From contig NZ_CP080649.1 of assembly GCF_019603315.1 (NCBI RefSeq), positions 821,501 through 885,500 of the forward strand: 64,000 nt of DNA, read 5' to 3'. A model generated the notes under the pieces. That model had not been told where the DNA came from and ran no database searches. It saw only the letters and a program-made list of their open reading frames with translations. Shown one piece after another: positions 1 through 64,000 of the stretch (position 1 is the first letter of the stretch; the number at the start of each line of letters is the position of its first letter). The translations under genes and the position numbers were made by a program. Source of the DNA: Ruficoccus sp. ZRK36. GTDB taxonomy: Bacteria; Verrucomicrobiota; Verrucomicrobiia; Opitutales; Cerasicoccaceae.

Positions 1-1209
1 CTCGTAGTAGTCCCAGGTGCCAATCATGTTGAGCCCCATACGGCTCCAGCGCCGGATCAACGCCTCATCCTCGCTGCGGTAATTCGGGTCAAACCATTGG
101 GCCCGGTCCGAGGTCAGCCAGGGAATGATCTGTGGGTGGAGCTCGATATCCGGCACCTCCTCGGCGTAATAGTAGGCCAACTGGCTCAGAGACTTATCCG
201 CAAAACGGTCGCCAAACTCTTCATCCTCAAAAAGCCGCACGGCGACAGCGTTCGTGAACCCGAAAACCAGATCACTGTAGTTGGGGCGATTACGAAAGTA
301 GGTGAAGGGCTCGACCACAACGCGCGTCTGCTCCGTCTCGTCAAAGCTGACGCTATCGGTGATCCCGAGCGATACGCCCGGGTCATCGGGGTGCCCTTCC
401 CAGTGCGCCCGCACCCGATCCGCGATGTACTCCCTGTAACCAGTCGAGACGAGATTGGGCTGAACGCCCGTACTCGTCACCCGCGTTTGTTTTTTACCCC
501 GTGCATAGGATTGCCATTCAGGATGCGCGGCGAAAACCTCCGGCTCGGTCAATTTGTGGAGGTTGTGGTTGATCTGGAAACGATTGTTCAGACCGTTCAG
601 CAACCGCCAGCTCTTGTATGGCTCCCCATGATCGTGCCCCAACCTCCGATGAATAAACGAAGGCTCGATCACGCCCCGATCGCGGGGCAGCAGGGGGGGC
701 TCGACCGTGGGCAGATCGAGACCATCCTCACCCGGGAAAAGCCACTGAACACCATAGTGCTCCCTCAGCAGCCAGGCGGAGCCATAATAGGTCCCCAAAG
801 GACTCGCACCCACAACGGCAATCCACTCCGGCTCATGCATACGAGGTCGGCGCGCTACGCGAAAAGGCGTCCGCCGCGGTCCTACTCGCGGCTGCCAGAT
901 ACGCGGACCGATCAGGGCAAAACCATCCGGGTCCACACCCTCCAGGCCGCATGTCTCAATCCCCTCCGGAGGCTGCCCCAGGTAAATTTTCAGGCCGCCA
1001 TCTGGTGCCTCATCACGAGACACACGCTCGATCTTGCCTGGATAGATTTTTTCCAGCGTATCGGCCATCAATGCTGCCGCATCACTCTCCCACTCCTCGG
1101 GCGCTGAAGCCTCAACAATAACCAGCGACGGTGATGCCTGCGCTGCTTCAGTAGCGGACAACCACGAAGCAGATAAGAGCAACAGACAAGACAGGGATCG
1201 AAAACGCAT
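1..1209 (-). CDS. DUF4838 domain-containing exported protein (3' end beyond the window)
   Basis: The frame is open for 403 codons from the ATG at 1207-1209 to the left edge, so the C-terminus is missing. Residues 1 to about 22 look like a signal peptide (basic start, then a Leu/Ser-rich core), so the protein is probably exported. Around residues 140-162 the stretch LLREHYGVQWLFPGED matches the signature I know from DUF4838 proteins, which resemble the N-terminal domain of alpha-glucuronidases and occur in Verrucomicrobiota, Bacteroidota and Planctomycetota. Their biochemical role is not established; a part in polysaccharide handling is usually assumed. It lies downstream of the KDO genes on the same strand, 59 bp after kdsD, so co-transcription is possible but not shown. 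Confidence 0.72.
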   Translation of the reverse strand, partial: MRFRSLSCLLLLSASWLSATEAAQASPSLVIVEASAPEEWESDAAALMADTLEKIYPGKIERVSRDEAPDGGLKIYLGQPPEGIETCGLEGVDPDGFALIGPRIWQPRVGPRRTPFRVARRPRMHEPEWIAVVGASPLGTYYGSAWLLREHYGVQWLFPGEDGLDLPTVEPPLLPRDRGVIEPSFIHRRLGHDHGEPYKSWRLLNGLNNRFQINHNLHKLTEPEVFAAHPEWQSYARGKKQTRVTSTGVQPNLVSTGYREYIADRVRAHWEGHPDDPGVSLGITDSVSFDETEQTRVVVEPFTYFRNRPNYSDLVFGFTNAVAVRLFEDEEFGDRFADKSLSQLAYYYAEEVPDIELHPQIIPWLTSDRAQWFDPNYRSEDEALIRRWSRMGLNMIGTWDYYE

Positions 1210-1268
1210 AATATTGAGCCGGGCGGAGAAGGCTGCGCTGAAAGACTTCCCCAACATACCCCAATGCG

Positions 1269-2219
1269 TCAACTCAGCAAGTCATGCATACGCAGAATGC
1301 CACTGACCAGCCCCGCCTCGTCTACCACAGGGACCACGTATATCTTGTGACGTTCCATCAGGTCCATGATTTCCCCCACTGCCGTCTGGGGCAGCACGGT
1401 CTTGGGGCCGGCCGTCATCAGGCGATCTGCCCGGGCAGGGCCGACTCCTCCCGGCAGCATGGCGCGCCGGATGTCTCCGTCCGTGATAATCCCCAGCAGG
1501 TGCCCTTCCGCATCCGCGACAAAGACGGCTCCCAGATTTGGGCGGTTCATCTCGGCAATCAGTCCCTCAAAGTCGACGTCTGGTCCGACCACAGGCACGG
1601 AATCGCCCGTCAACATGACATCGGCTGCAGTGAGTAGAAGCCGGCGCCCCAGCGTACCGCCGGGGTGAAAGAGTGCGAACTGCTCAGGCTGAAAATGACG
1701 GGCATTCATCATCGCGACCGCCAGCGCATCCCCGATCACCAGAGCGACCATCGCGCTGGTCATCGGAGCCAGATTCAGCGGGCAGGCCTCACGCTCGATG
1801 GACGCATCCAGCACCACATCGCAACGCTCGGCCAAGCGCGTATTCGTCTTGCCGAAAATCCCCAGCACCTTCGCTCCGATACGCTTGATCGAGGGCAGCA
1901 TCTTGACCATCTCGACCGTCTCGGCGCTGTTGGAGATCATCAATACGATATCGCCCGGAGAAACCACTCCCAAGTCCCCATGGAGAGCCTCGCCTGCATT
2001 GATATAGACAGCAGGGGTGCCCGTACTGGCAAAGGTCGCGGCTATCTTGTGGGCCACGATCCCGGACTTGCCGATACCCGTCATGACGACCTTACCTTGA
2101 AGGCTGAGCAACTCCTCCACGAAACGGTCAAAATCGGGGCGGATACGCTCCAGCGTCTCACTCAAGGCAAGCTGGTCGCGCTCGAAAACATCACGGGCTG
2201 AAGAGAAATGGTCAGGCAT
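1269..2219 (-). CDS. kdsD: Arabinose-5-phosphate isomerase, KpsF/GutQ family
   Basis: Interconverts D-ribulose 5-phosphate and D-arabinose 5-phosphate, the first step toward KDO for lipid A core. The 316-residue protein has an N-terminal SIS domain with GIGKSG near residue 48 and the FHPGGTLGRRLL signature near 185-196, followed by two CBS domains (about 205-260 and 270-316), as in E. coli KdsD (328 aa). I chose the ATG at 2217-2219. The frame extends to 2270, but that would overlap kdsA and add a sequence unlike the family. kdsA ends 11 bp upstream, so the two are almost certainly one operon. Confidence 0.93.
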   Translation of the reverse strand: MPDHFSSARDVFERDQLALSETLERIRPDFDRFVEELLSLQGKVVMTGIGKSGIVAHKIAATFASTGTPAVYINAGEALHGDLGVVSPGDIVLMISNSAETVEMVKMLPSIKRIGAKVLGIFGKTNTRLAERCDVVLDASIEREACPLNLAPMTSAMVALVIGDALAVAMMNARHFQPEQFALFHPGGTLGRRLLLTAADVMLTGDSVPVVGPDVDFEGLIAEMNRPNLGAVFVADAEGHLLGIITDGDIRRAMLPGGVGPARADRLMTAGPKTVLPQTAVGEIMDLMERHKIYVVPVVDEAGLVSGILRMHDLLS

Positions 2220-2230
2220 GGCAAATGACT

Positions 2231-3031
2231 TTATGAGCAACGATGAACAGCACTCCAGACCCGCAGGCAATCCTCAACCAGGGCCGGAAACTGCTCCAGA
2301 GGTATCTGGTTGGGGCCATCGGAAATAGCCCTGTCGGGGTCGGGGTGGGTCTCGAAAAACAGGCCATCCGCGCCAGCCCCCAGGGCTGCGCGGGCCAAGG
2401 CCGGTACGAACTCCCGTTGCCCGGTCGTCTTACCCCCACCCGCTCCAGGGAGCTGCACACTGTGCGTCGCATCGAAGACCGTCGGATGCCCATAGCCCTT
2501 CATGATCGAAAAGGACCGCATATCCACCACGAGATTCTGATAGCCAAAGGTCGAGCCACGCTCGGTCTGCCAGAGCTCGGCAGCCTCGGCACCTTCCAGC
2601 TTGTCCACCACGTAGCGCATCTCCGTCGGAGAGAGGAACTGCCCCTTCTTGACATTGACCACGCGGCCGGTCTTGGCAGCGGCCACGAGCAGATCTGTCT
2701 GGCGGCAGAGAAAGGCAGGGACCTGGAGCACATCGCAGACCTCACCCACAGGAGCGGCCTGCTCCGGGAGATGAAAGTCTGTCGTCACCGGCAGGCCGGT
2801 CTCGTTTTTAACCTTCTGCAGGCGAGCCAGCCCCTCCTCGATACCGGGGCCACGATCGCTGCCCAGAGAAGTACGGTTGGCCTTATCAAAGGAGCCCTTG
2901 AAGATGATGTTCAGCTCCGGGTGCCGCGCAGCCAAAGCAGACAAGCACTCGGCCACCCCGAAGGTGACGGCCTCTGTCTCCAGCGAGCAGGGTCCGGCAA
3001 TCAAAAGCAGGCGTTGGGGATCGTAAAGCAT
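2231..3031 (-). CDS. kdsA: 3-deoxy-8-phosphooctulonate synthase (KDO-8-P synthase)
   Basis: Condenses arabinose 5-phosphate with phosphoenolpyruvate to KDO 8-phosphate in the cytoplasm. The 266-residue protein begins with the family motif AGPCSLE (residues 13-19) and carries [11 protein letters not shown] near residues 46-56, the PEP/A5P-binding segment. Length and motifs fit the KdsA branch of the DAHP synthase superfamily. It sits between kdsD (11 bp downstream) and an O-antigen ligase-type gene whose stop is 11 bp upstream, so several lipopolysaccharide steps appear to be transcribed together. Confidence 0.96.
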
Positions 3032-3042
3032 ATCAATGGGAA

Positions 3043-4617
3043 TCAGGCAGCATCCTCTTTGGGCTGAAAACGCGGGTGCAGGCGCATCCAGGTCACCGTG
3101 GCAGCCGTCACCGTACTGACCAGCAGTAATATCGAAGGATTACTCAGGTTAAACTCAAAAGTCGCATGGATCAAGGCCAGGCCTGCGCCAGAAAGGATCA
3201 TCAGGTGCTCACACTCCAGCGCACGCCAATAATACAGTACAGCCCCACCCCAGAACAGAATGATCAGCACGAGCAGCCCGCCCCCGACCGCGCCCAGCTC
3301 AGCGGCAAATTCAAGGATATCATTGTGGCCATGGATGATGATTCTGGCATAGGGGAGTCCATTCTCAGGGTCGAGATTATGCGAAACCCATAACAGCCTG
3401 TACTTATCCATGAGCTGGTAGTGACGAATCGCCCAACGATAGGACCCGGCCCCCCAACCCCAGACCGGCCGATCCAGATACATTTCAGCGGTCGCTTGAC
3501 TCATCAACACCCGCATATTGGCCGAGGCGTCTTTCGTCAGCCCGGAGCGATCGCTCAGCCGAAGGGATTCAAAACGTTTTTCAATCGCAGGAAGATCACC
3601 AAAGCGTACGACAGCAAAGCCTCCGGTAGCCAAAACCAAGAGAAGAACCACGATACCAGCAATCATCGAACGGAAGCTGCCGGAGCTCAGGATACGCACA
3701 AAAAAAAGTAAAATGAACACCAACAACGCCCCGACGCTCATCAAAAACGCGCCCCGGGAGCCATTCATGGTCTGAGCCACAACAATCAGCAAACCGAGCA
3801 GTAAAAAGACGATCCCCGGATGGGAACGCTGCATACGCCTCCGGGCGCGCCTCGAGTAATAGAAAAACATCCCCAGACAAAGTGTCAGAATCGGGTAAAG
3901 GTACGCACCGGCATGATTGCGGTAGTGGAACGGGCCGAAAAAGTTTTTGTTACTGGAAGCAAACGTCCACAGCAGCGTATCGCTCCCCGTCATCTGCTGC
4001 AATACCCCTACCAGCGCTATCACTGACCCATTGATACAAATGACCCAGAAAAGCGCTTCCACACAGGAGCGGCGCTTCAGGCCGACCCAGGCCGACCAGA
4101 TGCCCATGATGACGGCCGCCCAGTTTACCAGTGCGCGCCAGGCAGAGCCATGTTCATAGGGTGCACTCACCCCCGAGGGTAGCCAGTCGATATGGTTAAC
4201 CGGCACCATCGACCACGCCCACGACGTAAGCTGCCATTGGTCCACATCCTTGTACTCCACCCGGTACGCCGGGTTCAGCCCCTGGATGATGATATATACC
4301 AGCAATAGCCCCCCCACCCAGAAAAGCGGAAAGCGCAGCAAAGAGCGCATATGCATGCGAGGAGCTTCGTCACGCGGGTTCGACGGAATAAATAATTGAA
4401 TAAAGGTAAGCAGGCTAATCCCGAAGAGAATCAACTGCGGCAGGAGCCGCATACTGCCGAGCATCCATGGCCCCAAGCCCACCAGCAGAGATAAGCCGAT
4501 AACCGTGCACCACTCATGACGACTCCAGCGTACGCGGGCACTCCCCCCCGTACGTGACGAGTGACGTCGAAAAGCTTCTACCGCACCGTATTCAGCTTTC
4601 TGCATCTGGCCCCCCAT
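3043..4617 (-). CDS. O-antigen ligase/polymerase-type (Wzy_C) membrane protein
   Basis: A 524-residue protein with about ten or more hydrophobic segments and a large periplasmic-type loop between the later helices. The loop contains [16 protein letters not shown] and [14 protein letters not shown]; the HND-x-L-x-F-x-x-E-x-G pattern is typical of the O-antigen ligase family (WaaL-like and some Wzy polymerases). It may join O-antigen or another glycan to the LPS core, or polymerise repeats; the sequence alone does not decide. Position between kdsA and gmhA favours an LPS role. The ATG at 4617 gives the longest frame; a second ATG at 4605, preceded by a G-run, is an equally likely start. Confidence 0.85.
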
Positions 4618-4648
4618 GATTACTCGGCGTTATCGTCCACAATCGCGC

Positions 4649-5215
4649 CTAGGTCCAGTCCTCTGCCTCGACCATCTCCAGCCACTGGTGGAGGATAAAG
4701 GTATGTACCTCCTGAATACGCGCTGTGGTGCGCGAGGGTACGATAACCGCATGGTCAACAAGCTCCCGGGCCTTCCCCCCGTCACCACCGGTGACGAGGA
4801 TACTCGTCACACCGCGTACCCGGCAGGCCTCAAACGCCGTCAGCAGGTTGGCGGAATTTCCACTCGTCGTGAAGCCGACAAAAACATCACCCGCACGGCC
4901 TAAGCCCTCGATCTGACGCGAGAAAACTGCGTCGAAGCCATAGTCGTTGGCGATACAGGTCAGGACCGTAGCGTCCACACTCAGGCACAGACCCGGCAGT
5001 GAGGGGCGATCCCCCTTGTAGCGCCCCGAGAACTCTTCGGCCAGGTGCAGCGCGTCTGCCGCACTCCCACCGTTACCGGCCGAGAGGATTTTTCCTCCCT
5101 TGCGCAGGCAATCAATGATGACACGGCCTGTGGCCTCCACCACGGACAGCTCCTTGGCGAAAGCGGCCAGGACCTCGGCCAGTTCAGCATGACCTTGAGC
5201 GATCTTATCCTTCAT
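4649..5215 (-). CDS. gmhA: Phosphoheptose isomerase (sedoheptulose 7-phosphate isomerase)
   Basis: Converts sedoheptulose 7-phosphate to D-glycero-D-manno-heptose 7-phosphate, the first step to ADP-heptose for LPS inner core. The 188-residue protein is a single SIS domain with GNGGSAADALHLAEEF, TTSGNS, VTGGDGG and the C-terminal RIQEVHTFILH segment, which supplies the Glu/His residues used for catalysis and zinc in characterised GmhA. The start at 5215 gives the normal GmhA N-terminus; the longer open frame to 5449 is a shadow of the kinase gene. The first 11 bases overlap the end of the kinase gene, so the two are translationally linked. Confidence 0.95.
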   Translation of the reverse strand: MKDKIAQGHAELAEVLAAFAKELSVVEATGRVIIDCLRKGGKILSAGNGGSAADALHLAEEFSGRYKGDRPSLPGLCLSVDATVLTCIANDYGFDAVFSRQIEGLGRAGDVFVGFTTSGNSANLLTAFEACRVRGVTSILVTGGDGGKARELVDHAVIVPSRTTARIQEVHTFILHQWLEMVEAEDWT

Positions 5216-6176
5216 AGTCGAGAATCTCCTGGGGCGTGACAGTAGCCGTACCGAGCTTACCGATGGCGATACCCGCGGCACGGTTGGCCAGGTGGGCGGC
5301 CTCCTCGACGGAAGCGCCCGCGGCCAGAGCAAGAGTGAGAGTGGAAATAACAGTGTCGCCAGCACCGGACACGTCGAAAACTTCGCGAGCCACCGTGGGG
5401 ATGCGGTGGGCAACCTTACCCTCATCGCAGACGAGCATCCCGTCCGCACCCAGCGTCACCACGAGGTGGCGGGGGGCATAGTTGTCAGAAATACCGCGTA
5501 CGACCTCTTCCTCCGGGAAGGGCTCGTGGGGGTCGATGCTGATACCGGCCATCTGGAGTGATTCGTCCCGGTTCGGTGTGATCAGGTCCATGCCCTTCAC
5601 GTTCAGCTTGCGCTTGGGCTTAGGATCAACCGCGATCAAACAACCCGTGGACTCGCGGCACTCAATGAGGCGCGAAAGCAGCTTCTCGGTGACAACGCCC
5701 TTGGCATAGTCCGAAACGATGACGGCCTTGGCGGTAGCCATCTTCTTCTCCAGCAGAGACAGGCACTCGTCGCTGTCGAAAGCATAAACCTCCCGATGCG
5801 CCTCGCGGTCGATGCGGCAAAGCTGCTGCTGGCGCACCATGACGCGGGTCTTCTCGATCGTGGGCTTCTCCGCCGAGCGCCAGCGCGCGTCGAAGGCGAT
5901 ATTGTTACTGCTGAGAACCCCCGTCAGCACGTCACCAGGCGTATCCCGGCCGATCCAGCCGAATAGCTCTACCGGGGCTCCGAGTGAGGCGAGATTCATC
6001 GCCACATTAGCCGCCCCACCGGCGGTATAGGTATCGCGCACTTGCGCAACAACCGGGACGGGTGCCTCGGGCGAGATTCGGGTAGCGTCTCCCCACAGGT
6101 AGTGGTCGAGCATCAAATCGCCCACCACCAGCACCGGGGTTTCTTTAAAATGGTCTAACAACTCCTGGCCAGTCAT
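5205..6176 (-). CDS. hldE1: D-glycero-beta-D-manno-heptose 7-phosphate kinase (HldE domain 1/RfaE1 type)
   Basis: Phosphorylates heptose 7-phosphate at C1 for ADP-heptose synthesis. A PfkB/ribokinase fold is visible: VVGDLMLDHYLWGDATRISP at the N-terminus, the GGAANVAMNLASLGAPV sugar-binding segment, and DVSGAGDTVISTLTLALAAG near the C-terminus, where the Asp of GAGD is the catalytic base. With 323 residues it equals only the kinase half of E. coli HldE (477 aa); the cytidylyltransferase half is absent and must be encoded elsewhere. The ATG at 6176 gives the usual N-terminus; an in-frame GTG at 6212 would add 12 residues. It overlaps gmhA by 11 bases. Confidence 0.93.
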   Translation of the reverse strand: MTGQELLDHFKETPVLVVGDLMLDHYLWGDATRISPEAPVPVVAQVRDTYTAGGAANVAMNLASLGAPVELFGWIGRDTPGDVLTGVLSSNNIAFDARWRSAEKPTIEKTRVMVRQQQLCRIDREAHREVYAFDSDECLSLLEKKMATAKAVIVSDYAKGVVTEKLLSRLIECRESTGCLIAVDPKPKRKLNVKGMDLITPNRDESLQMAGISIDPHEPFPEEEVVRGISDNYAPRHLVVTLGADGMLVCDEGKVAHRIPTVAREVFDVSGAGDTVISTLTLALAAGASVEEAAHLANRAAGIAIGKLGTATVTPQEILDYEG

Positions 6177-6387
6177 AGCAAAATTAACCGGAGCCGGCCG
6201 TAAACCAGCCACCGGAATAAAGCGTTGAGCATGGGCAACACGCGCCCGGGTTCAAGCCTTTACAAACCTCTCGTTAGCCTGCCAAACACCCGTAAAAGAG
6301 CGGATGGTGGGGTTGGGGTTCTGTTTCCGTTATCAGTGGCAGCGAGCCTTGTGGGCAAGAGGGGCAGAGCCCCGCGCGCTCACGCAC

Positions 6388-7755
6388 CTAGCGGCTGCCC
6401 CCCTGGCCGATCCCATGTGCCTCGAAGCCGATTTTACGCAGCTCGGCAAGGTTCAGGATATTACGGCCATCGAAGACAAAGGCGGGCTTGAGCATGTCCT
6501 TGTAAATGCGCTCCCAGTCCAGTTCCTTAAAGGCATCCCACTCGGTCAGGATCGCCACAGCATGGGCGCCCTTTACGGCTTCATAGGGGTCCTCGCAAAT
6601 ATCGACGGCGCTATCACCCTCATCCAGAGCGAGCTCCTGGCGGATCGACGCCGCGGTCACCTTCGGGTCATACACGGCCAGATTCGCCTGCTCTTCCAGC
6701 AAGTCGCGACAGACATCGATAGCCGGTGACTCACGCGTATCATTGGTATCCTTTTTAAAGGCAAACCCGAGAATCGCGATTTTCTTGCCCGATACGGTGT
6801 TGAAAAGCGTGGAGACCATGCGATCTACGAAGCGGCGCTTCTGATAGTCATTCATGGTCACGACCTGCTCCCAGTATTTGGAGACCTCGGGCAGCCCGAA
6901 GTGCTCACAGAGATAGACCAGGTTGAGAATGTCCTTCTGGAAGCAGGAGCCCCCAAACCCAACGGAGCTGCGCAGGAATTTCGGACCGATGCGCGAATCC
7001 CGCCCGATGGCGTGCGCAACCTCGTCCACATTCGCACCCGTGGCTTCACAGAGGGCGGAAATAGCGTTGATGGAGGAAATGCGCTGGGCCAGAAAGGCGT
7101 TAGCGGTCAGCTTGGACAGCTCGGAGGACCAGACATTGGTCGTCAGGATGCGCTCACGCGGCACCCAGTGGGCATAGACATCGACAAGAGCCTGCACGGC
7201 CTTGTCACCTTCTGCCGACTCTTCGCCGCCAATCAGCACGCGATCCGGCGCCATCAAGTCCTCAACAGCGGTCCCTTCCGCCAAAAATTCCGGATTTGAG
7301 ATGACCTGGAACTTCAGGTCCTTACCGGAACCGGCCAGGATGCGCCGCACAGACTCAGCCGTCCGCACCGGCAGGGTGGACTTTTCCACCACGATCTTAT
7401 CCGACTCGGCAACGTCAGCGATGCGACGGGCGCACAGCTCAATATACTTGAGGTCAGCCGCGCGGCCAGCCCCGACCCCGTAGGTCTTGGTCGGCGTGTT
7501 CACCGAGATAAAGATCATCTCCGCCTCGCGGATTCCTTTATCCACATCCGTGCTGAAAAACAGGTTGCGGCCTCGCGCCTCGCGAACCACTTCATCCAAG
7601 CCTGGCTCAAAAACCGGCAGAGAGTCGGAGTTCCACGCGTCAATGCGCGCCTGGTTGATGTCAACGACGGTGACCGGAATATCCGGGCACTGCTTGGCAA
7701 TCATGGCCATGGTGGGTCCCCCCACATAGCCAGCTCCAATACAACAGATTTTCAT
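6388..7755 (-). CDS. ugd: UDP-glucose 6-dehydrogenase, animal-type
   Basis: Oxidises UDP-glucose to UDP-glucuronate with NAD. The N-terminal Rossmann motif GAGYVGGP is at residues 8-15, and the catalytic Cys is in [18 protein letters not shown] near residue 270. Several segments ([53 protein letters not shown]) follow the animal and plant UGDH pattern rather than the shorter enterobacterial one. The length is 455 residues. It is the first gene of the minus-strand LPS group and probably feeds the UDP-glucuronate 4-epimerase-like enzyme at 10284. A 211-bp gap containing a small GGGGC hairpin near 6360-6375 separates it from the heptose kinase gene. Confidence 0.96.
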
Positions 7756-7846
7756 ATCAGCTTTTTTCGGATTAGGGAAAGCCCCTGATCGTCCTTATAT
7801 CGCCACTATTGACAATCCTTTAATCCCGTATCGGGCGACAATTGGG

Positions 7847-7909
7847 TGACAACTCCAGACCTCAAACGCAGTGGCACCAACGGACTTCATGGCGGTTTGA
7901 GAGTTGTCA
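7847..7909. repeat. Imperfect inverted repeat upstream of a GT2 gene
   Basis: TGACAACTC at 7847-7855 is the exact reverse complement of GAGTTGTCA at 7901-7909. Inside it CTCAAA (7861-7866) can pair with the TTTGA at 7896-7900. The dyad spans 63 bp and ends 29 bp before the glycosyltransferase start at 7939, in the 183-bp gap between ugd and that gene. It could form a leader hairpin or bind a dimeric regulator; nothing in the sequence decides between these. Confidence 0.5.
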
Positions 7910-7938
7910 GGCCACCGGCAACCTCTTGTGATCGCAGC

Positions 7939-8760
7939 ATGCCGGAAGCCCCTGACATCTCGGTCATCATCCTGACACTCAACGAGGAGCGTGACCTGCC
8001 CGGCTGCCTGGACTCCCTTAAATGGTGCGACGACATCCACCTGCTCGACTCCGGCAGCACGGACCGCACCGTCGAGCTGGCCAAAGCCAGCGGAGCCACC
8101 GTCTCGGTCAACGCCTTCCAATCCTTTGGGCAACAGCGGAACTGGGCGCTCGACCACTGCCCCATTAAGCACAGTTGGGTGCTCTTTCTCGATGCCGACG
8201 AGCGCATCACCCCTACCCTGCTCACCGAGCTAAGCGATAAGACCGCCCATGCGCCCAACTCGGTCGCTGGCTACTACTGCTGCTGGGCGCTCATGCTCGG
8301 CGAGCGCTGGCTCAAGCGCGCCGACAACTTCCCCAAATGGCAGTTTCGGCTCATGCGGGTAGGCCGGGCGCGCTTCACGGACTTCGGCCACGGCCAGAAG
8401 GAGGATCAGGTGGACGGCGAGATCGACTACATCAAAGAACCCTACCTGCACTACGCCTTCGGGGGCGGCTGGGAGGTCTGGGAGAAGCGCCACCGCAAAT
8501 ACGCCCAGCAGGAGGCCCTCGCCCGCCGAACCTCCGATGTACCGCTATCCCGTGTCTTTTCCCGCCATGCCTCGCGCCGCAACCCCGCCATCAAGCGCCT
8601 CGTCAGTCGGCTGCCCGGATGGCCGCTGTTCCGCTTCTTCTACACCTATGTCCTGCGGGGCGGCCTCCTCGAAGGGCGTGAAGCCTGGGAATACTGCCGT
8701 CGCCTGGCGTGGTACGAGGCGTTGATTCAGAAAGAAATGAAAATCCTGCGCCGGAGCTGA
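7939..8760 (+). CDS. Glycosyltransferase family 2, WaaE/KdtX-like
   Basis: A 273-residue cytoplasmic GT-A enzyme without a membrane helix. The N-terminus has the GT2 signature VIILTLNEERDLPGCLDSL, LDSGSTDRT, and FGQQRNWALDHC followed by FLDADERI, where the Asp residues bind the metal and nucleotide sugar. This subset resembles WaaE-type lipopolysaccharide core glucosyl/heptosyl-decorating enzymes. The frame is open from 7846, but the ATG at 7939 gives the normal family N-terminus. It is transcribed away from ugd and converges on another GT2 gene, with 15 bp between the stops. Acceptor and donor cannot be read from sequence. Confidence 0.88.
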   Translation: MPEAPDISVIILTLNEERDLPGCLDSLKWCDDIHLLDSGSTDRTVELAKASGATVSVNAFQSFGQQRNWALDHCPIKHSWVLFLDADERITPTLLTELSDKTAHAPNSVAGYYCCWALMLGERWLKRADNFPKWQFRLMRVGRARFTDFGHGQKEDQVDGEIDYIKEPYLHYAFGGGWEVWEKRHRKYAQQEALARRTSDVPLSRVFSRHASRRNPAIKRLVSRLPGWPLFRFFYTYVLRGGLLEGREAWEYCRRLAWYEALIQKEMKILRRS

Positions 8761-8775
8761 CTTGCGCGGCACTGC

Positions 8776-9621
8776 TTAAGCGCGGGGCTCCCGGTCGCGC
8801 GCAGCTCCCACTTCCAGGATTTTCTGGCGGATCTCGTAGAAATAGATTCCTTTGAAAACTGAGAAGACGAAGCCCTTTCTGCCGTCCAGGAAGCCGAGCT
8901 TGAGGAAGTAATTGACGACAAAATACGCCGGCGACCACCACCACTTCGCCAGGTTGCGGTATTTCTTTTTCTGCCGCGGCGTCAGGCGCAACCATTCCTC
9001 CTCACTGGCCTGGGTGATCTTCCAGTACCGATGCGCCTCCCAGGAAGAGTACGCGTTGTGCTTGGCAATGAAAGCCTCCAGCCCCTTGTAGTCCTGGTGA
9101 ACGATCCGGGCGGATATCTCCCCGATTTTGCCCTCGATGATCGGATGCTCGTGCACCTCCATGTCGATCCTGCTCCAGTGGTCCTCTTCAATCCGCTCAT
9201 ATTCACCCGCGCCCGTACGAAACAGCGCCAGCTTCCTGAACGCGACGCCGTGGCGCATAAGCTTACCCTGGAAGTAGTTATGAAACCCCATCCAAAAGCC
9301 CTGCTCAGTGGCCTGCGGCAGCCGCGCCTCCAACTCGGCCCGGACATCATCCGTCAAGTACTCGTCGGCATCGAGGAAGAGCACCCATTCAGTCGTGATC
9401 GGGTGGTTCCGCAAGGTCCAGTTGCGCTTCTTTGGGAACTGCCCGTCCCAGACAAAATTTACATACTGCGCCCCGAACTCCCGGGCAATCTCAGGCGTAC
9501 GATCCGTGCTGCTGGAGTCCACCACCACGACCGTGCGCGCAAACCCCTTCAGCTCCCGCAGGCACAAGGGCAGATTTTTCTCCTCATTTTTAACGGGCAC
9601 TATGACCGTAAGATCAAGCAT
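8776..9621 (-). CDS. Glycosyltransferase family 2
   Basis: A 281-residue GT-A glycosyltransferase. The start at 9621 gives MLDLTVIVPVKNEEKNL, then VVDSSSTDRTPEIAREFGA, KKRNWTLRNHP and FLDADEYL, the same order of donor-binding motifs as in the convergent gene at 7939, of which it is a distant relative. The open frame runs on to 9936, but the extra 105 codons lie antisense to the next gene and have no family match. Its 5' end faces the GbsR-like regulator gene across a 156-bp AT-rich gap that must hold both promoters. Confidence 0.88.
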   Translation of the reverse strand: MLDLTVIVPVKNEEKNLPLCLRELKGFARTVVVVDSSSTDRTPEIAREFGAQYVNFVWDGQFPKKRNWTLRNHPITTEWVLFLDADEYLTDDVRAELEARLPQATEQGFWMGFHNYFQGKLMRHGVAFRKLALFRTGAGEYERIEEDHWSRIDMEVHEHPIIEGKIGEISARIVHQDYKGLEAFIAKHNAYSSWEAHRYWKITQASEEEWLRLTPRQKKKYRNLAKWWWSPAYFVVNYFLKLGFLDGRKGFVFSVFKGIYFYEIRQKILEVGAARDREPRA

Positions 9622-9777
9622 GGCAAAAAACGTTAGTTGACCGTTGGAGACAACCCGGCGCGTGCGGCCTACGAGTCTCTCTCTTAGCCCGATATCCTCG
9701 CAAATCACCCGATGACAGCGCAACTCCATATTTTTCTTTATTTCAGAAAAAAATGAATTTATAAAAAACATAATATC

Positions 9778-10251
9778 ATGACAAACTCCTCGACCACGCT
9801 GGAAGACTGGGAAATCGAACTGCTGAATACTTTCGTCGGTTTGTTTGATTCGTTTGGTGTGCCCAAGTCCGTGGCACAGATCTATGGAGTTCTCTTTTGC
9901 GCGGACGAGCCGCTGAGCCAGGAAGAGATCGGACAAAAGCTCCAGATCAGCGCGGGGTCAGCCTCCCAGGGGCTGCGGCTGCTGGTAGATATGGGAGCAG
10001 CCCACAAGCAGTCTGTCCCCGGGCAGCGCGGGAACTATTTCACCCCCGAACGCTCTATGAGGCGTCTGCTGGGCTACTTCATCGACGCCAAGATGCGCCC
10101 CCGCATGCGCACCGGTAAGGAGCGCCTGGAAAACCTGCGCAAACACCTCCCCAAGGACAATGAACTCGCCCTGAAACGCCTGGACACCCTGCTGCAATGG
10201 CAATCCAAAGCGAACAAACTGCTGCCCGTGATTTCCAAATTCCTCGGGTAA
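9778..10251 (+). CDS. GbsR/MarR-family winged-helix transcriptional regulator
   Basis: A 157-residue DNA-binding protein. The segment SVAQIYGVLFCADEPLSQEE followed by IGQKLQISAGSASQGLRLL is a winged helix-turn-helix of the GbsR type, where the second helix recognises DNA. The C-terminal half, rich in Arg/Lys and Leu, is helical and likely mediates dimerisation. The ATG at 9778 follows an AT-rich stretch. It is the first gene of a long plus-strand run of polysaccharide genes, 32 bp before the epimerase gene, so it is a strong candidate for the local regulator. The ligand is unknown; GbsR itself senses choline, but that should not be assumed here. Confidence 0.82.
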   Translation: MTNSSTTLEDWEIELLNTFVGLFDSFGVPKSVAQIYGVLFCADEPLSQEEIGQKLQISAGSASQGLRLLVDMGAAHKQSVPGQRGNYFTPERSMRRLLGYFIDAKMRPRMRTGKERLENLRKHLPKDNELALKRLDTLLQWQSKANKLLPVISKFLG

Positions 10252-10283
10252 AATCTCAGCATAACCCTTTACGATCATCTTTA

Positions 10284-11264
10284 ATGAGCAAGTCCCAACC
10301 CATTCTCGTGACCGGCGCGGCCGGTTTCATCGGCAGCAAGACCGCCGAGATGCTCCTGGATGCCGGGCAGCCCGTCGTCGGCATCGATAACCTCAACGAC
10401 TACTACGACCCGCAGGTCAAACAGTACCGTCTGGACCAGCTCAAGAAGCGCGAGGGCTTTACCTTCCGCCCTCTGGACATTGAGGACCTGCCCGCCCTGA
10501 AAACGCTCTTTGGCGAGCACTCGTTCTCCGCCGTCATCAACCTGGCGGCACGGGCCGGTGTGCGGTACAGCATGGATAATCCGCACGTCTACATGACGAC
10601 CAATGCCCACGGCACGCTCAACCTGCTGGAGTGCATGAAGGAGCGCGGCGTGCAGAAATTTATACTGGCCTCCACCTCCTCTCTCTACGCGGGGCAGCCC
10701 ATGCCCTTTGTCGAGACCCTGCCGGTTAACACACCGATCTCGCCCTATGCGGCCTCGAAGAAGGCCGCAGAGGCCATGGCCTACACCTATCACCATCTGT
10801 ATGGCATCGATGTCAGCATCCTGAGGTACTTTACCGTCTTCGGCCCGGCGGGTCGTCCGGACATGTCCATCCTGCGCTTCATCAAATGGATCGACGAGGG
10901 TACCCCCATCGAGCTCTTTGGCGACGGCTCCCAGAGCCGTGATTTCACCTATGTCGACGATATCGCGCGCGGCACCATCGCCGCCCTCAAGCCGCTCGGC
11001 TACGAGATCATCAATCTCGGCGGTGGAAACAACCCCGTCTCGATCAACGCCATGATCGAAAGCTTTGAAAAGCACCTGGGCAAGAAAGCCGTCATCAACC
11101 AGAAGCCCTTCCACAAGGCCGACATGAAGGAAACCTGGGCCAATATCGACAAGGCCAAATCCCTTCTGGGCTGGGAACCCCAGATCGACCCCTTTGAAGG
11201 CTTCCGGCGCAGTGTCGCATGGCACGAAGCCAACCGCGACTGGCTCAAGACGATCAAGCTCTAG
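10284..11264 (+). CDS. NAD-dependent epimerase, UDP-glucuronate 4-epimerase-like
   Basis: An extended short-chain dehydrogenase of 326 residues. It has the NAD-binding TGAAGFIGS near residues 9-17, the substrate-side STSSLYAG and the catalytic YAASK tetrad segment. The block DNLNDYYDPQVKQYRLDQL after the first Rossmann strand is characteristic of UDP-glucuronate 4-epimerases (LpsL/Cap1J type), which make UDP-galacturonate. The neighbouring ugd gene would supply the substrate. The ATG at 10284 is chosen; the longer frame from 10197 overlaps the regulator gene. A GalE-like activity on another UDP-sugar cannot be excluded. Confidence 0.86.
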   Translation: MSKSQPILVTGAAGFIGSKTAEMLLDAGQPVVGIDNLNDYYDPQVKQYRLDQLKKREGFTFRPLDIEDLPALKTLFGEHSFSAVINLAARAGVRYSMDNPHVYMTTNAHGTLNLLECMKERGVQKFILASTSSLYAGQPMPFVETLPVNTPISPYAASKKAAEAMAYTYHHLYGIDVSILRYFTVFGPAGRPDMSILRFIKWIDEGTPIELFGDGSQSRDFTYVDDIARGTIAALKPLGYEIINLGGGNNPVSINAMIESFEKHLGKKAVINQKPFHKADMKETWANIDKAKSLLGWEPQIDPFEGFRRSVAWHEANRDWLKTIKL

Positions 11265-11329
11265 CGGACCGCCAAAGGCCACGATGAGCCCCCGTCACAC
11301 CGCCACGCAAGCATCCTGAACGCATGTAA

Positions 11330-12877
11330 ATGAGTAACGAATGTCCAGCAACACGTCCCTCGGACCGCTATTTCAGCGACAAGGACGTCCTCAAGGATAT
11401 CGGCAAGCGTACGGCCCGCGGGGGCGTTATTATGCTCCTGGGGCAGGGTGTGCGCCTCGTGCTGCAGATGGGCTCTACGATCGCACTGGCACGGTTACTC
11501 ACCCCCACGGACTTCGGCCTGGTAGGCATGGTCACTGTCCTGATCGGCCTCATCGTGCTGTTTCGCGACTTTGGTCTCACACAGGCGACCGTCCAACGCG
11601 AAAGCATCCACCACGACCAGATTTCCAACTTGTTCTGGTTCAATGTCGTTCTCAGCACACTCGTCGCCGGGCTCTTTGCGGCCAGTTCGCCACTGATCGC
11701 CGCTTTTTATGAACAGCCAAAGCTGGTGCCCATCACGCTAGCCCTTGCTGCCGGGCTTTTCGTAGAGGGCATCGGCCTGCAGCACCGCGCCCTGATGATG
11801 CGGGCGATGCAGTTCTCCAAGCTGATGGGAGCCGACGTCATCTCGCAGGTCATAGCGGTCGGCCTGGCTATCTACATGGCCTGGGCTGGCTATGGCTACT
11901 GGGCGCTGGTCGTCCTGAATGTGGCCGGAGCGTTCGGCCGCACAGCCTTTTACATACTGAATGTACGCTGGTTACCGGGGATGCCCAAGCGCTACGTCGG
12001 CACCAAACCTTTCCTGAAATACGGCAGCAATCTCTTCGGGTTCAACACCGTCAACTTTTTCTCCCGCAACGCCGACAATATCCTCATCGGCAAATTCGTC
12101 GGGGAGCAGGCGCTGGGCTACTACTCGATGGCCTATCGCTTGATCCTGCTGCCGATGCAGCAGATCAACTCCCCCCTCTCTCAGACCTTTCTGCCGACCC
12201 TGAGCCGTCTGGCCAATGACACCCCACGCTATCGCAGCACATATATCAAGCTGCTGAGTATGATGGCCTACCTCTCCGTCAGCATCATTTGCTACACCGC
12301 CATCAACTGTAAAGAGGTCGTACTGCTTGTGCTGGGCGAAGAGTGGGCACCCGCCACCAAGCTGTTTCTGGCCTTGCTACCGCTGGCCTATATCAACGCC
12401 ACCAACATTGCCGACGGCATCGTCTATGCCAGCCTCGGGCATACAGACCGGCAATTCAAGTGGAGCTTCGTCGTCGTTCCCATTACGGTGCTGAGCATGA
12501 TTGTGGGCCTGCCCTGGGGAGCCCTGGGGGTGGCAATCGGAGCCAGCGCCTCCTACATTTTAATCCGACCCTTTTCGATAGCTTATTGCTACCGTGGCAC
12601 CTTCCTGCGCAATCGGGATTTTTACAGTGCCCTCTGGCGGCCCACGCTACTGGCGATGACGGCCGCACTGGTGGCCTACCTGTCTGGTGGCCTTGTCTGC
12701 GAGTATTGGGCCATCCAACAACCGCTGCCCGGCCTTATCCTCAAGTCCATTTTCTACGTCATCGCCTTTCTGGTCATCGACTATCTCTTGGTTGGCCAAG
12801 ACAAGTTTTACCTGTATGCCATCGAGTATGTAAAAAAGCTGATAGCCAAAAAATCCGCGCACACAAATAAGGCATAG
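11330..12877 (+). CDS. Wzx/WzxC-type lipopolysaccharide flippase (MOP superfamily)
   Basis: A 515-residue integral membrane protein with about 12-14 hydrophobic helices. After a short cytoplasmic N-terminus, the segment RTARGGVIMLLGQGVRLVLQ and the following LARLLTPTDFGLVGMVTVLI match the polysaccharide synthase/WzxC group of MOP flippases, which move lipid-linked repeat units to the periplasmic face. It lies between the epimerase and a GT4 enzyme in the plus-strand polysaccharide run, which supports that role. Substrate specificity cannot be predicted. Confidence 0.9.
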   Translation: MSNECPATRPSDRYFSDKDVLKDIGKRTARGGVIMLLGQGVRLVLQMGSTIALARLLTPTDFGLVGMVTVLIGLIVLFRDFGLTQATVQRESIHHDQISNLFWFNVVLSTLVAGLFAASSPLIAAFYEQPKLVPITLALAAGLFVEGIGLQHRALMMRAMQFSKLMGADVISQVIAVGLAIYMAWAGYGYWALVVLNVAGAFGRTAFYILNVRWLPGMPKRYVGTKPFLKYGSNLFGFNTVNFFSRNADNILIGKFVGEQALGYYSMAYRLILLPMQQINSPLSQTFLPTLSRLANDTPRYRSTYIKLLSMMAYLSVSIICYTAINCKEVVLLVLGEEWAPATKLFLALLPLAYINATNIADGIVYASLGHTDRQFKWSFVVVPITVLSMIVGLPWGALGVAIGASASYILIRPFSIAYCYRGTFLRNRDFYSALWRPTLLAMTAALVAYLSGGLVCEYWAIQQPLPGLILKSIFYVIAFLVIDYLLVGQDKFYLYAIEYVKKLIAKKSAHTNKA

Positions 12878-12967
12878 CTATCCCCCAAGTTCGACAAAGA
12901 CGTACCCGTCCAAAATACACATGCATCCGAACAATCCAAATAACGTCAACGCTGGCGCTATCCTTCT

Positions 12968-14146
12968 ATGAAACGTGTCCTGATAATGAGCACACTGTAT
13001 CCGCCTTATGTCGTAGGTGGAGCCGAATTGAGTACCCAGCAAATAGCGGAGGAAATGAGCCGCTATTACGACGTGTCCGTCATCACATCCTCGCCCGACA
13101 AGAATACCCATCGCGAACAGATGAACGGCGTGACGATCTACCGAGTCCCCGCCCGCAATGTCGGCTCATGGAAACGCCCGGCAGATACGAAGCTCAAAAC
13201 CGCACTCTTTCACATCGGCGAGAATTACAATTTCCCCCGCGAGGCGCAGATACGCAGCATCTTCGATGAAGTAAAGCCCGACTTGCTCCACACCAATAAC
13301 CTCGCCTGGCTTTCGACTCAGATCTGGGCACACGCCAAAAAACAGGGCTGCCAGGTCATGCACACCTTACGCGACCGCCGCCTGCTGTGCCCCTACCACA
13401 TGTTCGGACACGGGCTGTGCCACCGACGCTGCAACTTCTGCAAGGCCTACAACCTGCGACACGACAGCCACTCCAAGCACGTGGACCAGATCGTGGGGGT
13501 ATCCCGCGATGTGCTCGAGGCACACCTGCGCGAGGGCCTCTTCCCCAATGCCCAGAGCCATGTCATCCACAACGGCGTCAAGGACCTCTACAACAAGCCG
13601 TACCACCCCAAGCCTCCCTATACATTCGGGTTCCTGGGTGCCCTCTCCCAAAGCAAAGGCATCGACCAACTGCTGCGTGTATGGCCCAAGATGCCCCCCG
13701 AAAACCGGTTGCTTGTCGCGGGCACTTCAGGCAGTGTGGATTCTGATCAAGCTCTCAAGGAGAAATACGCCCTCCCGAACATCACATTTCTTGGACGCGT
13801 GAAGCCCGACGAATTCCTCAGTGAAATCGACATCCTGGTTACCCCCAGTAACTACTGGGAACCCTTCGCCCGATCCATCCTCGAAGGATTCTCGTGCGCT
13901 ATCCCCACCATCGCCAGCAATCGGGGGGGATTCCCCGAAGTCATCGAGCCCGATCAAACCGGCTGGCTCTTTGACTGCGACAACGACGATGATCTTCTCC
14001 AGCACCTCAAAAAGATTACTGAACTACCCACCGGTAAACTTGAGGAAATGAGCCTGCGGTGCCGTGAGCGCTACCTAAAGGACTTCACGGCCGAAACGAT
14101 GCTGAATAACTACCGGCAGCGTTACATGAAACTCTTAAACTCGTGA
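12968..14146 (+). CDS. Glycosyltransferase family 4
   Basis: A 392-residue GT-B glycosyltransferase. The N-terminal acceptor domain starts MSTLYPPYVVGGAE, the gly-rich loop common to GT4. The C-terminal domain has FLGALSQSKGID and WEPFARSILEGFSCAIPTIA, in which the E-x7-E-like motif contacts the donor nucleotide sugar. A cluster of four Cys (CPYHMFGHGLCHRRCNFC, about residues 139-156) sits where many GT4 enzymes carry a similar Cys-rich loop and could bind a metal or disulfide. It is placed after the flippase, 90 bp away. Donor and acceptor are unknown. Confidence 0.9.
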   Translation: MKRVLIMSTLYPPYVVGGAELSTQQIAEEMSRYYDVSVITSSPDKNTHREQMNGVTIYRVPARNVGSWKRPADTKLKTALFHIGENYNFPREAQIRSIFDEVKPDLLHTNNLAWLSTQIWAHAKKQGCQVMHTLRDRRLLCPYHMFGHGLCHRRCNFCKAYNLRHDSHSKHVDQIVGVSRDVLEAHLREGLFPNAQSHVIHNGVKDLYNKPYHPKPPYTFGFLGALSQSKGIDQLLRVWPKMPPENRLLVAGTSGSVDSDQALKEKYALPNITFLGRVKPDEFLSEIDILVTPSNYWEPFARSILEGFSCAIPTIASNRGGFPEVIEPDQTGWLFDCDNDDDLLQHLKKITELPTGKLEEMSLRCRERYLKDFTAETMLNNYRQRYMKLLNS

Positions 14147-14257
14147 AACCAGCATCACACCTTGTCTGCGTTCTCAGTGCCAAGCTCCTGGCGCCGGACG
14201 CAGCGTGTTTCACGCTCCTATCTCACCTCCAAGTAAACTCTTTTATTTTCCGCCTCC

Positions 14258-15817
14258 ATGCAACGCGCGTATAGACTATACATCGCCTTCTTCCTCGTGA
14301 TCGTCTCGAACTTCGTCTATCAGTTCATAGGCGAGGGGCCGGCGACCCTGACCTACCCGATACTTTATCTGTTCGCATTCTATTTGCTGGCGGAGCACGA
14401 CAAGGGCTACGTAAACGTCTTTGCCATCCTGTTTCTGGCCTACTCTGTTTTTCTAACAAAGACCGAGTATCAACTCTTTGATGCCTCTGTGAACCAGTTC
14501 GGGGAATTCGAAGGGCACACCTTCACCTATCTCTCGATCAGTGGCATCGGGGCCACCATCGCGACCTTTGTGAGCATTGTCTCTGCCCCGTTCATCCTGG
14601 CGAACACCAAGCTTCGAGATACCCTGCAGATCCCGGTCGTCCGCAACGCCCTCATCATGTTGGGCCTGGTATTTGCATTCCACCTGTTTCAGAAAGTCAT
14701 CTACTTCCGGTCCTCGGGCTTCAATCTCATCACGATCAAGCCAATCGTTCCAGTGGCCTTTTTGTGCATGGGGGCGGTTGCAGTCTCTTATGGCTACACG
14801 TTTAGAAAGTTCATGGTCACCTTCTTCCCCCTGTCCATTATATTCTGTGTCCTGGCAGTAACCACTCCCTTAGCCCTGACTCGCACCATATTTATGGGCG
14901 TCATCGGTGCGTCTCTATTATTCATCTACCTCTTAAACAAGCGCACCGCACCATCTTTTCTCCTGGCGATGTTGTGCCTCGCAGTGATCGCCTATGGTAT
15001 CGTCTTCGCGACGTTCTGGACGAAGATCTACATCATCGGCTTTTTCTTTTTCTATGTCCTGGCGAAGTTCAACGAGAAGCTGCTGCGTCCCATGTTGATT
15101 TTCGGCTTCGTTTTTCAGCTCGCGATGGTCTTTACGGTTTCGAGCATGGACATGGACAAATACGCCACCAAGGCGTACTTGGAGGAGTCCCGGCAAAAGG
15201 GTGACGATCGCATCGGTAACTTGACCAGCATCGGTTCGTTTGAGGAACTTAAAAATCGCCTGATCTTCAAGGCCACGGCCGACCGTGCCAGCGTCTGGCG
15301 TGGACAGCTCAACGAACTGTGGAACAACCAGCCGCTGCATGGCGCTTTTCCCCTCCCGGGGGCCATATATCTCTTTCAGGGACTTGATGGTAAGACGGCA
15401 GTGTGGAGGACTGCCCCCCACAACAGTTTCCTGTTGGCCTGGCGATACTACGGGTTCGCTTTCGGCACCTTGTACCTGTTTGCTCTATACTATGTCGCCT
15501 ACAAGGTTCTGGGCTGTCGAAGTGATCCGGATCCCGTCGTGAACGCTCTGTACAAGTCGCTGGTGCTAACCATCTTCACCATTGGTTTCTCTGCGGGTGA
15601 CTACTTTATTTCGGACACTTACGTCGTCATCTTTTTGACGATTCTCGGGATCGGTATCGGACACATGCACATGAAGTCCGCTCCCTACGGCCCCATGCCG
15701 ATGCAAGGCCCGATGCCTATGCCTGGCCCTATGCCCGGCCCCATGCCAATGCCAGGTCGCATGCCGATGCCGCACAGGCGGCCTCCCCCTCCCCATCACA
15801 GGGGACCGATGCACTAG
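14258..15817 (+). CDS. Polysaccharide polymerase-like membrane protein with Met-Pro-Gly tail
   Basis: A 519-residue membrane protein with about 11-13 hydrophobic helices and no close family that I recognise. Layout and position (flippase, glycosyltransferases) suggest a Wzy-like polymerase; polymerases are characteristically very divergent. A long hydrophilic loop around residues 300-390 contains ADRASVWRGQLNELW and APHNSFLLAWRYYG; the HNSFL block resembles the HN-x-x-L element of O-antigen polymerases/ligases. The last about 40 residues are an unusual low-complexity tail built of repeated MPMPGP-type units ending in His/Pro. The gene stops 18 bp before the next GT4 gene. Confidence 0.72.
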   Translation: MQRAYRLYIAFFLVIVSNFVYQFIGEGPATLTYPILYLFAFYLLAEHDKGYVNVFAILFLAYSVFLTKTEYQLFDASVNQFGEFEGHTFTYLSISGIGATIATFVSIVSAPFILANTKLRDTLQIPVVRNALIMLGLVFAFHLFQKVIYFRSSGFNLITIKPIVPVAFLCMGAVAVSYGYTFRKFMVTFFPLSIIFCVLAVTTPLALTRTIFMGVIGASLLFIYLLNKRTAPSFLLAMLCLAVIAYGIVFATFWTKIYIIGFFFFYVLAKFNEKLLRPMLIFGFVFQLAMVFTVSSMDMDKYATKAYLEESRQKGDDRIGNLTSIGSFEELKNRLIFKATADRASVWRGQLNELWNNQPLHGAFPLPGAIYLFQGLDGKTAVWRTAPHNSFLLAWRYYGFAFGTLYLFALYYVAYKVLGCRSDPDPVVNALYKSLVLTIFTIGFSAGDYFISDTYVVIFLTILGIGIGHMHMKSAPYGPMPMQGPMPMPGPMPGPMPMPGRMPMPHRRPPPPHHRGPMH

Positions 15818-15835
15818 AACTGCTTCTCCCGCCTC

Positions 15836-16834
15836 ATGACGCCCAGAAAGCTCACGTTTTTTTACCGGAAGCAAAGCAAAGGGATCAGCATTCAGCGTCT
15901 TTTTGCGGACATCCGGCAGGCTATCAGCCCCGACTATCGTCAGAGCGAGTGCTACTGTCCCCATGCCAGTGCCAGTAACCCTGTCAAAATCCTGCTCAAT
16001 CTGCTGCACGCCTTCAACCACCGCTCCGAGATCAACCATATCACCGGCGACGTGCACTACCTGTGCCTCGCCCTACCGCGCAAACGCACGGTGCTCACCG
16101 TCCATGACGTTCATTTCATCGACTGGGACGAGCGCAGCCACTGGCAGCGCGCAATCTACAAATTTCTCTACATGCGCGTGCCTGCGTGGAAGTGCAGATT
16201 CATTGTCTTTATCTCCAAGGCCTCACAAGAACACTTCCAACAGCACGTACCGCTTCCGGCGCATGTGAGCCATGTGATCCCTGACTGCGTGTCAGAGTTT
16301 TTCACCTATAGCCCACCCCGTCCACTCGCTGGCAAAGCACGCCTGCTGCAAGTCGGCACCACGCAGAACAAGAATCTCTCCCGTACCATCGAAGCCCTGC
16401 GCGGATTCGATGTACACCTGCGCATCATCGGGAAACTCTCGCCCCAGCTCCAGGAACAGCTCAATGCCAGCGGCCTGGAGTACTCCAGCGACCACCAGAT
16501 CAGCGACGAGCAACTTCTCCGTGAATACCAGGAGGCGGACATCGTTCTTTTTCCCTCGCTGACCGAGGGCTTCGGCATGCCCATCATCGAGGCACAGTCT
16601 GTCGGGCGCCCGGTACTCACCTCCGATCGCCTACCCATGAGAGAAGTTGCCGCAGGAGCCGCTCTCCTGATCGACCCCGAAGATGTGAGCTCTATCCGCA
16701 CCGGCATAGAGCAGCTGCTCAACGATGAACAGCTCCGCGCGCGCCTGATTGAGGCCGGACTGAATAATGCGCGGCAGTACCACCCCTCCCAAATCGCAGC
16801 CGCCTACGAATCCCTTTACCAGCAAATACCATGA
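15836..16834 (+). CDS. Glycosyltransferase family 4
   Basis: A 332-residue GT-B enzyme. LTVHDVHFIDW marks the N-terminal domain. The C-terminal domain has LLQVGTTQNKNLSRTIEAL and PSLTEGFGMPIIEAQSVGRP, where the E-x7-E motif (EGFGMPIIE) binds the donor. It is shorter than most GT4 enzymes but has both halves. The stop codon overlaps the next start in an ATGA arrangement (16831-16834), so the two glycosyltransferases are translationally coupled within the polysaccharide operon. Confidence 0.9.
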   Translation: MTPRKLTFFYRKQSKGISIQRLFADIRQAISPDYRQSECYCPHASASNPVKILLNLLHAFNHRSEINHITGDVHYLCLALPRKRTVLTVHDVHFIDWDERSHWQRAIYKFLYMRVPAWKCRFIVFISKASQEHFQQHVPLPAHVSHVIPDCVSEFFTYSPPRPLAGKARLLQVGTTQNKNLSRTIEALRGFDVHLRIIGKLSPQLQEQLNASGLEYSSDHQISDEQLLREYQEADIVLFPSLTEGFGMPIIEAQSVGRPVLTSDRLPMREVAAGAALLIDPEDVSSIRTGIEQLLNDEQLRARLIEAGLNNARQYHPSQIAAAYESLYQQIP

Positions 16835-18003
16835 ACACAGACCAGCCAAATAAGCTGAAAGTCGTCTTCTGGTGGAACATCCCCTGCAAGGCCATGCTTC
16901 CCATCTTCGCCGAGCTGTCGAAGTTCGAGGATATGGAGATCAAGGTCGTCACCGCCTCCGGCCTGAGCCAGGGCCGCAAATCTCTGCACTGGAAAATCCC
17001 CGACATGGCCAATGCCACTCTGGAGATCCTGGAAGAGGGGAACTGGCAAGAGCGCGCACAGGCGATTTTGGAGGAAAACACAGACGCCACACATGTGCTC
17101 AGTAACTACCAGCGCCACAAAAAGCTGGTGCATGTCCTGCAAACGGCCACGGCCATGGGGCTACCCGTCGCAGCCATGAGTGAAGCCCCCTGCAACATGA
17201 GCACCGGCATCAAAAGGTGGCTCAAGGCGCTCTACCTGCAGGCGGTTCTGCCCCGAGTCCTGAGCAAGCGCATTGCTGCGGTGCAGAAAGTCTTCTGTCT
17301 TTCGGGCAACCGGCTTGAGGCCATGCGCAGAATCGGCTGGCCAGTCGAGAAGATCATACCCTTCGGTTACTTTCTCAGCCCACCCCCAATCGAGAATACA
17401 TTTCTGCGTTCGCGCACTCCCGATCAGCCGCTTCACTTGCTGTGTACCGGCTTCGTCGAGGAGTTCAAAGGAAGCGGACTGCTGGTACGAGCCCTGCACC
17501 TGCTCCATCAGCAGGGCCTCCCTTTTTCCTGCACGATCACCGGCAGCGGTTCCTATCTCCCCAGCCTCGAACGCTACATCAAGCAGCATAAGCTGGAGCA
17601 GCAGGTAACTCTGCCCGGCATCCTCCCCTATGAGGAGTTCAACGCACTCAAAAAGAAAGCGCATGTCTTGATCGCCCCAGGCTATGAGGAGCCATGGGGG
17701 ATCCGTATCAATGAGGCGCTACAGGAGGGCATGCCTGTGATCTGCTCAGACCGACTCGGAGCGGCGGACATCGTCCAGGCCAGCCAGGCGGGACTGACTT
17801 TCCGCAGTGGCGACTACGGCGAGCTCGCCTGCTGTATCCGACAGCTTGTCCTGAAGCCAGAGCTCCTGGCTGGCTTAAGCCAGCATGCGCTTGATTTCGC
17901 ACCGCGCCTGCACCCACAGGTAACAGCCGCATATCTAAGGGCCCACCTGCAACCACAGGCCAATAGCGACCCGAGTAAACTTTACCTGCCCTGGGGACTT
18001 TAA
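16831..18003 (+). CDS. Glycosyltransferase family 4
   Basis: A 390-residue GT-B glycosyltransferase. The N-terminal domain (VVFWWNIPCKAMLPIFAELS) is atypical. The C-terminal domain is clear: LLCTGFVEEFKGSGLLVRAL, then PGYEEPWGIRINEALQEGMP with an EPWGIRINE-type E-x7-E motif. It overlaps the preceding gene by four bases and is followed after 2 bp by the next glycosyltransferase. This is the tightest part of the polysaccharide operon, where three GT4 enzymes are coupled. The sugar transferred is not predictable. Confidence 0.88.
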   Translation: MNTDQPNKLKVVFWWNIPCKAMLPIFAELSKFEDMEIKVVTASGLSQGRKSLHWKIPDMANATLEILEEGNWQERAQAILEENTDATHVLSNYQRHKKLVHVLQTATAMGLPVAAMSEAPCNMSTGIKRWLKALYLQAVLPRVLSKRIAAVQKVFCLSGNRLEAMRRIGWPVEKIIPFGYFLSPPPIENTFLRSRTPDQPLHLLCTGFVEEFKGSGLLVRALHLLHQQGLPFSCTITGSGSYLPSLERYIKQHKLEQQVTLPGILPYEEFNALKKKAHVLIAPGYEEPWGIRINEALQEGMPVICSDRLGAADIVQASQAGLTFRSGDYGELACCIRQLVLKPELLAGLSQHALDFAPRLHPQVTAAYLRAHLQPQANSDPSKLYLPWGL

Positions 18004-18005
18004 CC

Positions 18006-19154
18006 ATGCCCGCACCCACCAGCCACCCCCCGAAAGCCCTGCTTCATGTGCCGACGCTGGGCGTTAATGACGGCGGCCCTCCCCGCTCTGTCAGCGCACT
18101 GGCTGACTCCATGTATCGCAACGGGGACGACGTCACGCTACTCTATGGCAAGAGCGAGGACCAGGGCGAGGTGTCCGTCGCCCCAGGCATGACGATGTGC
18201 CCATACAGCCGCACCTCCGGGCCCCTCTCCGCCTGCATGAGCACAGCTCTCGGAGACAAGGACGTTGATCTCGCCCACGACAGTGGCATCTGGGGCCCCA
18301 GTAATCTGGCCTTCTACCGCTATGCGCAGCAACGCAAGCTCCCCCTGGTGATCTCTCCCCGCGGCATGCTCGAGCCCTGGGCCATGAACCACCATAAGTG
18401 GAAAAAGAAAATCGCCTGGTTCGCCTATCAGCGCAAGATCCTGCATGCCGCTGCAGCCTTTCACGCCACGGCGAACTCCGAAGCCGAGCAGCTCCGTAAA
18501 CTGGGCTTCCGGCAACCCATCGCCGTCCTTCCCAACGGCGTTAACCTGCCCACTCTAGCTGCCTCACACCACGAAGACACCACCACCCGCACGCTGCTCT
18601 TCCTCTCCCGCGTCCACGTGAAAAAAGGCATCCCGCTCCTGCTGGAAGCCTGGTCCCACCTGCGCCCGCAGAACTGGAAGCTCGTCATCGCCGGGAATGA
18701 CGACGGCGGACACGCGGCCGAGGTCGTCCAGCAGATCAAACAGCTCAAGCTGGAAGAGGTCGCGCAGGTCGTAGGCCCCCTCGAAAACGAAGCCAAAGAG
18801 GCGGCTTTCCTCAACGCAGACGCTTTCGTACTCCCCACCTACTCCGAAAATTTTGGCATCGTTGTCGCCGAAGCCATGAGCTACGGGCTTCCGGTACTGA
18901 CCACCACCGGCGCCCCATGGCAGATGCTCCGCGATGAAGACTGCGGCTGGTGGGTCGAGCCTGTCACCCCTGAGATTGAAAAGGCGCTGCAGCAGCTCTT
19001 CGCCTGTGAGCGCACGAGGCGTATCACCATGGGCCTCAAAGCCCGTGAGCTCGTGCAGACGCATTTCGCGTGGCCCTCCATCGGCGAGCGGATGCGCGCT
19101 TTTTACGAGCACCTGTTATTTAAAACATCCAAGCCTGACTTTCTCTATCCATGA
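18006..19154 (+). CDS. Glycosyltransferase family 4
   Basis: A 382-residue GT-B enzyme. LLHVPTLGVNDGGPPRSVSA is the N-terminal glycine-rich loop. PLVISPRGMLEPWAMNHHKW is typical of the subgroup with a conserved PRGM block. The donor-binding motif is SENFGIVVAEAMSYGLPVL near residue 280. It begins 2 bp after the previous stop and ends in an ATGA overlap with the WcaF-like acetyltransferase. The gene order of PRGM-type GT4 followed by a WcaF-like acetyltransferase is common in exopolysaccharide loci. Confidence 0.9.
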   Translation: MPAPTSHPPKALLHVPTLGVNDGGPPRSVSALADSMYRNGDDVTLLYGKSEDQGEVSVAPGMTMCPYSRTSGPLSACMSTALGDKDVDLAHDSGIWGPSNLAFYRYAQQRKLPLVISPRGMLEPWAMNHHKWKKKIAWFAYQRKILHAAAAFHATANSEAEQLRKLGFRQPIAVLPNGVNLPTLAASHHEDTTTRTLLFLSRVHVKKGIPLLLEAWSHLRPQNWKLVIAGNDDGGHAAEVVQQIKQLKLEEVAQVVGPLENEAKEAAFLNADAFVLPTYSENFGIVVAEAMSYGLPVLTTTGAPWQMLRDEDCGWWVEPVTPEIEKALQQLFACERTRRITMGLKARELVQTHFAWPSIGERMRAFYEHLLFKTSKPDFLYP

Positions 19155-19729
19155 GCACCCAGACCGACGGCCCTAAACAGAACTTCTATCAGCAATCCTA
19201 TCGCTCCGAGTTGAGCCTGGGGAACAGGCTGGGCCGGATCTTGTGGGCCATGGTGAAGCCTCTCGTCAAACATAGCCCCAGGCCCTGCTTCGCCTGGCGC
19301 AAGTTCATCCTCCAGTGTTTCGGGGCAAAGATCGCCAAAGGCGCGCGGGTGTACCCAAACGTCAACATCTACGCCCCCTGGAACCTGGAAATGCGCAGCC
19401 GCAGTGGCATCGCCGAAGATGTCGAATGCTACTGCGTCGACAAGATCATCCTGCATGAGGATGTGACCGTCAGCCAACAAGCCTTTCTGTGTACTGCCTC
19501 CCACAATATCGACAGTATGCAGCGCGATCTGGTCACCGGCCCCATCATCCTGGAGCAGGGTAGCTGGATCTTTGCACGCGCCTTCGTCGGACCAGGCGTA
19601 ACCGTCCACCGAGGTGCTGTTGTCGGTGCTTGCTCGGTCGTGGTCAAAGACGTCCCGCCGCTCGCCGTCGTAGCCGGTAACCCGGCCCGACTCATCCGAC
19701 AAAGACACATTGAACCCCAAGACTCCTAG
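19151..19729 (+). CDS. WcaF-like hexapeptide acetyltransferase (exopolysaccharide modification)
   Basis: A 192-residue left-handed beta-helix protein of the colanic-acid acetyltransferase WcaF group. The N-terminal helix region carries RPCFAWRKFILQCFGAKI. Hexapeptide repeats ([LIV]-G-x-x-x-x) run from about residue 60 to 180, with the likely catalytic His in CTASHNID, and the C-terminus ends GNPARLIRQR as usual. It would O-acetylate a sugar of the local polysaccharide. Its start overlaps the preceding GT4 stop by four bases. A paralogue lies at 35106-35651. Confidence 0.9.
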   Translation: MSTQTDGPKQNFYQQSYRSELSLGNRLGRILWAMVKPLVKHSPRPCFAWRKFILQCFGAKIAKGARVYPNVNIYAPWNLEMRSRSGIAEDVECYCVDKIILHEDVTVSQQAFLCTASHNIDSMQRDLVTGPIILEQGSWIFARAFVGPGVTVHRGAVVGACSVVVKDVPPLAVVAGNPARLIRQRHIEPQDS

Positions 19730-19747
19730 ACTCAGCCCCCTGTCACC

Positions 19748-20200
19748 ATGAGCAAGTTTGTAAAACGCATCCAGGTTTACCTGATAAAACCCCTGCAACT
19801 GATCTTCCTCAGCTTGCTTCACTACAAGACGATTAAGGTCTATCTCTGCAACGATTTCACGATCGGCCTGAAAACACTCATCGCGAAAAAGACCCGTTTC
19901 CCACACCCCGTGGGGATTGTCATTGGGCACAGTGTCGTGATGGGGAACAACTGCGCCATCTACCAGAATGTCACGCTGGGGACAAAGGAGACGCGCAACG
20001 CTCACAGCACCGCATACCCCAAGCTCGGAGATAATGTCACCATCTACCCCAATGCACTCGTGATCGGCGACATTCGTATCGGCGACAATGCGGTTATCGG
20101 TGCTGGCGCCGTCGTGCTACACGACGTCCCGGCCAACGGTGTGGCGGTGGGAAATCCGGCCCGTGTGCTCCCTCCCAAAGCACCATTGATCAAACCTTAA
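19748..20200 (+). CDS. Serine acetyltransferase-like hexapeptide acyltransferase
   Basis: A 150-residue protein with a short hydrophobic N-terminus (LIKPLQLIFLSLL), then GIVIGHSVVMGNNCAIYQNV and repeats IGDNAVIGAGAVVLHDVP and GVAVGNPARVL. This is the compact serine O-acetyltransferase-like form often found in capsule and O-antigen loci (WcaB/CpsH-like), not the full CysE, which has a long N-terminal helical domain. It probably acetylates a glycan. It starts 18 bp after the WcaF-like gene and is the last gene before a 219-bp gap. Confidence 0.86.
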   Translation: MSKFVKRIQVYLIKPLQLIFLSLLHYKTIKVYLCNDFTIGLKTLIAKKTRFPHPVGIVIGHSVVMGNNCAIYQNVTLGTKETRNAHSTAYPKLGDNVTIYPNALVIGDIRIGDNAVIGAGAVVLHDVPANGVAVGNPARVLPPKAPLIKP

Positions 20201-20339
20201 GGATGCACATCTCATCACGTTAAATAGCCGTAACACAGCGTCTTAGGTTTGCCTGTTGCAGACCATTCAGTGAATAAAGAGACATTCCAGACCCTGGCCC
20301 GCAGGGGGGTGTAGACTTCGGTCGCAGGGCTGTTCACTC

Positions 20340-20370
20340 TTGCCAATAGTTCGTTTATTCGAAATATAAT
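20340..20370 (+). promoter_or_regulatory. Candidate sigma70-type promoter in the 20201-20419 gap
   Basis: Within the 219-bp gap, TTGCCA at 20340-20345 and TATAAT at 20365-20370 are separated by 19 bp. The -10 match is perfect, the spacing slightly long. It would start transcription about 40 bp before the CDP-sugar-epimerase-like gene and split the polysaccharide run into two units. The rest of the gap shows no gene. Confidence 0.35.
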
Positions 20371-20419
20371 TCTTCTTTGGCAACTTACTGCCAGAGGCGT
20401 TCCGCTCACTTGAATTTCC

Positions 20420-21472
20420 ATGAAAAAAATACTCGTTACCGGCTCTTCCGGCCTCATTGGATCGGAAGTTTGCGTCTTTTTCGCTAAACAAGGCTTCGCT
20501 GTTCATGGCCTCGATAACAACCAGCGGGCTGTCTTTTTCGGTGAAGCTGGTGATACCCGCTGGAACCAGCAGCGCCTGCAGACCGCCCTGCCTGAGTTCG
20601 CGCACCATGAGCTGGACATTCGCGACCGTGCCGGCGTACAGGAGCTGCTCAAGACATTACGCCCTGACGTGATTGTCCATACCGCTGCCCAGCCCTCACA
20701 CGACCGCGCCGCCCAGATCCCCTTTGACGATTTCGACACGAATGCAGGCGGTACGCTCAACCTGCTGGAGGCTGTCCGCCAGCACTGCCCGGAAAGCCCG
20801 TTCATCCACATGTCCACGAACAAGGTCTACGGCGATGCCCCTAACAACATCGCCCTCAAGGAACTGGACACACGCTGGGAGTACGATGACTCCACCTACG
20901 AGAACGGTATCGCTGAGAGCTTCACCATCGACCAGTCCAAGCACTCGCTCTTTGGGGCGTCGAAAGTCGCCGCAGACGTCATGGTCCAGGAGTACGGGCG
21001 CTACTTCGGCATCCCCACTTGCTGCCTGCGCGGCGGCTGCCTGACCGGCCCCAATCACAGTGGTGTCGAGCTGCACGGATTCCTCAGCTACCTGGTCAAG
21101 TGCAACCTGGAAGAGCGCGAATACACCGTCTTTGGCTACAAAGGTAAACAAGTCCGCGACAACATCCACTCGCTGGACGTGGCGCGCTTCATGTGGGCCT
21201 TTTACCAGAACCCCCGCATCGGCGAGGTCTACAACCTCGGCGGCGGCAAGCAGAACAGCTGCTCCATCCTGGAAGCTTTCAAGCGTATCGAATCCCTCGG
21301 CGGCAAGCCGATGAAGTACAAGTATGTGGACAAGAACCGCGAAGGTGACCACATCTGCTACTACAGCGACCTGAGCAAGATGCGCAGCCACTATCCGGAC
21401 TGGGACATCACCAAGAGCCTCGACGACATCTTCAGTGAAATCCTGATCAGCTGGCGTGAGCGCCAAGGCTAA
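20420..21472 (+). CDS. NAD-dependent epimerase/dehydratase, CDP-paratose 2-epimerase-like
   Basis: A 350-residue extended SDR enzyme. The NAD loop is TGSSGLIGS at the N-terminus; STNKVYGD and [20 protein letters not shown] supply the Ser/Tyr/Lys region. The combination of VYGDAPN, L-x-EL-x-TRWEY, a GI-x-E block and [13 protein letters not shown] follows CDP-paratose (tyvelose) 2-epimerases of the RfbE type. No CDP-glucose synthase or dehydratase is present in this window, so its true nucleotide-sugar substrate is uncertain. It is followed after 18 bp by a GT4-type gene. Confidence 0.82.
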
Positions 21473-21490
21473 TACAGCGAGGGTCTTCAC

Positions 21491-22624
21491 ATGCGCTGTA
21501 CCATCGTAAACCGCAACATTCCTTGCGGAGGCAGCATCACGGGGCACCCGGCGTCCGAACTGGCCGAGTACCTGACCAAGCGCGGCGTCCAAGTCGCCAA
21601 GGTCGCCCTGCGCAGCTCCGAGAACGGCGATGCGGACCCCTCGGACGAATCCCTCCATCTCCTGCGCCGCTACTACGACGGTAAAAACAAGATCCTGCGA
21701 CTGCTCTCCAGCATGATGGAGGGTCGTCAACTGGCTCGCAAAGCCGCCAGCCTGCAGCATGGCCCGGTCATCTGCATGACCGATCCGCCCCTCCTTAATT
21801 TCTGGATGGGGCGACAGGCCCGCCGTCGCAAGCTACCCTGGATTTACTGGTCCATGGACCTATACCCGGAAGCCTTTGTCGCGGCCGGACTCGTCAAGGC
21901 AGACAACCCGGTCTACCGCTTTATCAAAAAGAGTGTCCACGCCTGTCCTCCCAGTCACTTACTGGCACTGGGGAAGGCCCAAGGTCAGCACATCCAGAGC
22001 TACTATGGCTCCCCGCCTGCGGCCTCTGTGCTGCCCTGCGGGATCGTACACACCGGTGGCAGCCCGACTCCGCCCCCATGGGCACAAGCGGACGGAAAGA
22101 TCATCCTCGGCTACGTCGGTAATCTCGGCGAAGCCCACAGCGACGCATTCGTCGAGGCGGCCTTGAAGTATTTCGACCCCGAGCGCTACCGCTTCATTCT
22201 CGCTGCCTCTGGCTCAAAGTCGTCACGCATCCGCGCCCTGGCAAAGGACATGCCAGAGGTCGTCCTACTCGATAGCGTGCCGCGCGAACACCTCAGCTAC
22301 ATCGACGTCCACCTGGTCACCCTGCTCCAGCACTGGGACCACATTTGCGTCCCCTCCAAAGCCATCAGCGCGATCTGTGAGGGCGGCAGTATCCTTTTCC
22401 ACTGCTCGGACAGTAACGACAACTGGCAACTCCTGCAGAAGGCCGGCTGGCGGCTATCTCCGAGCGAGGACACAGCTCAGACGATTAAGAGCTTTCTGGA
22501 AACACTCACTCCCGAGGCACTTCAGGAGAAAAAGCAAGCAGCACAGGCCCTGACGCAAGAGCTCTTTGCCATGCGAGATCAGGCCTTCGAAGAAGTTTAC
22601 CAGAAAATCCGCGACCTACTGTAG
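21491..22624 (+). CDS. Glycosyltransferase, GT4 WbuB-like
   Basis: A 377-residue protein with the GT-B layout. The first half has GGSITGHPASELAEYLTKRG and MTDPPLLNFWMG followed by IYWSMDLYPEA; the TDPP and DLYPE blocks are seen in WbuB-like GT4 enzymes. The second half (ILGYVGNLGEAHSDAF) begins like the GT4 donor domain, but the canonical E-x7-E motif is weak. The gene lies 18 bp after the epimerase and ends facing another WbuB-like gene on the opposite strand, 15 bp apart. Confidence 0.72.
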   Translation: MRCTIVNRNIPCGGSITGHPASELAEYLTKRGVQVAKVALRSSENGDADPSDESLHLLRRYYDGKNKILRLLSSMMEGRQLARKAASLQHGPVICMTDPPLLNFWMGRQARRRKLPWIYWSMDLYPEAFVAAGLVKADNPVYRFIKKSVHACPPSHLLALGKAQGQHIQSYYGSPPAASVLPCGIVHTGGSPTPPPWAQADGKIILGYVGNLGEAHSDAFVEAALKYFDPERYRFILAASGSKSSRIRALAKDMPEVVLLDSVPREHLSYIDVHLVTLLQHWDHICVPSKAISAICEGGSILFHCSDSNDNWQLLQKAGWRLSPSEDTAQTIKSFLETLTPEALQEKKQAAQALTQELFAMRDQAFEEVYQKIRDLL

Positions 22625-22639
22625 CGCCGTATCCTCAGC

Positions 22640-23779
22640 CTACACCTGCTGAAAAGCTGCTGCCCACTGCCGCGCGACAGCGGGACCGGAATAATCACGT
22701 ATCCCACAAGCTTGGGCTCGCTGCTGACACTCCCACACCTCCTCCGGGTGAGTGAGAATATATTCCAGCGTAGACCGTAACCCCTCAACGTCCCCGGGAG
22801 CAACCAGCCAGCCACACTTTTCAAGGCGGATAATCTCGGCTAGATCACTATGCTCCGGAGCGATCGCCAAGAGGGCTTGGCCGGCCACCAATGCACTGTA
22901 AGCCTTGCTCGGCATGAGAATGTTTTCCGCGCCTTCTCCCATAATGATGAGCGCGATATCGGACTGCCGCATTTTATCCACCCACTGCGCATCGTCTAAA
23001 AAACCATTCAGCGACACCCATCCTGGCACCGCATCACCAAGCATTTCCATCAGGCGCGCGTACCCTTTACCGTTGGAGTGAAAGCTAAGGCGACAACGCT
23101 CGGCAATGGTCTCGCCCGGTTCTTGTATCAATTTTCCAATACTCGCAGGATCGTGCATATACCCCATGTTACCACAATACAGGATTCGAAAAGGTTGACC
23201 CGGCTCAGCAGGCTTTCGCGGAGGGAAAGGCACCTCGTTGGCACCGACGGCAATCACAACAGAATTCGCCACTTGCGAGTGTTTATTCTCCAAATAAGCC
23301 TTTAGATTTTCGCCCAGTAAAATATTCAAATCGGCCTTACGCAGCACCCACGCTTGCAGACGGTTGAGCAAGCGTGCCCCCGGGCTTTGTTCCTTGAGCA
23401 TTCCAGCATGAATGAGTGACTCAGGGAAAAGATCATACACCAAATGAATCACCCGCTGTTTCCTGGAGCGCAAAAGCAATGCTACTGCAGGAGCGTAAAA
23501 GGTGTTCGTGGTCACAACCAAAATCGCTTCCGAGCGGTTAAAGAATACTCGTGCAGACAGATAGAGCGGATACAGGGCATACATTTTAAAACGCAGCCAG
23601 AGCCTCCCCAGAGTGCCTTGGGCACCACGGTACGACTGATACGGAATCAGATAGCGATGCGAGCAGTCCCAGCCATCTTCACGCAACAACTCGACGATGC
23701 GTGGCATAAAGCCGGTGTATTCGCAATTTGACCAAAACTCGACCCGGGCTTTATCAAAGGCAGACTTCATCGCAGACAA
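22640..23779 (-). CDS. Glycosyltransferase, GT4 WbuB-like
   Basis: A 379-residue GT-B enzyme. VTTNTFYAPAVALLLRSRKQ and LVYDLFPESLIHAGMLKE match the acceptor domain of WbuB-like glycosyltransferases. ILYCGNMGYMHDPASIGKLI and ILMPSKAYSALVAGQALLAI mark the donor domain. It shares this architecture with the convergent gene at 21491, suggesting two related transfer steps. An in-frame ATG at 23770 is an alternative start. It lies 29 bp downstream of gmd on the same strand, so gmd and this gene probably form one transcript. Confidence 0.82.
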   Translation of the reverse strand: MSAMKSAFDKARVEFWSNCEYTGFMPRIVELLREDGWDCSHRYLIPYQSYRGAQGTLGRLWLRFKMYALYPLYLSARVFFNRSEAILVVTTNTFYAPAVALLLRSRKQRVIHLVYDLFPESLIHAGMLKEQSPGARLLNRLQAWVLRKADLNILLGENLKAYLENKHSQVANSVVIAVGANEVPFPPRKPAEPGQPFRILYCGNMGYMHDPASIGKLIQEPGETIAERCRLSFHSNGKGYARLMEMLGDAVPGWVSLNGFLDDAQWVDKMRQSDIALIIMGEGAENILMPSKAYSALVAGQALLAIAPEHSDLAEIIRLEKCGWLVAPGDVEGLRSTLEYILTHPEEVWECQQRAQACGIRDYSGPAVARQWAAAFQQV

Positions 23780-23808
23780 TTCTCTAAGCTCGCCGTAAGC
23801 CCCGAAGC

Positions 23809-24852
23809 TCAGGCAACGGTGTCCGTGCCCAGGTTTTGCTGAGCGATGGCCTCATCGCAGGCCATTTCCTTTCTGGCCAGGGCGAGATCGGCATCGACCA
23901 TGATTTTGACCAGGTCCTTGAACTTCACCTTGGGCTCCCAGCCGATCTGCTTCTTCAGCTTGGCCGGGTTACCCACGAGCAGGTCCACCTCGGACGGTCG
24001 CTCATAGCGGGCGTCGTACTTGACGTACTTTTCCCAGTCCAGATCGAGCAGCCCAAAGGTCTCCTCACAGAACTCGCGGATGCTGTGCGTCTCGCCGGTC
24101 GCGCAGACGTAGTCGTCCGGGTTGTCCTGCTGCAGCATCTGCCACATGACCTCGACATACTCCTTGGCGTAGCCCCAGTCGCGCCGGGCATCGAGGTTGC
24201 CGAGGTAGAGCGCGTCCTGCAGGCCGAGCTTGATGCGGGTGGCCGCGCGGGTGATCTTGCGGGTGACAAAGGTTTCGCCGCGGCGCGGGCTCTCGTGGTT
24301 GAAGAGGATGCCGTTGCTGGCATGGAGGCCGTAGCTCTCGCGGTAGTTGACCGTCAGCCAGTAGGCGAAGACCTTGGCACAGCCATAGGGTGAGCGCGGG
24401 TGGAAAGGCGTCGTCTCGGTCTGCGGCACCTCATGCACCTTACCGAACATCTCGGATGAAGAAGCCTGATAGTAGCGGACCTTGTTTACCAGATTGGCCT
24501 CACGGATGGCCTCCAGCATGCGAACCGCAGCCAGGCCCACTACGTCGCCCGTGTACTCGGGGATGTCGAACGACACGCGCACGTGACTCTGAGCCCCGAG
24601 GTTGTAAATTTCGTCCGGTTTGAGCTCGTAAAGCAGCTTCACCATCTGCACGGAATCAGCCAGATCACCATAATGGAGGAAAAGTCTGGAGCCGTTAACG
24701 TGCGGGTCCTTGTAGAGGTGGTCGATCCGGCTTGTGTTAAACGTCGACCCCCGGCGAATGATGCCGTGGACCTCGTAACCCTTGTCCAGCAGAAGCTCGG
24801 CGAGATACGAGCCATCCTGACCGGTAATGCCGGTGATGAGTGCTTTCTTCAT
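23809..24852 (-). CDS. gmd: GDP-mannose 4,6-dehydratase
   Basis: Converts GDP-mannose to GDP-4-keto-6-deoxymannose, the precursor of GDP-L-fucose and other 6-deoxyhexoses. The 347-residue SDR begins [20 protein letters not shown], the Gmd NAD-binding signature, and has SSSEMFG with [10 protein letters not shown] as the catalytic Ser/Glu/Tyr/Lys region. The fucose synthase that would complete the pathway is about 13 kb away at 37647-38594. Its promoter presumably lies in the 125-bp gap upstream, which holds no other visible gene. Confidence 0.96.
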
Positions 24853-24977
24853 GAAGCAGAGTGTTCAGATTAACAGGGAGTATAAAGACCGGGGATTATC
24901 CCTCTCGGCGTGCAAATCGCAAACCAAAAGACCGCCACGCACAGAGTTGCCACGGCGGCTACCTGAGACCCGCAAGC

Positions 24978-25754
24978 TCAACCCCGCACCTGGCGGCGGC
25001 GATACTCGGCCGGGGTGCAGCCGACCGCACGGCGAAAAAGCGTGCACAGTGCCGAGGCGTTTGAAAACCCGCAATCAGCCGCCACTTGCTTGATCGGGTC
25101 ATTTGTACCGGCCAGGCGCACACGGGCGCCCTCGATCCGGCGCTCGATCAACCGCTGGTGCGGGCTCTGGCCCAGCTCTTCACGGAAGCGCGCATGCAGG
25201 TGCGGCACCGACCACTGGGCGACATCCGCCAGCGTCTCCAGACGGAGCGGCTCGTCGTAGTGCTTGTCCAGATACGCGAGGACGCGCTGAAGCTCTACAG
25301 GAAGCATATGCTTGGAGGCTTCACGCACATAGAGCTCTGCCTGCAGACGCAGGCGGGAGACGATATAATCCCGCAGAACCGGTCGCTCGAGCTGCCCACG
25401 GGCAAATAGCTTCACAACTTCCGCCGTAAAGTGCCGCACCCGGTCCAGATCCAGCCACCAGGTCACATGCGGAACATTGGCAGGGCGCCTGATGGGATCC
25501 AATGCCTCAACGCGTACCGTCAGGCAGCAATACGGGTCATCCCAGTCACTGCGGCCGATGGTGTGGTCGCCGGGCTGGTGCCACATCAGTGCTCCCGGAT
25601 ACAGCTCCACCCAATCATCGTTATCCAAAACCCAACCATGCCCGTCCGTCACCAGCTCAAACTGGAATGTACCCTCGGGGACAGCCCGTCCCGTGGGCTG
25701 ACGCCCCGGCGCCTGATGGTAATGGCCCGTCCCGATTAACTCACCCAGAAGCAT
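24978..25754 (-). CDS. AraC-family transcriptional regulator
   Basis: A 258-residue regulator. The N-terminal half (about residues 5-90) is a cupin-like sugar-sensing domain with WVELYPGALMWHQPGDHT. The C-terminal 100 residues hold two helix-turn-helices, with LETLADVAQWSVPHLHARFREE in part and ADCGFSNASALCTLFRRAVG, followed by the AraC tail CTPAEYRRR. It is divergent from the oxidoreductase/isomerase pair, with a 113-bp shared gap, so it probably activates or represses that pair in response to a carbohydrate. Confidence 0.92.
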   Translation of the reverse strand: MLLGELIGTGHYHQAPGRQPTGRAVPEGTFQFELVTDGHGWVLDNDDWVELYPGALMWHQPGDHTIGRSDWDDPYCCLTVRVEALDPIRRPANVPHVTWWLDLDRVRHFTAEVVKLFARGQLERPVLRDYIVSRLRLQAELYVREASKHMLPVELQRVLAYLDKHYDEPLRLETLADVAQWSVPHLHARFREELGQSPHQRLIERRIEGARVRLAGTNDPIKQVAADCGFSNASALCTLFRRAVGCTPAEYRRRQVRG

Positions 25755-25867
25755 ATTTTCCTACACCGATTTTTTCGTAACAAATCATAGGTTTCAATTA
25801 TCATATGCCATTGAACTGCCGTTTTTAAAGGGCAAAGATGCCCACCTAAGCTAACTTTTAAATACCC

Positions 25868-26935
25868 ATGAATAAATCAGATAAAATCCGCTTAGGCGTA
25901 GTCGGTACCGGTCAGATCACCCAGTCGGCCGCAACACAGATCAATGCCCACCCCAACGGCGAAGTTGTCGCCGCTTTCGATACCAACGAGGAGCGCGTCA
26001 AATCGTTCTGCGAGAAGTTCGACGTCGCCAACGCCTGCACGACCCTTGAGGCCCTGCTGGCCGATGAGAATGTTGACGCCATTTACGTGGCGACCCCGAA
26101 TAAATTCCACATCCCGACCACGATGGCTGCCCTTGAGGCTGGCAAGCACGTGCTGCTGGAAAAGCCCTTCGCGATGAACCTCGACGAGGCCAAGGCCGCC
26201 GCTGCCCTGGCCAAGGAAAAGGGTCTGACCCTCAGCCTCGGCATGAACCAACGCTTTAACCCGGAATCGCAGAAGGTCAAAGCTCTGGTCGAAGACGGCA
26301 AGCTCGGCGAAATTTACCACGTCAAGGGCTACTGGCGCCGCCGCTCCGGCATCCCGAAGATGGGCACCTGGTTCGTCAGCAAGGAACTGGCCGGCGGGGG
26401 TGCGCTCTACGACATCGGCGTGCACATGCTCGACCTGTCCCTCTACCTGATGGACAACTTCGAGCCCGTCTCCGTCTCCGGCGTGACCTACAGCAAGTTT
26501 GGACCGCGCGGTCTGGGCGAAGGCGGTTGGGGCATGTCCGACAAGAGCGACATCGCTTTTGACGTGGACGACTTTGCCAGTGCCTTTATCCGCCTGGCCA
26601 ACGGCGCAACCGTTTCCCTCGATGCGACCTGGGCCTGCCACACCGAGAAAGCCGGCGACAACAACGTCCAGCTCTTCGGCACCGAAGGCGGCGCAACCAC
26701 CTACCCGGCCCGGCTCTACCGCTTCTCCAAGGAGATCCCCGGTGCCTACGAAATCGTGGAAAACCTCCCCGACCCGAAGAAGCCCACCATGGGCAACCGC
26801 TTCGCCAACTTCATCGACCACCTGCACGAGGGTACCCCGGTGTGCTGCACGCTGGATCAGGCTCTGGCCGTCCAGAAGGTCCTCGATGGTATCGCCGAGT
26901 CGACCCGCACCGGTCGCGAAGTCGTCCTGGCCTAG
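25868..26935 (+). CDS. Gfo/Idh/MocA-family oxidoreductase
   Basis: A 355-residue NAD(P)-dependent sugar or inositol dehydrogenase. The Rossmann motif is GVVGTGQITQSAA near residue 11, and EKPFAMNLDEA near residue 98 carries the conserved catalytic Lys of the EKP motif. GGGALYDIGVHMLDLSLYLM is the C-terminal-domain signature with the catalytic Asp/His. The specific sugar is not predictable. Codon use in this gene and the next is strongly biased to GCC, AAG and CTG, which suggests high expression. The next gene starts 43 bp downstream and is probably co-transcribed. Confidence 0.9.
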   Translation: MNKSDKIRLGVVGTGQITQSAATQINAHPNGEVVAAFDTNEERVKSFCEKFDVANACTTLEALLADENVDAIYVATPNKFHIPTTMAALEAGKHVLLEKPFAMNLDEAKAAAALAKEKGLTLSLGMNQRFNPESQKVKALVEDGKLGEIYHVKGYWRRRSGIPKMGTWFVSKELAGGGALYDIGVHMLDLSLYLMDNFEPVSVSGVTYSKFGPRGLGEGGWGMSDKSDIAFDVDDFASAFIRLANGATVSLDATWACHTEKAGDNNVQLFGTEGGATTYPARLYRFSKEIPGAYEIVENLPDPKKPTMGNRFANFIDHLHEGTPVCCTLDQALAVQKVLDGIAESTRTGREVVLA

Positions 26936-26978
26936 GGCGAGCATTTAACATCTACACGAACCACAAGATAAATATCTC

Positions 26979-27731
26979 ATGAGCCTATCATCCAATCTCG
27001 GAGTGCAGAGCTACTGCTTCCGTAACTTCAAGGATAACGTCGAAGTCGCCGCCAAGGTGAAGGAAATCGGCCTCGACCGTATCGAAATCTGCCGCCTGCA
27101 CGCCGGGGGCGACTTCCACAATCTGGAAAACTGGAAGGAAGTCGTGAAGACCTACACCGACGCCGGTGTGAAGATCGTCTCGGTCGGTGTGGAAACCCTG
27201 GTCGGCGATCCGTCCGAGCGCGACGCCTTCGAGGCGGTTGCCATGGCCGGTGCCAAGCACATCTCCGTCCACTTCAAGGTGGACAGCTTCGGCAAGGCCA
27301 TCGCCCAGGCGCGCAGCTTTGCCCGTGAGTACGGCATCAAGGTCGGCATCCACTGCCACGGCGGCTACATGTTTGGCGGCCAGCCGGACGTGATGGAGCA
27401 CCTGATCAACCTCGGCACCCCGGAAGTCGGTCTGTGCATCGACACCGCCTGGTGCATGCAGATCGGCCCGAAGCAAGGTGTGCCGCTCGAATGGATCAAG
27501 AAGTACTCCGGTAAGGTCCACGGCATTCACTTCAAGGACTTCGTCTTCGAGAAGAACGCCGGCTGGAAGGACACCGTTGTGGGTCAGGGTAACCTCGACC
27601 TGCCCGCCTTCGCTGCCCAGCTCAAGGCCGACAACTACGACGGCATGGCCGTGATCGAGTACGAAGCCGATCCGGAAAACCCCGTCCCGGCCCTGAAGAA
27701 CTGCGTCGAACAGATGCGGAACGTCCTGTAA
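26979..27731 (+). CDS. Sugar phosphate isomerase/epimerase (xylose-isomerase-like TIM barrel)
   Basis: A 250-residue single-domain protein of the AP-endonuclease-2/xylose isomerase-like TIM-barrel family. Metal-binding type residues are seen in IGLDRIEICRLHAGG, VGIHCHGG, GLCIDTAW, GIHFKDF and VIEYEADPENP, in the usual order of barrel strands. Such proteins are often paired with Gfo/Idh/MocA dehydrogenases in catabolism of uncommon sugars or inositols, as here. The gene is followed by a strong intrinsic terminator. Confidence 0.9.
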   Translation: MSLSSNLGVQSYCFRNFKDNVEVAAKVKEIGLDRIEICRLHAGGDFHNLENWKEVVKTYTDAGVKIVSVGVETLVGDPSERDAFEAVAMAGAKHISVHFKVDSFGKAIAQARSFAREYGIKVGIHCHGGYMFGGQPDVMEHLINLGTPEVGLCIDTAWCMQIGPKQGVPLEWIKKYSGKVHGIHFKDFVFEKNAGWKDTVVGQGNLDLPAFAAQLKADNYDGMAVIEYEADPENPVPALKNCVEQMRNVL

Positions 27732-27769
27732 GCCCACGGCTTACGCAGACACACCACCTTTTACAGCAA

Positions 27770-27798
27770 GGGCGCGGTCACTCCGACCGCGCCCTTTT
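27770..27798 (+). terminator. Intrinsic terminator after the oxidoreductase/isomerase pair
   Basis: GGGCGCGGTC (27770-27779) and GACCGCGCCC (27785-27794) form a perfect 10-bp stem with a five-base loop, followed by TTTT. It lies 38 bp after the isomerase stop and ends that operon. Confidence 0.9.
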
Positions 27799-27863
27799 CA
27801 TTCCTTAAAATCGACAGGCTGGCTCAGTAATATGAGTCGGCGCTTCGTTGGCACGCGTTGCGC

Positions 27864-28745
27864 TTAGTGGGTATCGCCGTTGACGATGGCCATGATTTCA
27901 TCGCGGTAAAGGGCCAGATTAATCGCCACCGTCAGATTCCCGAAGAGCCCCGACCCGATGACGCGCTCGCCGCCCTCAGTCGTGTAGATTCCGGGCTGGT
28001 TCGGATACAGGCGCCCGACCGTTACGATCATGCCGCAGAGCTTCCAGCCATCTTCGGTTTTCATAAAGAAGCATCCACCTGAGTCCTGCGAAGTCGCCTG
28101 GGCTTCATAGGCCGTCTGCTGGGCAGGATCCCCGGAAAAATCCGTAACCAGGGCTTGCCCGGGGATGGGCTGGTCGCCCTCCCCCAAAATCCGGTTTGTC
28201 CCCCAGCTCATTTCCCACTGCCGGGGATTGTGCCCGAGGACTCCTGCCATATTGGCTTCTTTGGGATCACTCACCTCCGTCCACGTCCAGGGGCGTGTGC
28301 TCTGGTCGACTTTCCAGTATGTCATGTGGTCCACCGCCGTGATACCGGCACCGATCATAATCACCTCGGTACCAGGTGTCGGGGCGGTGGTGGCAATCTC
28401 GGCAACGGGCAAATTCGGAGCCTCTTTCAAGTGGATGAGCTGGAGATCCGCCTTTTTGAAGGCGTGCGTCTTATCGATCACATCCTCTCGCTTCAGTTTC
28501 TTCCCATCAATAACGATCAAAGAAGGAGAAACATGCCGAGGCGTCAAAAACCAGCCATTGCCCAGGTAGGCAGCGGCACCCCCTCGCACCTTGACCATAC
28601 TGGCAAAGCCAGGGTCCTCAGGCTGGCCGTCCTTGCCTGTCGGCGCGGACAGATTCCCTCCGGGAGAGCTCGCATTTACAATCGCGTGGGAAAGGGTAGC
28701 GGTGAGTGCCAAGCCGAGAGAAAAGAGGATAATACGCTTAAGCAT
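27864..28745 (-). CDS. Secreted trypsin-like serine peptidase (S1 fold)
   Basis: A 293-residue protein with a signal peptide (MLKRIILFSLGLALTATLSH). After a short Gly/Pro-rich region come GGAAAYLGNGWFLTPRHV, ADLQLIHLKEA and SQDSGGCFF. These fit the order His (in TPRHV instead of the usual TAAHC), Asp (in ADLQLI) and Ser (in DSGG) of the chymotrypsin triad. The fold call is therefore good although the His motif is atypical. Substrate is unknown. The gene stands alone between the sugar operon terminator and the SMR transporter. Confidence 0.72.
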   Translation of the reverse strand: MLKRIILFSLGLALTATLSHAIVNASSPGGNLSAPTGKDGQPEDPGFASMVKVRGGAAAYLGNGWFLTPRHVSPSLIVIDGKKLKREDVIDKTHAFKKADLQLIHLKEAPNLPVAEIATTAPTPGTEVIMIGAGITAVDHMTYWKVDQSTRPWTWTEVSDPKEANMAGVLGHNPRQWEMSWGTNRILGEGDQPIPGQALVTDFSGDPAQQTAYEAQATSQDSGGCFFMKTEDGWKLCGMIVTVGRLYPNQPGIYTTEGGERVIGSGLFGNLTVAINLALYRDEIMAIVNGDTH

Positions 28746-28858
28746 AGACCGTGATATACGCCAGAACCTGCTCTGAGTAAACCATTCATTGCTCTTTGCT
28801 CCCCTCCCTCAGCTATCGCGCGCTTGCCAGATGGGATTGCCTCAGCAACAGTGGCGCC

Positions 28859-29191
28859 ATGTCTGGTTACGTTTTCCTCGCCGTGGCCATCGTGGCCGAA
28901 GTCATCGCCACCACCGCCCTGAAGCTCTCGGAGCAGTTCACCCGGCTGATCCCGAGCGCAGTCGTTATCATCGGCTACGGGATTGCCTTCTACTGCCTGA
29001 GCCAGGTGCTCAAGACCATCCCTGTGGGCATCTCCTACGCCATCTGGTCCGGGATGGGAGTCGTCCTCGTCACCGCTGCGGGGGCCGTGCTTTTCAAGCA
29101 GATACCCGATCTCGCAGCCATTGCCGGGATGGTGCTGATCATCGCGGGCGTTATCGTGATCAACCTGTTCTCGAAAAGCACGGTGCACTGA
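28859..29191 (+). CDS. Small multidrug resistance (SMR) transporter, EmrE-like
   Basis: A 110-residue four-helix inner-membrane protein, the same length as E. coli EmrE. The essential Glu14 is present ([13 protein letters not shown]), as are [18 protein letters not shown] in helix 3-4 and the C-terminal [11 protein letters not shown]. It would exchange cationic drugs for protons as a dimer. The ATG at 28859 puts Glu at position 14; the frame upstream to 28796 has no family match. A compound-specific subfamily such as SugE/Gdx is less likely given the close match to EmrE motifs. Confidence 0.93.
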
Positions 29192-29310
29192 GCAGCGACA
29201 CGGTACGCACAGGCAACATGCGCTAATACCCACATAGACGCGTCCCGCACACGCCGCAAACGTGAAGAAACGGCTTTTCGCGGCCGGCAATTCCCGATAA
29301 AGGAATGGCC

Positions 29311-30129
29311 ATGACCACCGAGAAGACGGTAAGCACCGCCCCCGGCCAGATGCCGGATGAAATCGTTACGGCCGAGCAACTGGCCGACCTGGCGCTGGAG
29401 GCGGGCGTCCTGCTGCTCTCGGCAGGCGCTCACAGCGGTCGCGTCTTCAGCAATATCAAGCGCTTCGCGGACCGTTGGGGTTTCCCCATCCATGTGCACC
29501 CGACCTTCACGGGGCTGATCGTGACTGTGCGCGACCACGCCGACCCGGAGCGCACCGTCACCCGCTATCAGGATGCCCCACCCCCGCGCGTTCACCTGCT
29601 CACCCTCACCCTCTTCAGCCGTCTGTCCTGGCGCGCGCTCGACCAGCGGCTGTCCTTCGCCCAGATCAAGCGAGAAATCGAGACCATCAAGGCCGCCCCC
29701 GGCTACCCGCCGTTAGCCGTCATTCCGGCCGTCGGCATGGCCTGCGGCTGCCTGTGCATGCTTTTCGGCGGTGATATCCTGAACGGACTGTGCGCGTTTT
29801 TCGCTGCCGCCATCGGGCAGGCCGTACGCATCTGGATGGGGCGGCAAGACTTTAACCCCATGCTCGTGAACGTCGGCTCGGCCTTCGTGGCCACGCTCAT
29901 CGCGGGTATCGACACCTTTTGGAATATCGGCAGCTCCCCCGAGGCCACGCTGGCGACCAGCGTACTGTTTCTGATCCCCGGCGTCCCGCTTCTGAACAGC
30001 GTCATCGACCTGATCGAGGGCTACCTCTCCGCCTCACTCGCACGCGGGCTCTTTGCGGCCTTTACGGTGCTGTGCATCGCCGCAGGCATGACAGTCGCCA
30101 TCACCCTCATGGGTATCGACAACCTCTAA
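29311..30129 (+). CDS. Threonine/serine exporter subunit, ThrE/YjjP-like
   Basis: A 272-residue membrane protein. The N-terminal cytoplasmic segment VFSNIKRFADRWGFPIHVHP and the following PTFTGLIVTV match the ThrE N-terminal (YjjP/DUF1212) domain. Four or five hydrophobic helices follow, including a VLFLIPGVPLLNSVIDLIEG segment. The ATG at 29311 is preferred because AAGGA at about 29300-29304 is correctly spaced; the ATG at 29305 is too close to it. The second half of the transporter is the next gene, 48 bp downstream. In E. coli YjjP/YjjB are reported to export small organic acids; amino-acid export is the ThrE precedent. Confidence 0.87.
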   Translation: MTTEKTVSTAPGQMPDEIVTAEQLADLALEAGVLLLSAGAHSGRVFSNIKRFADRWGFPIHVHPTFTGLIVTVRDHADPERTVTRYQDAPPPRVHLLTLTLFSRLSWRALDQRLSFAQIKREIETIKAAPGYPPLAVIPAVGMACGCLCMLFGGDILNGLCAFFAAAIGQAVRIWMGRQDFNPMLVNVGSAFVATLIAGIDTFWNIGSSPEATLATSVLFLIPGVPLLNSVIDLIEGYLSASLARGLFAAFTVLCIAAGMTVAITLMGIDNL

Positions 30130-30177
30130 ACCTGCCCCCACACACCGTCTCTTTTAAACCAAAAACCTTTTCGGATC

Positions 30178-30699
30178 ATGACTACCGACATCCTCCTGGC
30201 CAGCCTCCGCGACATGTCCCTGGCCTTCCTCGTCGCCATCGGCTGGGGCGTGCTCTTCGGCACCCCCAAGCGCGTCCTCTGGGTGGCCGCTGTCCTCGGC
30301 GGCAGTGGGCACTGCCTGCGCTTCGCGCTGCTGGAGTGCGGCCTGAACATCATCCCCGCCACCCTGGCCGCCTCCCTCCTCATCGGTGTGCTGGGTATCT
30401 ACTTCGCACACCGGGTGGACAACCCGCCGGTGGTCTTCACCATGCCCGCCTGCATCACGATGATCCCCGGCATGTACGCCTACCGCTCCATGCTGGGCGG
30501 GATCAAGATCACCAGCGAACGCATGATCGAGGAAGACCCGACGCTCATCCCCGACATCGCCCACAACATCACGCTCACCTTTTCCCTGCTCGCGGCGTTG
30601 GCCATCGGCATCTCCGTCGGTGTCCTGCTCTTCCGCAAACGAAGCGTGCGCGACATCAACCTGCCCGTACCCCCACTCCCCTGGAACAGCAGGACATAG
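30178..30699 (+). CDS. Threonine/serine exporter subunit, ThrE-C/YjjB-like
   Basis: A 173-residue membrane protein with about five helices. AFLVAIGWGVLFGTPKR at the start and PPVVFTMPACITMIPGMYAY in the middle match the YjjB/DUF3815 domain that in single-chain ThrE forms the C-terminal half. Adjacent to the YjjP-like gene in the order seen in other bacteria, the two probably make one inner-membrane exporter. The gap to the convergent guaB gene (30700-30756) contains only a weak hairpin near 30728-30742. Confidence 0.86.
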   Translation: MTTDILLASLRDMSLAFLVAIGWGVLFGTPKRVLWVAAVLGGSGHCLRFALLECGLNIIPATLAASLLIGVLGIYFAHRVDNPPVVFTMPACITMIPGMYAYRSMLGGIKITSERMIEEDPTLIPDIAHNITLTFSLLAALAIGISVGVLLFRKRSVRDINLPVPPLPWNSRT

Positions 30700-30756
30700 G
30701 CCTGCACCCAGTGACCCATCGGATCACCCTGACATTTTCAGGTAAACGGTGTCGCG

Positions 30757-32313
30757 CTAAGCCTTGGTAGTCTTGACCTCGACGACGTCGTGCGGAGAAG
30801 ACTCGCGCTGGCCAGCGGGGCTGACCCGGATGTAGCGGGCGCGTTCACGCAGCTCGGGCAGCGTCCGTGCTCCCAGGTAGCCCATGCCGCTCTGGATACC
30901 TCCAATGAGCTGAGCGAGGACCTGATCGATCGAGTCGGAGACTTCCTTGACCGCCTCGACGCCTTCGGCGGCGACCTTGGCGTTCTTGTTCGCGTTGGAG
31001 TGACCGTAACGGGCGGCGCTACCGGCCTTCATGGCCTCCAGGCTGCCCATCCCGCGGTACTCCTTATAAAGCTTTCCGTTGATCTCCATGATCTTGCCGG
31101 GAGCCTCGGGGCAACCGGCGAGCAGGCCGCCACACATGACGGCGTCGGCCAGTGTGAGCGCCTTGACGATGTCACCGCTCTTGGTGATGCCACCGTCGGC
31201 GATGATCTTGACACCGGCCTTGGCGGCCTCGCGGGTGGCGACATAGAGCGCCGTGAGCTGCGGGATGCCCACCCCGGCGACGATGCGCGTGGTGCAGATG
31301 GAGCCCGGTCCCTGGCCGACTTTGATGGCATTGGCACCGGCCTCGGCGAGGAAGCGTACGCCCTCGCCGCTGGTGACGTTACCGGCGATAAGGGTGAGGT
31401 CCGGATACTCCGCACGCAGGAGGCGGACGGCGTCACCCACCCCGGCGGTATGGCCGTGAGCGGTGGAGACGGCCACAACGTCTACGCCTTCGTCGACGAG
31501 AGCGGAGACGTGGCCCAGCAGCTTGTCCTTGTCGAGGTCCCCTTCCGGGGTGCGGGGGGCCGAGACGGCGGCCCCGCAGACCAGACGGAATTGAGAGTCG
31601 CGGGCGGGCTTGACGTTGGTGCGGCTCTCCTCGGTGATGCGCTCAATGTCGCTCAGAGTAAAGAGTCCGGCCAGGTGGTCCTCGTCGTCGACGACGAGGA
31701 GCTTGTGGATGCCCAGGTGCTCGTTAAAGAACTTGTCGGCGGCGGCGATGGGGTCGCCCTCGATGTCGGACTGACGGATGGTGAAGACCTGAGCGCGCGG
31801 CTGCATGGCCTCGTGGACGGTGCGGTCGCGGTAGCGCTGCTTGACGGTGCGGCCCGGCAACAGGCCCAGGAGCTTACCACTCTCGTCCACCACCGGGAAG
31901 GTGCTGAACTTGAACCCGCGCTCGTCCATCATATCAAGCACCTCGGCGATGTGCATCTGCGGCTTGACGCTGATCGGCTCCTGGATGAGCCCGTGAATGT
32001 TGTTTTTCACCCGGGCGACCTGCTTGATCTGCGCGCGCTCGGACATGTTGTAGTGGATCAGCCCGATGCCGCCATTGTTAGCCATGGCGATGGCCATGGG
32101 GGCCTCGGTCACGGTGTCCATGTCGGCCGAGACGATCGGCACAGAGAGGTGGAGCTGCTCCGAGAGGACCGTCTCCGGGTTAGTCATGCGGGGCAGGACC
32201 TCAGAGTAGCGGGTCGCCAGCGTGATGTCGTCGTAGGTCAGAGCGACCTGTGCGTTATCCGGGAAAAACTGATCCGCGGCTTTGTAAAAATAAGAATCAA
32301 TGTCTTTGCTCAT
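30757..32313 (-). CDS. guaB: Inosine-5'-monophosphate dehydrogenase
   Basis: Oxidises IMP to XMP, the committed step of GMP synthesis. In the 518-residue protein, [17 protein letters not shown] begins the barrel, two CBS domains interrupt it at about residues 110-235, [15 protein letters not shown] holds the catalytic Cys, and [11 protein letters not shown] is the flap. All are standard for GuaB, although the N-terminus is slightly longer than usual. It is divergent from menC across 158 bp. In that gap GGCAAC and GTTGCC flank a four-base loop just before the guaB start, a small hairpin that may cover the ribosome-binding region. Confidence 0.96.
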
Positions 32314-32471
32314 GGCAACGGTTGTTGCCCTTGGGAATTATGGGCGAACAAGGAGAGGCGACAACTGAAAAAACACGGGGATCGACACTTTGCTCATGAC
32401 CGGTCAATATCTGTCCCGGAAGCCCTCGTTAACCCGTCTGTTTCCGCCTCTCGCATCACCCCCCGGAACCT

Positions 32472-33446
32472 ATGGACAGTCTTGCCTGGAAGCCCTACTG
32501 CCGCCCCTTCCGCTCCCCATTGCGGACGGCCCATGGTGAGTGGCCCCAGCGCGAGGGGCTGATCGTACGGCTTGAGCACGAGGGGCAGGTGGGCTTTGGC
32601 GAAGTCGCTCCCCTGGAAGACTTTGGGACAGAGAGCCTGCTCGATGCATCCGAGGCCCTCGACGCCCTGATTGAAGACCCGGAGCTGGAGCTGCCACCTG
32701 AGCTGGTCTGTACACGCTTTGCGCTGGACTGCGCGGCTGGGATGCTTGAGCGCGCGCCTGCCCGTCCACACCACGTAGCCGGGCTGCTCCCGGCGGGCAT
32801 TACGGCCTATGCTGCGCTTCAAACGCTACTGGATCAGGGCTTTACGACTTTTAAATGGAAAATCGGCGTCGAGTCTATGGAGGCGGAGCAGCACCTGTGC
32901 CGCGAGCTGTTCAAGCTGCTGCACGGCAAAGGCATCCTGCGGCTGGACGCCAATGCCGGACTCGACTACGCAGCGACAGAGGCGTGGATGGCCTTTCTGG
33001 AGGACTATCCGGTGGAGTTTCTGGAGCAGCCCTTGCCCCCCGGCGAGGAGGCAAGTATGGCCATCTTGGCCGAGCGGTATTCAGTGCCCGTGGCTCTGGA
33101 CGAGTCGCTCTGCCAGCCGGGTGCGTTGACGGCCTTTACGGAGCTTTTCCCCAAAGGCCCGTTTGTGATAAAACCCGCTCTAATCGGCTCAGTGAAGTCG
33201 TACCTGTCCTGGCGGGCTTTCCGGCCCGGTGTGCGGGTGGTTTACTCCTCGGCTTTCGAGACGGCGATCGGCATCGAGGCAGCGCTGCGGCTGGCCTCGA
33301 TGGATGAGCACAGCTCGGCAGCCGTGGGCTTTGGCACGCTGGAATACTTTCCGCATGAAGATGGTTTTAGCGGGCACATCTATGGGCCGATCTTGACTCC
33401 CGGTCTGCCAGTGGATGCTTTTGAGCGCTTATGGAAGCGACTGTAG
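32472..33446 (+). CDS. menC: o-Succinylbenzoate synthase
   Basis: Dehydrates SHCHC to o-succinylbenzoate in menaquinone synthesis. A 324-residue enolase-superfamily member: the capping domain begins PYCRPFRSPLRTAHGEW, and the barrel has FKWKIG (catalytic Lys pair), LDANAGLD, EQPLPPGEE and VALDES, giving the Lys/Asp/Glu/Asp set for metal and base catalysis, followed by VIKPAL. Assignment to MenC rather than dipeptide epimerase rests on the adjacent menE. The last 16 bases overlap the menE start, implying coupled translation. Confidence 0.92.
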   Translation: MDSLAWKPYCRPFRSPLRTAHGEWPQREGLIVRLEHEGQVGFGEVAPLEDFGTESLLDASEALDALIEDPELELPPELVCTRFALDCAAGMLERAPARPHHVAGLLPAGITAYAALQTLLDQGFTTFKWKIGVESMEAEQHLCRELFKLLHGKGILRLDANAGLDYAATEAWMAFLEDYPVEFLEQPLPPGEEASMAILAERYSVPVALDESLCQPGALTAFTELFPKGPFVIKPALIGSVKSYLSWRAFRPGVRVVYSSAFETAIGIEAALRLASMDEHSSAAVGFGTLEYFPHEDGFSGHIYGPILTPGLPVDAFERLWKRL

Positions 33447-34765
33447 CCGCATTTCGCGAACGCCTGAAAAAGCCCTGGCTCGATGAGCATCGTCAGGGGG
33501 CGGTCGTCGAGTGTTTTGAGGCCAGACTGGACACGTTGACGGCCTTTTTAGAGAAAGAGCCGACCGCGACAATCCTGCTCGCAGAGGAGGATGCGACTGC
33601 ATTTCTGGGAAGTCTGCTGGCGGCAGTGGCACTGGGGGCTCCGGTCTTTCTGGCCAATCCTGCCTGGCGGCAGAACGAATGGTCGCAGGTGGCCGCCCAA
33701 CTCCAGCCCAGCCTGGTCTGGGGGCATACACAACTGCCACATTCGCTAGGCCTGCAGGAGCTGCCAATGGCACCCTACCGCGGACATATTATGATCCCTA
33801 CCGGGGGCACGGGCGGGCGGGTGCGCTTCGCCATGCACAGGTGGGAAACACTTGCGGCTGCGGTAAAGGGCTACGCCACATTTTTCGACCAGCAGCAGCT
33901 CAATGCCTGGTGCACGCTCCCGCTGTGGCACGTGAGTGGACTGATGCAGGCCATGCGGACCTTTATGAGCGGTGGCCGGCTCATGCTGGCAGATTACCGT
34001 GAGCAGGTCGAGCCGGGCACCGGTATGCCGGATCGCAGTGCTTTCCATCTCTCGCTCGTACCCACACAACTTGGGCGCATGCTGGCGCAGCCCGGTGGTG
34101 GCGACTGGCTGCGTGGCTTTGGGCTGCTGCTGCTGGGCGGGGCAGCCGTGCCGGAGGATCTGCAAGACCGCGCCCGGCAGGCCGGACTGCATCCGGCCTG
34201 TAGCTATGGGATGACGGAAACGTCAGCAGTAATCGCTATCCAGCGGCCGGAGGCGTTTGAAGCCCGAAAGCCCCTGGCAGGCGAGATTCTTCCGCATGCG
34301 CAGGTTTCGATCGGCGCAGAGGGGATCGCGATTCAAGCGCGTTCCTTGTTTCGGGGTTATTACCCGGAGGTGCCCGCCGCAACAGAGGTCTTTTATCCCG
34401 GCGATGATGGGGAACTGGACGAGGCAGGGCGCCTGCATGTATCAGGGCGCCGTGACCGGATCATTATAACCGGCGGTGAAAAAGTCGACCCCCTGGAGGT
34501 CGAAGCCGCCATCCGGCGCTCAAACCCAGAGGCGGAAGCCCTTGTCACCGGTGAGCCAGATCCGGACTGGGGGCAGTGTGTCGTGGCCTTGGTGGCCGGG
34601 GTTAAGGAGCAGGAACTCAAACCGCTCCAGAAGGCTCTGCAAAGTCAGCTACAGCCCGCCAGTAATCCTAAACGCTGGCTATGGGTTGATACCTTACCCC
34701 TTAAGCCGAACGGAAAAGTCGATCGTGACCGCCTCGCTCAGCTGCTGGCACCGCCAGGGGAGTAG
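33431..34765 (+). CDS. menE: o-Succinylbenzoate-CoA ligase
   Basis: Activates o-succinylbenzoate with ATP and CoA in menaquinone synthesis. A 444-residue acyl-CoA synthetase/ANL enzyme. The phosphate loop is IPTGGTGGRVRF, a variant of the usual (S/T)SGTTG-x-PK; YGMTETSAVIA, SGRRDRIIITGGEKV and the C-terminal LPLKPNGKVDRD carrying the catalytic Lys are present. The remaining men genes are outside the window. It converges with and overlaps by 28 bases the small membrane protein gene on the other strand. Confidence 0.92.
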   Translation: MEATVAAFRERLKKPWLDEHRQGAVVECFEARLDTLTAFLEKEPTATILLAEEDATAFLGSLLAAVALGAPVFLANPAWRQNEWSQVAAQLQPSLVWGHTQLPHSLGLQELPMAPYRGHIMIPTGGTGGRVRFAMHRWETLAAAVKGYATFFDQQQLNAWCTLPLWHVSGLMQAMRTFMSGGRLMLADYREQVEPGTGMPDRSAFHLSLVPTQLGRMLAQPGGGDWLRGFGLLLLGGAAVPEDLQDRARQAGLHPACSYGMTETSAVIAIQRPEAFEARKPLAGEILPHAQVSIGAEGIAIQARSLFRGYYPEVPAATEVFYPGDDGELDEAGRLHVSGRRDRIIITGGEKVDPLEVEAAIRRSNPEAEALVTGEPDPDWGQCVVALVAGVKEQELKPLQKALQSQLQPASNPKRWLWVDTLPLKPNGKVDRDRLAQLLAPPGE

Positions 34766-34995
34766 ATGAAAAACTGCCAGAGCAGAAAGAGGCTCAGCAG
34801 AGTAAAGATACTGCCCACGATTTTCAGGAACACGATGTTCCCGGTCGTGATTTCCAAATCTCTGAGGTTGAAAACATTGCTGAAGACAGACTCAAGCTTC
34901 ACACGACTCATGACCAACATGTAAATACCGCCAACAAGCAACAGGGTGACAAGTCCTGTCTTCAGAATAAATTTAATCAAATCAATGTTAATCAT
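34738..34995 (-). CDS. Small two-helix membrane protein, function unknown
   Basis: An 85-residue frame with two hydrophobic segments (about residues 11-29 and 52-76) joined by a charged linker, a pattern unlikely from a random shadow frame. I recognise no family. Its 3' end overlaps the menE 3' end by 28 bases in the opposite direction. The base composition is clearly more AT-rich than menE. Confidence 0.55.
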   Translation of the reverse strand: MINIDLIKFILKTGLVTLLLVGGIYMLVMSRVKLESVFSNVFNLRDLEITTGNIVFLKIVGSIFTLLSLFLLWQFFIYSPGGASS

Positions 34996-35105
34996 AGCGG
35001 TATGCCTGTCTCATTAAGGACAGCAGTGAAAAGGCTTTTGGATGCGTTTGAGTCAAGGAAAAACATTATTGGCAATAGTTCCCAAGGTCTTCACTTTTAG
35101 CACAA

Positions 35106-35651
35106 ATGACAACGCCCGTTCATGCAGTTTCGTATTCCTGTTGGCATAAGCTGGGGCGTATCGTCTGGGGAATTGCGTGGCTTTGTTTATATCGGCCGAC
35201 TCCGCGTAATCTTTATGCCTGGCGCAGGTTCCTGCTACGCTGTTTCGGGGCGAAGATCGCCCCCGGGGCCAAGCCCTGCTCTGGGGCGCGTATCTGGGCT
35301 CCATGGGATTTGACCATGGAGGAGGGAGCTACGCTCGGTGATCACGTCGATTGCTACACGCAGGCACCGATTGTCCTGAGAAAGTTCTGTACCGTGAGCC
35401 AGTACAGCTTCTTGTGCACCGGGACGCACGACTACCAGTGCGTGGACTTGCCGCATCAGGTGGCGCCGATCGAGATCGGGGCGTACGCCTGGGTCACAGC
35501 CGATGTCTTTGTGGGGCCCGGCGTCACCGTCGGAGAGGGAGCGGTCGTGGCCGTGCGCTCCACTGTGCTGAAGGATGTCGAGCCGTGGACGATTGTCGCC
35601 GGTACGCCAGCCAAGTTCGTTAAAAAACGCGAAGCCGAACGCCCGTCATGA
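35106..35651 (+). CDS. WcaF-like hexapeptide acetyltransferase
   Basis: A 181-residue paralogue of the enzyme at 19151: the N-terminal YAWRRFLLRCFGAKI and the later FLCTGTHDY and GTPAKFVKKR blocks correspond position by position. The likely catalytic His is in the CTGTHDY motif. Hexapeptide repeats fill residues 50-170. It probably O-acetylates a cell-surface sugar. It is the first gene of a tight three-gene unit that ends with kdsB; its stop overlaps the next start in an ATGA arrangement. Confidence 0.9.
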   Translation: MTTPVHAVSYSCWHKLGRIVWGIAWLCLYRPTPRNLYAWRRFLLRCFGAKIAPGAKPCSGARIWAPWDLTMEEGATLGDHVDCYTQAPIVLRKFCTVSQYSFLCTGTHDYQCVDLPHQVAPIEIGAYAWVTADVFVGPGVTVGEGAVVAVRSTVLKDVEPWTIVAGTPAKFVKKREAERPS

Positions 35652-36220
35652 ACTTTATCCCCCGCCATCTTCAGGACTCAATTAACGCCGAGCTTGAGCC
35701 ACGAGAGGAAGTCCTGTGGCAAGAAATGCCCACCCCCCGGTTTTTCACGCGTGGGTCGATCGCCAGCTTTCTTTTTGGTATCCCCTGGACGGCCTTTGCG
35801 CTGTTCTGGATGTGGGGAGCCTCAGGGATGGGACAGGGGGAGTTCGAGGGACCTGCCTCGTATTTCTTTCTTTTTGGGCTGCCCTTTGTGCTGATCGGCA
35901 TCGGCATGCTTTCGTCCCCGCTGTGGGCGTACTGGAAAGCCACCCGCACGGCCTACGTGATCACCGGTCGGCGCGCGATTGTGTTTGAGGGTGGCCGCGG
36001 GATAACGGTCCGCAGCTATCCGCCCGAAAGACTTCAAAGCGTCTACCGTAAACAACACAACGATGGCAGTGGGGATGTGATCATCGAGGTTAATGCTTGG
36101 CGCGACTCCGACGGTGATCAACAGTCGCAGACACTCGGTTTCCTGCGTATCCGTAATGCCAAGCAAGCCGAGACCCTGCTAAAGACTTTGGCCGAGGAGG
36201 CCGCCCCGCAACGATCATGA
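35648..36220 (+). CDS. Membrane protein with bacterial PH-like domain
   Basis: A 190-residue protein with two hydrophobic segments (about residues 38-56 and 72-98) followed by a C-terminal beta-rich region beginning RTAYVITGRRAIVFEGG. The YVITGRRAI pattern after two helices is typical of YdbS/bPH2-like membrane proteins, whose function is mostly unknown. It is translationally coupled to the acetyltransferase upstream and to kdsB downstream through four-base overlaps, so an envelope role is likely by context only. Confidence 0.68.
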   Translation: MNFIPRHLQDSINAELEPREEVLWQEMPTPRFFTRGSIASFLFGIPWTAFALFWMWGASGMGQGEFEGPASYFFLFGLPFVLIGIGMLSSPLWAYWKATRTAYVITGRRAIVFEGGRGITVRSYPPERLQSVYRKQHNDGSGDVIIEVNAWRDSDGDQQSQTLGFLRIRNAKQAETLLKTLAEEAAPQRS

Positions 36221-36951
36221 GCGTATCCGTCATTATACCCGCCCGTCTGGACTCCACCCGCCTGCCCCGCAAGGCCCTGCTCGACCTCGGCGGCAAGCCC
36301 ATGCTCCAGCATGTCTGGGAGCGCGCCTCAAAGATGCAAAAAGCCGACAGCGTGGCCATCGCGACCGACTCCGAGGAGATCCGCGAGCGCGCCGAAGGCT
36401 GGGGGGCGACCGTCCACATGACCAGTCCGGAGTGCCAAAGCGGCACCGAGCGCCTGGCCGAGCTGTTACCGAAGATCGACAGTCAGTTTTTCCTCAATGT
36501 GCAGGGCGACGAGCCCTTCATCGAGCCTGCCCTGCTGGACAGCCTCGTACAAGTCTGGGAGGACACCGGCTGTGACCTCGTGACGGCGGTCTTCCGCATC
36601 CACGACTCGGTAGATATCTTTGACCCGAACCTGGTCAAGGTCGTGCGCCGCGCCGATGGGCAGGCGATGTACTTCTCGCGTAGTCCTTTGCCCTACGTGC
36701 GGGGCTTCTCGCAGGAGAACTGGATCGCCGAAGGCCCGGCCTTCTGGGCGCACATTGGCGTGTACGGCTACGCCCGCGAAACCCTGTCCCGCTACACCGG
36801 GCTGACCCCCGGTGTGCTCGAAAAATCCGAAAAGCTGGAGCAACTGCGTTTCCTGGAGCACGGTTTCTCTATCCAGGCCGTCGAGACCGCCTACGAGCCG
36901 CTCGGCATCGACACCCCCGACGACCTTGAGGCCGCCCGCCGCCGGCTGTAG
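36217..36951 (+). CDS. kdsB: 3-deoxy-manno-octulosonate cytidylyltransferase (CMP-KDO synthetase)
   Basis: Activates KDO as CMP-KDO for transfer to lipid A. The 244-residue protein has VIIPARLDSTRLPRKALLDL at the nucleotide-binding N-terminus, SGTERLAE, NVQGDEPFIEP (metal-binding Asp) and the C-terminal IDTPDDLEAARRRL. Length and motifs are standard. It is separated from kdsA/kdsD by about 33 kb and is translated together with two envelope genes. Confidence 0.96.
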   Translation: MSVSVIIPARLDSTRLPRKALLDLGGKPMLQHVWERASKMQKADSVAIATDSEEIRERAEGWGATVHMTSPECQSGTERLAELLPKIDSQFFLNVQGDEPFIEPALLDSLVQVWEDTGCDLVTAVFRIHDSVDIFDPNLVKVVRRADGQAMYFSRSPLPYVRGFSQENWIAEGPAFWAHIGVYGYARETLSRYTGLTPGVLEKSEKLEQLRFLEHGFSIQAVETAYEPLGIDTPDDLEAARRRL

Positions 36952-37009
36952 CACAGGCTTTCATCACCCAGGTCTTGCCTCTCAACTCCTATTGAGGCTG
37001 GACAGCATT

Positions 37010-37040
37010 TGGTATAGACCAATGATGATAGTCTATACCA
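37010..37040. promoter_or_regulatory. Perfect 10-bp inverted repeat before the lipoprotein gene
   Basis: TGGTATAGAC (37010-37019) and GTCTATACCA (37031-37040) are exact reverse complements with an 11-base spacer. The right arm ends 7 bases before the start codon at 37048, over the ribosome-binding region. It could be an operator or an RNA hairpin hiding the ribosome site. No T-run follows, so it is not a normal terminator of kdsB. Confidence 0.6.
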
Positions 37041-37047
37041 AAAGAAC

Positions 37048-37650
37048 ATGAAATGCTTGTGCTTATTATTCAGTCTAGCGGTGCTAATCAGCTTGCCGGG
37101 ATGCGTTCAGACCGCAGGGCAGATTTTTGAGCCGGGACTGGTTGATCGGCTGGTTCTTGGCCAGACTACCACCGAGGTTGCCTTCGATTTGATGGGACCT
37201 CCACAGTCTCGCCGCACGGTGACCAAAAATGGTACCACTTTTACGATGGCCACCTATATCTATGGTGAAGCAAAAGCGCCGATCATGGGTGGTGACTATT
37301 TCATGGATTTGCTAGTCATCGAATTCTTTGAAGATACACTCCATGGCTACATCCAGCTAGCACTGGATAATCAAGCGGGCCAGCCCCTAAATATTGAGGG
37401 TACTAAAACTCTCGAACGTGATGTATCTACCAAGCAGGATGTTTTAAACCTCTTGGGACGTCCGAACGGCAAGGCCCTATCTCCCAGCAACTTGGATATT
37501 TTCGAGGACGCCTATGGCGATGAGATTTGGGTCTGGTTGAGCAGCCGTGAAGAGGGCACAACCGTCGAAGTGCAGAAAATTGTGGTCGGCTTTAAATACG
37601 ATGGCCGCGTGGACAGCGTATCCTCGTCAGTCAACGTGACGGAGTACTAA
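37048..37650 (+). CDS. Predicted outer-membrane lipoprotein, function unknown
   Basis: A 200-residue protein. [19 protein letters not shown] is a lipoprotein signal with the lipobox LPGC, so Cys19 is the likely lipidated residue. The mature part has two similar halves, one around [19 protein letters not shown] and one around [16 protein letters not shown]; such G-x-T-x-x-x-V-x-x-x-LG-x-P elements recall SmpA/BamE-like folds, but I would not assign that function. The gene is AT-richer than its neighbours. Its stop codon overlaps the fcl stop on the other strand by about four bases. Confidence 0.72.
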
Positions 37651-38594
37651 CCCCGGATGTTGCCCTTGGCCAGCTCCTGCTTGAAGTGGGCGTAGGTCTT
37701 TTCGATGCCCTCACGCAGGCCGATCTTGGGCTCCCAGCCGGTGGCGCGGATTTTTGAGCTGTCCATGAGCTTGCGGGGCGTGCCGTCGGGCTTGGAGGTG
37801 TCCCACTTCAGCTCCCCCTGGAAGCCGGTCACATCGCGCACAGTCTCGGCCAGCTCCTTGATGGTCACGTCGGAGCCGAAGCCCACGTTGACCCAGTCCG
37901 GCGGGTTGTCCAGCTCCAGCAGGTGCAGGCAACCGGCGGCCAGATCGTCCACGTGCAGGAACTCGCGCAGCGGGCTGCCCGTGCCCCAGAGGGTGACGTC
38001 CGGCGCGCCCGACTCGACCGCCTCGTGGAAGCGACGCAGCAGGGCGGGCAGCACATGGGAGTTCTCGGGGTGGTAGTTGTCACCGGGGCCGTAGAGGTTG
38101 GTCGGCATGGCCGAGTGGTAGAGCACGCCGTACTGCTTACGGTAGTACTGGCAGAGCTTGAGCCCGGCGATCTTGGCGATGGCGTAGGGCTCGTTGGTGG
38201 GCTCCAGCGGGCTGGTCAGCAGGCAGTCCTCGGTCATGGGCTGGGGAGCCTCACGCGGGTAGATGCACGAGCTGCCCAGAAAGAGCAGGCGCTTGACGCC
38301 GTGCTTCCACGAGAGGTGGATCATGTTGTGAGCGCTAGCCAGGTTCTCGTGGATAAACTCCGCCGGGTAGGTGCTGTTGGCATGAATACCGCCCACGCGG
38401 GCCGCCGCTACGATGACGGTTTCGGGCTTTTCCTCGGCGAGGGTCTCCTCGACCGCCCCCGCGTCGCACAGATCCAGCTCGGCGTGCGTGCGCAGCACGA
38501 AGTTGTCGTGACCGTCAGCCAGCAGGGCGCGGTGAATGGCGCTGCCGACCATCCCGCGATGGCCGGAGAGAAAGATTTTAGAGTCGGGGTTCAT
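37647..38594 (-). CDS. fcl: GDP-L-fucose synthase
   Basis: Epimerises and reduces GDP-4-keto-6-deoxymannose to GDP-L-fucose. A 315-residue [17 protein letters not shown] is the NADPH-binding loop, [14 protein letters not shown] and SSCIYP are Fcl-specific, and [10 protein letters not shown] holds the catalytic Tyr and Lys. Gmd, which makes its substrate, is at 23809-24852. The left copy of an inverted repeat lies 17 bp upstream of the start, so its promoter region may have been altered by the insertion next door. Confidence 0.96.
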
Positions 38595-38610
38595 GATAGA
38601 CTTTTATTTC

Positions 38611-38638
38611 ACCGCAAAGACGCAGAGACGCAAAGATG
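38611..38638. repeat. Left inverted-repeat arm flanking an AT-rich gene
   Basis: A 28-bp unit reading ACCGCAAAGACGCAGAGACG and continuing CAAAGATG. It is internally repetitive (CGCA[AG]AGA units). An inverted, nearly identical copy is at 39231-39256. Units of this type are scattered in many bacterial genomes and often border small foreign genes (established knowledge, not searched here). Confidence 0.8.
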
Positions 38639-38666
38639 TTTTTTAGTCAGGCTTCAGGCAATCAAG

Positions 38667-39179
38667 TTAGTTCTTTCTTGCTTTTCGTAGTTCATACCTT
38701 GCTTTTTTAAACTGCTTACGTTTGCACCAGTGCATGCGACCAAATGGATCTTTGATACCTACTTGATCGAATTGACTATCTAAGAAAGTCTCCGAGTTAC
38801 GATAAAATGTAAAATTCGCTTTCTCTCCTACATCGAGAGAAATTGGTAAAGTACTACTCAGTGGATCTTCGAATTGTGGGTTCAATAGGCCATAGCCTGG
38901 TTTATTTCGGATCCGATAATACAGCCTTTTATATACAGATGAATGGCGTAGCCATAGTAGGCAGGCTTTCGTTTTCCCGGGGCCGTGGTTTGTGGCTGTG
39001 ATTACTATTCTCTCGGCGCTATATTCTGGCTTCTGAGTATTTGTTATATCAGACACTGTTACATTGAGAACAAGTTTAGGTTTTAGGATGACATCTCGAT
39101 ATACATTCCATCCAACTGAGAATGCAGCAATAACTATTGATAGAATACTAATCCATATAGCCGTTGAATTATCACTCAT
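38667..39179 (-). CDS. Small membrane-anchored protein of unknown function in a repeat-bounded cassette
   Basis: A 170-residue protein counted from the ATG at 39179. One hydrophobic segment near the N-terminus ([18 protein letters not shown]) would anchor it, followed by a beta-rich domain ([29 protein letters not shown]) and a very basic C-terminus. I recognise no family. The frame is clearly AT-rich while fcl and polX on either side are G+C-rich, and it is bracketed by inverted copies of a CGCAAAGACGCAGAGACGC-type repeat, both signs of recent acquisition. An upstream in-frame start at 39215 is less likely. Confidence 0.65.
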
Positions 39180-39230
39180 ATCATTATATCGCAAACCGTC
39201 GAAGGCTAGATGCAATCAAAAACTCACTGC

Positions 39231-39256
39231 CTCTGCGTCTTTGCGCCTTTGCGGTT
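39231..39256. repeat. Right inverted-repeat arm flanking an AT-rich gene
   Basis: CTCTGCGTCTTTGCGCCTTT followed by GCGGTT is, with few mismatches, the reverse complement of the unit at 38611-38638. It lies 42 bp before the polX start. The two arms enclose about 590 bp containing a single AT-rich gene. Confidence 0.8.
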
Positions 39257-39297
39257 CAAAACTTGAACACCATCAGGGAGCGGCTACATTTCCTCCC

Positions 39298-41055
39298 ATG
39301 GAAAAAGCCGACATCGTCGAAGTGCTCGAAGCCATTGCCGAGTTGCTCGAACTCAAGGGCGAGAACGCCTTTAAGATCCGGGCCTACCAGAACGGTGCCC
39401 GCTCGCTGGAGACGCTCGACGAGGACCTCGGCACGGTCATCGAGGAGGACCGCCTGGGTAAGATCAAGGGCATCGGTAAGGCGCTGGTGGAGAAGATTAC
39501 CACTCTGCACGAGACCGGCGAACTGGAGTATTTTGACAAGCTCAAGGCCTCCGTGCCCGCGACGATGCTCCAGATGCTGGAGATCCCCGGTCTCGGCCCG
39601 AAGAAGATCAAGAAGCTCCACGACGAGCTGGGCGTGGAAAGCATCGAGCAGCTCACCGCCGCCTGCAAGGACGGTAAAGTCGCTGAGCTGGAAGGCTTTG
39701 GCGAAAAGACGCAGGAGAAGCTCCTGGCCGGGATCGCCAACCGCGAGGCCTACGCCGCCCGTCACCGCTGGGCCGATGCGGAGGCCGCCTCCGCGCCCAT
39801 TCTGGAGGGCTTGCGCGAGCTCAAGCAGGTCAAGCAGGCCGAGGCCGCGGGCAGCCTGCGCCGCAAGCGTGAGACCGTCGGCGACCTGGACTTTCTCGTG
39901 GCCGCCACCGAGCCCGGCCCGATCATGGACTGGTTTACCGCGCAGGACGGGGTGGTCGAGGTCACCGCCAAGGGCGAGACCAAGTCCTCTGTCCGCTTGG
40001 AGGGCGGCCTGCAGGCGGACCTTCGTGTCGTCCCACCCGCACAGTTCTTTTACGCGCTGCACCACTTCACCGGGAGCAAGGACCACAATGTGCGCATGCG
40101 CCAGCGGGCACTTGAGCGCGGGCTCAGCCTCTCCGAGTGGGGGCTCTTCCCGGAGGACACGCGCGGCTCAAAGGAAAACGCTCCGAAGCCCAGCGAACGC
40201 GAGCCCGAGCCGATTGATGGCGAGGAGGAGCTCTTTAAGAAGCTCGATCTGGCCTATATCCCGCCTGAACTGCGCGAGGACAGGGGCGAGATCGAAGCCG
40301 CCGCAGAGGACCAGCTGCCCAAGCTCGTCGAGCCGGAGGACATTCGCGGCGTTTTCCACAACCACACCACCGCCTCCGACGGGCGCGCCACCCTGGAGGA
40401 GATGATGCAGGCTGCGCAGGACCTGGGATTCGAGTATCTCGGCATCGCCGACCACTCGAAGTCCAGCTTTCAGGCCAACGGCCTCGACGCGGATCGCCTG
40501 GCTGAGCAGATCGAGCAGATTAAAGCCCTGAATGATGCAAAAAAGTTTAAAACATTTGTGTTTACCGGCTCTGAGGTGGATATCCTCTCGGACGGTAAGC
40601 TGGACTTCCCGGACGAGGTATTAAAGCAGCTCGACTGTGTGGTCGCCTCCATCCACGCGGGCATGACCAAGGACGAAAAGGCCATGACGAAGCGGCTCGT
40701 CAAGGCACTGGAAAACGAGCACGTCACCATGCTCGGGCACATGACCGGGCGGCTCCTGCTGCGTCGCGAGGGCTACCCGGTGGACACGGCAAAGGTCATC
40801 GATGCGGCCATCGCCAACGGCAAGATCATCGAGCTGAACGCCAACCCCTGGCGGCTCGACATGGACTGGCGTCTCTGGCACAAGGCAGCCGAGCGCGGCC
40901 TGTTGACCTCGATCAATCCCGACGCCCACGCCACCGACCAGCTGGATTTCTACCGCAACGGCGTCTACGCCGCCCGGAAAGGCTGGCTGGAGCCGAAACA
41001 CATCCTCAACACCCGCCCTCTGGCCGAGGTGAAGAAATATCTGGGCTGTGCGTAA
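39298..41055 (+). CDS. polX: Family X DNA polymerase with PHP domain (PolX, polymerase/3'-5' exonuclease)
   Basis: A 585-residue DNA repair polymerase. The N-terminal 8-kDa/HhH part includes [18 protein letters not shown]. The palm has [19 protein letters not shown], with GDLD giving two catalytic Asp. The C-terminal PHP domain (from about residue 340) begins [11 protein letters not shown] and continues [20 protein letters not shown] and [10 protein letters not shown], so the His/Asp/Glu set for two to three metals looks complete and exonuclease activity is likely. The ATG at 39298 is chosen; the open frame extends to 39064 only through the inserted cassette region. Confidence 0.94.
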
Positions 41056-41121
41056 CTGCACAGGGCATTGAGGCCCCCACCCGATCGCTCACTGTGTGGG
41101 CGCACCAGCGGCACCCAAACC

Positions 41122-41156
41122 CAAAAAAAGACCAGGGGCGGATCGAAATCCGCCCC
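41122..41156 (-). terminator. Intrinsic terminator for the chitinase gene
   Basis: GGGGCGGAT (41135-41143) and ATCCGCCCC (41148-41156) form a 9-bp stem with a CGAA loop. On the minus strand a run of seven T follows after a few bases (plus-strand A-run at 41123-41129). It lies 109 bp beyond the chitinase stop and is well oriented to end that transcript. The rest of 41056-41264 shows no gene. Confidence 0.75.
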
Positions 41157-41264
41157 CGGCAGTGTATTGGGGTGAAACAGGGGCACATGGGAAGTGCCAG
41201 TGTAGGGTGCTATACCCTAATTGTTATAATAGGCACTTTTCCTGAATAGTTAAGGCCTTTTTTA

Positions 41265-44200
41265 TTATTGTCCGACGGTCACGTTGCTCATGTAGCGATC
41301 TCCCACCAGCTTCATGACAGACAAATCGCTGTCATAGTCGCGGTAGTCATCGTCAATCTCCCAGAACATAACCCCGCCCAGGCCCATCTGATCGACGTAG
41401 TCGAGCTTGTTGGAGACCATTGCCGGGCTGTCATAGGAGATGAAGGTGCCGTTGTGGTAGATGTAGGAAGCCTCCGACTGCGCATCCCAGGACTCGGCAT
41501 AGCTCGAGTCGTTTTGCATCGTCTCGACGATCGTGCGGTAGGACAGGATGCCGTTCTCGACGGTACCGGCTCCCAGGCCAGACGCACTGGCATAGAGACC
41601 GTTGTTAGCCGAGGAGACGCCCGTCCATACGTAGCCGTAGAGCGGGATGCCGAGGTTGATCTTCGAGGCCGGGACACCGGCGTCGAGATACCCCTGCACC
41701 GCAGAGTGTGCGTTGTACTCGGTCATCGGGTCGGAGCTGTTCGCGTACAGCGGAGCATTGTGACCCGTGCGGCTTCTGTCCCAGCGACCATGGAAGTCGT
41801 AGGTCATCAGGTTGAGCCAGTCGACCTGATCAGACAGGGCGGAGAGGTTGATCTCGTCGTACTTGTCATAACCGGCGGGTACGGCTGCGCTGATCAGGTA
41901 CTGCTTACCGTCGATAGCCCCCTGGGCATCGAGCGCTTCACGCAGGGCCTGCGCCAGCAGCGCGTAGTTCTCGCCGTCCTCGGGGCGGACATTCGTATTC
42001 GCATCGGTGGCGATGACCGGGTACTCCCAGTCCAGATCGATACCGTCGAAGTCATACTTGACCACGAAATCGACCACAGAGGCGGCGAACTTCTCACGGG
42101 CGGAGGCACTGGCCGCGATGTCCGAGAACCGGCCCGAATCATACCAGCCGCCAACGGCGATCATGGTCTTCAGGTGTGGGTACTGCGCCTTGAGTTCGAG
42201 GTACTGGTTGAAGTTCCCGCGCAGCGGCTGGTCCCAGGTGTCGTCCCCAAAGGTCTTCTCCAGGTCGGCCCAGGTGTCGTGGATGGCAATCTCGCCGTTA
42301 CCGTCGATGATCGCGAAGGCGTGCACGATGTGCGTGACCTTGTCAGCCGGGATATCGGCAACCTCGTAGCCACGGCCATAGATGCTCCAGCTGGCATAGT
42401 AAACGACCACGCGACCGTCACTTGAGGCGGAGTCATTACCGCCACCGGTACCGGTGCCGTTATCGCCGGAGTCATCCGAACCGTCGCCCGTGCCCGTATC
42501 ACCCGTGCCGTCGTCAGTCGATGAATCATCGTCCGAGCCATCGCCGGTACCCGTGTTGTCATTACCGTCATCGGTGCCAGTGCCATCATCGACCGTACCG
42601 TCGTCATCATCGGTGTTACCGGTGGTATCGTCGGAGACGCTGACGCCATTGAGGGTGACGTTGACAGGCTGGCTGGCGACATCACCGGGGGAGCCGTTGA
42701 AGCCGAAGCTCACGCTCTGGCCGGCGGCCAGCGATCCGTTCCAGCCGAGGCTGGAGATGGTGTAGGTGTCACCGTCCCGTGAGACCAGTTTAGCGTCCCA
42801 GATGCTGGTGATGGTGTAGGGCCAGTCGAAGGTGACCGTCCAGCTGTCGAGATCCTCGTCTGTGGTATTGGTCAGCGTGGCGTTAGCGGTGAAGCCGCTC
42901 CCCCAGTCGCTGGATACCGTCACCACAAGCGCGGCTGTCGAGCTGTCGCCGTCATCGCCGGTGTCGGTGTCATCGTCGTCGTTGTTACCGGTGTCATCAT
43001 CGGTCGTGTCGTCATCGTTGCCGTTATCCGTGTCGTCACCCCCGTTGCCGGTCGTATCGTCATCATCGCCGGAGAGGCTGACGCCGTTGACCACGATGTT
43101 GCTCATCTGTGCCGAGGAGTCACCGGTAGCCTGGAAGCCGAAGCTGACCGTCGAACCGGCGGCAATGGTGCCGTTCCAGCTCTCATTGCTGAAGGTGTGG
43201 CTGTCGCCGTCGCTCGTATCCTGCACCGCGCTCCAGTAACCGGAGATGTTAACAGGCAGGTCAAAGCTCAGCGTCCACGCACTGACGGCGGCGGTGCCGT
43301 TGTTGGTCAGGCTGACCGTGGCGGTAAAGCCGCTGCCCCAGTCGCTGCCGACGTTGTAGGCAACCGCGATGTCCGCGCTGCCGGAGTTCGAGTCTCCCGT
43401 ACCGGTGCCGTTACCGCCGGTGGAGTCTTCACCGTCGTCCGTCGACTCACCATCACCGTTATCGGAATCACCCGTACCGTCGCCGGTTGTGTCATCGCTG
43501 CCATCGGGCAAATCGATCCCACCGGCTTCGCCGAGGATGACCGGGTTATCGTAGTACTCCTGTACCTTCGAGATGAACCAGTAGTCATCGGTCGGGGGTG
43601 AGCCCACGCCATCGGTGCTGGCACCGACACCCGCGCCAAAGAGCGCAACGGCGACCCCGGCGTCCTTGGCCAGGGTGAGGTGCGAGCCCCAGGTCACGGA
43701 GTCACCGCTGACGGATACATCGGCCGTACCGTCATCGGTCGAGCCAAAGTAGGCCAGGCGCGTATCCGAACCGGGTGTGAAGGTGTCGCCCAGGAAGTAC
43801 GTGCCGGAGGAGTCTTCGTAGTGCTGCACCGTGTTGTTCAGAGATTCAAACAAGCCATCTGAGGCGTACGGATTAGTCGCATGCGTGGTGTTAATATGAC
43901 CGACGGGAAGCTGCCAGAGGACAACCGGGAGGCCCGTGGTCTCATGCATGGCGTTCACGAAGACCAGATAGTTGGTCCAGTGAACGGCGTTCCAGAACCA
44001 GATGCTGTTGGCAGGGTTGGCGGCATTACCGTCATAGGCGGCATCGAGGCCGTACTTGTCGATACTGACAAAGCTGGCTCCATGGGAGAGCACACCGGCG
44101 TCCACATAGTACTGGGAGATAGCGGCAGCCTCATTGTAAATAGCCAGGCGGCCGTCGGAGAGACCGAGCGAGTCGGTCAGGCGGACCACGCCCTTACCGC

Positions 44201-45542
44201 CGACGGAGGTCGTCCACCCACCCGGAGGCGAAGCCCAGAGGTTGAACTGCCAACCGTAGATAGCGCTGGGCTGGTACTTCTGGAAGGTGTAGTTAATCGC
44301 CTGCACAAGGCCGGCCAGCGTGTCGGGGAAAGCCGGGTCATTGGCATCCAAGACGCCCGCGGTGTAGGCGGCGCTGGTGGCGGCGTAGATTGCATCCGGG
44401 CTGGAGGTGTCATTCTGGGCGAAGTAGCCGAGGAAGTCCGGCTCGATAACCCAGCCGATGACTTCATCACCGGCGACCTGCCGGGTGATTTCCAGCGCGT
44501 ACTTGAGGTCCTCAAAGTAGCTGGCCATGTAGGCGGCGTCCTGCATGTGTGCCTTGTCGGTATAGTAGCTCTCGCCGCTGGCGGGGATATTATACCAGAC
44601 GAAGAAGGGGATCATCCCGAGCTTTACGCTCTCCTCGACATAACCGGTCGCACGCGAGCCGTCCTCGCCGTCCGAGCGCCAGTTCCAGCCATCACCGATG
44701 GCTGCGGTGGCCCCGCCGTTGAGGTAGATATAGCGGATGTCCACGCGCTTGTTCTGGTCGGCATTCTCAAAATCCTTCCAGAAGTCCAGGTCCGCCGAGG
44801 AGTCTTCACTCACCGAGCCGACGGCCAGGTACTCCGGTAGTCCGGGGACGGAGCCATCCTCGTTGAGCACACGCACGCCCACATAACGCACCGCGCCCGT
44901 ATCCGTATTTTCAATACGCAGCGAGGCACGCCCGGCAGACAAGCCGTTCAGGGTGACGCTCTGGCCATCGACCGAGGGCTCAAGCACGTCACTGTTATTG
45001 GTCGCAACGGTGTAAGTACCAGCGGTTTCAATGGTCAGCGCACTGGTCCCCTGCTCGATGGATACCTGCAAAGCGGTACCGTCGCCATCAACGCCGGAGA
45101 GCACAATCGAGCCGCCAGAGCCCGAACCGGTTCCCGGCGTGGGCGTATCACCGCCCCCTGAGGAGGATTCGCCGGAGAGGGTTGCCGTCAGCGGAGAGGC
45201 AACGCTGCCCGATCCGCTAAACCCGAACTGGACGCTCCCGCCGGCACCGACATCGCCGTTCCAGGAGGCATTACCGATGACCACGGTGCCATTCTCCTGG
45301 CTGAGGATTTGCGCATTCCAGATACTGGAAATCGTGAACGGAGCATCGAAGGTCAGGGACCACCCGCTCAGGGCGCTCCCGGTCGTATTAGTGAAGGTCG
45401 CATTGGCCGTAAAGCCACCTCCCCAGTTATCGGACACATCTACGTTTAACTGGGTGTCTGCAGCGCTGGCAGCTGTCCATGCCAGGATGGCATTGAGGGC
45501 TGCTGTCGCCGCTAGAGGTCGTATTCTGAACAATTTTGACAT
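41265..45542 (-). CDS. Secreted multimodular chitinase: CBM2, unassigned barrel-like module, CBM2, CBM2, GH18
   Basis: A 1425-residue exported protein with a signal peptide of about 28 residues. Approximate order: CBM2 (30-125); short Gly/Ser linker; a beta-rich segment (145-230); a module of about 440 residues (235-675) with DIRYIYLNGG, IPFFVWYNIP, WVIEPDFLGYF and SIDKYGLDA, which looks like a TIM-barrel hydrolase but matches no family I can name; Asp/Gly/Thr linker; CBM2 (720-825); Asp-rich linker; CBM2 (870-970); linker; GH18 (1043-1425) with DGIDLDWEYP, whose Glu is the catalytic acid of DxxDxDxE. Chitin or a related polymer is the likely substrate of the GH18 part. The ATG at 45542 gives a proper signal peptide; a GTG at 45584 would not. 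Confidence 0.92.
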   Translation of the reverse strand: MSKLFRIRPLAATAALNAILAWTAASAADTQLNVDVSDNWGGGFTANATFTNTTGSALSGWSLTFDAPFTISSIWNAQILSQENGTVVIGNASWNGDVGAGGSVQFGFSGSGSVASPLTATLSGESSSGGGDTPTPGTGSGSGGSIVLSGVDGDGTALQVSIEQGTSALTIETAGTYTVATNNSDVLEPSVDGQSVTLNGLSAGRASLRIENTDTGAVRYVGVRVLNEDGSVPGLPEYLAVGSVSEDSSADLDFWKDFENADQNKRVDIRYIYLNGGATAAIGDGWNWRSDGEDGSRATGYVEESVKLGMIPFFVWYNIPASGESYYTDKAHMQDAAYMASYFEDLKYALEITRQVAGDEVIGWVIEPDFLGYFAQNDTSSPDAIYAATSAAYTAGVLDANDPAFPDTLAGLVQAINYTFQKYQPSAIYGWQFNLWASPPGGWTTSVGGKGVVRLTDSLGLSDGRLAIYNEAAAISQYYVDAGVLSHGASFVSIDKYGLDAAYDGNAANPANSIWFWNAVHWTNYLVFVNAMHETTGLPVVLWQLPVGHINTTHATNPYASDGLFESLNNTVQHYEDSSGTYFLGDTFTPGSDTRLAYFGSTDDGTADVSVSGDSVTWGSHLTLAKDAGVAVALFGAGVGASTDGVGSPPTDDYWFISKVQEYYDNPVILGEAGGIDLPDGSDDTTGDGTGDSDNGDGESTDDGEDSTGGNGTGTGDSNSGSADIAVAYNVGSDWGSGFTATVSLTNNGTAAVSAWTLSFDLPVNISGYWSAVQDTSDGDSHTFSNESWNGTIAAGSTVSFGFQATGDSSAQMSNIVVNGVSLSGDDDDTTGNGGDDTDNGNDDDTTDDDTGNNDDDDTDTGDDGDSSTAALVVTVSSDWGSGFTANATLTNTTDEDLDSWTVTFDWPYTITSIWDAKLVSRDGDTYTISSLGWNGSLAAGQSVSFGFNGSPGDVASQPVNVTLNGVSVSDDTTGNTDDDDGTVDDGTGTDDGNDNTGTGDGSDDDSSTDDGTGDTGTGDGSDDSGDNGTGTGGGNDSASSDGRVVVYYASWSIYGRGYEVADIPADKVTHIVHAFAIIDGNGEIAIHDTWADLEKTFGDDTWDQPLRGNFNQYLELKAQYPHLKTMIAVGGWYDSGRFSDIAASASAREKFAASVVDFVVKYDFDGIDLDWEYPVIATDANTNVRPEDGENYALLAQALREALDAQGAIDGKQYLISAAVPAGYDKYDEINLSALSDQVDWLNLMTYDFHGRWDRSRTGHNAPLYANSSDPMTEYNAHSAVQGYLDAGVPASKINLGIPLYGYVWTGVSSANNGLYASASGLGAGTVENGILSYRTIVETMQNDSSYAESWDAQSEASYIYHNGTFISYDSPAMVSNKLDYVDQMGLGGVMFWEIDDDYRDYDSDLSVMKLVGDRYMSNVTVGQ

Positions 45543-45988
45543 AATCTCATCTGATTTGAGGTTTGCATGAGAGCCGTGAATCACGGGCTCTTGTCAGCGT
45601 CTGGAGCGGAGCCGCAGCTGCCCTGCTCATAAACGCGGTTTTGGGGTGTGTTTGCGGGTTTCGGCGGTACGGGCGTTGAAAACTATCGTATCTGCCTCCA
45701 CCGCGGGAAAACGGCCTGACGATGGCCGCCGCTAGTTGGAGTACGGGGTAATTATGACTATCTGCTGATAGGGATGACTCCTTTCGTGGGGACGAAAACG
45801 CCCCGGTTTTGTCAGTAGGAGTCCCCCGGAAGGGCTTTATTTCAGCCCCTGCAAAAAAACTTATCGCGTTTTTTAGCCCATCTGAATGCCTCGTGAGCGG
45901 CTTGGGTATTGCATTTGTCCGGGCAAGTGGACAACCTGTCCGGTTTGTTCATGTCCGATCACCTCACACTCAACGCACAGGTTTTTTA
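45543..45988. other. 446-bp intergenic region between divergent chitinase and purA genes
   Basis: No gene is supported here. GAGCC-GTGA and TCAC-GGGCTC at 45571-45590 can form a one-base-bulged hairpin in the leader of the chitinase transcript. GGACA and TGTCC around 45928-45940 form a weak dyad on the purA side. The region must contain both promoters, but I see no convincing -35/-10 pair and no riboswitch I recognise. The open frame from 45809 into purA is not a likely start. Confidence 0.5.
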
Positions 45989-47533
45989 ATGGCGCTGACT
46001 CCGTTTACTAGTCAACTGCTGGCCGACGTCGGCATCAGCATGGGCGATGAAGGCAAAGGCCGCGTCGTCTACGAACTCATCGCCGAGCTCAAGGAGAGCT
46101 CCAAGCTGGCCAAGCCCGTGGCCGCTGTCCTCAAGGTCAATGGCGGCGCCAATAGCGGCCATACCGCCGGAGGCCTGAAGCTGAACCTGCTGCCCGCCGG
46201 GGTGATCGACCCGCATATCGACATGCTCGCCATCGGGATGGGCGTCGTCGCCGACCCGCGCAAGTTCTGGTGGGAAGCCAAGCCCCTCGAAGCCAACGGC
46301 TACGATGTGATTTCGCGCCTGGTCATCGATGAGCGCACGCTCGTGAGCGACGTCTGCCACCGCCTGCTCGACCTGGCCTGGGAGAGCTACCGCTCGAACA
46401 TCATCGGCGAGGAGCCGCGCGGCTCCACCGGTCGCGGTATCACCCCCGCCTATCTCGACGAGGTCGGACAGATGCAGATCGGTTATGCTGAGTTCCGGGG
46501 CACCCGCGAAGAGTACGCCCGCAAGCTCGCTGCCCGCGCTGACCGCGCGGCACGCACCATCGAGCACGTCTGCCAGGTCACCCCGGAAGCGTGGCACCAG
46601 TTCTTCGAGACCCTGACCCAGGCCGAAACCCGCGCCAATCAGGCTGCCATCGACGAAGGCATCTTCCCGGCCAGCGAGTTCGACTTCACCCGCTTCCGTG
46701 GCGAAAAGCCCTTCACCCTTAACCTTGAGGCTCTGACCGAAGCCTACTGGGAGGCCGGCAGCGCGCTGGCCCCCAACGTCATCGACATGCGCGAGCGCAT
46801 GCTGGCGGAGCTTCGCGACGGCCGCTCCATCATCGGTGAGTTCGGCCAGTCCTACTGGTTGGACAAGCGCCACGGCTTCGCCCCGAACGTCACCGCCTCG
46901 CACACCTACTCGCCCGAGTTTTTCCAGTCCGCCGGGCTGCCCGTGCAGCCGGTACACACCGTCGGCTGCTGTAAGGCCTACGACACCAAGGTCGGCACCC
47001 ACATTTTCCTCACCCAGTTCCCGGACAAACACCCGCTGGGCGAACGGCTCAAGCGCCTGGAGTTCGGCACCAGCACGGGCCGCCAGCGCATGGTTGGCTG
47101 GTTCGACGCGGTGGAAAAGGGCGATGCCCTGCGCTTCGGTGGCTACGAAGACCTCGTGCTCAACAAGCTCGATGCCCTCACCGATGAAACCGGGGAGCTC
47201 GGCACGCTCCAAGTCTGCACCCACTATCAGGACAAGGACGGCAAGGCCTACTACGAGGTGCCGCGTGACGACCGTGTCCGCAGTGCCCTGGAGCCGGTCT
47301 ACACCGAGCTGCCCACCTGGAAGGAAGACATTTCCGGCGTGCGCTCGTTTGCCGACCTGCCCGCCGAAGCCAAGCGCTATGTCGCCTTCTGTGTAAAGAG
47401 CCTGCTCGCCGTCGCCGAACGCAACGGCCACAAGCTCACCAAGCCCAACCTGCGCTACGTAGGCGTCGGCCCCGGCACCTCGCAGATCATCCGCGACGTC
47501 CCCACCACCGACGAGCTGCTCAAGCTGGCGTAA
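45989..47533 (+). CDS. purA: Adenylosuccinate synthetase, divergent long form
   Basis: Joins IMP and aspartate with GTP to adenylosuccinate. The 514-residue protein keeps the family landmarks: GDEGKGRVV (GTP loop), NGGANSGHT with the catalytic His, [10 protein letters not shown], a degenerate [31 protein letters not shown] and NKLDAL. E. coli PurA has about 432 residues. The extra length lies mainly in a segment near residues 170-275 (between [10 protein letters not shown] and SIIGEFGQ), where this protein has a long helical insertion. Several loop residues differ, for example FGQSYWLD where E. coli has GAQGTLLD. I judge it functional PurA but divergent. Confidence 0.85.
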
Positions 47534-47562
47534 TCAAACGCACGGGATGATTGTTTTATTTT

Positions 47563-47690
47563 GCGGGGCTACGCGCCCCGCACCCGCGGCAGGCGGAGCC
47601 TGCACTTTCGATGCTGCGCATCGTGTCGGCGTTTGTACGTCTGCTGGCCGCAGAAGTTGTGATCATGGCATTTTCTCCTGAAAATGCCAT
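47563..47690. repeat. Row of four hairpins in the purA/EEP gene gap
   Basis: Within 130 bp lie four palindromes: GCGGGGC/GCCCCGC (47563-47581), GCAGGC/GCCTGC (47589-47603), CGATGC/GCATCG (47609-47623) and ATGGCATTTTC/GAAAATGCCAT (47665-47690, 11-bp stem, four-base loop). The last ends at the stop codon of the EEP-family gene. None is followed by a proper T-run in either direction, so ordinary intrinsic termination is doubtful for the first three. A similar GGGGC-AGA-GCCCC hairpin occurs near 6361-6373. Confidence 0.7.
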
Positions 47691-48670
47691 CAATGTCCGA
47701 TGCGGTCACGCATGACCTGGAAGGTCATGACGATCGGGTAGTGGTCGGAGCCGATCTCCGGGCCGACCCACTCAGCCAGCGGCTGAATCTGCTTCGAGAC
47801 GAAAAACTGGTCAATCGGCACCCACATGAACGGCAGCCCGGCGGGCCAGGTGCGGCGCGGTAACCAGCGCACATCCGGAGCACTCAGGCCGCTTTCATGC
47901 TCAAACTTCTTATAGAACGGTGACCACGGCGAGCAGTTCATATCGCCCATCAGCAAAACGGGGTCACTCTGCCGGGCACAAAAGGTGGCAATATCCCGCA
48001 GGGTACCGTTACGCCAGCCCCAAGCCATCTTGCTGACGGGGGCCTGCGGGTGCATGGCGACGAGCATGATCGGCCCCTCTGGCAGCTCGATCCGCACAGG
48101 AACGGTCCCCACCCCGGCCCAGCCAAAGCGCTCCTCGATGATCGGGTAGTGGCTGTAAATCATCGCCCCGAAACCACCGCGCCCCATACTCCGGCGCTTA
48201 ATCTGGGGGTAGATCTTTTCGAGTTCTTTATAAAGCGGCTCCATCGCATTGGTGGCCTCGACAATGACGAAGAAGTCGGGGTCTTCCTCGCGTACCCAGG
48301 CCAGGATTTTATCGAACTCGCGGTTGGCCGTGTGGATGTTAAACGAAGCAGCCTTGTAGACACGCGCCTCAGGCGCAGGCTCTGGCGAGTCTGGAACGCT
48401 AAAGATCTCCGCTCCGTTCCAAAAGAGAAACACCAGCGTCAGCACAAGCAGGATCGGGCGGCGCGTGAACAGGCAAAAAAGCCCCAACAGACCGAGACAG
48501 GCGAAGTACTCCAGCCGGAAATGGCTTAGCCCATCCAGGCGCCAGTCCTTTTCCCCAAAATGGCCAGCCAGGGTAAACGCACCCAACGCAAGCACCAGTA
48601 CAGCACACAACAGCGTAACCAGCGTGCGCCATGAAATCAGCCCGTGCGAATGTTGGGTAGCCCTGTTCAT
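47690..48670 (-). CDS. Endonuclease/exonuclease/phosphatase family membrane protein
   Basis: A 326-residue protein. The N-terminal about 95 residues hold three hydrophobic segments, followed by an EEP catalytic domain: SFNIHTANREF, VIVEATN, MGRGGFGAMIYSHYPI, MLVAMHPQAP, LMGDMNCSPWSP and IGSDHYPIV. These contain the Asn, Glu, Asp, Asn and His residues of the family. The domain probably faces the periplasm or cytoplasm beneath the membrane; the substrate (lipid phosphate, nucleic acid or other) is unknown. The start at 48670 faces the OsmC gene across about 90 bp. Confidence 0.85.
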   Translation of the reverse strand: MNRATQHSHGLISWRTLVTLLCAVLVLALGAFTLAGHFGEKDWRLDGLSHFRLEYFACLGLLGLFCLFTRRPILLVLTLVFLFWNGAEIFSVPDSPEPAPEARVYKAASFNIHTANREFDKILAWVREEDPDFFVIVEATNAMEPLYKELEKIYPQIKRRSMGRGGFGAMIYSHYPIIEERFGWAGVGTVPVRIELPEGPIMLVAMHPQAPVSKMAWGWRNGTLRDIATFCARQSDPVLLMGDMNCSPWSPFYKKFEHESGLSAPDVRWLPRRTWPAGLPFMWVPIDQFFVSKQIQPLAEWVGPEIGSDHYPIVMTFQVMRDRIGH

Positions 48671-48759
48671 TTCCTAAGCGCTCCACTGTGGCCGAGCCGA
48701 CGCGAGTTTCAAGGCAGGAAAAGTTTGTCTTGGCAGGAGCAGACGGTTTTCATCGCTGC

Positions 48760-49170
48760 ATGGTTCAGCTCACGGCATCCTACGAAGGCGACCTGCACTG
48801 CACGGTCACTCACGGCCCTTCGGGGCAAACAATCGCCACCGATGCTCCGGTGGATAACCAGGGACGCGGCGAGACCTTTTCGCCTACCGACCTCTGCGCC
48901 TCGGCCTTTGCCACCTGTGTGGCCACGATCATGGGGATCAAGGCACGATCGCTCGGCCTCGACATCAAAGGCATGACCCTCACGGTGGAGAAACACATGT
49001 CCACCAACAGCCCGCGCCGCATCGCCGCCCTGCCCATGACGGTCACCGTCCCCACCCCGACCACTCAGGAGCAGCGCGCCGCCCTCGAACGCGCCGCCTA
49101 CGGCTGCCCCGTCCACAACAGCCTCCACCCCGACATCGAAAAGCCCATCACCTTTAACTGGCAGGACTGA
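48760..49170 (+). CDS. OsmC-family peroxiredoxin-like protein
   Basis: A 136-residue protein. FSPTDLCASAFATCVATIMG carries the first redox Cys region and YGCPVHNSLHP the second, the two-Cys arrangement of OsmC/Ohr-type thiol peroxidases. The first Cys falls at LCASAFATC, typical of the broader OsmC group rather than Ohr. It would reduce organic peroxides in the cytoplasm. The ATG at 48760 gives the usual length; a GTG at 48688 would add 24 residues and is possible. Confidence 0.87.
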   Translation: MVQLTASYEGDLHCTVTHGPSGQTIATDAPVDNQGRGETFSPTDLCASAFATCVATIMGIKARSLGLDIKGMTLTVEKHMSTNSPRRIAALPMTVTVPTPTTQEQRAALERAAYGCPVHNSLHPDIEKPITFNWQD

Positions 49171-49257
49171 GGCGCCATTTAGCCAATTCCCAGGCTACAG
49201 CTCGTCGCCCGGTATGGGGCACAAACTCAGTAGGAAGTTCACCCTCACGATATAACC

Positions 49258-50304
49258 ATGACTACCCCCATGACATCGACAGGCCACCAGCGGCTGCCCC
49301 TGGAGAAGCTGAAAGCCTGGGAAGCCCTTGGCTACGGGATGTTCATCCATTTCGGGATGAGCACCTTTGACGGTGATGAGCTATCTGCCGGAGACAAGCC
49401 CTCGACTCTCTACAATCCCGATCGCCTCGATGTAGACCAATGGGTCAGTATCATCCGAGACGCCGGGATGAAATATGCCGTCCTCACGGCCAAACACGTA
49501 TCCGGGCACTGTCTATGGCCCACCGCACAGACGGACTACCATGTGGGCACCAGCGGGAATCCCACCGATGTCGTCGAGGCCTTCGTAAAGGCTTGTGAAA
49601 AGCGAGGCATCCTGCCCGGCTTGTACTACTGCTCGTGGGACAACCACAACCGCTTCGGCTCCCTGACGGAATCCGATTGCACGAAAATAGAGCGGGAACA
49701 GCCCTTTAAGGTCGGGACGCAGCCCAAACAGCCCTATACGACCCGTGCCTACGAAGAGTTCCAGAGCGCACAGTTGGAGGAGCTGCTCACCCGCTACGGA
49801 CAGATCGCACAGGTCTGGATTGATATCCCCCATGCCCTGACTGCGGACTACCGCCAACGCCTCTACCAACAGATCGTCGGCTGGCAGCCAGAGACGGTCA
49901 TCATGATGAATAACGGCATCGGCAATGGCTCCGAGCTCAAGCTTCATGGGGCATGGCCGACCGACCTGATCTCCATCGAGCGATTCCTGCCCCCCAGTAA
50001 AGATGGCCACGTCGTCTGGCGCGACATTGAGGGTCAGCCCTATTACCTGCCCGGAGAAGTCTGCGAGCCGATCGGGCGTGAGTGGTTCTATGCCGAGCAT
50101 GACGCTCCGCGCAGCGACGCAGAACTCCTCGGCATGTATCTGGTCACCCGAAGCCGCGGGGCTAATCTCCTACTGGACGTCGGCCCGGACAAGCACGGGC
50201 TCATCCCTCAGGCAACCACTGACGCCCTCATGCGCCTGCGGGATAATATCGAGCGCTTCTCTTCACTCCCGACTTCCTCACCCTCAAAGGCCAATCCTGC
50301 CTGA
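49258..50304 (+). CDS. Alpha-L-fucosidase, GH29-type, without a signal peptide
   Basis: A 348-residue glycoside hydrolase. WEALGYGMFIHFGMSTFDGD, AKHVSGHCLWPTAQTDYHVG and GLYYCSWDNHN are typical of GH29. The catalytic nucleophile Asp probably lies in AQVWIDIPHAL, where most members have LWFDG. The protein is shorter than typical GH29 enzymes (400-500 residues) because the C-terminal beta domain is reduced or absent, and it has no signal peptide, so it acts in the cytoplasm unless exported unusually. It stands alone between OsmC and the AddB-like gene. Confidence 0.86.
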   Translation: MTTPMTSTGHQRLPLEKLKAWEALGYGMFIHFGMSTFDGDELSAGDKPSTLYNPDRLDVDQWVSIIRDAGMKYAVLTAKHVSGHCLWPTAQTDYHVGTSGNPTDVVEAFVKACEKRGILPGLYYCSWDNHNRFGSLTESDCTKIEREQPFKVGTQPKQPYTTRAYEEFQSAQLEELLTRYGQIAQVWIDIPHALTADYRQRLYQQIVGWQPETVIMMNNGIGNGSELKLHGAWPTDLISIERFLPPSKDGHVVWRDIEGQPYYLPGEVCEPIGREWFYAEHDAPRSDAELLGMYLVTRSRGANLLLDVGPDKHGLIPQATTDALMRLRDNIERFSSLPTSSPSKANPA

Positions 50305-50407
50305 TCTTTTCAAGACGTGTGCTCTCGTCGCCAAACGTCGGGGGCAACTCAACAGATGCCTGCCTTAAAAGGCCGGAAACACACGCCTGTCCACGACGAT
50401 TCTCTCC

Positions 50408-53272
50408 ATGACCACCGTCCGCCACCTGATCTGCAGTCGCCCCGGCACCGCCTGGGAGGAGGCGCTGCGTCCGTGGTTTGAGCAGATCGGGCGTGAAGCC
50501 TGGGCAGCGGAAAAGCCCGTCGCCGTCCTGCTGCCGGACGGAGTGGCTGCCTCCGTGCTCAAGCGCCAGCTCGCGCAGGCGGGCCTGCCTCTGGTGGGGA
50601 TCGACATTTTCACCCCCGGACGGCTGCGCCACCGGCTGGCCGACGCTGCCCGCCGGGACCGCCCGGTGGCGGTGCGCGAGGAGCTGACCCTCTTTCTGCG
50701 GCTGGCCGCCCAGCAACTACCGGACAACGTCTTTGCCCGTGCCGTTCTGGCCGATCCGCAATCGTTCCTGCGTGATTTTGACCGACTGGAGGCAGTGGGC
50801 TGGATGGATGAGGTCTTTGACTTTGCTCCGGCTAACGAGCTCCTGCGCGCCCTGCGGAGCCAGCTCGAAGCCGCCGGGATGCAGACGGCCGCCGAGGCCG
50901 CGCGCCTCCCCACTCCCACCGAGCCGGTTTTCACCCACCTGCTGGCCAGCGGCTTTGGCCCCGGCCATGCTGAGCATTTTTTCCTGCTCCAGAGCGCCCT
51001 GTCTGCCGCCGAAACGGCGACCGTCATCTTCAGCCAACCCATTTCCGACTCCCCGGCTGATTTCGCCTGGTCGGAGGACTGGGAATCGCTCCTCGGCCCC
51101 GCCGAGCCCGCTCCCGGACTGGCCGATCCGCCCGCCACTCCTGAGAGCGAGCCGGGCTTCCTCCTCGCCCCCGACCCCCGCATGGAGGCCGCGCTCATCG
51201 CCGATCAGGTCGAGCGTTGGCTGGCCGAGCAGGCCGATGCCGTCATTGGGGTGGTGTTCCCACACCGCGCCCTGTCGCTCCCGCGCGAAATCGCCCTGAA
51301 GCTGGAAGACGCACGCCTCCCCCACTACGACGCCGGTGGCCATACCGCAGCCCGACCGCCAGGCTTTCAACTGCTGGAGGCATGGAGCGCCATGCAGGAG
51401 AGCCAACGCCTGCAGGAGGCGGTGGACTTCGTGCGCGCGCTGCGGGCCCACCGTGAGCTGCCCGCTGACGAGGCCGAGCGCCTGCTGCGTGTTCTACGTG
51501 AAACATTTTCCATGGCCATGACCGACGACCTCGCGGTCATCCGGGCCGCTGCGGCCACAGTCCCAGAGGCCGTCACGTTTTTCTCCCAATGGCCCACGCT
51601 ACCCGAGCGCGCCACGCTGGCCGAGTTCACCGAGGCAGCCCGCCCCGTGCTGGAGCGGTTCGCCTGGCCGGAGCGGCTGGACTTCCTGACCGAACGCGTC
51701 GCTCTGCTCGCTCCCCGGCTGGACGGCCCCCTCGAACGCGCGGGCTTCCTCGGCTGGCTGAGTAAAATGGTGGACCGCCCCGGCCGCACCCGTGGTGAAG
51801 CCGGACGACACCCCCTGGCGCGCGTGGCACTCGTCACCGCTCAGGAAGCCCTCACCGGGGACTGGACGCACCTGATCTTTACCGGGATGAACGGCCGCCA
51901 ATGGGAGTCGCCGACACCGGCCTCCGGGCTGCTAAGCGAGCCCCTCATCCGCCGCCTCAATGCCCGTGCCGGGTATGCCGAGGACGGAGGCGGCACCTTT
52001 GACGGGCAGCATGGCCGCCTGCTCACCCCCGGCGAAGAGGCCGCCCTGATCGAGTCCGGTTTCTGGCATCTCTACTCTCAGACCGGTGCCGAAACCGTCT
52101 GCACCGCCGCCCGGCGGGACAACCCCGCCTCCACCCGCTCCAGTCCGCTCAACGACCTCTTTCTCAAGGCCTGGCACCTCACCCACGGCGAGATCCCCGG
52201 CGAAGAGGCCTGTGCACGGCTCGAAGCCACCAGTCTGTCCCGCCTGCCCGCAGCCGAGGCAGGGGCAGACTTCCCCGGCTGCGCGGGCTTTATCGGCGTC
52301 CACCAAAACCGCCGCAACCCTGCCCTGCCCTTTGACGGACACTTTTTCGGCTTCGATATCGCCCCGCCCGGTGGGCTCGACTTCTCCTTCTCGCAGTGGG
52401 AGGAGGTCTTTAAAACCCCCGGCTACACCTGGATCAAACAAGCCATCCGCACCGATGTAGCCTGGAACCCGGACGCCGAGCGTTCGCTCGCTCAGGCCCT
52501 CGGGCTTTGGGTCCACGATTGGGCCGACCCGCTCCCCACCGACGCCACCTGGGGCACACCGCCCGACGAGGAGGATTGGCAGAAACGGGCCGAGACCAAA
52601 GCCGACAAGGTCGCCCGGCGCTTCTCAGCTGCCTACGAGGCGGCCCACCGCCGCCTGCCCGACTGGTGGAGCGAATCCCACGCCTCCGCCCTCGCCCGTA
52701 CCAAGCAACTTATCGAGGCCACCGCGACCGCCGCCCGTGAATTCGCCCCCCGGGGGCTGCTGGCGGGAGAGTTCAAGCTGCCCGAGGGCGCACTGGAGCT
52801 TTATCCCGGCAGTGCCTCCCTGCGCATGCGCGGCCGCATCGACCTGATTTTACACAACGGCCCCGACCCGGAAAACACTCCCGGCGAGGCCTGGATCGTG
52901 GACTTTAAAACCGGGAGCCGCAGCGCCCTCAATGCCAAGCGCTTCGCCGAAGCCGACGGGCTCCAGCTCGGGCTCTACGCACTGGCCCTGCGCCAGCTTG
53001 GCTACGGCCCCGTCCTGCTGAGCCTGCTCACGCCCGGCAAGCCCCTGAAAACCCAGCTCACCGACGAAGACGTGCGCGGCAGCGTCGCCCTGCTCTCAAC
53101 CGTCTCGGCCATCCACAGCAGCGGCACGGTCGGCCACCGCGGCGCCTTTCGCGACCGCTTCAGCTTCTGTGGGCACTACCCGCTGGCCACGCTCGTCATC
53201 GGCCCGGCCACCCTCAAGGGCAAGTGGCTGCGCACCCACGGCGGCGAGGAAGACGAGGAGGTTGCGACATGA
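50408..53272 (+). CDS. AddB-like PD-(D/E)XK nuclease/inactivated helicase subunit
   Basis: A 954-residue protein coupled to an AddA-like helicase. The C-terminal nuclease domain is clear: GRIDLILHNG, WIVDFKTGS and LQLGLYALAL give the Asp, Asp, Lys and Gln/Tyr motif of RecB-type nucleases. The N-terminal about 600 residues keep a UvrD-like layout without a recognisable Walker A loop, as expected for AddB, which scans for Chi rather than hydrolysing ATP. The Cys cluster that binds iron-sulfur in B. subtilis AddB is not seen. The stop overlaps the next start by four bases (ATGA). Confidence 0.82.
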   Translation: MTTVRHLICSRPGTAWEEALRPWFEQIGREAWAAEKPVAVLLPDGVAASVLKRQLAQAGLPLVGIDIFTPGRLRHRLADAARRDRPVAVREELTLFLRLAAQQLPDNVFARAVLADPQSFLRDFDRLEAVGWMDEVFDFAPANELLRALRSQLEAAGMQTAAEAARLPTPTEPVFTHLLASGFGPGHAEHFFLLQSALSAAETATVIFSQPISDSPADFAWSEDWESLLGPAEPAPGLADPPATPESEPGFLLAPDPRMEAALIADQVERWLAEQADAVIGVVFPHRALSLPREIALKLEDARLPHYDAGGHTAARPPGFQLLEAWSAMQESQRLQEAVDFVRALRAHRELPADEAERLLRVLRETFSMAMTDDLAVIRAAAATVPEAVTFFSQWPTLPERATLAEFTEAARPVLERFAWPERLDFLTERVALLAPRLDGPLERAGFLGWLSKMVDRPGRTRGEAGRHPLARVALVTAQEALTGDWTHLIFTGMNGRQWESPTPASGLLSEPLIRRLNARAGYAEDGGGTFDGQHGRLLTPGEEAALIESGFWHLYSQTGAETVCTAARRDNPASTRSSPLNDLFLKAWHLTHGEIPGEEACARLEATSLSRLPAAEAGADFPGCAGFIGVHQNRRNPALPFDGHFFGFDIAPPGGLDFSFSQWEEVFKTPGYTWIKQAIRTDVAWNPDAERSLAQALGLWVHDWADPLPTDATWGTPPDEEDWQKRAETKADKVARRFSAAYEAAHRRLPDWWSESHASALARTKQLIEATATAAREFAPRGLLAGEFKLPEGALELYPGSASLRMRGRIDLILHNGPDPENTPGEAWIVDFKTGSRSALNAKRFAEADGLQLGLYALALRQLGYGPVLLSLLTPGKPLKTQLTDEDVRGSVALLSTVSAIHSSGTVGHRGAFRDRFSFCGHYPLATLVIGPATLKGKWLRTHGGEEDEEVAT
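51490..51505. promoter_or_regulatory. parS-like 16-mer with one mismatch, inside the AddB-like gene
   Basis: TGTTCTACGTGAAACA differs from the parS consensus TGTTNCACGTGAAACA at one position (T instead of C before ACGTG). It lies within the coding region. Two perfect sites are about 9.7 kb downstream in mnmG. By itself it might be chance; its proximity to the perfect pair makes it worth noting. Confidence 0.45.
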
Positions 53273-56200
53273 GCGGCTTCCCTCCCCTTCCCGACCAGGC
53301 CGACCGCGACCGCTTTCTCAACGAGACGGACCGGAACTTTTCGGTCATTGCCCCGGCGGGTGTCGGTAAAACGACCTCCATCGTGGGCCGCATCGCCCAA
53401 CTCGGCGCTCAGGACGCCAACCGGAGCGAGCCCCTGCTGCCGCATCTGGCCGTCGTCACCTACACCAACAAGGCCGCTGAGGAGCTCCAGGAGCGCGCTC
53501 GGCGCAAGCTCCTCGATCAGGCCGCCGGTAACGAGCACCTGCTCAAGCTCTTTGGCCGCGCCTTTTTCGGGACGATCCACAGTTTTTGCCTGGAGCTGCT
53601 CCGACGCCATGGCCACCACCTCGGCCTGCCCCCCGCGCTTGAGCTGGTCGAGGATGAGGAAGCGCTCTGGCTGCGCTTCCTGCGCGCACAGGACCGCCTA
53701 AGCGAGCTTGTCCCCGCCCCGATCCGGGAGGACTTTCTAAAAATCGCCCCGCTGGGCAAGATGCTGGAGCTGGCTCGACAACTGCCGGGTGCCGACCTGC
53801 CCGCACCCGGCCAGTTGCCGGAGCCGGACTTCACCGAGTTGCTGGCCTGGGAGGCCAAGGGCCGCTCAGCGGCCACCATCGAGCGTTCGCAGGACGCGAT
53901 CCGTGCCTGGAGTAACGCCCTCGCTGCCCCCGAAACGCGCTCGCTGGGCATCCCCGAGCCCGCCTCGAAGACGAAGGGCTTCCCGGAGGCCTGGGCAGAT
54001 GCCTTTGCCCCGGTCCAGGATTGGCTGGCCGACGCGGGCCTGCACTTCGCCTCGGCGGTGGCGCGACGCTACCGACAGTTTCGGCTGGAGGCCGGTCGCC
54101 TGACCTACGACGACATGATCTATCTGGCCGACCAGTTACTGGCCGTGCCACAGGCTTTAAACGAGATCCGCGCCCACCGCTGGCGGATCATCCTCGACGA
54201 GGCCCAGGACACCGACCCGGTGCAGTTCCGCATCCTCACCGCCGTCAGCCGCGACCGGGGTGCCCCAGATGGCTGGCCCGGTACCGCCGAAGCACCCCCC
54301 GGAGGCCGTTTCTGTATGGTCGGTGACCCGCAACAATCCATTTACAGCGACCGCGCCGACCTGCCCACCTATTTACGTCTGCATGAGGCGTTGGCCGACG
54401 ACCCCGAGGGCGGCGAGCTGACCTTTAGCGTGACCATGCGCTGTGACGCCGCCGTGGTCGAGGCCGTCAACACCGCCTTTCCCGCTGTGCTCAATGGCGC
54501 GGAGGGCCAGGTCGGCCTCGTTCCACTGGAGCCCAAGCCCGGCGTCGGCCCCGGCTGCGTCGAGCGCCTGCCCCTCAACCCCGCAACCGAGGGCAACGCC
54601 AAGCGCGACCGGCTCGACGCCGAAGCCGAAGTACTCGCGATCTGGCTGGAGGCTCGCGGCCCTGCCGAGCTTGGCGCACGCGGCTGGGGAGAAGTCGCCC
54701 TGCTATGCGCCCGCAAGGACGGGCTGGAGGCGCTCGCCTTTCAGTTGGAGAAGCGCGGCATCCCCGTGCAGAACCACTCCCGCAACGACCAGCTCGGGGA
54801 TGACCCGGCCTTTGCCTGGGTCGCCGGGCTGATGCAGGTCATGGCCGATCCGGCGGACAGCTTTGAGCTCTTCGGCGTGCTTCGGGAGGTCTTCGCTGTC
54901 GCCGACGGTGAGATGGCCACTCTCGTACAAACGGCCCGCGATGCCGGGCAGCCCTCCCCCCTGCATCTGGAAAACCGCCCCGAGGACATCCCCGGCCTGA
55001 CCGGTGAAATCCTGAACCTGCTCTACGCCCTGCGCCAGCGCTGCCTGCGCCTGCCCCTGCGGGAGGCCCTAGAGCACCTGCTGGCAACTACCGCACTTCA
55101 CGAGCGCCTGTCTGCTCTCCCCGGCACCTCTCCGGTACGACTGGCGCACACCCTGGATGCCCTCCGCCTGGAGGCCGCCAATGCCGAAAATCGCGGCGAG
55201 GGGCTCTTCGAGTTTGCGCGCAGCCTGCGTCGCCGTACCGCTGATGCCCCCGGCGAGGCTCCCGCCGCGCCGGACCGCCTCCAGCTGCTCACCTGCCACA
55301 AGTCCAAGGGCCTCGAATGGCCGGTCGTCATTCTGCCCCTGTTTTTTTCCCCGATCAGCGAAGCGCGCGCCAACTACCCGCAGCTCCTGGGCGGTCCCGG
55401 CGAAACGCCCCTGCTGGCGGTCTCCGCCAGTCACGACCGAAGCATGGCCAAGGCCGTGCAAGCCCGCCGCAGCGCCCAGACCGCCGAGCGGCTGCTCTAC
55501 GTCAGCGCCACCCGTGCCCGCCACAGCCTGATCGTCGTGGCCGACGAAGCCCTCTTTGATAAACCTGCCGGTTCCTTCGCCGCCGGGCTGCGTACCCTGC
55601 CCGAGGAGGAGAACCGCTCCTGGTGGGATGCCCTCCCCGCCTTTGCGCCGAAGACGGAGCTCTTCCCGGCGCGCCATGCCCCTGAAACAGAGGAGGCCAC
55701 CACTCCCGACGGGGCGACTCCCCCGCCCGATCGCAAGGCCGCGCGCACCCACGCCGGGAACTTCCCCGAGCGCGTGCTGCCAAGCTCACTGGCCGTCCAC
55801 GACAACTTCGAGGGCCACCACCGCGATGAGAGCGATCTGGCCGCCGAGCCTCTCTTTCCTGAGCTCGCCGCCGCCGCGGCAGCTAAAAAAGGCGCCGACT
55901 ACGGCAACTGGTGGCACCTCACCCTGGAAACCCTGCCCTGGCCCAAGGGCCCCGAAGCCTGGCACGCACACGGCGAGGCCCGCCTCGCCCACTGCCCGGA
56001 CCCGGACCGGGGTCGCCACGAGCTGGAGCTGTTCTACGCCTCGGAGACCGCCCGCCGCCTGGCCGACCCGGCCCTGACCATCCGCACGGAGGTCCCGGTC
56101 TTTTGGCCCGATGGTGAAGGCCGCGTCTACGACGGCACTATCGACCTGGCCGCCCGTACCCCCGAGGGCTGGCTCGTCGTCGACTGGAAGACCGACCGCG

Positions 56201-56346
56201 TCCCGGCTCCAGAGGGGCTCCCCGCGCTCGCCGCCATCTACGGGCCGCAGCTCGACTGCTACCGCCGCTCCCTCAGCGATATTTACAGCCTCCCCGTCGA
56301 GGTCTACCTCTACAGCACCCGTCGCGGCGAGTGGCTCTCCCTCTAG
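53269..56346 (+). CDS. AddA-like UvrD/RecB-type helicase-nuclease
   Basis: A 1025-residue superfamily 1 helicase. APAGVGKTTSIVGRI is the Walker A loop, VVTYTNKAAEELQERAR motif Ia, FGTIHSFCLELLRRHG the next signature, DEAQDTDPVQ the Walker B, VGDPQQSIYSDRADL motif III, CHKSKGLEWPVVIL motif V and YVSATRARHSLIVV motif VI. The C-terminal nuclease has GTIDLAARTPEGWLVVDWKT followed by QLDCYRR. With the preceding AddB-like gene it should form a double-strand-break resection complex analogous to AddAB/RecBCD. The start at 53269 overlaps the AddB-like stop; longer starts lack support. Confidence 0.9.
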   Translation: MSGFPPLPDQADRDRFLNETDRNFSVIAPAGVGKTTSIVGRIAQLGAQDANRSEPLLPHLAVVTYTNKAAEELQERARRKLLDQAAGNEHLLKLFGRAFFGTIHSFCLELLRRHGHHLGLPPALELVEDEEALWLRFLRAQDRLSELVPAPIREDFLKIAPLGKMLELARQLPGADLPAPGQLPEPDFTELLAWEAKGRSAATIERSQDAIRAWSNALAAPETRSLGIPEPASKTKGFPEAWADAFAPVQDWLADAGLHFASAVARRYRQFRLEAGRLTYDDMIYLADQLLAVPQALNEIRAHRWRIILDEAQDTDPVQFRILTAVSRDRGAPDGWPGTAEAPPGGRFCMVGDPQQSIYSDRADLPTYLRLHEALADDPEGGELTFSVTMRCDAAVVEAVNTAFPAVLNGAEGQVGLVPLEPKPGVGPGCVERLPLNPATEGNAKRDRLDAEAEVLAIWLEARGPAELGARGWGEVALLCARKDGLEALAFQLEKRGIPVQNHSRNDQLGDDPAFAWVAGLMQVMADPADSFELFGVLREVFAVADGEMATLVQTARDAGQPSPLHLENRPEDIPGLTGEILNLLYALRQRCLRLPLREALEHLLATTALHERLSALPGTSPVRLAHTLDALRLEAANAENRGEGLFEFARSLRRRTADAPGEAPAAPDRLQLLTCHKSKGLEWPVVILPLFFSPISEARANYPQLLGGPGETPLLAVSASHDRSMAKAVQARRSAQTAERLLYVSATRARHSLIVVADEALFDKPAGSFAAGLRTLPEEENRSWWDALPAFAPKTELFPARHAPETEEATTPDGATPPPDRKAARTHAGNFPERVLPSSLAVHDNFEGHHRDESDLAAEPLFPELAAAAAAKKGADYGNWWHLTLETLPWPKGPEAWHAHGEARLAHCPDPDRGRHELELFYASETARRLADPALTIRTEVPVFWPDGEGRVYDGTIDLAARTPEGWLVVDWKTDRVPAPEGLPALAAIYGPQLDCYRRSLSDIYSLPVEVYLYSTRRGEWLSL

Positions 56347-56444
56347 GTCAGGGACACGCGCGGTCAGACGCGCGCATCGATTCCATTACTGCGCCAGCAC
56401 CAAGGGAACATCCCCCGCTCCGGAGACTCTTATGAGTCTATACG

Positions 56445-57083
56445 ATGAAGAACTTCCTTTTCGACTTCGACGGTACGCTGGCCGACACGCTACCGCTGTG
56501 CATCACCGCCTTTCGCGAGGCGATCGAGCCCCTGGCCGGACGCAGCCTCAGCGACGCGGATATCATCGAGACTTTTGGCCCCTCTGAAGAAGGCACCATC
56601 GCCGCCCTCCTGCCCGACAACGAATCCGTCGGCATGACCGCCTATCTCGAACGCTATGCCGCCCTGCACGGAAACTGGCCCGCCCCCTTCCCCGGCATCC
56701 CTGAGCTGCTGCACTATTTAAAGGAAAAGGGCGCGTTCGTCGGGCTCATCACCGGCAAAGGCCCCCAAAGCGCAGCTCTCAGCCTTGAGCACTATGACAT
56801 GGGGGCGTTTTTCCAGACCGTACAAACCGGAGACCGATCCGGGCCAGTCAAAGAGCAGCGCATTGCCCACGTCATAGAAGCCTACGACCTCGACCCCGCC
56901 GAGACCCTCTACATCGGCGATGCTCCGAGCGACATCACCGCCTCTCACGCCTGCGGTATCCGAGTGGCGGCCGCTGCCTGGGCTGCCTCTGCCGACGTTG
57001 AAGCCCTTCAGGCACTGAGCCCCGATTACCTGTTCACTTCACTAGAGGATTTTTATACATTTATCCACTGCCTATTCGAGTGA
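56445..57083 (+). CDS. HAD-family phosphatase, phosphoglycolate phosphatase-like
   Basis: A 212-residue HAD-superfamily hydrolase. FDFDGTLADTLPL holds the nucleophile Asp and acid/base Asp. A small helical cap follows. LITGKG is motif II, VKEQRI motif III with Lys, and YIGDAPSDI motif IV with paired Asp. The subgroup fits phosphoglycolate phosphatase or beta-phosphoglucomutase-like enzymes; the substrate is unknown. It begins 98 bp after the AddA-like gene and converges with a second HAD gene. Confidence 0.88.
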   Translation: MKNFLFDFDGTLADTLPLCITAFREAIEPLAGRSLSDADIIETFGPSEEGTIAALLPDNESVGMTAYLERYAALHGNWPAPFPGIPELLHYLKEKGAFVGLITGKGPQSAALSLEHYDMGAFFQTVQTGDRSGPVKEQRIAHVIEAYDLDPAETLYIGDAPSDITASHACGIRVAAAAWAASADVEALQALSPDYLFTSLEDFYTFIHCLFE

Positions 57084-57141
57084 AGGGACAGCCTATTTCC
57101 GCACCTATCCTGTCCCCCCTCAAGAGCTGGTCCAGCCACCC

Positions 57142-57783
57142 CTAGCCCAGGCGCTCCAGCAGCTCGGCATGTGAGCCCAGGACCGGCACCCCACAGGCCG
57201 CCAGACGGGCGCGGCTCTGGTGCCCGCCCTCCAGCAGCACGCAGTCGGCCCCGATCTCGCAGGCCACCTCGTAGTCGTGCACAGTGTCGCCAATCAGGAG
57301 CACCTCGTGCGGCGCATGCGGCAGGCTCTCCATGTGCGCCCGGCCGTTGGCGGCCTTTCCGGCGGCGTAGATATTGTCGAGGCCGATGAGCTTAGAGAAA
57401 TAATCGCTGAGGCCGAGCAGCCCGACGAGCTCGGTCAGCGTGCGGTGCTCATGCGCGGAGAGGATGACCTGCTCGACGCCGAGCGCCTGCACGGCCTCGA
57501 TCGTCGATCGCGCCTCCGGGAATAGCCGGCACTCCAACCGCCGGCGGTTGTAAGCGCCGATGAACTCATGGCTGACCGTGTCAAACGGGTCCCGCTCCAG
57601 ATCGAAGCCCAGCTTACGGTAGTAATCGACCACCGGAAACCCAAACTCGCGCTGATAAAAGTCTGCCGTCACCGGGGCCATCTGCCGCTGCGCCATGAGC
57701 GCATTCATCACCTCCAGGCACAGCCAGGCGTCGTCCAGCAGCGTGCCGTTCCAGTCCCAAATCAGATGCCGGTACCTCGCCAT
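57142..57783 (-). CDS. HAD-family phosphatase
   Basis: A 213-residue HAD hydrolase. IWDWNGTLLDD replaces the usual DxDGT with DWNGT, which still supplies the two Asp-equivalent positions as in some phosphoglycolate phosphatase-like proteins. VILSAHEH is motif II, KAANGRAHM motif III and LIGDTVHDYEVA motif IV. Unlike the convergent HAD gene at 56445, it uses Trp and Asn in motif I, so the two are not recent duplicates. The substrate is unknown. Confidence 0.87.
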   Translation of the reverse strand: MARYRHLIWDWNGTLLDDAWLCLEVMNALMAQRQMAPVTADFYQREFGFPVVDYYRKLGFDLERDPFDTVSHEFIGAYNRRRLECRLFPEARSTIEAVQALGVEQVILSAHEHRTLTELVGLLGLSDYFSKLIGLDNIYAAGKAANGRAHMESLPHAPHEVLLIGDTVHDYEVACEIGADCVLLEGGHQSRARLAACGVPVLGSHAELLERLG

Positions 57784-57947
57784 GCCTTTTAATAAAGCGC
57801 CTCTGCACGCATAGCGCCAGCCCGGGCATCGGAAATTTTTGTCCCCGAGAGGGCTGATCAGTAATTTTCAAAAATAGTGAACAAATTAACACATTAGACT
57901 TGCGCTCGTCCCCCAAGCTGACACCGTAGGCAAAAACCCAACTCACC

Positions 57948-59015
57948 ATGGCTGCTCCCAAAAAAACATCCGCTTCACCCGATAAAAAAGACGAGAAGGC
58001 CCTCGAATTTGCCATCTCCGCCATCAACAAACAGTTTGGCGAAGGCTCGATCATGCGCCTGGGTGAGAGTACGAAACTCAACGTCGAGACCGTCTCGACC
58101 GGCTCCGTCGCCATCGACCTCGCACTCGGTGTCGGCGGCCTGCCCCGCGGACGTATCTGCGAAATCTACGGCCCCGAATCCTCCGGTAAGACCACGCTGT
58201 GTCTCTCCATCATCGCCGAGGTTCAACGCCAGGGCGGTAACGCCGTCTTTATCGACGTCGAGCACGCCCTCGACCCCCGCTACGCCAAGGTCGTCGGTGT
58301 CGACCTCGACAACCTCATGATTTCCCAGCCCGAATCGGGCGAAGACGCGCTCAACATCACCGAGACCCTGATCCGCTCCGGCGCGGTCGATGTCATCGTG
58401 GTGGACTCTGTCGCCGCTCTCGTCTCCCGCACTGAGCTGGACGGCCAGATGGGTGATACTACGGTGGGCCTTCAGGCCCGTATGATGAGCCAGGCCATGC
58501 GCCGCCTGACCGGAGCGATTAACAAGTCGAAGTGTATCTGCATATTTACCAACCAGATACGTGAAAAGATCGGCGTCATGTTTGGCAATCCGGAGACCAC
58601 TCCCGGCGGCCGCGCCCTCAAGTTTTTTGCCTCCGTCCGCATGGACATCCGCCGCATCGGCGCGATCAAGGACACCTCCGGCGCCGTCAAGGGCAACCGC
58701 ACCCGCATCAAGGTCGTCAAAAACAAGGTAGCCCCACCCTTCACCGAGTGTGAATTCGACATCATGTATAGCGAGGGTATCTCGCGCACCGGCTCACTGC
58801 TTGACCTCGGCGTCGAACACAAGCTCCTCGAAAAGAAGGGCGCGTGGTTTGGGTACAACGGTGATCTCATCGGGCAGGGCCGTGAAGCCGCCAAGGCCTA
58901 CCTGGCCGAGCACGATGATGTGATGCAGGACCTGCAGGCAAAGATCCTGGAAAAAGTCCAGGTCGTGGGCGGAACTGCCCTCGCTGAGTCCAAGGGCATC
59001 ACCGACGACAATTAA
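57948..59015 (+). CDS. recA: Recombinase A
   Basis: Forms filaments on single-stranded DNA for homologous recombination and SOS induction. The 355-residue protein has [14 protein letters not shown] (Walker A), [16 protein letters not shown], loop L1/L2 ([36 protein letters not shown]) and standard length. The 164-bp gap before it is AT-rich (about 57825-57900), consistent with a promoter, but I cannot identify an SOS box of a known type. The AddAB-like genes 1.6 kb upstream could supply its substrate filament. Confidence 0.98.
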
Positions 59016-59067
59016 AGTCGGGCGAAAAGCCACTCCCACTACGAGCAGCCGGATTGACTGCGTAGAC

Positions 59068-59092
59068 ATGCCCTCCTGCTGTGGGGCATTTT
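59068..59092 (+). terminator. Possible weak terminator after recA
   Basis: ATGCCC (59068-59073) and GGGCAT (59084-59089) can pair around a ten-base loop and are followed by TTTT (overlapping the last stem base). The stem is short, so termination may be partial before mnmE. Confidence 0.4.
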
Positions 59093-59137
59093 CTGCGTGA
59101 CGGATGCGCCTGCGCCCCTGACAATGCGCCCTTACGC

Positions 59138-60496
59138 ATGCCATTCGGAGATACCATAGTTGCCCTGTCCACACCGGCCGGGGAAGCCGCCCTCGCCCTC
59201 GTCCGCCTGTCCGGCCCGGACTGTGAGCGCCTGGGGCGTGATTGCTTCGGCCCCAAATGGGAGCCAACCCCACGCATGGCCCAGCTGGTTAAGCACAAAT
59301 CACTATCCGGCAACACCTTAGACCAATGCATAGCGCTCTACTTTGCCGATGACGCCAGCTATACCGGTGAGCCGATGCTTGAGCTCAGCCTCCATGGTAG
59401 CCCGCTTGTGGTTCAGCTCGTGCTTGAGGATCTGCTGGCCCGAGGCTGCCGGATGGCCGAAGCGGGCGAGTTCACGAAAACGGCTTTTACCAACGGCAAA
59501 CTCGACCTCAGCCAGGCTGAGGCCGTCGCCGACTTGATCCATGCCCGCAGCACCCGCGCCCTGCAGGTCGCCCAACGCCAACTGGCTGGCGCCATCGGCA
59601 AGCAGATGGACGCCTATACCCAGCGGCTTCTGCGCGTACAGGCCGAACTGGAGGCCTATATCGACTTCCCCGAGGAGGATTTACCCGAAGAGGACCAGAG
59701 CGGACCGATATCCGCTCTACAGGCCTTGACGGGCGACATCAAGCATCTCATTGATACCCAGCATTATACCACTCTCCTACACGAGGGCGTTCAGACTGTC
59801 ATCCTCGGTGCCCCCAATGCCGGCAAGAGCAGTCTGCTCAACTGGCTGGCGGGGCAGGACCGCGTCATTGTTAGCGCGACCCCCGGCACTACCCGCGATG
59901 TCGTTTCTGAGCGTGTCGTGGTTGACGATTATGTTCTGCAGTTGATGGATACCGCCGGGCTGCATACCTCGGCTGATGAGCTTGAGCGCCTGGGCATGGA
60001 GAAGACCATCCAATGGCTCGATAAAGCAGACTTCTTCCTCGTCGTCATCGACAGTGCTGCGCCCTCCCCCACCCTCCCACAGGCTGTCTTGGATAAAGTC
60101 CAGGCTGCGAACGCTCTCGTGATCGAGAACAAGGGTGATTTGCCCGACAGTACGGACAAAACCGACTTTTTACCCGACTGCCGCCACATTCGGCTTTCCC
60201 TGAAGACAGGCAAAGGCTGTGAGCACCTCAAAAGTGCCCTGACCGAGGCTCTGTCTGCCGGTCACATCGTCCCCAATGACGACGAGCTGGTCGTCAGTGC
60301 CCGCCATGCTGCCGCCCTCACCCGCGCGGTGGAGGCCCTGGAGACAACTCTACTACGCCTGACCGAGGGCGCGCCGCCCGAGCTGGCCGCCTCAGACCTG
60401 CGTCTGGCCGTGGAAGCCTTTGGCGAGGTCGTGGGTAAAATTGACAATGAGGTCATGCTGGATCAGCTTTTTGCTTCTTTTTGCATCGGAAAATGA
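59138..60496 (+). CDS. mnmE: tRNA-modification GTPase MnmE
   Basis: With MnmG it installs the aminomethyl or carboxymethylaminomethyl group on wobble uridine 34 of certain tRNAs. The 452-residue protein starts [20 protein letters not shown], the folate-binding N-terminal domain. The G domain carries [27 protein letters not shown] and NKGD, and the C-terminus is CIGK with the conserved Cys. The ATG at 59138 is chosen over the longer frame from 59081. The stop overlaps the mnmG ATG by four bases. Confidence 0.96.
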
Positions 60497-62421
60497 AGCC
60501 ACCACTGAAATTCGGGCCTAAACAGCCCTACGACGTCATTGTCTGCGGAGCCGGGCATGCTGGCTGCGAGGCTGCACTAGCCGCAGCACGCATGGGGGCT
60601 GATACCCTGCTCCTGACCGGCAATATCGATACAATTGCCCAAATGAGCTGTAATCCGGCCATCGGTGGCCAGGCCAAGGGGCATATCGTGCGTGAGATCG
60701 ATGCCCTGGGCGGTGTCATGGCCCTGAATGCCGATACCACAGCCATCCAGTTTCGCCTGCTCAACGCCTCAAAGGGCCCTGCCGTGCAGGCACCACGTGC
60801 CCAATGCGATAAAAAGGCCTACCAGTTCCGCATGAAGCACATCATCGAGCTGCAGCCGGACCTCACCCTGTTTCAGGCGCTGGTCGAGGGGTTAATCTTC
60901 GAGGATGACGCGGTTAAGGGTGTTCGGACGAACATGGGCATCGAATTCTACGGTAAAAGCGTCATCGTCACCACGGGCACCTTCCTGCGCGGGCTGATGC
61001 ACATCGGCAACAATCGCAACGAAGGCGGCCGACTGGGTGACTTTACCGCAAAAGGCCTGTCCGGCAGCCTTAAAGAGGCAGGGATTGAGCTCGAACGGCT
61101 TAAAACCGGTACGCCGCCGCGCATATTGGGCTCCAGCATCGACTTCAGCGTCTGTGAAGAGCAGAAGGGCGACGAGAAGCCCACGCGCTTCGCCTTCTAC
61201 GACACCCATTTCGGGGAGGAATTGTTCCACGTGGAACAATTTGAGCAAAACCCAGAGTGGGATCGTCGATTGTTCCACGTGGAACAATCACACCAGCGAC
61301 TCCTCGGCTGGCCACCTGGGGCTGACCAGGTATCCTGCTGGGAGACGACGACCACGGGGCAAACCGGCGAGGTCATCCGCCAGAACCTCCATCTATCTCC
61401 GCTCTACGGTGGCATGATCGAGGGGGTAGGGCCACGCTACTGTCCAAGCATCGAGGATAAGATCGTTCGTTTCGCAGACAAGCCCACCCATAAGCTCTTT
61501 TTAGAGCCTGAAGGTCGGAATACTGACGAATGGTACATCAATGGCCTATCCAGCAGCCTCCCATTCGAGGTACAGATCGAGATCCTTCACAGCGTACGTG
61601 GGCTGGAGAAAGCCGTGATGCTACGCCCCGCCTATGCCGTGGAGTATGATTTTGCCCCGCCGACCCAGATTTTTCCCTCCTTGGAGTCCAAAAAGGTCTC
61701 AGGTTTGTTCTTTGCTGGCCAAATCAATGGCACCTCAGGCTATGAGGAGGCAGCAGGGCAGGGGCTTTTAGCAGGTATCAACGCCGTCCAGAAGCTTCGC
61801 GGCGGGGAACCGCTGATCCTTGGCCGCCACGAGGGCTACCTCGGGGTACTGGTCGATGACCTGGTGACCAAGGGCACGAAGGAGCCCTACCGCATGTTCA
61901 CCAGTCGCGCTGAGTACCGCCTGCTCTTTAATCACGGTAGCGCTGAGGTCCGACTAGGCGGCCACGCCATAGAGCTCGGACTCGTAGGAGAGGGCAGGGC
62001 AGGGCGCGTCCGTGAAAAGCTCACCCAGATCGAACACTGGACAGATAAGCTAGAAACGACCACGACCCGTGGGGGTACCTACGGCGACCTGCTGCGCAGG
62101 AACCGCAATGAGACGGAAAGCCTGCTACCAGCGGACTTTCTCGCCCTGCCGCAGGCTACCCGGGACGAAGTCCTGTACGACATCTGCTACCGCGGCTACC
62201 GAGAACGTGAGCTGCGGCACATCGAAAAGCTGAAAGACATAGCTAAAATCAAGCTCCCCAAGGACTTCGACTACACGGCGATCAAGGGCTTGCGCAAGGA
62301 AAGCGCCTTAAAGCTCGATGAAATCCGCCCGCTGGACCTCGCCCAGGCAGGCCGCATCAGCGGGGTCAACCCGGCCGACATCAGCTTGATCATGATCGCC
62401 CTCAAGGCTCGCCGAGGCTAG
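60493..62421 (+). CDS. mnmG: tRNA uridine-5-carboxymethylaminomethyl enzyme MnmG, carrying two parS sites in frame
   Basis: FAD-binding partner of MnmE. The 642-residue protein begins [20 protein letters not shown] (FAD loop) and has [60 protein letters not shown] and the C-terminal helical domain ending [10 protein letters not shown]. Relative to E. coli MnmG, residues about 237-285 look expanded, and this segment contains LFHVEQ twice (244-249 and 260-265), each encoded by a perfect parS palindrome. The ATG at 60493 gives the coupled start; the frame from 60481 is longer by four residues. Confidence 0.96.
61223..61238. promoter_or_regulatory. parS site 1 (ParB-binding palindrome)
   Basis: TGTTCCACGTGGAACA is a perfect 16-bp palindrome identical to a parS form known from Pseudomonas (established knowledge). 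With its flanks the symmetry extends to 20 bp (61221-61240). It lies in mnmG and encodes part of LFHVEQ. ParA/ParB genes are not in the window. Confidence 0.9.
61271..61286. promoter_or_regulatory. parS site 2 (ParB-binding palindrome)
   Basis: A second perfect TGTTCCACGTGGAACA, 48 bp downstream of the first and in the same reading frame, with symmetry extending to 22 bp (61268-61289). Because the distance is 16 codons, both copies encode LFHVEQ. Confidence 0.9.
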
Positions 62422-62938
62422 TATCTAAGCCCCCGGCCTCCTCCGCCGCAGTCGAGCCGCTCGCACAGCCGTGAAGTCGACATCCGCATTCATCAGAATC
62501 GCAGTTCGCGTCCAGGCACAGGATTTTGCACGCAGTGGTAGGTATACCCCACACCACAGGCTTGCCATACTACAGCACAGTCTCCCAGCGCCTGTTCAGA
62601 TAAACGCCCAGGGAGGCTGAAATGGGTCTTTTCAGTCCGAAAGAAAACCTTTTCGGCACGATGAACTTAACCCAGCAGATCATTGAGTATGATGCATGGC
62701 TTCCAGTCCAAGCCACACCGGCGTCAACGCATAGCTTCACTTTGTTGCGTAATTTTATGGTTACGGGCGTGAAACAAACACGTAACGGAACCCACAGGCT
62801 TAACCACAAGGCGTTGAGAGCCAAACATTTACAAGTAGCACGACCCCAGCTACTTTCTTTTACAATTTATTTACAAAATGTTTTCATCATTGGCAAGTCT
62901 AATCTTTTAACGCAAACCCAAGGAAAGCTATTACTTCG
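62422..62938. other. 517-bp region between mnmG and the PhoB-type gene
   Basis: No recognised gene. The composition changes from G+C-rich to AT-rich from about 62640. CCGAAAG and CTTTTCGG at 62637-62656 can form a bulged hairpin. Three TTTACA hexamers lie at 62828, 62859 and 62870. Two overlapping small frames on opposite strands (62570-62824 minus, 62622-62942 plus) exist; only the plus one has supporting signals and is listed separately. Confidence 0.5.
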
Positions 62939-62942
62939 GTGA
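62622..62942 (+). CDS. Possible small protein or leader frame coupled to the PhoB-type gene
   Basis: A 106-codon frame of unknown product. GGGAGG at 62611-62616 is well spaced for the ATG at 62622, and the TGA at 62940-62942 overlaps the GTG start of the response regulator in a GTGA arrangement. The protein sequence resembles nothing I know, is basic at the C-terminus, and the frame runs through the TTTACA repeats, so it may be a chance frame or a translated leader. I keep it as a low-confidence call. Confidence 0.25.
   Translation: MGLFSPKENLFGTMNLTQQIIEYDAWLPVQATPASTHSFTLLRNFMVTGVKQTRNGTHRLNHKALRAKHLQVARPQLLSFTIYLQNVFIIGKSNLLTQTQGKLLLR
62859..62875 (+). promoter_or_regulatory. Candidate PhoB/PhoP box (11-bp-phased TTTACA repeat)
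   Basis: TTTACA at 62859-62864 and 62870-62875 are exactly 11 bp apart, the spacing of Pho-box direct repeats (PhoP boxes of B. subtilis are TT[ACT]ACA-like hexamers with 11-bp period). A third copy lies at 62828-62833. They stand 64-111 bp before the PhoB-type gene, a position suited to autoregulation. Confidence 0.45.
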
Positions 62943-63634
62943 ACAAAGATAAGAAAATCCTCGTCGTTGACGATGAACCTGACGTAACCGAGCTGCTGGA
63001 CTACAAGTTGCGGCAGGACGGGTACCGCGTCTCGGTCATCAACGACCCCTTGATGATCATGGGGACGGCTCGGTCGTTCCACCCCGACCTGGTCATCCTT
63101 GATATTATGATGCCTGACCTCAATGGCATCCAGATCTGCCGCATGCTGCGTGCCGACCCCGTGATGAAGGCCGTGCCCGTGATCTTTCTGACAGCACGCG
63201 GCGAGGCCGAGGACCGCATCCGTGGCTTTGAGACGGGTGCAGACGACTACATCAGCAAGCCGTTCGATACCCGTGAGCTCCTTTTGCGCGTCAAGGCCCT
63301 GTTTAAGCGCCTGGGCCAGAGCGCCGAGGCGAACGTGGAGAAGGAAATCTCCATCGGTAAAGTGGTCATCGACATCGAAAAGCACCGCCTGAACGTAGAC
63401 GGCACCGATGTGGACCTGACTGCCACCGAGTTTAAGCTCCTGCGCCTGCTGATGGAGCGCAAGGGTAGGGTGCAGAGCCGCGAAAACCTTTTGGTCAATG
63501 TCTGGAACTACGAAGCCGATATCGAGACGCGCACCGTCGATACCCATATCCGACGCCTGCGCGAGAAGCTCGAGGACCATGCCGCGATCATCGAGACCGT
63601 GCGTGGCGTAGGTTACCGGGCAGTTGACAAGTAG
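62939..63634 (+). CDS. PhoB/OmpR-family response regulator
   Basis: A 231-residue two-component regulator. ILVVDDEPDVTELL carries the acidic pair, VILDIMMPDLNG the phosphorylated Asp near residue 56, and YISKPFDTREL the conserved Lys. The C-terminal winged helix (from about 130) contains DLTATEFKLLRLLMERKG and TVDTHIRRLREKLE. The start is a GTG at 62939 with AAGGAAAG about 12 bases upstream. The next gene is a histidine kinase-like protein 28 bp downstream, the usual PhoB-PhoR order. Phosphate control is suggested, not shown. Confidence 0.88.
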   Translation: MNKDKKILVVDDEPDVTELLDYKLRQDGYRVSVINDPLMIMGTARSFHPDLVILDIMMPDLNGIQICRMLRADPVMKAVPVIFLTARGEAEDRIRGFETGADDYISKPFDTRELLLRVKALFKRLGQSAEANVEKEISIGKVVIDIEKHRLNVDGTDVDLTATEFKLLRLLMERKGRVQSRENLLVNVWNYEADIETRTVDTHIRRLREKLEDHAAIIETVRGVGYRAVDK

Positions 63635-63662
63635 GCCGCTCCGCCGCCACCATTCCAGCAGC

Positions 63663-64000
63663 ATGGAGGTCATCGTATTGCTTTTGGCGGTCTGGGTGCT
63701 GGTGTTGCTGGTGCGCTTGGCACGGCTGCGCACGCTCTTGCGTAAGTCCGCCGAGGCCATCGAGGATCGCAAGTCATTGCTGTTAAACGAGAAGGGGAAC
63801 TGGCCGAAGCGCTACTACCTGGACCGTCTGGCACGTGAGATCAACACCCTGACGGATATCCGCCGCCACACCGAGCGCCGCGAGGAGAGCTATCTGCACC
63901 AGATTGAGACGGCTCTGGAAAACCTGATCGAGGCCGTGCTGGTCGTAAATGACGAAAACCAGCTCATCATGGCCAACCCCGCCGCCCGCCGCCTGCTGCG
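63663..64000 (+). CDS. Sensor histidine kinase, PhoR-like (3' end beyond the window)
   Basis: The visible 112 codons begin MEVIVLLLAVWVLVLLVRLA, one membrane helix, followed by a charged helical segment and then LENLIEAVLVVNDENQLIM, the start of a PAS domain (NPAARRLL). The dimerisation and kinase domains are beyond the right edge. A single N-terminal helix plus PAS is the arrangement of PhoR-type kinases, and the gene follows a PhoB-type regulator by 28 bp. The assignment rests on this order and the PAS start. Confidence 0.75.
   Translation, partial: MEVIVLLLAVWVLVLLVRLARLRTLLRKSAEAIEDRKSLLLNEKGNWPKRYYLDRLAREINTLTDIRRHTERREESYLHQIETALENLIEAVLVVNDENQLIMANPAARRLL

Follow-up and report, generated by a model that had tools for sequence, protein, structure and literature searches.

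A small gene cassette between fcl and polX in Ruficoccus sp. ZRK36 as a putative cargo-swapped relative of GxxExxY-associated, arm-bounded elements

Introduction

Among described systems, REPIN-RAYT is the nearest by behaviour to the locus reported here. In that system, doublets of REP sequences are moved by REP-associated tyrosine transposases, according to the accessible part of PMC3116915. As far as that part goes, the likeness consists of pairs of inverted short repeats, mostly small and non-coding, of a resident gene near the same repeats, and of an apparent co-evolution between gene and repeat. On the other hand, the genome studied here lacks a Y1 transposase, the defining enzyme of that system; its arms consist of iterated units and lack the GTAG or CGTC ends seen in REPs (as given in the accessible part of PMC3733652); and a PDDEXK-family gene lies inside the arms, where other cargo can also be found. 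MITEs are likewise small, inverted-ended and non-autonomous, but here there is no consistent target-site duplication and no parent transposase was found.

Repeats of the TCAGTTG type, such as ttgtcagttgtcagttgtca, are presumably the short tandemly repeated repetitive sequences (STRR) of cyanobacteria. ttgtcagttgtcagttgtca appears as a dispersed intergenic repeat of Nostoc in PMC2408588 (Table 3, the paper being available in part) and equals the arm of one of our four-helix-bundle elements (L419). Dispersed intergenic arrays of short tandem units are thus common to both cases, but the available part of PMC2408588 makes no mention of pairing or gene framing. A small gene of the four-helix-bundle type within a compact insertion is also found in 23S rRNA intervening sequences with their IVS protein (PMC11270868, partial text); these insertions lie inside rRNA genes, whereas our cassette lies between protein genes. 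In the open literature, a scope that left most subscription papers and preprints outside, we found no account of GxxExxY or of these arms as an element; two papers contain the word GxxExxY, as an incidental mention in their available text.

The window, i.e., the whole stretch of 64,000 nucleotides analysed here (Ruficoccus sp. ZRK36, contig NZ_CP080649.1, positions 821,501 to 885,500), carries between fcl and polX a cassette that can be filed under a known kind, the small inverted-repeat-bounded element with a partner gene. We lean towards reading it as a non-autonomous, cargo-swapped member of a family of arm-bounded elements associated with GxxExxY genes, whose interior would be exchanged by recombination at the arms. 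The two GxxExxY copies of this genome sit between arms of the same type; the window gene itself is not a member of the GxxExxY family, and therefore only a non-autonomous relative is claimed.

The window cassette

The cassette is bounded by two 25-nt inverted arms (38611-38635 and 39231-39255), which are 88% complementary, lie 595 nt apart and contain a perfect 15-nt core. Within the window, the 19-mer of the arm (up to 3 mismatches) has 3 matches, all at the two arms, against 0.03 expected from shuffles. This count rules out a chance origin of the pair and upholds the inverted repeats reported in a preliminary description of this DNA, which had missed that each arm consists of three tandem units of ~8 nt (CGCAAAGA-CGCAGAGA-CGCAAAG). 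The left arm (38610-38638, plus strand) reads CCGCAAAGA CGCAGAGA CGCAAAG with the outer edge ATTTCAC, and an identical arm occupies the same site in the congener G003. The right arm (39231-39256, minus strand) is the inverted copy, CCGCAAAGG CGCAAAGA CGCAGAG, with the outer edge TTGAAC. Both fit the grammar of the inverted arms described below, namely about three 7-nt CRCNRAG units with a period of 8-10, and together they form an inverted doublet of a dispersed repeat, as REPIN-like elements do.

The neighbouring genes are fcl on the left (37647-38594, minus strand), coding for a GDP-fucose synthase-type epimerase with 85-91% identity in congeners, and polX on the right (39298-41055, plus strand), with 85-90% identity. 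As first described, the fcl start (38594) is 17 bp from the left arm and the polX ATG (39298) about 42 bp from the right arm. The interior between the arms (38639-39230) is AT-rich, with 39.2% G+C vs 60.0% for the window, and is not common to the congeners at this site.

A single gene occupies the interior (38667-39179, minus strand), coding for 170 aa from an ATG, or for 182 aa from an upstream TTG at 39215, with one N-terminal membrane segment (19-residue hydropathy peak of 1.98 near residues 5-24). The product gave no family match in Pfam, NCBIfam, PADLOC or PHROG, in agreement with the initial assignment to no known family. Nor is it GxxExxY (TIGR04256, cut-off 35 bits), since 0 NCBIfam families were recovered at E ≤ 5 and at E ≤ 1. 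The predicted model is poor (pLDDT 44.5) and the structure search made with it was uninformative. No transposase is encoded inside the cassette, as had been noted at the outset.

Among 387 genomes of the phylum, this protein has two clear homologues, distant and sporadic (L071, E 2.2e-18; L072, E 3.1e-17), a third match at E 0.007 being left out of the count. There was no match in the searched members of its own genus, family or order, so that the same gene with the same neighbours in distant relatives, the finding that would have spoken against an inserted unit, was not encountered. Likewise, its absence from close relatives at the site rules out a fixed gene that has been conserved together with fcl and polX. 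In viral contigs, too, a search with the protein yielded no relatives. Neither homologue has arms beside it, which counts against the cassette being a cargo-swapped relative of the GxxExxY elements. L071 lies near a gene that, read from the sequence, resembles a type I restriction specificity subunit, and the gene after L072 codes for another small protein that looks membrane-anchored.

Arm pairs in the genome and across phyla

A search for the arm and the reading of 14 stretches, plus one locus (L324) reached through GxxExxY, yielded six arm pairs of 222-641 bp in the 3.76 Mb genome, all six convergent. Besides the window gene, they enclose a 124-aa protein with a signal-like N-terminus (C1:188279-188817), two GxxExxY genes (1718805-1719342, E 6.6e-43 to TIGR04256 and 2.8e-41 to PDDEXK_3; and about 1933127-1933578) and, in two cases, non-coding sequence (1571550-1571771 and 1572907-1573129). 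The genome-wide repeat search proposed in the preliminary description has therefore turned up other small genes framed in the same way. Both GxxExxY elements have arms of the CGCAAAG type. In the element between hflX and ppdK, the left arm matches the left and right arms of the window at 21 and 22 of 23 positions, respectively. For seven further arms there is no identically spelled partner; a divergent partner of another spelling lies 60 bp from one of them, and at least two of the single arms sit, by eye, in similar small palindromic stretches.

Outside this genome, exact matches to the 23-nt arm are present in at least 115 stretches belonging to many phyla, and a degenerate form is present in 26 of 188 genomes of the class, with no instance of the reversed control pattern among the matches listed. 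These pairs are for the most part short, without coding sequence, and some arms stand alone. The threshold of the scan of the 115 loci was unspecific (346 matches, against 226 for the complement control) and therefore only the orientation asymmetry was used from it: neighbouring arms within 3 kb were convergent in 101 cases and divergent in 39, and mostly lay less than 100 bp apart. The class of pairs 300-1200 bp apart shows no clear excess (10 convergent vs 8 divergent), which counts against a family of gene-bearing elements to which the cassette would belong. The opposing scenario of a repeat found mostly singly and without genes is half borne out, since in ZRK36 the single arm sites are about as many as the paired ones and pairs in other phyla mostly enclose less than 100 bp.

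The seven unpaired sites, together with the short spacing and the 10 vs 8 count across phyla, favour an explanation in which each arm is a small dispersed repeat in its own right (STRR/REP/MITE-like), of a kind that builds up between genes. Two such repeats would have come to lie around the window gene independently, and the pair would not form a unit. We consider this unlikely. It does not fit the convergence of all six pairs in 3.76 Mb, nor the interiors that change beside a retained left arm, nor the much higher frequency of arms around GxxExxY and four-helix-bundle genes than around ParE genes or shifted windows (see below).

With regard to a phage origin, the degenerate 23-nt pattern was also found in 82 stretches of viral contigs; a motif scan of the viral arm loci (L104-L183) saw no GxxExxY gene. 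In a member of the Pirellulales (L232:184-4031), three consecutive arm-bounded cassettes contain an SPFH/Band 7 fragment, an unassigned ORF and a DUF4261 gene, respectively; arm cassettes can thus form arrays.

The same sites in congeners

The genes fcl and polX are adjacent also in G001 and G003, while in G002 a gmd-like gene lies between them. In G003 the left arm is unchanged and in the same place, and is followed by a different, non-coding sequence; homology with the window extends across the left arm as far as 38644 and is found again from 39296 onwards. By eye, this interior of G003 (L048) is framed by an inverted repeat of its own, AACAGGAGGAAGC..., and contains a second repeat type, CCACGGATC... 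In G001, homology stops at 38581 and resumes at 39297, and the interval holds a different 95-aa ORF without arms. A clean empty site was therefore not seen in these relatives: G003 keeps an arm, and G001 and G002 carry other sequence. Of the original proposal that a unit was dropped between fcl and polX, what stands is the foreign composition and the content that varies among congeners.

A second site shows a similar change. Between hflX and ppdK, ZRK36 and G001 have a common GxxExxY element, with proteins that are 93% identical. In G002 the left arm is kept, the homology to ZRK36 stops at the inner end of this arm (L035:2330) and it resumes just outside the right arm; an acyl-carrier-like gene seen by eye in this interval was dropped, the longest ORF being of 99 aa. 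At two sites, fcl/polX (ZRK36 vs G003) and hflX/ppdK (ZRK36 vs G002), the interior has thus changed beside a retained left arm. At both, the left arm alone is retained and not both arms, which counts against exchange between two persisting arms. At the PLD/ABC site, the 124-aa cassette is common to ZRK36 and G001, and G002 has a different interior.

At another GxxExxY site, between a sugar-kinase-like and an SDR gene (E site), the element is present in ZRK36, G001, G002 and G005. Here the alleles of ZRK36, G001 and G002 are only 56-61% alike, whereas the syntenic flanking genes are ~90-96% alike. The ZRK36 allele is at most 57% and the G001 allele at most 61% identical to the other alleles at this site, no closer than unrelated loci. 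Three arm spellings are found in these three genomes, each inverted within its own element: CGCAAAG in ZRK36, CACAGAG in G001 and CACGAAG in G002. The last is found also in G005, a member of a different genus from G002, and the two GxxExxY proteins are 80% identical. Finally, G003 has a remnant at this site, G006 has no element, and G007 has a short arm pair of yet another spelling.

The two non-coding pairs of ZRK36 are inverted elements of ~222 bp with pyrC between them (L034:2051-2272 and 3408-3630; C1:1571550-1573129). By eye, and within each of ZRK36 and G001, the middle part of one element resembles the inverted middle part of the other, a sign of concerted evolution around a conserved gene; G002 also has both elements.

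GxxExxY genes and their arms

GxxExxY (TIGR04256; PF13366, PDDEXK_3 nuclease superfamily) was found in 116 of 188 genomes of the class. It is present in 24 of the 26 arm-bearing genomes vs 92 of the 162 others (p 0.0003), a difference that might stem from the host or from genome size. When arm loci from many phyla served as the entry point, 32 of the 35 genomes contained GxxExxY. Flank alignment gives a reason for this excess, namely that the GxxExxY genes carry paired arms.

In this analysis, the upstream flank was aligned with the reverse complement of the downstream flank, and a score of at least 14 was taken to indicate paired arms. The score was reached by 36 of 55 GxxExxY loci (60 in all, 5 of which lacked the motif or enough flank), by 4.3% of 440 mismatched pairs and by 0 of 275 shuffles. 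Similarity in direct orientation also reached 14 in 27% of the 55 loci, which counts against arms defined by their inversion, as our reading of the cassette has them. The reversed control was unsuitable in one flank comparison because the periodic arm matches it too. Under a uniform protocol, which kept 29, 27, 28 and 24 of 30 loci per set and dropped odd match lengths and truncated loci, paired arms were found at 23 of 29 GxxExxY loci of the class and 21 of 27 from other phyla (mismatched pairs, 12.6% and 8%), and at 0 of 24 loci of the ParE toxin control. Shifted windows (0 of 117) and polX loci (0 of 49) were equally negative.

The arms of GxxExxY elements consist of about three 7-nt units with a period of mostly 8-10. 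Their spelling varies between elements (CGCAAAG, CACGGAG, CACAGAG, CACCAAG, CGCAGAT, CACGAAT, CGCTAAT, CATGAAG) and agrees between the two arms of one element. This holds even within single genomes, where copies differ in spelling: 9 of 11 copies in G529 and 5 of 6 in G558 reach 14, with a median protein identity among copies of 39% and 42%, respectively (11 of 14 fetched loci in G529, 3 being without the motif, and 6 of 10 copies in G558). Furthermore, arm similarity correlates with protein similarity over 41 elements (r 0.36, permutation p 0.0005, Mantel test), a set that takes in a few doubtful alignments (L326, L401, L407). Two GxxExxY proteins that are 79% identical (L386 and L392) are both flanked by CACAGAG arms, and the genomes that carry them were reached via loci of Sumerlaeota and Acidobacteriota; the whole unit has probably been transferred between phyla.

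Six GxxExxY homologues have an invariant D, E-x-K and Q-x(3)-Y, which we take to be the residues expected of RecB/Cas4-like PDDEXK nucleases. Profile matches to Cas4 are weak. The predicted model is middling (pLDDT 65). Its top structural matches include several PDDEXK enzymes, but none of these matches reaches significance.

Four-helix-bundle genes

The genes of the four-helix-bundle family (TIGR02436; loci L408-L437), whose products are presumably the rRNA-IVS protein family (23S IVS-type), have the same design: inverted heptamer arrays frame 25 of 28 of them at a score of at least 14. They were found in 75 of 113 genomes. The period of their arms is 7 vs mostly 8-10 for GxxExxY, and over 64 arms the sequences are more alike within than between the two families (p 0.0005). 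We know of no nuclease motif in these proteins. As they share the architecture, a nuclease is not needed to explain the design, and it may not be the general engine.

The presumed relation of the four-helix-bundle proteins to rRNA intervening sequences also suggests that the arms could act in RNA, with a stem that insulates or processes the insertion in a transcript, as in 23S rRNA, and with selection on the stem keeping the arms alike. When the window cassette is folded as DNA, its arms pair with each other, albeit weakly (z -1.67). This explanation appears very unlikely: the genes on either side of the window pair are divergent and another pair immediately precedes a terminator, the A-for-G differences between arms would produce A-C mismatches in one transcript, and the change of interiors at fixed sites is left unexplained.

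Alternatively, the agreement between left and right arms might be a by-product of template switching during replication and of slippage among tandem units, with no protein recognising the arms. Such mutational processes are known to make repeats of this kind alike, and the pair of elements around pyrC shows signs of concerted evolution in three genomes. We regard this origin as quite improbable, since period and spelling differ by protein family (8-10 vs 7; p 0.0005), arm spelling follows protein similarity, and ParE genes are without arms.

Mobilisation and mechanism

The preliminary description had proposed mobility in trans or by recombination between the repeats. Recombination at the repeats is plausible; the target-site duplication that transposition would predict was not seen. 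Over 79 pairs, including that of the window, exact direct n-mers (n = 2-9) showed no consistent excess, and the TTCA/TTCA duplication at the window was a single case that did not generalise. A Y1 (RAYT-type) transposase (PF01797) has 0 matches in ZRK36 and none in G002, G003 and G558, which rules out RAYT/IS200 mobilisation in ZRK36, and no transposase ORF was noticed beside the arms inspected in this genome.

These results bear on a further explanation, in which a classical DDE or HUH (RAYT/IS200-type) transposon acts in trans and the cassette is a MITE with captured cargo. The inverted ends, the short non-coding relatives and the lack of a transposase inside would agree with it, and REPIN-RAYT pairs offer a precedent (PMC3116915, accessible part). 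Given the absence of a consistent 2-9 bp duplication, of Y1_Tnp in the four genomes and of a transposase ORF beside the arms, we hold it to be highly improbable.

Under the favoured reading, that of a cargo-swapped relative of the GxxExxY elements, the protein of an element would recognise the iterated units of its arms, and GxxExxY would be the enzyme acting on them, cutting at or between the arms. Repair of the break would then draw on another arm-bounded copy, which would give a new interior between persisting arms. GxxExxY would act in trans on the window cassette, which would use arms close to those of the resident hflX/ppdK element and whose own gene would be passenger cargo. Short non-coding arm pairs would be MITE-like remnants.

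More tentatively, these elements may represent a widespread minimal class of mobile element, in which one small GxxExxY or four-helix-bundle gene lies between inverted arrays of short units with lineage-specific spelling and family-specific period (8-10 vs 7). The protein would read its own arms and drive the replacement of interiors, and orphan genes would ride as swappable cargo at fixed docking sites. This would offer a candidate role for two very common families of small proteins, an account of dispersed intergenic repeats with CGCAAAG, CACAGAG, CACGGAG and TCAGTTG spellings, and a simple code linking a protein to the short units on either side of its gene. At the window locus, it would explain the presence of an orphan AT-rich gene between two conserved genes without a transposase.

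Elsewhere in the window, two identical 20-bp palindromes, ATTGTTCCACGTGGAACAAT, are located 28 bp apart (61221-61240 and 61269-61288). They resemble what we take to be ParB-binding parS sites, which would mark an origin-proximal region.

Follow-up and report, generated by a model that had tools for sequence, protein, structure and literature searches.

The DNA analysed here, referred to as the window, is a stretch of 64,000 nucleotides from Ruficoccus sp. ZRK36. It contains, on the minus strand (as for all coordinates given below), a gene for a multimodular enzyme of 1425 residues (41265..45542), encoded by a single uninterrupted open reading frame (41265-45584) with its upstream limit at 45584 and its probable start at the ATG at 45542. 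Upstream lies a divergent adenylosuccinate synthetase-like gene and downstream a convergent PolX-like gene; both names come from reading the translations, by which the flanking genes are housekeeping genes. A strong terminator-like hairpin of 13 pairs followed by a T run (41131..41160), identified by consensus match only, lies downstream of the gene and suggests a single-gene transcript.

The protein starts with a probable signal peptide, read from the sequence (MSKLFRIRPLAATAALNAILAWTAASA; 45459..45542), followed by a first CBM2 (45168..45455, boundaries approximate), an Ig-like domain of BIg-2 type of about 87 residues (44856..45116), an alpha/beta barrel of about 444 residues (43521..44852), a second and a third CBM2 (43095..43379 and 42636..42932), and a GH18 chitinase domain (41346..42416). 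The fusion to GH18 and three CBM2 modules, noted in a preliminary description of this DNA, was borne out by Pfam, which placed GH18 at residues 1058-1413 (E 8.8e-102) and all three CBM2 modules above the PF00553 cut-off (64-90 bits vs 24). The GH18 domain has an intact DGIDLDWE motif, and residue 1180 within it marks the sole occurrence of the DxxDxDxE pattern in the protein, the barrel module having none. These are also the only GH18 and CBM2 domains detected in the genome of this strain, where neither a GH20 nor, in a scan with PF01341, a GH6 was found. The same PF01341 scan gave no match in 288 Verrucomicrobiota genomes, with a control that was silent too, so that absence from these genomes is not established.

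The subject of this report is the 533-residue module between the first and second CBM2 (window 43518-45116), whose own numbering is used below; adding 142 gives the numbering from the ATG. Its reading frame is not a chance one, since an orthologue in a metagenome-assembled genome (MAG) of the same genus (L004) has an identical architecture at 80% identity, and the dN/dS of the barrel between the two is about 0.17 (NG86: 0.123/0.710), similar to that of the GH18 domain.

Fold and conservation of the barrel module

An AlphaFold2 model of the module, built from six close sequences, was of middling confidence (mean pLDDT 67, pTM 0.72), and a model of the barrel alone had a similar fold (pLDDT 64, pTM 0.74). 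Residues 17-83 were predicted as a beta sandwich with Ig-like domains as Foldseek matches, in line with a Big_2 match (E 0.0035) in a relative, L007. Eight predicted barrel strands start at residues 98, 127, 169, 221, 286, 349, 398 and 488. The preliminary description had pointed out a barrel-like region of about 440 residues, which agrees with this prediction once the preceding Ig-like domain is set apart. The predicted fold is an eight-stranded (beta/alpha)8 barrel, of which GH6, judged by its alignment with the module, would match strands 2-8, lacking the first; this difference of eight strands from the seven of GH6 is read from models with a mean pLDDT of just 64-67.

The motifs previously quoted for the module are present at their places, IPFFVWYNIP from 44612, VIEPDFLGYF from 44450 and SIDKYGLDA from 44066. 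Residues invariant in all 17 family members compared include Y131, P170, Y175, G181, D227, G230, W294, D358, W401 and Q402; an invariant Glu was sought across the same 17 members and none was found. Tyr175 (Tyr317 from the ATG; 44592..44594) and Gly181 (Gly323; 44574..44576) are followed by Asp227 (Asp369; 44436..44438), which stands at the end of strand 4. By alignment and model, Asp353 (Asp495; 44058..44060), present in 16/17, is at the end of strand 6, Asp358 (Asp500; 44043..44045) five residues past it, the pair Trp401-Gln402 (Trp543-Gln544; 43911..43916) at the end of strand 7, and Asp510 (Asp652; 43587..43589), present in 16/17 with a gap in one, in the loop past strand 8. In barrel enzymes the active site is formed where the strands end on their C-terminal side. 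In the model Y175, D227, W294, D353, D358, W401 and Q402 all lie at, or at most five residues past, the C-terminal ends of strands 3-7, so that the acidic residues earlier remarked at strand ends now appear as invariant carboxylates accompanied by aromatic residues.

Distribution and partner modules of the family

The 17 members gathered come from Verrucomicrobiota, a Spirochaetales MAG, a Deltaproteobacteria MAG, Vibrio, Salmonella, Serratia, Variovorax and Streptomyces. Close relatives (53-80% identity) comprise the MAG of the same genus and Verrucomicrobia, Spartobacteria, Spirochaetales and Deltaproteobacteria MAGs, and distant ones (22-29% identity) belong to Vibrio campbellii, Salmonella, Serratia, Variovorax and Streptomyces; the Vibrio member also has a match on a Cupriavidus megaplasmid. 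When the search profile was built from the close group alone, it recovered the distant members with E-values between 1e-14 and 1e-28; the best of 2000 shuffled decoy sequences reached E 0.0075, and on this evidence the family is real and conserved. By whole-genome search, two of the three remaining genomes of the genus contain the module; so do 8 of the 337 Verrucomicrobiota genomes sampled, a count that includes the present genome. Broader searches with the family profile added no members from 148 other Spirochaetota genomes, nor from 56 other genomes of the phylum to which the Deltaproteobacteria MAG belongs, and three scans of viral contigs gave no relatives. This patchy distribution suggests horizontal spread of the family.

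The barrel is repeatedly found together with polysaccharide-active modules. CBM2 and GH18 accompany the barrel in the window protein, L004 and L016, and CBM2 with GH5 in place of GH18 in L019; CBM2 is the lone partner in L005, L006, L008 and L021. An F5/8-type module occurs in L007, a CBM5/12 at the end of the Vibrio protein and a ricin-type lectin in the Streptomyces member, and L012 and L021 have few or no other recognised modules. The Salmonella member is STM0019, a gene that immediately follows STM0018, which encodes a GH18 chitinase. STM0019 and the Vibrio and Serratia relatives share the barrel family with the window module at 22-28% identity, but have Asn in place of its Glu225, other N-terminal domains, and no GH18 in cis.

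Relationship to GH6

GH6 enzymes are central cellulases, with a seven-stranded distorted barrel and an inverting hydrolysis of beta-1,4-glucan. The preliminary description could not assign the module to a glycoside hydrolase family, and this stands as far as direct searches go: the module alone had no match in Pfam, NCBIfam or PHROGs, nor, as a single sequence searched with phmmer, in the PDB. It also gives no GH18 profile match, unlike the GH18 domain in the same polypeptide. Membership of GH6 is likewise not reached, since the best family member (L009) scores 18.3 bits against the PF01341 gathering cut-off of 27 and the window module does not match at all; the L009 match (E 0.0023) was not counted, because its register differs from that of the profile alignment.

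Judged by profile comparison, however, the module is a remote homologue of GH6 cellulases. An hhalign comparison of the 17 members with ten GH6 sequences gave a probability of 90% (P 1.6e-6, score 55), against control scores of at most 18.3 for 100 column-shuffled GH6 alignments, 16.8 for the reversed alignment, 14.2 for GH5 and 23.1 for GH18. The signal is limited to about 80-100 columns, covering the YNIP and EPD strands and the segment between them, and it arises between the Verrucomicrobiota-like subset on one side and endo-type GH6 on the other. No significant match was obtained when the family was reduced to its Vibrio-like or its Streptomyces-like rows, or when GH6 was reduced to the exo type; these sub-groups had few rows, and the signal depends on larger subsets of both families. 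When the family profile was compared with the whole PDB, all five matches at E<5 were GH6 (best 6fao, at 0.013), as were three of the four found with an earlier, smaller profile. GH6 was also the commonest family among the Foldseek matches of the barrel-only model (10 of 19 at E<=0.001), the remainder being mainly GH53.

The YNIP and EPD motifs of the family are column-locked with the YNIP-RD and EPD motifs of GH6. In Trichoderma Cel6A (TrCel6A), Tyr169 was located by the Y169F chain of 1cb2/1qjw, in which Phe replaces the Tyr of VVYDLPDRD; with this position fixed, D175 is the Asp of RD and D221, 46 residues on, the Asp of EPD. The latter is the established catalytic acid, and D175 has been proposed as the base acting via a water chain, with 2-3% of activity retained by D175A (PMC6091422). 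In the family the acid is kept as D227 and Tyr169, at the end of the preceding strand, as Y175 (both 17/17); the base of the YxxPxRD motif is replaced by Gly181 in 17/17, against Asp in all ten GH6 sequences compared. Asp510 may be the counterpart of TrCel6A D401, in a region where the register with GH6 is loose. The module thus resembles GH6 (PF01341; TrCel6A, TfCel6A, HiCel6B) in its consecutive YNIP and EPD strands and in the secretion with CBM2 that is often found there, and differs from it by the additional invariant Asp358 and Trp401-Gln402.

Proposed function and alternatives

The reading to which we lean, with some reserve, is that the module forms the catalytic domain of a glycoside hydrolase family not yet described, which shares an ancestor with GH6. 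Such a module, while failing GH6 membership, would probably work in a GH6-like manner, and the family would probably cut beta-1,4 glycans, D227 acting as the acid and a residue at another position as the base. Novelty is provisional and relative to Pfam, NCBIfam, PHROGs and the PDB. The earlier suggestion of a new or little-known hydrolase family is partly supported: the module is a separate, conserved domain whose relatives are tied to polysaccharide-active modules, and its kinship with GH6 makes it not wholly unknown.

In the proposed mechanism, Asp227, like D221 of TrCel6A, would donate a proton to the glycosidic oxygen of the leaving group, a role as general acid that is its best-supported step, and Tyr175 would help to position or distort the sugar at subsite -1. 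Water would be activated by a carboxylate other than the GH6 base, most likely Asp358, or else Asp353 or Asp510; Asp358 is the first-choice candidate because it is invariant and without a GH6 counterpart. Trp294, Trp401 and Gln402 may line the sugar sites, and inversion is probable by analogy with GH6. CBM2 modules bind cellulose and chitin. Those of the secreted enzyme would anchor it on an insoluble beta-1,4 polymer, where the GH18 domain would cut chitin and the barrel either that polymer or another beta-1,4 glycan associated with it, so that a second activity on the polymer attacked by GH18, as previously suggested, is plausible. Chitin or partly deacetylated chitin is favoured as substrate on account of the GH18 in cis, the neighbouring GH18 in Salmonella and the CBM5/12 in Vibrio, and cellulose is possible in view of CBM2, GH5 and the kinship with GH6.

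The Gly found in every member at the position of the GH6 base might instead mean that the barrel is catalytically dead and serves beside GH18 as a polysaccharide-binding or spacing module, for which the non-catalytic barrels that do occur in glycoside hydrolase families offer a precedent. We regard this as unlikely, given the Asp, Trp, Tyr and Gln residues at strand ends that stay unchanged from phylum to phylum, the retained GH6 acid, a dN/dS no different from that of GH18, and the versions, such as L012 and L021, that stand nearly or wholly without other modules. Slightly more doubtful still is a chemistry foreign to GH6, for instance on alpha linkages as in clan GH-D, performed by the invariant Asp pair at strand 4 (D227) and past strand 6 (D358), which would leave the GH6 resemblance old and uninformative. 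Two structures annotated as alpha-galactosidases were among the early Foldseek matches of the first model; with the barrel-only model they no longer appeared among the first 50, and the partner modules (CBM2, CBM5/12, GH5, GH18) are of the beta-1,4 glycan type.

Structural comparison with VIA-align ranked clan GH-A barrels first (GH35, GH1, GH5, GH26 and GH53; Z 15-17), and GH53 ranks high in Foldseek too, as would be expected if the module were a retaining GH-A glycosidase (a GH5/26/35/53-like barrel) drifted beyond recognition in sequence. GH6 was absent from the VIA-align top 50, which is not an exclusion of GH6. The GH-A matches are read as shared barrel shape because they are numerous and tied, the high Z values extending across many unrelated barrels. 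Clan GH-A requires Glu at strands 4 and 7. Here Glu225 of strand 4 is Asn in the Vibrio-like group, strand 7 ends in the invariant Gln402 with no invariant Glu, and the family gave no signal against a GH5 profile (P 0.5); membership of the clan was rejected on the missing Glu residues despite the high Z, and such an origin appears improbable. 

As to a GH6-related hydrolase, a fuller version is conceivable, to which we give somewhat less than an even chance: the new family would form a clan with GH6, keep the complete eight-stranded barrel of the GH6 ancestor and act by inversion with its base on another strand, and in STM0019 the chitinase locus of Salmonella would contain a polysaccharide hydrolase that has gone unrecognised.

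The base of GH6 is still debated, as D175A mutants retain some activity (PMC6091422), and a natural relative with the acid kept and Gly for the base would bring this question within reach of a direct test. Through the family a function can also be suggested for orphan modules of several phyla and for STM0019, the uncharacterised Salmonella gene adjoining a chitinase. In published work on the locus, STM0019 is not named as part of the chiA operon (PMC10109510), and a literature search on STM0019 or a new GH6-related family found nothing on function. One of the Salmonella, Vibrio and Serratia relatives is annotated as 'chitinase'.

Chitin-related domains and linkers in Ruficoccus

Across the whole genome of Ruficoccus sp. 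ZRK36, GH18 and CBM2 domains were found in a single protein only, encoded in the window (41265-45542, minus strand), and no GH20 was found in that genome. The linkers joining the CBM2 modules and GH18 of this protein (window 42417-43520) are extremely rich in Asp, Gly and Thr, as exemplified by the run DDDDTDTGDDGD.

Members of the barrel family in other bacteria

The barrel family includes the uncharacterised Salmonella gene STM0019 (record L039, AFYI01000001.1, 4315-7311; also record L010, 3315-6311), which lies immediately downstream of the GH18 chitinase gene STM0018 and is followed by bcf fimbrial genes. Another member, annotated solely as ‘chitinase’, is carried by the mobilizable Serratia marcescens plasmid pE10 (record L011, 3522-6152), where two IS91-family transposase genes flank the region that holds it. 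The member from the Verrucomicrobiota record L022 is divergent in architecture: its barrel is longer, and its C-terminal region is repetitive, with a sequence that reads like FG-GAP repeats.
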